Shown one piece after another: positions 1 through 22,868 of a stretch of 22,868 nucleotides of DNA. Source of the stretch: a virus; IMG/VR virus record IMGVR_UViG_3300018428_000205, positions 1 to 22,868 of that record. One strand, 5' to 3'. The notes under the pieces were generated by a model. It ran no database searches. It was not told where the DNA came from and saw only the letters and a program-made list of their open reading frames with translations. The translations under genes were made by a program, and so were the position numbers. Position 1 is the first letter of the stretch, and the number at the start of each line of letters is the position of its first letter.

Positions 1-1
1 A

Positions 2-3000
2 CATTTCTCTTATACCTTGTGCAAAGGTCGCTGGTATAACCATTTCTCCTTTGTGTATTCTTGCGTTCATGTCTTGTGGAACCATCATTGTACCTGTTGC
101 TAAAGGTATGTTGGTACCAAATGCTTCACTGTTACCTATGGCATTGCTTATATCACCCATTTTAAAGTTCAAGAGAGATTGAACTTTTCCTAACCATTCG
201 GCTTCTTTTGCACTATCATCTCTTGTAAAGAAATCGACAATGCCCTCTAATGTTCCTACTATACTATCAATTGCACCATTGTAAATATCTGCAAAACCAC
301 TGTCACCTATGAATGTTAAAAGCTTAGCACCTAACTCACCCAAATCAATTTTGTCAAATAAACCAGAGAAAAATCCAGAAATGCTTTCACCCCAACCCAT
401 AAAGAAATCTTTGATGCTGTTAAATTTGTCTTTGAATGTATTAATCATTTTATCTAATTTACTTTCAAAGTCTAATTTGTCCATTATCTTATCTATAAAT
501 TCTTTAATTCGATTCCAAAAGTTTTTGAAACCATCGCCTATTTTTGTAAAGAAACTTGTAAAGTATCCTTTTGCAGTTTCTAATGCATCATGTAAAGTGG
601 TATGGTTAAAAAAGTTAACAATTTTTTCTATTAGTTTATCTATTGTAGCCATAAATTTACGAATACTTTCAGATACATTGTTATCAAATTGATCAAAGTA
701 AGAAGCTCCTGTTTCAAGTACTGGTTTTAATTTGTTTTCCCAAAGGTATATTATAGGTGCAATAAATAAATCGTACATGTATTTTCCAGATTTTTCTAAC
801 ATCAATCTCAAATTTTCTTTGAATTCTTCGAATGCTTCTTTTGGTCCAATTGTAAACATTCTAACTAAAAAACGAATGGCTGCTGCCAACAAGAATACAG
901 GTGTTAATAAAAAGAATATCGCTTTCCCAAATCCAGAAAGAACTCTGACAAATCCATTTGAACTTTTTGCTCCTTTATCTATTGCTCCAGAAAACCCTGT
1001 AATTACTTCTTTAAATTTTGTAGCTATAAGTGCTGCTGCAACAAATACAGCAATTAATACTAATACTGGTGCAGATAGACCAGCTAAAAATCCTCCAAGA
1101 ACTTTAACTCCAGTTTTTAATTTTAAGAATACTTTAGAAAGTGTAGCTCCTCTACCAGCAAGAATGACTTCTGACTTTGCTGCAGATCTCATTGCTATAC
1201 CTGTTGTTACTGCTGCTGCTGCTGCCCCACCCATTGAAGTAGCTAATCCACCCATTATTACAGTTGTGGCTGTTGTAACAGTTCCTAAGAATACTAACGC
1301 TGCAACTAACATGAAAAATACTGCTATTGCTTTTTTAACCCATTGTGGTTGACCTTTAAACCATTTTCTCATATCCCTGGCTACTGAAGCAAATGCTTTG
1401 AACATAGGAACCAATTCTTTTCCTATTTCTCTTGCCATCATTTTGAATTCATGATTGACAATAGTCATTTGTGCTCCGATTTGTGGTGTAGCATTTTTAA
1501 TATAGTTTAAAGCACCCACTGCACCAGCAGCCATTGCCACATATGCCATTCTCGTTTTGTTTAAAGTGCCACCTAATTTTTTAGCTTCAACCCCTTGATC
1601 TTCAAGAGCCATTGTTATTTCTTGTGATTCAGCTTTTATCTCAGCTTTTCTTCTTTGAAGGGCAGATCCAGCATTATTATTTTTTCCAGAGAATTCTTTT
1701 CCAGCTACAGTTACACTGTCACCTTTTCTTACTCTACCACTTTCTGTTAACCTGGCTTCAGCTTTTTCAAGTTCAATTAACTCTTTTTTATTTTCTCTTA
1801 ATTTTTGATTCTTTGCTTCCATTTCAGCACGTAGTTCTTGTAATGCTTGTTTGTTTTCTCTATACTTTTGTGGATTTAAAGAATCAAAATAACTGTTAGC
1901 AGATTTTTTAGCTATATCAAACCCATCTTTAGCAAGAGACTTTAGTTCTGCTCCAGCTTCTTTCAATATTGTTTTAAGCTTTACTTGTTCTTTTATTGAT
2001 GATGCTAATTCTTCTCTATCTTTTTTACTGGCTTCTATCTTTTCATCAATTAATTTTACCTGTTCTATTTGATCTTTTATATCAATATTTCTTAGTTTAC
2101 TTTGTTCAACAGTTGAAGTGTTAACTTTTTGATTTATATCTTCCAGTTCTCTAAATAAAACAACATTCTCATCTATAAGTTTATTTCTGAAATTAGTTAC
2201 TGAAACCAAATCTTTTTCACTTGATTCTAATGTTTTATTTAATTTTACTTCATTATCTACAAGCTCATGCAATCTTTGTTTTAATTTAATACGTTCTACT
2301 TCATCTCCAGCATGATACAATTTTCCTTCTGCTGCTTCTTGAAGATTCATTTCTTTTAATTGATCCTCAAGTTGTTTAATATCTAATTCAATAGGTATCA
2401 TGAAGTCTTCGGCTGTTTTTACTTTTGTTTCTTGAATTAGTTTTTCTACATCTTTGATTTCTGCATTTAATCTATCTATACTATCATTTATTGCTAATCT
2501 TGGTACAATTTCAAATTCTGATAAATCTTTTTCAACTTTTGCAATTTCTGCATTTAACCTATCTATTTCTTCGTAATCAATCATACCAGTTGTTATTGCA
2601 TTTTTCTCAACATTCAAGATTTGATCTTGAAAACTCTTTATGTAATTTTTTGCCTTGGCTTGTTCTTTAGCAAAATCTACTCTATTCCTAAATACATTTT
2701 TTTGTGCTTCACTCATACCAACATTACTTTCTTCTTTAATTTTTGTTTTTGAAGCAAGGTCTTTTCTAATCTTCCTTCTTTTCTCAAACAATTTCACGAG
2801 TGTTTCTTCTCGACTTAATTGTTTATTATCCATGTTTGCAGCTTTAATTTTTAATGCAAGAAGATTTTCTTCTATTTCCTGTTTTCTTTCATCTATCTTT
2901 CTTTGCTCAAGTCCCTTTTCTACCAGTTTATCTATTTCTTGGTTAATTTTATCAATTTCTTTAGCATTATCAATAAACTCATTTTTTGTTTCTTTTATGG

Positions 3001-3412
3001 TTTCTCTAAGATTATGTGCTTGATCACTGACATTTTTAAATAGTTCTCCACCAGTAGCATATTCTTTATTTATGTTTTCTTGAATTCTTAATAAATTTTT
3101 TAAATTGTTTTCATTTTCTGTTAAACGCATTTGATCTAATCTTAGTTGTTTATATATTTCATTTCCTTTTTCAGCTAATTTTTTAATTTCATCATCTGCA
3201 AGTTTTAGCATTTCTTGTCCTAATTTCTTTCTTTGTCTTTGACTTGATACGCCTTTCATTGCTATTTTTGCATTGCTGTCTATTATGTTACCAAAGGTCT
3301 TACTGTCTTTTAACAAATCATTAATGAAACCTGCAGTTGATGAAAGTCCTTTATTAAGGTCAGATACATCTGCATTGATTTTTATAGTAGCATTAACATT
3401 CTGTTCAGACAT
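2..3412 (-). CDS. Tail tape measure protein (C-terminus beyond left edge)
   Basis: Tape measure proteins set tail length, fill the tail tube, and are ejected ahead of the DNA. I read this frame codon by codon over most of its length and found no stop; it is open for 1137 codons and leaves the window at the left edge, so the end is missing. The start ATG lies 2 nt after the stop of the frameshifted chaperone frame. The first part (to about residue 600) is a long charged, Lys/Glu/Leu-rich coiled coil. It is followed by Ala/Gly/Val-rich hydrophobic segments (about residues 620-840), as in many tape measures that cross membranes. Near the left edge is the motif RIHKGEMVIPATFAQGIRE, typical of tape measure C-termini, so little is probably missing. 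Position directly after the tail chaperones is the canonical one. Several plus-strand frames here are only its shadow. Confidence 0.93.
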   Translation of the reverse strand, partial: MSEQNVNATIKINADVSDLNKGLSSTAGFINDLLKDSKTFGNIIDSNAKIAMKGVSSQRQRKKLGQEMLKLADDEIKKLAEKGNEIYKQLRLDQMRLTENENNLKNLLRIQENINKEYATGGELFKNVSDQAHNLRETIKETKNEFIDNAKEIDKINQEIDKLVEKGLEQRKIDERKQEIEENLLALKIKAANMDNKQLSREETLVKLFEKRRKIRKDLASKTKIKEESNVGMSEAQKNVFRNRVDFAKEQAKAKNYIKSFQDQILNVEKNAITTGMIDYEEIDRLNAEIAKVEKDLSEFEIVPRLAINDSIDRLNAEIKDVEKLIQETKVKTAEDFMIPIELDIKQLEDQLKEMNLQEAAEGKLYHAGDEVERIKLKQRLHELVDNEVKLNKTLESSEKDLVSVTNFRNKLIDENVVLFRELEDINQKVNTSTVEQSKLRNIDIKDQIEQVKLIDEKIEASKKDREELASSIKEQVKLKTILKEAGAELKSLAKDGFDIAKKSANSYFDSLNPQKYRENKQALQELRAEMEAKNQKLRENKKELIELEKAEARLTESGRVRKGDSVTVAGKEFSGKNNNAGSALQRRKAEIKAESQEITMALEDQGVEAKKLGGTLNKTRMAYVAMAAGAVGALNYIKNATPQIGAQMTIVNHEFKMMAREIGKELVPMFKAFASVARDMRKWFKGQPQWVKKAIAVFFMLVAALVFLGTVTTATTVIMGGLATSMGGAAAAAVTTGIAMRSAAKSEVILAGRGATLSKVFLKLKTGVKVLGGFLAGLSAPVLVLIAVFVAAALIATKFKEVITGFSGAIDKGAKSSNGFVRVLSGFGKAIFFLLTPVFLLAAAIRFLVRMFTIGPKEAFEEFKENLRLMLEKSGKYMYDLFIAPIIYLWENKLKPVLETGASYFDQFDNNVSESIRKFMATIDKLIEKIVNFFNHTTLHDALETAKGYFTSFFTKIGDGFKNFWNRIKEFIDKIMDKLDFESKLDKMINTFKDKFNSIKDFFMGWGESISGFFSGLFDKIDLGELGAKLLTFIGDSGFADIYNGAIDSIVGTLEGIVDFFTRDDSAKEAEWLGKVQSLLNFKMGDISNAIGNSEAFGTNIPLATGTMMVPQDMNARIHKGEMVIPATFAQGIREM

Positions 3413-3414
3413 AA

Positions 3415-4112
3415 TTATCTCATCCTGTTTTTGTTTTGAGCCATTTGAGATTTATATTCTGCTTGTTGCTGTTGTTCTTTTTGATAATGACCTTCCTCTT
3501 CCATCATAGATGCAACTAACTCAATTTGTAGTTGAGTGAATTTTTTAGGGATGTCAAATGGATTCATGTTATACCTCTGAGCTATGCGATCATACAGAAC
3601 TAATCTGTAACTCGCATAAAGATCTGTAGTATTACTACTTACAGTTCTTCGGCCTCTAATGGCTGCAAAGTAGTACTGTTTGAAATGATGAACTTTTTTG
3701 AAGCATCACCTCCATCACTACCTACTGCAATTGACATAAACTCAGTGTAAACTTCTCTTCTAATCCTTCTGTCTAATTTATTAAAATAATCCAGGAAGGA
3801 TTTGTATTTCTTCTCATCATACATTGGTGCTTCAATTATGACTTCTTGCATCAAAGAGTAAACTGCTTCTTGAGTTGCTATCAAAGTTTTAATGTCAGAT
3901 GATGAAGGAAGTTCATTTCCTTCCTCATCATATTCTGCATACTTCTCCCCAAGCTCTTGTAATTGCTGAGGATCTTCTATACTTTTGAGAACTTTTAATG
4001 TTTGAAAATCAGTTGGTTGCTGAAATTTAAACAATAAACTAAGTTTCTCATTCCCATTTTCAATGGGTATTCGTATTTCAATATCGTCTTCAAAGATTAT
4101 CGATAGGTCCAT
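3415..4112 (-). CDS. Tail assembly chaperone G-T fusion made by -1 frameshift
   Basis: This is the predicted long product of the chaperone gene. The first 140 codons are those of the 157-residue G protein. At the heptamer A AAA AAG (3699 to 3693, in the correct frame: TCA AAA AAG) a -1 slip continues into a frame open for 92 more residues, giving about 232 residues. The second part begins VHHFKQYYFAAIRG, contains YRLVLYDRIAQRY, and ends with a Gln/Glu/Lys-rich tail. That frame has no ATG until about residue 43 of the T part, so it is unlikely to be translated alone, and it stops 2 nt before the tape measure start. G/GT pairs of this kind, just upstream of the tape measure gene, are known from lambda and many tailed phages. 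The frameshift itself is inferred from sequence. Confidence 0.85.
3639..4112 (-). CDS. Tail assembly chaperone, short (G-like) product
   Basis: This 157-residue acidic protein is the zero-frame product of the chaperone gene. In lambda-type tails the short form coats the tape measure protein before the tube polymerises and is absent from the finished tail. Assignment is by position (after the major tail protein, before the tape measure), by size, and by the slippery site 17 codons before its stop; I recognise no strong family motif. It has a good start: the SD sequence AAAGGAGAT sits about 8 nt before the ATG. Alternative reading: an unrelated small tail protein, but the overlapping frame makes the G-like role much more likely. 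Confidence 0.85.
   Translation of the reverse strand: MDLSIIFEDDIEIRIPIENGNEKLSLLFKFQQPTDFQTLKVLKSIEDPQQLQELGEKYAEYDEEGNELPSSSDIKTLIATQEAVYSLMQEVIIEAPMYDEKKYKSFLDYFNKLDRRIRREVYTEFMSIAVGSDGGDASKKFIISNSTTLQPLEAEEL
3693..3699 (-). promoter_or_regulatory. Slippery heptamer for -1 ribosomal frameshift
   Basis: On the minus strand the sequence is A AAA AAG, aligned to the zero frame exactly as X XXY YYZ, the same heptamer as in E. coli dnaX. Downstream, TACTACTT (3675 to 3668) can pair perfectly with AAGTAGTA (3640 to 3633), an 8-bp stem with a 27-nt loop starting about 17 nt after the heptamer. That is a candidate stimulator, although further away than usual. A second small hairpin, GTAGT-AAT-ACTAC, overlaps its 3' arm. 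Confidence 0.82.
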
Positions 4113-4127
4113 TTTTATTTATCTCCT

Positions 4128-5573
4128 TTAAGTGTAGACAACCCAATCGTATAAATCATCGATTACGGTCATCTCTGGTTGCTCTAAAACGAAAAAGTTC
4201 AAAGCTAACCTAATAGAATTCTCAAAACTTCTTGGCAAACCAAATAGCTTTAAGTTTCTGTAGTGTACGATTAATGCTTGACCATTTTCCAAACCAAATT
4301 GAATGTCAGCATTAACACGACCACCATCTGAATTTTTAACCATTGCTCTCATAGTACCAGAGTTTCTATGAGCAGTTCCAGATGAAGCACTTTCATTAGG
4401 TAGATCTACATTCAATGTTAATGTATTTTCGTGATCACCTTTTAAGAAGTAATCTGCATCTGCATCATTATTGATTGGCCCTCTCTCAAATGTATTGGAG
4501 AAACCCATTTCAATACTGTAAGTATATGGTACCCAATCAGCACCATTTGCAAATGGATCGCTGTCTGGATCTCCAGATATATCCTCTCCAAGACCATCTG
4601 CACTTCCAGATCCATCTGCATCTTGATTAGTTGATAACATAATTTTTACTGATCTGTTAGAAGTATCTTGAGATTCAAATCTGAATATATTTGCGACACC
4701 AGCTCCAACTTTTCTACCAGCTGTACAAGGTACATACATTGAGTTTCTTACAAAATATGTGGATGGTTCAGTAGCACTGAAATCATTAGCTTGAGTTCCA
4801 GTTGTTTTAGCATTGGATGTATTTAAAGTCAAAGCTTGGCCAGTTAGTGAGCATTGCATTAAACCACCTTGAGTGTATGATACACTATAAGCTTCTACAT
4901 GACCACCAGCATATTCTAAACCATTATCTTCTTCAGTAATTCCATAAGCACTGAAATATGGTAAAGATGTTGCTCTTTCTAATGTATGAACAAATCCTGC
5001 TACAGTTGCAGTCCAGGTAGGACTACTACCATCATCTTGAATTGTTGAGCCGACAGCAATACCAGCACCTACAGTTCCATCTACATACAAGAATTTGTTT
5101 GTGCCATCATACTGTACTACATTAACACCTTGATCAGTTGATCCAATATATACATCATCTGCAGCAGCTGGAGTTCCACTGGCTACATCTGAAAGTAACC
5201 AAATTTGTGAGGGATCTCCACTACCGACTGGTGGTTTAATTGTTGATGGGGTAGTTGATGGAGTAGAGTATGCTTTAATACTTCCAAAAGCCATATAGGC
5301 ACTCAACCAATTGGTTGGATGGAAAGTAATATCAAATCCATGATTTGATCCTCCACGATACGCATCTTGTAATGCCATCTCTCTTGAACCATCTACTTCT
5401 AATGGTCCAAATTCATCTCTAAATGTAACATCTACTATCTCTCCGACACTAAATGCAACATATTGGTTCAAAGTAGAAGCTATATCATCGTTAAATGTAG
5501 TATAACTTGTACTTGGATCTTGTAAGCCAAAGTGTATTGACCTACGTGCTGCTGAATAGGGTTGTGCTGCTAT
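4128..5573 (-). CDS. Major tail (tube) protein, apparent ATA start
   Basis: Likely tail tube protein: it lies between the tail terminator and the tail chaperones, and has a beta-rich, Gly/Ser/Thr/Asp-rich composition with low Lys. From the proposed start it is 481 residues, large for a tube protein, which suggests an inserted surface domain (roughly residues 105-200, with Thr/Pro/Ser-rich linkers). The start is odd. The frame is open upstream to a TGA at 5582-5580 and contains no ATG or GTG there; the first common alternative start is a TTG at 5471 with no SD. A strong SD (GAAGGTG) stands 6-7 nt before an ATA at 5573, in a context (AATAAAAATA) nearly identical to that of the next gene's AATAAAAATG. 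I therefore place the start at 5573, read as MAAQPYSAARRS if the base is really ATG. Confidence 0.72.
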   Translation of the reverse strand: MAAQPYSAARRSIHFGLQDPSTSYTTFNDDIASTLNQYVAFSVGEIVDVTFRDEFGPLEVDGSREMALQDAYRGGSNHGFDITFHPTNWLSAYMAFGSIKAYSTPSTTPSTIKPPVGSGDPSQIWLLSDVASGTPAAADDVYIGSTDQGVNVVQYDGTNKFLYVDGTVGAGIAVGSTIQDDGSSPTWTATVAGFVHTLERATSLPYFSAYGITEEDNGLEYAGGHVEAYSVSYTQGGLMQCSLTGQALTLNTSNAKTTGTQANDFSATEPSTYFVRNSMYVPCTAGRKVGAGVANIFRFESQDTSNRSVKIMLSTNQDADGSGSADGLGEDISGDPDSDPFANGADWVPYTYSIEMGFSNTFERGPINNDADADYFLKGDHENTLTLNVDLPNESASSGTAHRNSGTMRAMVKNSDGGRVNADIQFGLENGQALIVHYRNLKLFGLPRSFENSIRLALNFFVLEQPEMTVIDDLYDWVVYT

Positions 5574-5586
5574 TTTTATTCACCTT

Positions 5587-6063
5587 CTATACGTTATGGT
5601 AATAGTTGAGTGTTAACATCATAGAACCATAAAATCTACCATCTCTGCTTTCATGTGGATAAATAGCAGGAAATGTGATAAAGTTTCTTGGTCGGTGGAG
5701 ATTCCGAGAAGAGAAATAATCTCTTGGAGTTAGATCAACAAAAGCATTGTAAACTTCTTGCGTAAGTTCAAATGCTTCTTTTGCATCTCTACCAACAATG
5801 AGTATGCTAAAGTTAATCAAATCGATTGTGTTTAGCAATAGCCCAGTCTCGTTACTACCACCAGACAATTCCACTAAGATATGTGGTGGATAAATACGAG
5901 TTTGACCATCTTTAAGTTTGATGAATCCAATCTGCTTCCTTTCGTTAGCATCTGGTTCTTCCAATGCCCTATCTGCTGAACGTGGATCAGTAATAGTTGC
6001 TTCAAGGTAATCCATAACTATTCCTATTCCTTCGTAAAGCAAATTGGAATTGGTAACACTCAT
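5587..6063 (-). CDS. Putative tail terminator / tail completion protein
   Basis: A 158-residue protein, first gene of the tail operon. Tail terminators cap the tube after it reaches full length and link it to the head. The assignment rests on position immediately before the tail tube gene, on size, and on the pattern of a family of small alpha/beta tail completion proteins: an N-terminal helix, then PPHILVELSG, then a hydrophobic strand (NFSILIVGRD), a helix (AFELTQEVYNAFVDL) and a final strand near YGSMMLTLNYYH. The stop lies about 13 nt before the putative start of the next gene and overlaps its leader. A TATA-like box is centred about 25 nt before the ATG, so the operon message is probably leaderless. 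Confidence 0.6.
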   Translation of the reverse strand: MSVTNSNLLYEGIGIVMDYLEATITDPRSADRALEEPDANERKQIGFIKLKDGQTRIYPPHILVELSGGSNETGLLLNTIDLINFSILIVGRDAKEAFELTQEVYNAFVDLTPRDYFSSRNLHRPRNFITFPAIYPHESRDGRFYGSMMLTLNYYHNV

Positions 6064-6083
6064 AATTATAACGTAAAAATATT

Positions 6084-6093
6084 ATTTATTAAA
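6084..6093 (-). promoter_or_regulatory. TATA box of the tail operon
   Basis: TTTAATAAAT on the minus strand is centred about 25 nt before the ATG at 6063. At the usual archaeal spacing this puts transcription start at or very near the start codon. Confidence 0.5.
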
Positions 6094-6109
6094 CTTCTTA
6101 TCTTAAAAA

Positions 6110-6160
6110 TAAAACATTAGGCTTTAGATAACTAAATATTAAGACTTACTTAATGTTTTA
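6110..6160. repeat. 10-bp inverted repeat between divergent promoters
   Basis: TAAAACATTA (6110-6119) and its exact reverse complement TAATGTTTTA (6151-6160) flank a 31-nt spacer. They lie midway between the divergent TATA boxes of the tail operon and the terminase gene. This could be an operator for a shared late regulator; in such AT-rich DNA a chance origin is also possible. Confidence 0.35.
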
Positions 6161-6178
6161 CAATTTCAGTACAACAAA

Positions 6179-6187
6179 CTATATATT
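6179..6187 (+). promoter_or_regulatory. TATA box of the terminase gene
   Basis: CTATATATT is centred 26 nt before the GTG at 6209. This spacing, and the absence of any SD before that GTG, support a leaderless transcript and the chosen start. Confidence 0.55.
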
Positions 6188-6208
6188 CATAGTTTTACAC
6201 ATCTATTT

Positions 6209-8005
6209 GTGGAGTTACTTGATGATATAACCAACTTAATGAAAAATAATTACAAGTTGCCTTACAAAACTACAAGTTCGATCCAAAGAATGAAATTACT
6301 ATTAACTATGAATTCTTTCTTCGATTTTTGTGAAACAGTTGGATATAAGATGGCCGACTTTCACAAAGAGTGGTACAATTTCTTTTTTGGTAGTTATGAT
6401 TCAGTTATACTTGCTCCACGTAATCATGCCAAGTCAACTTTCTTACAATTATTTTCTGCCTGGTTAATGATATACCCAGAAAAATGGAGAACTTATTTTA
6501 ACCTAATGCCACAACATTTTTTGGAGTTAGCATTCATTACATCAACAAATGATATTGGTAGAAAGTGGATGAAAAAGTTCCACAAAGAATTAGAAAATTA
6601 TATTGCTGTCTTAGACTTAAAAAGTCAAATTGAATTTATTGTAAAGAATACAGAAACAATAGAACTATCAAATGGTTCTAAATTAGAGATGACAGCAGTA
6701 ATGGGTTCCATTCGTGGTATACGAGGTCATTTTGTCTTCTGTGATGATCTTATGAAAGATAAAGGTATGAAGATAGAAGATGTTAAAGAGATACACAGAG
6801 GAGCTATTCTTCCTATTAGATACCCCAGATCGCACCATATACTGCTCGGTACTGCAAGAGCTGACAATGATATATTATTAGAAAACTTAAAAAATGAAGC
6901 ATATGCAGGCAAGCTATATCAAGCAATCAATACTCGTATAGATGAAGAAACTGGAGAAAAAATAAGGTATGCTTTGTGGGATGAAATACGACCTCTTGAC
7001 TTCCTGGACAGAATGAAAGTAACAATGACACCAGTAACCTTTGCAAGAGAGTATCAAAACGAACCAGCAAGTGATGAGTTTGCTATTATGCCTTTATATT
7101 TACTACAAAGATGTAATGACTACTCTCAAAGTTTGAGAAAGGGAGTAATTGGTGCAACTTATGGTATGGTTGATCTTGCACGTTCTGCATCACCTAAAGC
7201 AGATTATACAGTATTATCTATAGTAGAAGTAAGGCAAGATTACAAAGAACATGAACTCCCAGTATTTATCATAAAAGAACAATGGATGTTTCATGCATCA
7301 GAAGTTGCTAACAAGAAACAATTTTCACCAGAAACTGGCAAAATGGAAAACATACCATTCTATGATCCAATAGTAAAACAAATAGCAGAATATCAACAAA
7401 TGTTCAATGTAACTAAATGGTACATAGAAAGTAATCAATTTCAAGAGACTATTGTGCAATTAGTAAAGGATCCAAGATTAGTCGGTAGTGTCAGAATCAA
7501 TGCTGAAGGTGTAAACACAGGTAGAGAGAAACATTCAGTAGAACATGGTGTACCAATATTACAAACACTAATACAACAACGAAGATTAATTTTTCCTATG
7601 GGAGATGATTATTCTATTGACAAAATGACATCTTTACAAGATGAATTACAGAAATGGATAGAAAATCCTATGACTGGTAAATACGAATGTACTGCAGAGC
7701 ACGATGATAGATCTATGTCATTGTGGATTGGCCTACGAAAAATGTTAGATAGTGTTGACAAATTCATAGGTGTTAGAAGAATAGCATCACCCTTTGGTAG
7801 AAATAAAAGAAATGCAATGGCTAAACAAGTTGTAAGAAAAGAGATAGAATGGAAACAAGAAGAATTTTCAGCTGATGTAGAAAGAACCGAAACTGATGAA
7901 TTAAAAACTGTTCGTGTTAATGAACCACAAAAAAATACTATATTTATAAATAGTCCAAAAAGAGAAATAAAAGAAATCTTAAAAAGACAAAGAAGGAAAA
8001 GATAA
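6209..8005 (+). CDS. terL: Terminase large subunit (packaging ATPase and nuclease)
   Basis: This 598-residue protein is the motor that cuts and pumps viral DNA into the prohead through the portal. The ATPase domain is N-terminal: a Walker A variant APRNHAKST (residues 69-77), Walker B FVFCDD (175-180) and a coupling motif near LLGTARADND (212-221). The C-terminal RNase H-like nuclease shows the expected acidic residues: D322 in GMVDLARSA, E407 in WYIESNQFQ, and D499/D500 in EHDDRSMSLW. The tail is Lys/Arg-rich (KREIKEILKRQRRKR). The start is GTG with no SD but a well-spaced TATA box. It stands alone on the plus strand between two minus-strand blocks; no small terminase subunit is recognisable nearby. 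Length and motif order fit the family well. Confidence 0.95.
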   Translation: MELLDDITNLMKNNYKLPYKTTSSIQRMKLLLTMNSFFDFCETVGYKMADFHKEWYNFFFGSYDSVILAPRNHAKSTFLQLFSAWLMIYPEKWRTYFNLMPQHFLELAFITSTNDIGRKWMKKFHKELENYIAVLDLKSQIEFIVKNTETIELSNGSKLEMTAVMGSIRGIRGHFVFCDDLMKDKGMKIEDVKEIHRGAILPIRYPRSHHILLGTARADNDILLENLKNEAYAGKLYQAINTRIDEETGEKIRYALWDEIRPLDFLDRMKVTMTPVTFAREYQNEPASDEFAIMPLYLLQRCNDYSQSLRKGVIGATYGMVDLARSASPKADYTVLSIVEVRQDYKEHELPVFIIKEQWMFHASEVANKKQFSPETGKMENIPFYDPIVKQIAEYQQMFNVTKWYIESNQFQETIVQLVKDPRLVGSVRINAEGVNTGREKHSVEHGVPILQTLIQQRRLIFPMGDDYSIDKMTSLQDELQKWIENPMTGKYECTAEHDDRSMSLWIGLRKMLDSVDKFIGVRRIASPFGRNKRNAMAKQVVRKEIEWKQEEFSADVERTETDELKTVRVNEPQKNTIFINSPKREIKEILKRQRRKR

Positions 8006-8051
8006 CCCAAATCAAACATGATGAAGACATTTGGAATGTTTGACTTGAGTT
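8004..8051 (+). terminator. Long imperfect hairpin after terminase (possible terminator)
   Basis: The arms AACCCAAATCAAACA (8004-8018) and TGTTTGACTTGAGTT (8037-8051) pair at 13 of 15 positions around an 18-nt loop, starting inside the terminase stop codon. A second weaker stem (GGCTTAT with ATAAAGCC, about 8054-8083) follows. The region lies between convergent genes, so a terminator or an RNA 3'-end structure is plausible. There is no clear U-tract directly after the stem, so a standard intrinsic terminator is not proven. Confidence 0.4.
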
Positions 8052-8131
8052 AAGGCTTATAGATTTAGGACCATCGATAAAGCCCTATACAAATAATTGT
8101 GATAATGTAAATAAATATTTTCTTGTTAAAT

Positions 8132-8971
8132 TTATCTGTTGTATGAAGGAGCAATTAGTTTTTTGAAATAGCTAACTGCTTCTGGTTCTATTGCATGAAG
8201 AATTTTTTCTTCTTTAAATCTATCAGCCATAACTACTAAACCAACAGTTTCAAATCTTCTGTAACTGTATCTATTATATATAGCAGATTCTTCCTCGTTC
8301 AAAGCATTGAACAACAACCAATTTTGAATATACATATTCTTAGGTATATTTTCTTTAGGCGATTTAAGAAAGTCCAGCACTTTAGTATACTCACCAGTCC
8401 TGTCATATATTTCAGTGCTTTCATCTTTTAACAATTGCTGCAACACTCTCAGATCTCTGCTTTGTGCTTTCCATTGGTCAAGTTTGATTTTTGATAATGG
8501 TAGCTTTAATTTATTGATTTCTTTTGCATGTACTCCCATTTTAGTGTCAGATTTTTGTATACTAAATGAATCTCTTATTTCTTGTTTCATTTTCCAATAC
8601 TCATTTGATGTTGCTATTAATCTATAATTCCTTCTTCTTTGTTTTCTTGGTGCACTCTTTATAAGTTCTTCAAGCCATTTTGGGATTATACTATGTTCTA
8701 AATCATCCAAAAGAATTATCAATCTATCTTCATGAACTGTAGTAAAAAGGTAATTTATGTATTTTTTAACATCATCATCAGTGTAGTCCATAGATGAATC
8801 AAACTTTTCTATCTCCATGTTTCTATTTTTTGCCACTCTATATATAGAAGAGGTTTTGCCAGTTCCAGCCAGGCCAACTAACATCAATGGGACACCAATA
8901 TCATCCAAAGCATCATCAACTGCTGTTTCATATGTTTTAGTTAGATTTGCATATATTATATCATCACTCAT
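8132..8971 (-). CDS. RFC large subunit-like AAA+ ATPase
   Basis: A 279-residue AAA+ protein resembling the ATPase part of the archaeal clamp loader large subunit. Visible motifs are Walker A GLAGTGKT (33-40), Walker B LIILLDDLE (84-92) and sensor 1 TSN (121-123). The stretch MEIEKFDSS after Walker A resembles the VIELNAS element of RFC proteins. The SRC arginine-finger motif of small subunits is absent, as expected for a large subunit. It is shorter than cellular archaeal RFC-L and lacks an obvious C-terminal PCNA-binding motif. It is last in the operon that also holds a clear RFC small subunit, which supports a clamp-loader role. Start: ATG overlaps the upstream stop (ATGA) and follows the SD GGGGAG. 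Alternative: another AAA+ replication ATPase, such as an Orc/Cdc6-like loader. Confidence 0.65.
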   Translation of the reverse strand: MSDDIIYANLTKTYETAVDDALDDIGVPLMLVGLAGTGKTSSIYRVAKNRNMEIEKFDSSMDYTDDDVKKYINYLFTTVHEDRLIILLDDLEHSIIPKWLEELIKSAPRKQRRRNYRLIATSNEYWKMKQEIRDSFSIQKSDTKMGVHAKEINKLKLPLSKIKLDQWKAQSRDLRVLQQLLKDESTEIYDRTGEYTKVLDFLKSPKENIPKNMYIQNWLLFNALNEEESAIYNRYSYRRFETVGLVVMADRFKEEKILHAIEPEAVSYFKKLIAPSYNR

Positions 8972-9306
8972 TGTTTTTTCTCCCCTTTGTCCATATAATA
9001 ATAATTACTGGTAACTTTTTGCATTCGATCTTCAATACCATGTATTCTACCTTGAAGATGGTCTATGTATTTATCTAATTGTTTTTTGCTACTGATATAC
9101 ATGTAACCAGTTGATGAAGCATCTATAGGATGACCTTGATTAATTAAATCAGTGATCCTTGCTCTTATTTTTACTGAAGAAGGCCCTCGATCAATATCTA
9201 ATATGTGTGCTATTTCTTTTGCTGTAATCCTTTCACGTTTTGAAGATGCTTCTTTGATTAAAACAAGTATTTTACTATTCAATATTTCCTTTATGTCATC
9301 ACTCAT
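8968..9306 (-). CDS. Winged-helix DNA-binding protein
   Basis: A 112-residue protein with a helix-turn-helix at ITAKEIAHILDI followed by RARITDLINQGHPI and a wing (STGYMYI), then a C-terminal helix rich in charged residues (KYIDHLQGRIHGIEDRM). This layout matches the small winged-helix proteins encoded beside replication genes in many tailed viruses. Its exact role, as a regulator or a replication accessory factor, is unknown. I chose the ATG at 9306 rather than one 8 codons upstream because it overlaps the upstream gene's end (AATGAGTGATG) and has a GGAG sequence about 9 nt before it. Its own end overlaps the next gene by 4 nt, so the genes are probably translationally coupled. Confidence 0.65.
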   Translation of the reverse strand: MSDDIKEILNSKILVLIKEASSKRERITAKEIAHILDIDRGPSSVKIRARITDLINQGHPIDASSTGYMYISSKKQLDKYIDHLQGRIHGIEDRMQKVTSNYYYMDKGEKKQ

Positions 9307-9640
9307 TATCATCATCTCCAACATAACCATAGTAATCTAAACATATATTACAACTGCAAATGTCTAATATTATTGGCGTGCCTTTTCCCATCCAAGCACC
9401 TTTAATATTGAAATCAATAAATTCTATTGCTTCTAATTCTTTCCATTTGAATTTATCCATATGTAATTTAACTAACTGTCTAAAACAATAGATTATCAAA
9501 GGTTCTTTGCCATGTTGACCACCTACGCCAACAATTGCATCGTTGAATTCTCCCCACTTGCCAATACATTGAGTAGAATAATCTTCTCCTAACAATTCTT
9601 CTATTTCTTCACTAAAATATTTATTTTTCTTTACTATCAT
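9299..9640 (-). CDS. Conserved phage-type protein of unknown function
   Basis: A 113-residue protein. The core motifs, FNDAIVGVGGQHGKEPLIIY in the middle and EAIEFIDFNIKGAWMGKGTP near the end, match a small protein family common in tailed phages and some bacteria, in which a DAxVG..xGxPP..Y block is followed by a helix and an FNxxGAxxGxxTP block. I know of no established biochemical function. The C-terminus has a CSCNIC cluster and an acidic tail. The gene sits between the nuclease and the winged-helix gene; its ATG follows a GGTGAT sequence 3 nt away, and its last codons overlap the next gene. Confidence 0.7.
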   Translation of the reverse strand: MIVKKNKYFSEEIEELLGEDYSTQCIGKWGEFNDAIVGVGGQHGKEPLIIYCFRQLVKLHMDKFKWKELEAIEFIDFNIKGAWMGKGTPIILDICSCNICLDYYGYVGDDDNE

Positions 9641-9644
9641 AATA

Positions 9645-10481
9645 TCACCACATTTGTAAAACCAAATTATCTTCTTTATGACATTTCAAATTGTATTGAC
9701 AAATATCACAATTAGATGATCTATTTTTAGGAAAGTATTTGTTATTTTGAATCCATTTGATGTGTCTTGTTAATTTATCTTTGATTAACATTTCGCCTTT
9801 TTCTGCATCTGGATTAATAACAACTTCTTCTTTTGCATCAACAAAATATAAGCTAACTCCATCAAACTCATAGCCATGTGCGTAAAAAAGATATGCATAT
9901 TGAGAAACTTGTTCTTCATATGATTTCATTTTATAGCTCCTGGGCTTACCAGTTTTCCAATCAATAACTTTTATTTTGTTATCTTTCAAATCTCTACCAT
10001 AATAATCAATCTTACCTCTAAAACCAATAAAATTTACATTAGGGTAATGTTTGAGAAATGGATCTAAATAACCTTCATCAAACCAATCATCTGGTGCTTT
10101 CACACCTAATTCAATTTCACAAGATTGTTTTGCATTTTCTAAGTTAACAAACCTGGGTATCAAACCATTTTCAACAAAATTCATAATACTGTACTTTGAC
10201 AATTGTTGATTTATTTTATCTGACTTAGGATTTTTAGCTAAGTATTCGTAAATCCTATTCTTTCTCCAATCTTCTCTACTTGGTTCCATGCAATATTCTA
10301 AAAGATTGTGAACAAAAGTACCATATTGAAATGGAAAAAATTCCAAATCATGTGGTTCTAAATTAGTAAACTTGCTATATTCCCATTGCCTTTTACAACC
10401 ATCAAATTGATCTGATTGCGAAGAGGAAAAGAAATAGCCAGTCTTATCATAGTAAGATGTTGGCTTCATTTGGATTTGCAT
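9645..10481 (-). CDS. Cas4/RecB-like PD-(D/E)XK nuclease with Fe-S cysteines
   Basis: A 278-residue DNA exonuclease of the RecB/Cas4 type. The catalytic motifs are in order: GTFVHNLLE with H58, D159 in FRGKIDYYG, D174-W-K176 in VIDWKTGK, and the QxxxY motif at Q194. One cysteine near the N-terminus (C29 in CKRQW) plus C258, C261 and C267 (CDICQYNLKC) give the four-cysteine pattern that holds a 4Fe-4S cluster in Cas4, AddB and related nucleases. There are no CRISPR repeats or other cas genes here, so a role in viral replication, recombination or end processing is more likely than spacer acquisition. The gene start overlaps the RFC small subunit end by 35 nt. A second ATG 4 codons downstream is possible. 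Confidence 0.85.
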   Translation of the reverse strand: MQIQMKPTSYYDKTGYFFSSSQSDQFDGCKRQWEYSKFTNLEPHDLEFFPFQYGTFVHNLLEYCMEPSREDWRKNRIYEYLAKNPKSDKINQQLSKYSIMNFVENGLIPRFVNLENAKQSCEIELGVKAPDDWFDEGYLDPFLKHYPNVNFIGFRGKIDYYGRDLKDNKIKVIDWKTGKPRSYKMKSYEEQVSQYAYLFYAHGYEFDGVSLYFVDAKEEVVINPDAEKGEMLIKDKLTRHIKWIQNNKYFPKNRSSNCDICQYNLKCHKEDNLVLQMW

Positions 10482-11490
10482 GATTGCCTACACACTCCGT
10501 TATTTTAGATAGCAAAAAGCCACTTAACATTCCTGTTATTTGTATAACTGTTGAACCAGATTTGTATAAATTCATATCAGTATCTTTCATTATCATCATA
10601 CATCTAAGATAAACATTTTTACATAAATATTCTTCTTTGAATTGTTTGTATAACCAACTACTTACCAATTTGAAAAAATCATTAATCCTCATCTTTTCAT
10701 CTTGAAATATAATATTATTGACATCTACGTTAATTGCATCAACAGATTGTTTGAAAACAATAGAATCTAAAAGTGCATCAATCTTATCATCATCAATAAA
10801 ATTTTGAGGTTGGTAATAATTCAAATTAATTTCAGAACCATTAACTGCTTCTTGAACACAATCAATTGCTTGTCTCATATCTCCTTTGGATCTTTCAATT
10901 ATACTTTTGATGTAATTTACTTCCTCTTCTGTTTTAACAACAACATTTTCTGCTTTGAGTATTTCTATTATTCTTGATTGAATGTGTTTAGAAGAAAGTC
11001 TTTGTACCTGGAATGACCTGCACCTGGACTTGATTGCATCCTCAATTCTATCATAATGATTACAAGTAAAGATAAACATTTTATTTCTTTTTTTAGCCTC
11101 TGGTAGTATTGCTCTCAGAGCATTTTGTGCTTCTCTGGTCATCATATCTGCTTCATCTAAAATGAAAACAGATGCCCCTCTGGACTGAACTAAAATCATT
11201 ATTTCATTTCTAATAAAATTAATACCTCTGTCATCCGATGCATTGTATTGTCTTATAGTAGATTCATCATCAAACCTATTTATAAATATATTCGCAATCA
11301 GTTTTGCAAGTAATGTTTTCCCACTACCACTCTCTCCATGTAAAATGTAGTGAGCAATTTGGTTGTCCCCAATAGAATCAACAATCTTCTGTTTAACAAG
11401 ATCGTGACCTATCACATCTTCGATTGTGTTTGGTTCGTGTTTATCGGCCCAAGACACTGCTTGTATTGTTTCTAATGCATTGAAACTCAT
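10447..11490 (-). CDS. rfcS: Replication factor C small subunit (clamp loader)
   Basis: A 347-residue AAA+ clamp loader subunit; it would load a PCNA-type ring on primed DNA. Features in order: WADKHEPNTIEDVIGH (14-29), matching the RFC N-terminal box; Walker A GESGSGKT (52-59); YNASDDRGINFIR (82-94), the RFC signature; Walker B VFILDEAD (108-115); sensor 1 TCN (142-144); the SRC arginine finger (155-157); and sensor 2 region KGDMRQAID. The length matches cellular archaeal RFC-S (about 320-350). Its message begins at a TATA box about 26 nt before the ATG, and it leads an operon of nuclease, unknown, winged-helix and RFC-L-like genes. The C-terminal collar region is more diverged than the ATPase domain. 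Confidence 0.95.
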   Translation of the reverse strand: MSFNALETIQAVSWADKHEPNTIEDVIGHDLVKQKIVDSIGDNQIAHYILHGESGSGKTLLAKLIANIFINRFDDESTIRQYNASDDRGINFIRNEIMILVQSRGASVFILDEADMMTREAQNALRAILPEAKKRNKMFIFTCNHYDRIEDAIKSRCRSFQVQRLSSKHIQSRIIEILKAENVVVKTEEEVNYIKSIIERSKGDMRQAIDCVQEAVNGSEINLNYYQPQNFIDDDKIDALLDSIVFKQSVDAINVDVNNIIFQDEKMRINDFFKLVSSWLYKQFKEEYLCKNVYLRCMMIMKDTDMNLYKSGSTVIQITGMLSGFLLSKITECVGNHANPNEANILL

Positions 11491-11511
11491 AAACTAAATT
11501 ATACTATCTAA

Positions 11512-11520
11512 CATATAAAG
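11512..11520 (-). promoter_or_regulatory. TATA box of the RFC operon
   Basis: CTTTATATG on the minus strand is centred 26 nt before the ATG at 11490. It is one of the best matches to the archaeal TTTATATA-type box in the window; the message is predicted to be leaderless. Confidence 0.6.
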
Positions 11521-11545
11521 TTAATGGAGGTTTGAAATGTTTATA

Positions 11546-11854
11546 TTATTCTGCTTTTGGCTCTTCAATTACTTCTGCTGCTTTTTCTTGAACAACTGGT
11601 TCAGCTTTTTTAGGCTCTTCTTTGACCTCTTCTTCAGCAGGTGCCTCTTCTGCTACTTCTTCTACCACTTGTTCAACAACTGGTTCTGGTGCAGAAAAAC
11701 CATCTTTGTAGATAACACCTAATACTCTGTGTCCATCTCCACTACCTTGTAAGATTTCAAAAGAATCATCCTTTTCGAGAATTTCTATTGCTTGATTGTG
11801 CTCATGCTTTAGAAGTAATACTATATTTGATATTTCTTTAGATGAAAACTTCAT
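11546..11854 (-). CDS. Small protein with disordered Glu/Ala/Pro/Val tail
   Basis: 102 residues, no recognised family. Residues 1-55 look folded (MKFSSKEISNIVLLLKHEHN, then GDGHRVLGVIYKDG). The rest is a low-complexity acidic tail of Glu, Ala, Val, Pro and Lys, certainly disordered. It has its own TATA box about 26 nt upstream and lies just before the RFC operon on the same strand. An acidic tail of this type could mask a DNA-binding surface or act as a flexible linker; that is only a guess. Confidence 0.6.
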   Translation of the reverse strand: MKFSSKEISNIVLLLKHEHNQAIEILEKDDSFEILQGSGDGHRVLGVIYKDGFSAPEPVVEQVVEEVAEEAPAEEEVKEEPKKAEPVVQEKAAEVIEEPKAE

Positions 11855-11874
11855 AATATAGATTGATGTAAAAT

Positions 11875-11884
11875 GAATATAAAT
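11875..11884 (-). promoter_or_regulatory. TATA box of the acidic-tail gene
   Basis: ATTTATATTC on the minus strand is centred about 25-26 nt before the ATG at 11854, consistent with a leaderless message. Confidence 0.5.
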
Positions 11885-11899
11885 ATTTTGATGTCAAAA

Positions 11900-12154
11900 T
11901 TATTGTAAAATTTCATTTGTTGATAAATAAAAATAAACTAATATTAGCATTATTACAGATAAAATAAGATTAAAACTAAATTTGAATGTTTTAGAAGCAC
12001 TTTCTTTTGTAAAAATTAAACCAGTTTCAATTGTTTTACCTAAAAATGCTCCAGTGCTTAGAGTTTGTTTAATAAATTTCTCTAATAATAATATAATCAT
12101 GTATAGAATAAAACCAATTGCCATTCCAACAATAATATCATTCATGCTAACCAT
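11900..12154 (-). CDS. Small membrane protein with two predicted TM segments
   Basis: 84 residues with two hydrophobic spans, about residues 7-25 (IIVGMAIGFILYMIILLLE) and 59-77 (FSFNLILSVIMLILVYFYL), joined by a polar, Lys-containing loop. The start ATG has an SD (GGAG about 8 nt upstream) and lies 16 nt after the preceding gene, so the two form an operon. Size and topology would fit a holin-like or other small viral membrane protein, but no lysis gene is visible next to it, so the function stays open. Confidence 0.6.
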   Translation of the reverse strand: MVSMNDIIVGMAIGFILYMIILLLEKFIKQTLSTGAFLGKTIETGLIFTKESASKTFKFSFNLILSVIMLILVYFYLSTNEILQ

Positions 12155-12170
12155 AGTTGGTTCTCCTGGA

Positions 12171-12518
12171 TTATTCTTTGTTTAAAAATGAATATTTTCT
12201 TTTCTTTGGTTTTTCACCATAATTATTTTCATACAATACATTGTATATTGGTTCAAATACTTTTACCATTTTGTCTAACCAGGTTGTATAACCTGGAGGA
12301 TCATGTGAAGTTGATGCTGTTAATATTAAATTTTTTACACCACCTCTTAGATTTGGATCTGCATAATCTCTAAACTTTATATGAATATCTGCATAGTTTA
12401 AACTAATACCTATCCAGGTGCTTGCTTTGAATTCTCCTAAAAGTTCTCCAGCGACTGTACTTTCTAAAAAGTGTGGTGATAAGGTAATACCATTGACATT
12501 ATGTGTTGTTATTGCCAT
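12171..12518 (-). CDS. Hypothetical protein, 115 residues
   Basis: I do not recognise a family. The N-terminal half looks like beta structure (MAITTHNVNGITLSPHF, then WIGISLNYADIHIKFRDY) and the C-terminal end is basic (YGEKPKKRKYSFLNKE). It is the first gene of a short operon with the two-TM protein, behind a TATA box about 26 nt before the ATG. A small accessory or structural protein is possible; there is no evidence to choose. Confidence 0.55.
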   Translation of the reverse strand: MAITTHNVNGITLSPHFLESTVAGELLGEFKASTWIGISLNYADIHIKFRDYADPNLRGGVKNLILTASTSHDPPGYTTWLDKMVKVFEPIYNVLYENNYGEKPKKRKYSFLNKE

Positions 12519-12539
12519 AAATTATGAGTTACAAGACTT

Positions 12540-12548
12540 ATTAATAAA
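12540..12548 (-). promoter_or_regulatory. TATA box for the 115-residue gene
   Basis: TTTATTAAT on the minus strand is centred 26 nt before the ATG at 12518, back to back with the box for the plus-strand gene at 12608. Confidence 0.45.
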
Positions 12549-12576
12549 GTTTATTACTTTGAAATTAGGACAATCA

Positions 12577-12586
12577 TTAAATAAAT
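12577..12586 (+). promoter_or_regulatory. TATA box for the 204-residue gene
   Basis: TTAAATAAAT is centred about 27 nt before the ATG at 12608, supporting that start as leaderless. A second A/T-rich box (TTTAAAAGT, about 12588-12596) would fit a start further downstream. Confidence 0.4.
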
Positions 12587-12607
12587 GTTTAAAAGTAATA
12601 CCTCTGT

Positions 12608-13222
12608 ATGTATTCTGTGAGTTATAGGGCCATTAAAAATATAATCAAAAACAAAATGTATTACAATGATTCCTTTCACTTGAACAGCAATAAGATACCA
12701 CATAAACTTTTAATGAAAAAGCATTGGCTTGAAACTGCTGAACAATTTCTTGGGGAGGAAATAAATGGAATATATTATAATGTTGAGCACAACAGTGATG
12801 TATCAAGATTAATGATTGAGTTCACTGGGAAAGAAACAATCAGTGATGACAATTTTTGTAGAATAAATTATTCAAGTCAAAACAATAAATCATCTCGATA
12901 TATTTACATAGCAAAAAAATTAGACATAATTGAATTTTTTTCTTTTCTACCACCATCAAAAAGAAAGAAGAATAAGATACAATGTGAGGTTGAAGTAAAT
13001 GGGAATACTTTGACATTTAAGAAAAATTGGGTAATAAAACCAATTGAGTATACATCGGTATATAGTCAAGATGAAAGAATCCAAGATTTAAAAAATATTA
13101 GAAAATTCTTAGAAATGTCTGAACTAACTCCTAATCAGAAATTAGTCAGAGGAAACAAAATGATTTACGAATACAGAACAAAATACAAAAAATTTGATGA
13201 TATAGATTATCTTAATGTTTAA
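12608..13222 (+). CDS. Hypothetical protein, 204 residues
   Basis: No recognised family. The protein is Lys/Asn-rich with mixed alpha/beta character: WLETAEQFLGEEINGIYYNV in the N-terminal third, a Lys-rich loop PPSKRKKNKIQCEVEV near residue 120, and a helical charged C-terminus. No catalytic motif, TM span or metal site is visible. The start at 12608 is favoured by a TATA-like box 27 nt upstream; in-frame ATGs at codons 17 and 36 are alternatives. It opens the plus-strand block and is followed, after a 50-nt gap, by the GTPase gene. Confidence 0.6.
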   Translation: MYSVSYRAIKNIIKNKMYYNDSFHLNSNKIPHKLLMKKHWLETAEQFLGEEINGIYYNVEHNSDVSRLMIEFTGKETISDDNFCRINYSSQNNKSSRYIYIAKKLDIIEFFSFLPPSKRKKNKIQCEVEVNGNTLTFKKNWVIKPIEYTSVYSQDERIQDLKNIRKFLEMSELTPNQKLVRGNKMIYEYRTKYKKFDDIDYLNV

Positions 13223-13237
13223 ATTAATAACACGCAG

Positions 13238-13259
13238 TTTTTTAAGTAAGTATTTAATT
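13238..13259 (+). promoter_or_regulatory. Possible weak promoter of the GTPase gene
   Basis: TTTTTTAAG (13238-13246) is centred about 31 nt before the ATG at 13273, and TATTTAATT (13251-13259) about 18 nt before it. Neither sits at the 25-27 nt spacing seen elsewhere, so the first would imply a leader of only a few bases. Confidence 0.3.
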
Positions 13260-13272
13260 CATAAAATATATA

Positions 13273-13833
13273 ATGTCTGAAAGAGCTAAAATATACAAAG
13301 TTGTTCTGTTAGGTGATGGTGCAGTGGGCAAAACATCACTTCGAAAAAGATTCTTAGGTCAAGGTTATAGTAAATCATATTCAATGACAATTGGTGCAGA
13401 TTTCGGAGTTAAAAGAATTGGAATTAAAAGAAAGTCATATGTCATTCAAATATGGGACATTGCAGGTCAAGATCGTTTTTCATCTATAAGAGATATGTAT
13501 CTTAAAAATGCAGATGGTGCTTTAGTGTTGTTTGATATATCCAGGCCACTATCTTTTGAGAACATTCCTAATTGGGTAAAAGATTTATCTGAATCTAATA
13601 ATAACAATTCTATACCTTTGGTCTTAATAGGAAATAAAGAGGATCTTAGAAAAGAAGATAGTATTTTCATATCAAAGGAACAAGCAGAGGAATATGCAGA
13701 AAGTTTAACTGATTGGGGAAACTATGACATAGAATATATAGAAACATCAGCTAAAACTGGAGCAAATGTTGAAGAAGCATTTAAGTCATTAATCTTAAAG
13801 ATAGATAAACTAAAAAACAAAAAAAACATTTGA
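13273..13833 (+). CDS. Rab/Ras-like small GTPase
   Basis: A complete 186-residue small GTPase. All five G motifs are present: G1 GDGAVGKT (14-21), switch I threonine T39 in SMTIGADFG, G3 WDIAGQDRF (61-69) with the catalytic Gln at 66, G4 NKED (121-124), and G5 TSAK (158-161). Switch I (TIGADF) and the WDxAGQxRF block are most like the Rab branch of the Ras superfamily. It is expected to switch between GTP and GDP states and bind effectors. There is no C-terminal cysteine motif for prenylation (it ends KNKKNI) and no N-terminal glycine or TM anchor, so it is predicted to be soluble. Such GTPases are abundant in eukaryotes and Asgard archaea, so the gene was probably taken from a host. All key residues are intact, arguing that it is active. 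Confidence 0.93.
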   Translation: MSERAKIYKVVLLGDGAVGKTSLRKRFLGQGYSKSYSMTIGADFGVKRIGIKRKSYVIQIWDIAGQDRFSSIRDMYLKNADGALVLFDISRPLSFENIPNWVKDLSESNNNNSIPLVLIGNKEDLRKEDSIFISKEQAEEYAESLTDWGNYDIEYIETSAKTGANVEEAFKSLILKIDKLKNKKNI

Positions 13834-13856
13834 CATCTGTTCTATTTTACAAATCC

Positions 13857-13865
13857 TTTATATAG
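13857..13865 (+). promoter_or_regulatory. TATA box of the clamp-like gene
   Basis: TTTATATAG is centred 27 nt before the ATG at 13888, a near-consensus archaeal box. The stretch between box and start contains the direct repeat ACTTAA twice. Confidence 0.6.
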
Positions 13866-13887
13866 TTCAAAACTTAAGGAAAACTTA

Positions 13888-14730
13888 ATGTCGATAATTA
13901 AGTTAACGATGAAAACTACCTGGTTAAAGGAATTGAACAATACTTTTACCAATGCAATTATTTTCAAATTTAATAATTCAAGTATAGATATTTTAGAAGT
14001 TGAAAAATACAAATATTCTTTTGGTAAATTGTTAAATTATGAAGATTACAAAATGAGTTCTGATATTTTAGGAATGGAAGAAAACGATCTTCGAAGATTT
14101 GCTAAAATACGAACTTCATCATTAGAAAATTTTGTAAGTAGAGTTAAAGGTGAAAATGTCATTATGACTTTTAATGATGTATCATTAACTGTTTTAGATG
14201 ATGAAGAACCAGATAGAATGGGAAAATTCGATTTAGTAGATATGATTACCGAATTTGATCCTATAATGAACCCCAAACCTCACGCTTTTCTTATGAGTTG
14301 TACCAGGTACAAAATAGAAGGAACAACCATTTACTCAGAATCAGTAAAAAGAAACAACAATTATATTGTACTTAATCCGAAAAGCACATCTTATGACAAC
14401 AACAAAATACACACAGAATATGTGGAATGGCAATTTGATGTTGTCCAAGAAGATGAGGTAAAACTCAAAGAAATAAGAACTACGACAAACACGAATGATG
14501 TAAATACAGATGTCTGGTATTATTATATTGATGAAAATATACTTGATGAAGAACTTTTGAAATGGAAAGTACATTATCATATGAATATAATAAACGATCA
14601 CTACAATAGAAAATTAGGAAACAAAATCTTGATTTCATTTGTAAATTTAAAGCCATCTGTATTTTTCATCAATTCGAATGATGGTTTTAATATAGCTACA
14701 AGTTTGAAATCCTATGAACCAATTGCTTAA
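13888..14730 (+). CDS. Possible divergent PCNA-like sliding clamp
   Basis: 280 residues, no catalytic motif. The overall pattern recalls PCNA (usually about 245-260 residues): a region SSLENFVSRVKGENVIMTFN placed like the PCNA segment in which a helix is followed by two strands, a middle linker near residues 110-130, a second half with alternating strands, and a C-terminus ending ISFVNLKPSVFFIN then GFNIATSLKSYEPIA, resembling the last strands and the APRIE end of PCNA. Sequence identity is clearly low. Context helps: the window encodes both clamp-loader subunits, which need a ring partner. It has its own strong promoter. In-frame ATG at codon 8 (MKTTWLKEL) would give a more clamp-like N-terminus. 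Otherwise it is an unknown viral protein. Confidence 0.42.
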   Translation: MSIIKLTMKTTWLKELNNTFTNAIIFKFNNSSIDILEVEKYKYSFGKLLNYEDYKMSSDILGMEENDLRRFAKIRTSSLENFVSRVKGENVIMTFNDVSLTVLDDEEPDRMGKFDLVDMITEFDPIMNPKPHAFLMSCTRYKIEGTTIYSESVKRNNNYIVLNPKSTSYDNNKIHTEYVEWQFDVVQEDEVKLKEIRTTTNTNDVNTDVWYYYIDENILDEELLKWKVHYHMNIINDHYNRKLGNKILISFVNLKPSVFFINSNDGFNIATSLKSYEPIA

Positions 14731-14746
14731 TTTTAATAAAGAAATA

Positions 14747-14756
14747 TTTTAATAAA
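14747..14756 (+). promoter_or_regulatory. TATA box of the connector operon
   Basis: TTTTAATAAA is centred about 26 nt before the ATG at 14778. The run TATATATATG at the start codon itself is too close to serve as the box. Confidence 0.45.
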
Positions 14757-14777
14757 TAGACATTATAAACTATATAT

Positions 14778-15560
14778 ATGACTAATTACATTACAATTAC
14801 TAATCTTTCTAATGATTTGGGAATATACGAATTTGAGATAAGGTTAGTTAACGTAACTGGTGGTGATTTTGCAGTAGGTAACACTTTAACAGGTGGAACA
14901 TCAAGCGAAACAATGGTCATTTCAAGAATAGTTAGTAATGAAAGATTTTACGTAAATCAAGTAAGCGATACGTTTACTCTTGGTGAAACTGTGACAAGTG
15001 GTTCTGTTAGTGGCAAGTTAGTCAATTCAGACCATAATGCTGTCAATGAATTCATAAAAAGGGTACAATCGATTATAGAAAAGAGAATACACAAATCTTT
15101 AATTCAAACTAATACACAAGTAACAGAATACAGAACAACGAAGAGAAGGAGATCTGCATTCAATTTAAGAAATTATCCAGTGATTTCTGTTGATAGCGTA
15201 ACTCTTGATGATGTTGCTTTTACTGGTTCATACAATTTGATTGCTAAATCTGGAGTGATTGATTTCAAAGACAATGATTCAATACTACGTAAATCAAGAT
15301 ATAATGGTAATCTAAAAATTGTTTATACTTGGGGTTATGGAACTGATGTAAATACTATTATTAGTAATTTAGATCCATCTATAATAGCTATTCTTGTAAA
15401 AGGTGTAATGTTTCTGTATGGCAAATGGGTAGAGTTTCTACATGGGCCAAATGCTTCTAATGTCTCAATTGGACCTTTCTCTATGTCATTTAAAGAAAGT
15501 GACATTATATCACCAGAAATGATGAAGTTATTAGCATATGAAAAGAGGATATTAATATGA
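14778..15560 (+). CDS. Head-tail connector (adaptor) protein
   Basis: A 260-residue protein of the gp6-like connector type, which forms a ring between portal and tail. The hallmark is the C-terminal two thirds: a helix (NEFIKRVQSIIEKRIHKSL), then TEYRTTKRRRSAFNLRNYPV, VISVDSVTLDD, a SGVIDF strand and LKIVYTWGYG, followed by helices. These match the classic connector order of LxxYPVxSVxSVxxD and a VxYxxGY strand. The N-terminal part carries an insertion of about 55 residues made of two similar beta-hairpin units (GDFAVGNTLTGGTSS and DTFTLGETVTSGSVSG). It overlaps the next gene by 4 nt (ATGA). Family members are often shorter (about 100-200 residues) because they lack this insertion. Confidence 0.72.
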   Translation: MTNYITITNLSNDLGIYEFEIRLVNVTGGDFAVGNTLTGGTSSETMVISRIVSNERFYVNQVSDTFTLGETVTSGSVSGKLVNSDHNAVNEFIKRVQSIIEKRIHKSLIQTNTQVTEYRTTKRRRSAFNLRNYPVISVDSVTLDDVAFTGSYNLIAKSGVIDFKDNDSILRKSRYNGNLKIVYTWGYGTDVNTIISNLDPSIIAILVKGVMFLYGKWVEFLHGPNASNVSIGPFSMSFKESDIISPEMMKLLAYEKRILI

Positions 15561-15955
15561 CAATACAAAGAATATTAGACACAGGTGTAGTTGCTACACT
15601 ATCAGCAGGCTCTGGATCACCACAACAGTATTTAGCAAGAGTAGACACTCATAGCAGTGTATCTGCTTTTGTCATCAATTCAGATGGTACTAATGATATG
15701 AGCTGGAAAGTAGAAGGATTTTGGAGACATGGTAACTCAAGAGATATACCAGATCCAAATGTAAATGGAGAAACATTAGTAGAAATTCAAGCTGCACAAG
15801 CAGTTGGAACTAAAACTGCAAGTGTTAATGCATTAAAACAAGTAAGTGTGCCAGATGGAAAATCATATACTCATGTTTTAATTTCTGTATACAAAGCATC
15901 TGGAGATGTTTCGAATTACAGAGTTGGAGTATATGGTAGAATAGATGTGATGTAA
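15557..15955 (+). CDS. Putative head or neck structural protein
   Basis: 132 residues, beta-rich, with Ser/Gly/Val-rich strands (TGVVATLSAGSGSP, YTHVLISVYKASGD, YRVGVYGRIDVM) and no cysteine. No known family is recognised. The start ATG overlaps the connector stop and follows a GAGG sequence about 8 nt upstream, so the two are translated together. Composition and position suggest a virion protein such as a head decoration, neck or fibre-base component. Confidence 0.6.
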   Translation: MTIQRILDTGVVATLSAGSGSPQQYLARVDTHSSVSAFVINSDGTNDMSWKVEGFWRHGNSRDIPDPNVNGETLVEIQAAQAVGTKTASVNALKQVSVPDGKSYTHVLISVYKASGDVSNYRVGVYGRIDVM

Positions 15956-15958
15956 ATT

Positions 15959-16060
15959 ATGTTTAAGAACCCCAAATTAGTTTTAGCAACTGTTATTATG
16001 CTTGGTATTGCATTTTTAATTGGTAACTTAATAAGTTTCATAGGAGATGCAATTCAATGA
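15959..16060 (+). CDS. 33-residue single-TM peptide
   Basis: A small gene that fits tightly between its neighbours: its ATG is 3 nt after the preceding stop and its TGA overlaps the next ATG (ATGA). The product MFKNPKLVLATVIMLGIAFL... has one hydrophobic span (about residues 7-27) with a basic N-terminus, so it is a predicted membrane peptide. Function unknown. The precise coupling at both ends is the main evidence that it is a real gene. Confidence 0.6.
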   Translation: MFKNPKLVLATVIMLGIAFLIGNLISFIGDAIQ

Positions 16061-16272
16061 GCTTTAGTTCTAATAATATCTATGATACTCACGTATCAGT
16101 TCCAATGAAAAAATGTGGGAGATGTGGGTATTGGATTGCTCCTTATGAACAACAAGTAAAATGTTCAATTTGTACAAAATTATGTCACAGAAGATGTTTT
16201 AAAGAACATAGATGTGAAGCACCAAAACCAAATCATCCTGCATTGAAGTATGCAAGAAATTTAGGTATATAA
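16057..16272 (+). CDS. Small zinc-binding protein (cross-brace or treble-clef type)
   Basis: 71 residues with nine potential metal ligands: C20, C23, C36, C39, C43, H44, C47, H51 and C53, spaced C-x2-C-x12-C-x2-C-x3-C-H-x2-C-x3-H-x-C. This density suits two zinc ions in an interleaved PHD/RING-like or B-box-like fold rather than one simple finger. A basic patch (KLCHRRCFKEHRC) could bind nucleic acid or protein. It overlaps the 33-residue gene and has an SD (GGAG) about 10 nt before its ATG. The next gene has its own promoter. Confidence 0.65.
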   Translation: MSFSSNNIYDTHVSVPMKKCGRCGYWIAPYEQQVKCSICTKLCHRRCFKEHRCEAPKPNHPALKYARNLGI

Positions 16273-16312
16273 AAGTTTTATGAGTTTGCAATTTATTCTA
16301 CTCTGGAAAAGA

Positions 16313-16320
16313 CTTATATT
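16313..16320 (+). promoter_or_regulatory. TATA box of the helicase-like gene
   Basis: CTTATATT is centred about 26 nt before the ATG at 16343, predicting a leaderless message. Confidence 0.5.
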
Positions 16321-16342
16321 TGGAGAAATCTAAAGGTCATAC

Positions 16343-17827
16343 ATGAGTACAAGAAAGTTATATGATCTTGAATTTATTAAAAGCCATGCGATGAGTAAAG
16401 ATGTCAATAAGAAAGACTGGAAAAGCATTTCCTTAAAACTACAAAACTTAGTTAGTAAAAAAGGAGATGATGGATTAGAAATGAAACCAATTAAAAATTT
16501 ATACAAATATTTTATGGATACATCAGACATTTCTCACAAAATGGCTACAACAGCAATTCTTTATGTTTTATCAGCAACAACCAGGAGAGATCAAATAGTT
16601 AGGTCGGTTCAAGCAAATAAACACTTGAATTTATGGGTTATGTTGATAGGTCAGTCTTCCAACTCCAGGAAGACTACAACGGAAGGCAGAATAAAAAAAT
16701 TATTAAAAAGTGTCATGGATCATTTGCCAGAAGAAGATGATTATAGGGTTAACAGTATTACATCAAACTTTACTGGTCCAGCTATAATAAATGTTTTAGA
16801 AAAAAACCCAAGAGGTTATTTAATCAAATCAGAAGCATCTCGTTTCATTAAATCTTTTAAAAGGGAATTCAATCAAGAATTGCCAGAAGCTATGTGTCAA
16901 TTGTATGATTGTGATGATAAAGTTGAATATCTTTCAAGGACAAGAGATTTGGAAACTGTAGATAATCCTTACGTTGTCTTATGGGGTGCAACAACTCCTT
17001 ACGCATATGAACACTTTACAGATGATTTGTTTATGCAAGGGTTTTTTCAAAGGTTTTTATTTTGCTTAGAGTTGGAAAAAGAAAGATATGATCCATTGTC
17101 ATTTGGAGAGGATATATCACAAAAGCACAAAGAATTTTCAAGTGAATTATTAAACGCTATGAGATCAAGCACAATAAAAACATTAGAACCAACTGGAACT
17201 AATACCTGGATTAATTATCAAAATTATGTAAAAGATGTTACTATGAACTCTTATGAAGATGAAAGATCAATTGTATATCCTTATTGGGGAAGGGTAAGTG
17301 AATTTGTATTAAAAATTGCAGGGATTTTACAGTTGGCTAAATCTTCTTATCTTGGCATTGAAGGTTATGGTGACACTGGAGTAGCAATGGTTCAAGAGCA
17401 AACATTAGACTTAGCAATAGAAATAGTTCAAATGTATGAACAAGAATTTTTGGCACTAATTAAAAAGGTTAGATTTGTCAATGAGAGTGCAGAAGTAAAA
17501 ACAGATAGGAATATTTTAGAACAAGTCAAATCTTATTTCTTTGGTAGTGAAGAAAGAGTATTATCTCATCCAGACTTATTGACAAACTTTGATCTTACCA
17601 CACCAAAAATGAAACCAATAATTCAAACATTGATTGAAAGCGAATTCTTATCTTTTACATATCCAGTAAGAAATATACAAAGAGGATCAGCACCAAAGTT
17701 GTATTATGTAACTGAGAGCTTTGCAAATGAAGAAGCTGCACAATGTATGTGGTTTTTAAGTAAAGATGCGAGAGATAAATACAAATGCGATGGAAAATTA
17801 TGTGTACCTTGCACAAATGAAATTTAA
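16343..17827 (+). CDS. DUF3987-like P-loop ATPase, putative replicative helicase
   Basis: A 494-residue ATPase resembling the DUF3987 helicase-like proteins found with primases in phages and integrated elements. The P-loop is LIGQSSNSRKTTT (101-113), with the RK-T-T ending typical of this group rather than GKS. Further motifs are YLIKSEASRF (159-168), where E164 may be the Walker B acid, VVLWGATTP (211-219) as a sensor-1 region, and MQGFFQRFLF (231-240), matching the conserved GfxxRFLF block with a candidate arginine finger R237. The last 150 residues include a likely winged-helix region and a C-terminal cysteine cluster (CDGKLCVPC). No MCM or DnaB is visible, so this may be the virus's own replicative helicase. 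No primase domain is fused to it. Confidence 0.65.
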   Translation: MSTRKLYDLEFIKSHAMSKDVNKKDWKSISLKLQNLVSKKGDDGLEMKPIKNLYKYFMDTSDISHKMATTAILYVLSATTRRDQIVRSVQANKHLNLWVMLIGQSSNSRKTTTEGRIKKLLKSVMDHLPEEDDYRVNSITSNFTGPAIINVLEKNPRGYLIKSEASRFIKSFKREFNQELPEAMCQLYDCDDKVEYLSRTRDLETVDNPYVVLWGATTPYAYEHFTDDLFMQGFFQRFLFCLELEKERYDPLSFGEDISQKHKEFSSELLNAMRSSTIKTLEPTGTNTWINYQNYVKDVTMNSYEDERSIVYPYWGRVSEFVLKIAGILQLAKSSYLGIEGYGDTGVAMVQEQTLDLAIEIVQMYEQEFLALIKKVRFVNESAEVKTDRNILEQVKSYFFGSEERVLSHPDLLTNFDLTTPKMKPIIQTLIESEFLSFTYPVRNIQRGSAPKLYYVTESFANEEAAQCMWFLSKDARDKYKCDGKLCVPCTNEI

Positions 17828-17843
17828 TTTTAAAATAATAAAA

Positions 17844-17852
17844 TTTAAATTT
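17844..17852 (+). promoter_or_regulatory. TATA box of the 123-residue gene
   Basis: TTTAAATTT is centred 25 nt before the ATG at 17873 in a very A/T-rich gap; the message is predicted to be leaderless. Confidence 0.45.
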
Positions 17853-17872
17853 TATTAATAGTTTATTCGATT

Positions 17873-18244
17873 ATGAAGATAGCAAAAACAGAAAATGAAA
17901 GAAAAAATATAACCAGGTTTGCAATAGCTATGAAGGAAGCTTTGAATGATGAGTTATATGAAACAATTTCACCAATTGATTTTCCAAATTCAGATTTACA
18001 AAAAATATTTGACAACATTAAAGATAGAATATTCAATGCATCTGGAAGCTTATATGTTTGTTTCACATGTGGTAATCACATGCCTCGCAAAGATGTACCT
18101 ATTCAAAAATTTTATCAAATAACTGGTGTGTGGCATTCTTGTATGGGAGAGATGAATGGATATGTTATTCCTACCATTGGTATAATTACCAGGTGGAAAG
18201 TGATTGCTAATTTCATTGAAGAATTGGACCACAGTTTAAATTAA
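17873..18244 (+). CDS. Hypothetical protein with putative zinc site
   Basis: 123 residues, no recognised family. The N-terminal half is helical and charged. The centre has CFTCGNHM (C63, C66, H69) and, 19 residues later, GVWHSCMGE (H88, C90), which could form one zinc site. A hydrophobic stretch (YVIPTIGIITRW) follows. It is a single gene with its own TATA box right after the helicase-like gene. Confidence 0.55.
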   Translation: MKIAKTENERKNITRFAIAMKEALNDELYETISPIDFPNSDLQKIFDNIKDRIFNASGSLYVCFTCGNHMPRKDVPIQKFYQITGVWHSCMGEMNGYVIPTIGIITRWKVIANFIEELDHSLN

Positions 18245-18260
18245 TTTTAAAATGAATATG

Positions 18261-18269
18261 TTTTTATTA
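18261..18269 (+). promoter_or_regulatory. TATA box of the 74-residue gene
   Basis: TTTTTATTA is centred about 25-26 nt before the GTG at 18290 and supports that unusual start. Confidence 0.4.
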
Positions 18270-18289
18270 TGCTTTTCTTAATATAATAT

Positions 18290-18514
18290 GTGACAGAAAA
18301 TAAAAGAAAATTATCTGGAAATGGAAGATATATTTCTTGGGAAACCCAGGATTTATTCGATGAACAAATAGTACCATTTTATGCATTAGAAAAAAGGATG
18401 CCATTGGACAAAGTGAAATTTACGGATGTTCTAAGAGAAGTTGGTTTGTTTTATATTAACAAAAATGGTATACCCACAAACATAAAGATGAAACTACCAG
18501 AAAATTTGCGTTAG
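18290..18514 (+). CDS. Hypothetical 74-residue protein, GTG start
   Basis: The sequence MTENKRKLSGNGRYISWETQ and the following DLFDEQIVPFYALEKRMPLD belong to no family I recognise. The central part could form a small helical DNA-binding or protein-binding fold (FTDVLREVGLFYINKNG). An overlapping ATG one base upstream of the GTG runs straight into TGA, so GTG is the only reasonable start. It has its own TATA box. Confidence 0.5.
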   Translation: MTENKRKLSGNGRYISWETQDLFDEQIVPFYALEKRMPLDKVKFTDVLREVGLFYINKNGIPTNIKMKLPENLR

Positions 18515-18530
18515 TTTTATGATGCAAATG

Positions 18531-18540
18531 TTTAATTAAA
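18531..18540 (+). promoter_or_regulatory. TATA box of the coiled-coil/membrane pair
   Basis: TTTAATTAAA is centred about 25 nt before the ATG at 18561. Confidence 0.45.
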
Positions 18541-18560
18541 TCAATCTTAAAATGTAATTA

Positions 18561-19343
18561 ATGAGTAGTTCTGACAATGTTTATGGTAAGTTAATTGAAA
18601 AACTTACACAAAATCAAATAGAAATGAGTAAGTTATCTAAAGAAAATTATTCATTAATTCAAAACATCAATTCAAAATTAGAAGCAATTGATTTAAATTT
18701 AAATGAAAATACAGATATGATTGGATCAACAAACAATTTATTGGAAGAATTCAAAAATATTATCAAAGAATTTTCAATTTACGCAACTAACAGAGAAGAA
18801 CATGATAAACATCTTTCATCTTCGATGGAACTTTTAGCAAGTACCTGGAAAGAAAGTTTAGCAATGTTTGGAGAAACAAAAGAAATTATAGAAAAAATTT
18901 ATGATTTTTCATCAGCAGTTACTGATGAAAATTTAGCTCTGTTAAAGAAAACAAAAGGTAACATTATTCCACAATTGCCTTTGATACAGGAAAGATTTTC
19001 CCTTGGCTTGATTGAATTATATTCTAAATTTAGTTATGGATTTACTAATCAATTCATTTTGAGTTTGATTACAAATGACTTTGCATCGTTATCAGCTAAC
19101 GATCAAAAAAATATGCCACAATACAAAGAATTTGAAGAGAGGCATTTGTGGTATGTTGAACAGGTAGAAAAATATGGAGTGGATTTAGGCTTGACTGATT
19201 TCGCAAAAACATTAGCAAAATTCTTTCATATCATATACTTATGTTCAATAGAGGGAGTAGAGTATGCTTCCAACAAATTTTTTGGTAATTATTTATCAGA
19301 ACTTAGTAAGTTTGATAAGATGATATATCAAGATTATGAGTAG
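18561..19343 (+). CDS. Coiled-coil protein, unknown function
   Basis: 260 residues. Residues 1-75 form a polar coiled coil (KLIEKLTQNQIEMSKLSKEN onward). The rest is mostly helical, with aromatic-rich helices such as LIELYSKFSYGFTNQF and FAKTLAKFFHIIYLCSIEGV. No TM span is certain and no enzyme motif is visible. Its last 8 nt overlap the next gene, which encodes a membrane protein with a similar N-terminal start (MSSSDN versus MSSDN), so the two products probably act together. It lies between replication-type genes and the capsid genes. Confidence 0.6.
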   Translation: MSSSDNVYGKLIEKLTQNQIEMSKLSKENYSLIQNINSKLEAIDLNLNENTDMIGSTNNLLEEFKNIIKEFSIYATNREEHDKHLSSSMELLASTWKESLAMFGETKEIIEKIYDFSSAVTDENLALLKKTKGNIIPQLPLIQERFSLGLIELYSKFSYGFTNQFILSLITNDFASLSANDQKNMPQYKEFEERHLWYVEQVEKYGVDLGLTDFAKTLAKFFHIIYLCSIEGVEYASNKFFGNYLSELSKFDKMIYQDYE

Positions 19344-20025
19344 TGATAATATGAAGTTGTCGAGAAAAAAAGTTATAGAAGATCAATTAGATGAAGTAGC
19401 AGAAATTGCTAAAGGTACACCATTTGCAAAATCATTACAAGTTGCAAATATAATTAAATTTGCTAAGCTTTTGGTTTTAGAACCAATTTTAGGTTTAGCT
19501 ATGGCTGGTGTTTTGTTTGGTGCTTATGAATATCAAAATGATGTAAATAATGAAAGAGGACAATATTTTATGCTTTTTGCATCAATATTCTTTTTCTTTA
19601 TATTAGTAGTAGTTACAATAAGAATTATACTTATAGCAAAGTATGAACACAAACATGAACTGGCCAAAGACAAATTAAGTCTGTGGAAAGAAGTAGTTTA
19701 TTCACAAGAATCTATGAGAAATGGATGGATTAACAATTGGGGTGAAATGCTCAAAAAGAAAATAGAAAACTCTTATGCTTTGAATGAAATGATTTTAAAA
19801 GCTGATATTGATAACGATACAAAGATAAGATTAGTAAAAGAAACTAATCAATATATCAAAGACACAGAAGATGAATTCGTAGAGTTATGGAAACACATTG
19901 ATAGTGATATTGAAGAATTTCAGATAAGTACAAGTAAACCATTACCAAAAGTAGAAATGAAACAGTTAGATAAATTACAAGATCTTTACAGGCAGTTAGA
20001 TGAAGTAACTGGTTCTAAAGAATAA
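19336..20025 (+). CDS. Membrane protein with two TM segments and coiled coil
   Basis: 229 residues. Two hydrophobic spans, about 46-65 (LVLEPILGLAMAGVLFGAYE) and 78-101 (ending LVVVTIRIILIAKY), form a hairpin. A charged helical C-terminal half follows and is probably cytoplasmic. The gene overlaps the preceding coiled-coil gene by 8 nt, indicating coupling. Possible roles are anchoring a viral complex to the host membrane, superinfection exclusion or lysis; none can be chosen from sequence. Confidence 0.6.
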   Translation: MSSDNMKLSRKKVIEDQLDEVAEIAKGTPFAKSLQVANIIKFAKLLVLEPILGLAMAGVLFGAYEYQNDVNNERGQYFMLFASIFFFFILVVVTIRIILIAKYEHKHELAKDKLSLWKEVVYSQESMRNGWINNWGEMLKKKIENSYALNEMILKADIDNDTKIRLVKETNQYIKDTEDEFVELWKHIDSDIEEFQISTSKPLPKVEMKQLDKLQDLYRQLDEVTGSKE

Positions 20026-20082
20026 TAGCTTATGATATGCTTAAGCTTTACTTAAGGTAATAATAAATTTAATATCAAACAT

Positions 20083-20092
20083 TTTATATATT
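20083..20092 (+). promoter_or_regulatory. TATA box of the capsid operon
   Basis: TTTATATATT is centred about 35 nt before the ATG at 20123, so the message should have a short leader of about 9 nt containing TAGGAAC, a weak SD. This is the main head-gene promoter in the window. Just upstream, the palindrome CTTAAG occurs twice within about 20 nt. Confidence 0.55.
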
Positions 20093-20122
20093 TAACTAAT
20101 TGATTATACTTAGGAACATTCA

Positions 20123-21613
20123 ATGTCTGTCTCCGATCTTACATTTCAAGGTGAAATATCTCATTTCACATATGGTCAAAAAAGTATTAAACAGCCTTTA
20201 GAGGACACTGATGTATCACCAAACTTTGATTCAAGAGAAGTCGATAATATCGAAAATCATTATGATAGAGTAATCGAAGGGTGGGCTAATACAAACGCCA
20301 TAGATCGAGTGAATGATGTTGTTGATCCAGAAGCATTTCAGAAATCTATTGAAACTTACAGAATGAATCCAATTTTGCGATACAATCATAAAACTGGTGA
20401 AGTTGTAGGTAAAGTACTTGAATTAAAAATAGTTCCAGAAAAGGGATTGTGGATAAAAGCTCAAGTTGCAAAAGGAACACCAGAAGCTGATAAAGTTTGG
20501 AAATTAATTTTGCAGGGAGCTTTAAGAGCTTTTTCAATATATGGTAAGATCGTTTCCAAAGGGCAAAAAAGATTGCCAGATGGAAAAGTCATTCAGAATG
20601 TAACTGAGTTCGACTTGCAAGAAATTGCAGTTGTTGATGTTCCTGCAAACCAAGAATCGATTTTTACAATCGTATCAAAAGGTGTAAACCAAATGAGTCA
20701 AGCAGAACAACCAAACTATGAAAATTCAACACCTGCAATTCAAAAAGGTATTGAAGATAGAAATCGTAGTCAAAATGAAAGAGGCAATGAGCAGCTTTCA
20801 ACTGAAACTCAAATTGAGAAATCTATGGGTAAATTAGTTCAGTTTCAGCAAAAAACCTTAGAAGTGTTATTGACACTTGCAGAAGGTCAAAATGCACAAA
20901 CTGAAAAACTAAATGCCTTATCAGATCTTGTTGGTAAAAGCATGGAAACCATGGGCCAAGAAGATGAATTCGAATTTGATGAAAAAGGCTATGATATGGA
21001 AGATGACGAAGAAAAAATGGAAGAAGAAGAAGAAGATGAGGAAAAAGAGATGGAAGATGAACTCGATGAAGAAGAGGAAGAATCTGAAAAATCTGCTTCT
21101 CAAAAAGAAATCCGTTTACTTCGTAACGAGATCGCTGATCTGAAGAAGATGATGAAACTTACGATGAAAGGCGAGGAAGAAGAGGATGAAGAAGACAAAG
21201 ATTCCGAAGAAGAAGAGGAAGATGAAGAAAAAATGAGTTACCGAAAAGGAGAGGATGAAGAAGAGGAAGAAGAAAAAGGTGATGAAGAAGAAGAAGAAGA
21301 GGAAGAAAAGGAAATGTCTGAAGAAGAAGAAGAAGAGAAAGGTGAACACGAAGAAGATGAAGAAGATGAAGAGAAAGGTGAACACGAAGAAGATGAAGAA
21401 GAGAAAGAGATGGATGATGAAGAAGATGATGAGGATAAATACTACGGTAAAAAATCAGCAAAATCAGCTTCTAAAAAGTCTTTAATCGACATCCAAGTAG
21501 AAGAAGCAGTGCAAAAAGCACTGGTAAGAGCCAACTCTAATAACTCCACTCAAAAAGGAGAGGTTAGGGAAGTAGGATCTGCTCTCCGAGCATTCTTACA
21601 AAAATCAATATAG
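20123..21613 (+). CDS. Prohead protease fused to acidic scaffold-like tail
   Basis: A 496-residue protein. Residues about 45-185 are an HK97-type (S78) prohead protease: EGWANTNAIDRVNDVVDPEAF, then ILRYNHKTGEVVGKV with the likely catalytic H89, ALRAFSIYG with the likely nucleophile S138, and LQEIAVVDVPANQES. The protease matures the head by cutting scaffold and capsid N-termini. Residues about 230-275 are a helical segment, and about 280-440 an extremely acidic Glu/Asp/Lys low-complexity stretch broken by a coiled-coil piece (KEIRLLRNEIADLKKMMKL), which may act as internal scaffold. The unit EEKGEHEEDEE occurs twice in tandem. The end (SLIDIQVEEAVQKALVRANS) is a normal helix. The major capsid gene follows 12 nt later. 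Minus-strand frames across the acidic region are artefacts. Confidence 0.9.
   Translation: MSVSDLTFQGEISHFTYGQKSIKQPLEDTDVSPNFDSREVDNIENHYDRVIEGWANTNAIDRVNDVVDPEAFQKSIETYRMNPILRYNHKTGEVVGKVLELKIVPEKGLWIKAQVAKGTPEADKVWKLILQGALRAFSIYGKIVSKGQKRLPDGKVIQNVTEFDLQEIAVVDVPANQESIFTIVSKGVNQMSQAEQPNYENSTPAIQKGIEDRNRSQNERGNEQLSTETQIEKSMGKLVQFQQKTLEVLLTLAEGQNAQTEKLNALSDLVGKSMETMGQEDEFEFDEKGYDMEDDEEKMEEEEEDEEKEMEDELDEEEEESEKSASQKEIRLLRNEIADLKKMMKLTMKGEEEEDEEDKDSEEEEEDEEKMSYRKGEDEEEEEEKGDEEEEEEEEKEMSEEEEEEKGEHEEDEEDEEKGEHEEDEEEKEMDDEEDDEDKYYGKKSAKSASKKSLIDIQVEEAVQKALVRANSNNSTQKGEVREVGSALRAFLQKSI
21346..21417 (+). repeat. Tandem repeat inside the acidic tail
   Basis: Two copies of a roughly 35-bp unit starting GAGAAAGGTGAACACGAAGA and encoding EKGEHEEDEE. 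They sit in a longer run of GAA/GAT codons, which is prone to length change by slippage. Confidence 0.6.
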
Positions 21614-21625
21614 GAGATATAAAAA

Positions 21626-22810
21626 ATGTCAACTCAACCAATGTCAAGACAAGATGCAAGAGACTATGTTTCAAGGTCAAGCAAAGGTCTTCAAATGATG
21701 TTCAGAGATTTCAACTTGAATGATTTTGATGCAACTATGCTTAGCCGAAATATTTGGGGAGATCTACCACCAGAATCTCTAATTTGGGGGTATAATTCCG
21801 AAATTCAATCTCTTGGACCAGAAAACTTTCACACAGAAGTTTTAGAAAAAATGGCTAAAAGTTTAAACAACGTAGCCAGCAAAAAAGGTGATCAAGTAGT
21901 TCAAAAAGCAATTACTACCACTTCAGCATCTGCCTTTATACCAATATTCATTGATCCAACATTAGTGGATATTGTAAAAAGGGAGACACCATACTTATCC
22001 ATGGTACCAAAGAAAACAATGGCTGGTAAAACAGTTAACGTACCAAGAAGAACCTCTGGTGTAACACCTACATTTAACGCAGATGATGCAAGCAGCCTTT
22101 CAATACTCGATCAAACCTATGGCGACATCAATGTTACTGTTAAGTATCTATATGCAGCTGGACAAGTCAGTGGGCCTGCTATTAAAACATCAGAGCAAAC
22201 TTTGAACTTGAAACAAGCTAACATTCAGCATACTTTCTTAGATTTACAAAAATACAGAGAAAGTATCATGATGAGAGGTGTAATCTCAAACGGAACTGAA
22301 ACATGGACAGGATCAAGATTAACTGTCGCAAATGGTTATGATGGTGTATTCAAAAGAGTACACGAAGATGCAAGTGGTAATGAAACCGAGTTAAACGGTG
22401 GATCAGCAATTGGATTAGGAGATGTAGATGATGGTATTGAAACCATATTAACCAATGGTGGTAAACCAGATTATGGTATAATGGATTTCAACACTGGTAA
22501 GAACTTCATGCAAACTGCAAGAACTTATCAAAGATTAGGATCAAATGAAATTGATTTAGGTCATGCAATCGGTAGATTGTCAATTGATCAAACACCATTC
22601 TTTGCTACAAACCAATTATTAACTACTGCTAACAACAAATCATTCTTTATCTCAGATCAAAGAGCTGCAGAATTAAGAGTGTTAATGCCAGATACATACG
22701 TAGATGTTGCACAAGATCTCACCGATACAGAAAGGTACTTCTGGAAAGCATATGAAACTATGGTTGTTTCAGCACCAGAATGGATTGCTACTGTTAACGG
22801 TGGAGTATAG
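21626..22810 (+). CDS. Major capsid protein (HK97 fold)
   Basis: A 394-residue major capsid protein. It has an N-terminal helical arm of about 100 residues (MSRQDARDYVSRSSKGLQMM onward). The block SAFIPIFIDPTLVDIVKRET and then VPKKTMAGKTVNVPRRTSG is typical of the start of the HK97-fold N-arm and E-loop. The A domain lies in the C-terminal half (GKPDYGIMDFNTGKNFMQTA, RYFWKAYETMVVSAPEWIAT). The position just after the protease is canonical. The arm before residue about 100 may be the part removed by the protease. The start is certain: AGGAGATATAAAAA precedes the ATG. Confidence 0.9.
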   Translation: MSTQPMSRQDARDYVSRSSKGLQMMFRDFNLNDFDATMLSRNIWGDLPPESLIWGYNSEIQSLGPENFHTEVLEKMAKSLNNVASKKGDQVVQKAITTTSASAFIPIFIDPTLVDIVKRETPYLSMVPKKTMAGKTVNVPRRTSGVTPTFNADDASSLSILDQTYGDINVTVKYLYAAGQVSGPAIKTSEQTLNLKQANIQHTFLDLQKYRESIMMRGVISNGTETWTGSRLTVANGYDGVFKRVHEDASGNETELNGGSAIGLGDVDDGIETILTNGGKPDYGIMDFNTGKNFMQTARTYQRLGSNEIDLGHAIGRLSIDQTPFFATNQLLTTANNKSFFISDQRAAELRVLMPDTYVDVAQDLTDTERYFWKAYETMVVSAPEWIATVNGGV

Positions 22811-22821
22811 GGGGTATTATT

Positions 22822-22868
22822 ATGGGTACAGCAACTTTCTCAGAAACTGATCATGACTTGTGGGGACA
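22822..22868 (+). CDS. Start of a further head gene (runs off right edge)
   Basis: ATG 11 nt after the capsid stop, with a GGGGG run about 7 nt upstream. The visible start reads MGTATFSETDHDLWG. The frame is open to the window's end. Too short to identify; the position suggests a head or neck protein. Confidence 0.5.
   Translation, partial: MGTATFSETDHDLWG

Follow-up and report, generated by a model that had tools for sequence, protein, structure and literature searches.

Described -1 frameshift systems and the layout of the locus

Several archaeal viruses have already been reported to frameshift in the G/G-T gene for tail assembly chaperones (PMC5009743, PMC8211752), whereas a review of archaeal recoding contains only one demonstrated cellular case of -1 frameshifting (PMC8211752). 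An initial annotation of the locus studied here, made from the sequence alone, had called frameshifting less documented in archaeal viruses; with several viral cases on record, it is less unusual than that annotation implied. In the haloviruses HCTV-5, HVTV-1, and HCTV-2, the genes for the tail tube, G, G-T, and the tape measure protein follow one another and the -1 frameshifts are annotated. G is 138–158 amino acids (aa) long in these viruses, the heptamer lies 0–9 codons before the G stop codon, and the gap to the tape measure gene is 1–3 nt. A frameshift is also found in HCTV-1, where G has 189 aa and the heptamer is located 9 codons before the stop codon. In HHTV-2 (L135, 11010–11110), G and T are annotated separately, yet the T frame extends back into G and aligns with the HCTV-2 T upstream of the annotated T start; judging from these features and from a GGAGG in front of its shift heptamer (see below), the HHTV-2 G/T pair is probably a frameshifted gene too.

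Outside the haloviruses, the G/G-T gene of phage lambda has the same architecture and presumed role as the genes examined here (PMC5009743). The dnaX gene of E. coli, although unrelated in gene and purpose, uses an identical heptamer, A_AAA_AAG, with an internal Shine–Dalgarno (SD) stimulator at the right spacing, SD-stimulated -1 frameshifting being known for spacings of 9–14 nt (PMC5009743). In archaea, a -1 frameshift has been shown experimentally at another A-rich heptamer, A_AAA_AAT, in Saccharolobus solfataricus fucA1, but this is a cellular gene and the stimulators described for it are a stem-loop and rare codons (PMC8211752).

The window analysed in this work is the whole 22,868-nt stretch of viral DNA (IMG/VR record IMGVR_UViG_3300018428_000205), and the features of its tail region are collected in Table 1. 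The initial annotation had described a 157-residue zero-frame gene with a phased heptamer 17 codons before its stop codon, and a -1 frame that remains open for 92 residues, is free of ATG codons near its start, and ends 2 nt before the tape measure gene. Each of these features was recovered upon re-measurement, with the gene at 4112–3639 and the heptamer at 3699–3693 of the minus strand. The heptamer AAAAAAG is read as TCA AAA AAG in frame 0, where it follows the X_XXY_YYZ pattern, and it is located inside the overlap of the two ORFs. The -1 frame opens at 3705 directly behind a TGA, its earliest ATG is codon 43 (3567), and its stop codon ends at 3415, close to the tape measure ATG at 3412. 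A fusion of the two parts would have 140 + 92 = 232 aa with the junction at K140–V141.

Table 1. Features of the tail gene region, in order of position in the window.
Feature	Position	Strand	Remarks
Tail tape measure protein gene	2..3412	-	PHROG 1272, E 9e-16; truncated at the end of the contig
T-like -1 frame, 92 codons + stop	3415..3693	-	C-terminal part of the putative 232-aa G-T fusion
Earliest ATG in the -1 frame (codon 43)	3565..3567	-	GAGGT in front; alternative internal start
8-bp perfect stem, TACTACTT (3675–3668) / AAGTAGTA (3640–3633)	3633..3675	-	27-nt loop
G-like ORF, 157 aa	3639..4112	-	Zero-frame product; tail assembly chaperone by position; SD AAAGGAGAT before ATG
Slippery heptamer A_AAA_AAG	3693..3699	-	Correct phase; followed by 17 sense codons, then the G stop
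Internal Shine–Dalgarno GGAGGTGAT	3705..3713	-	9 nt from the end of GGAGG to the heptamer
Major tail protein candidate, 447 aa	4128..5471	-	By position; TTG start

The arrangement fits the G/G-T type that had been proposed for it in position, phase, overlap, and abutment to the tape measure gene. The next gene downstream is the tape measure gene, identified by its PHROG match, and the T frame, which differs from that of G and overlaps it, is located behind the slippery site and has no start codon of its own. Gene order and heptamer phase are the same as in HCTV-5, HVTV-1, and HCTV-2, whereas in HCTV-1 two extra genes (931 nt) separate G-T from the tape measure gene. Because the 96 codons of the -1 frame stay open in just 15 of 20,000 dinucleotide shuffles, the open frame is beyond chance. 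In-phase A_AAA_AAG is present once among the 7,085 codons of the whole window, against 2.2–2.4 copies expected by synonymous shuffling or codon usage.

Signals flanking the heptamer

The sequence upstream of the heptamer contains a signal that was absent from the initial annotation, the internal SD GGAGGTGAT. Calculated with GAUCACCUCCU, the conserved form of the 16S rRNA 3' end (the host's own may differ), the energy of its duplex is -16.7 kcal/mol, which ranks first among the 21,203 coding 12-mers of the window; the runner-up site in the coding regions reaches -13.4 kcal/mol. The string GGAGGTG has a single occurrence in the window, both strands counted, and GGAGGT encodes none of the 17 other Gly–Gly pairs, even though Gly is mainly encoded by GGA and GGT. 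With 9 nt between GGAGG and the heptamer, the spacing falls within the 9–14 nt range of prokaryotic SD-stimulated sites, such a stimulator being an optional element of -1 frameshift sites. Roughly estimated, the strongest SD of the window would be located within eight spacings of the heptamer by chance with a frequency of 8/21,203 (~4e-4), and the chance of the coincidence in this window is 0.05% for exact GGAGG at four allowed spacings or 0.1% by energy. As a start codon in the T frame is absent nearby, GGAGGTGAT is no start signal for T, and a perfect internal SD at this distance makes programming much likelier than accident. The single in-phase A_AAA_AAG is by itself unremarkable; what is remarkable is that it coincides with the strongest SD. 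As read from the sequence, the putative ribosome-pausing signal upstream of the heptamer is unusually clear, and this SD-driven design is the most interesting feature of the frameshift cassette.

Comparable signals were found in several haloviruses. GGAGG precedes G_GGA_AAG in HCTV-5 and HVTV-1 and G_GAA_AAC in HHTV-2, by 10 nt in each case, and GGGGAG is located 8 nt before the shift heptamer of HCTV-1. The internal SD is not universal, since it was looked for and not found in HCTV-2. In these GC-rich genomes the GGAGG coincidences are individually modest, at 1–2% (exact GGAGG, four allowed spacings), and by energy the coincidence in HCTV-5 amounts to about 11%. By comparison, the virus described here is AT-rich, has A_AAA_AAG as its heptamer, and carries an SD of much greater strength. 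The G/G-T heptamer of phage lambda differs from A_AAA_AAG, and lambda is not, to our knowledge, known to use an SD stimulator.

The 8-bp perfect stem that had been noted downstream of the heptamer is indeed present. It is A/U-rich and starts 17 nt 3' of the heptamer, compared with the 5–9 nt at which a 3' RNA structure is looked for at -1 frameshift sites, and a comparable stem arises in 2.6% of shuffles. The stem is missing from the minimum-energy fold, with a regional minimum free energy (MFE) z-score of about -1.6 to -2.4. Unlike the strong 3' stem of dnaX, it may contribute as a weak stimulator and is probably not the main one.

Alternative readings and a proposed mechanism

We consider this locus to be best explained as a G/G-T type gene for tail assembly chaperones with genuine programmed -1 frameshifting, with a probability of roughly 0.92. 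Among the alternatives, the one that survives best, though still quite unlikely, is that T is not fused to G at all and is made as a separate 50-aa protein from the ATG at 3567. The GAGGT in front of this codon has an anti-SD energy of -7.2 kcal/mol, comparable to real starts in the window. The coding score of the -1 frame is +10.2 bits overall, against -23 to -27 bits for the other two sense frames, and it resides in the second half of the frame: the strong signal begins at this ATG (+15.7 bits), and the 25 non-overlapping T codons before it (codons 18–42) are indifferent in codon usage (-1.5 bits). However, the frame is open for 46 codons upstream of the ATG, to just before the heptamer, as happens in 1.7% of shuffles. 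In a single-sequence structure model of T, which is helical with a mean pLDDT of 75 (about 90 over residues 31–60), a confidently predicted helix pair (residues 22–41 and from 45 on) straddles the ATG, arguing for a longer T. An internal start would also offer no reason for the presence of the only in-phase A_AAA_AAG, or for an SD of the highest rank 9 nt ahead of it.

Less probable still, and in our judgment very remote, is that a sequencing or assembly error in the A6 run, or a real inactivating indel, has split a single fused ORF. The site is a homopolymer known from a single contig of one assembly, but the run comprises just six A's, the heptamer it forms is in perfect phase, and an SD lies at the correct spacing. 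Moreover, the break is located exactly where tail chaperone genes frameshift, and both the length of the zero-frame end (17 codons) and the close proximity of the tape measure gene are those expected for G/G-T. The remaining alternative, in which RNA polymerase rather than the ribosome slips at the A run to yield a fused message, is barely credible: an A-rich run is present, but six A's are short for transcriptional slippage, and both the internal SD and the phased heptamer are signals for the ribosome.

For the programmed frameshift, the sequence anatomy, its rarity, and the gene order are observed directly, and we infer that slippage occurs, with an efficiency and with roles of the two products that would be as follows. 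The majority of ribosomes would terminate at 3639 and release the 157-aa G, and a minority would slip by -1 at A_AAA_AAG, with tRNA-Lys re-pairing on AAA AAA. Pairing of the 16S rRNA 3' end with GGAGGTGAT would aid the slip, as in E. coli dnaX, and the slipped ribosomes would continue in the -1 frame to give the 232-aa G-T fusion. By analogy with lambda, G would coat the tape measure protein and a few copies of G-T would recruit the major tail subunit, in which case the slip would set the G:G-T ratio. Chaperones of this type would be expected to bind the tape measure protein (G) and the tail tube (T) and to be missing from virions.

The broader proposition, that archaeal ribosomes engaged in translation use the 16S anti-SD to drive -1 frameshifting and that a dnaX-like cassette is common to several archaeal tailed-virus lineages, is in our opinion an even bet; the basis for invoking several lineages is that in the present virus, in HVTV-1/HCTV-5, and in HHTV-2 the shift region is preceded by GGAGG at a distance of 9–10 nt. 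On the preferred reading, a divergent AT-rich virus would be added to the few archaeal-type viruses known for G/G-T frameshifting, and its combination of an internal SD and A_AAA_AAG would provide a compact cassette for testing SD-stimulated frameshifting in archaea. For annotation, ordinary ORF calling would overlook the 92-codon T part.

Homologue searches, virus identity, and neighbouring genes

Searches with G and T of Pfam, PHROGs, NCBIfam, the scanned viral contigs, and 50,697 phage records detected no homologue, and neither protein resembles known tail assembly chaperone families. Likewise, tblastn searches of the phage records with G, T, G-T, the tail protein, and the tape measure protein gave no match, and no homology of G or T to the lambda G/G-T proteins was found. 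Compared with the haloviruses, T has no detectable sequence similarity and G has no match; a halovirus T-domain profile and pairwise comparisons against T were not significant. The structure model of G was unusable (pLDDT 40), and fold searches with the T model gave no significant match. Two candidate similarities of T were set aside: an NP..IP..F resemblance to the HCTV-1 T is not significant (p 0.07), and a match to PHROG 1847 (E 0.009, no assigned function) vanishes with full-length G-T and was left unused. Tail assembly chaperone genes show low similarity between phages (PMC5009743), so sequence similarity was not treated as a requirement for the G/G-T assignment. The label of tail chaperone stands on gene order, since a sequence homologue was not found. 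The 447-aa candidate major tail protein also has no homologue in the family libraries, phage records, or viral contigs searched.

Viral contigs queried with G, T, the tail protein, the terminase, the major capsid protein (MCP), and the helicase yielded nothing beyond one relative, L002, whose capsid protein is 95% identical and which covers the head genes and stops short of the tail genes. A scan of genome contigs for the MCP and the GTPase described below gave nothing. Degenerate Rab and terminase motifs retrieved unrelated phages only; as the Rab motif missed the common WDTAGQ form, the lack of relatives from that motif carries little weight.

The virus had been called archaeal in the initial annotation, an assignment that is supported, short of proof, because its capsid family is common to HCTV-2 and HHTV-2: the MCP matches PHROG 25898 (E 3e-10), the family of these haloarchaeal viruses. 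Besides the capsid protein, which is of the HK97 type, the window encodes a terminase, a Peptidase_S78 prohead protease, and a head-tail adaptor. Further products are a PD-(D/E)XK nuclease, a DUF3987 protein, an RFC small subunit, and another AAA protein of clamp-loader-like character. Among its structural and replication genes, a relationship to known archaeal tailed viruses is seen for the MCP and for two others: the RFC small subunit has its lowest E value to HCTV-5 among the matches listed, and the terminase resembles that of PhiCh1 and also those of Bacteroides phages. The two clamp-loader-like AAA proteins (8132–8971 and 10447–11490, both minus strand) comprise the RFC small subunit and a shorter, diverged protein that could be its partner.

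A 186-aa Rab/Ras-family small GTPase (PF00071, E 1e-49) is encoded at 13273–13833 on the plus strand. Its best solved structure is a Thorarchaeota Rab (E 2e-37), and a counterpart was not found in the 50,697 phage records. A host of the Asgard or a similar group could be indicated by the presence of a eukaryote-like Rab in this tailed virus, although this is not proven. A 71-aa Cys/His-rich protein (16057–16272, plus strand) has a weak C1/zinc-binding likeness that is below the cut-off (PF00130, E 3e-4). Finally, the region at 18561–20025 (plus strand) corresponds to 2078–3545 of L002 and encodes two adjacent proteins of no assigned function with 70% and 83% identity, one coiled-coil-like and the other a membrane protein, located right before the protease and capsid genes.
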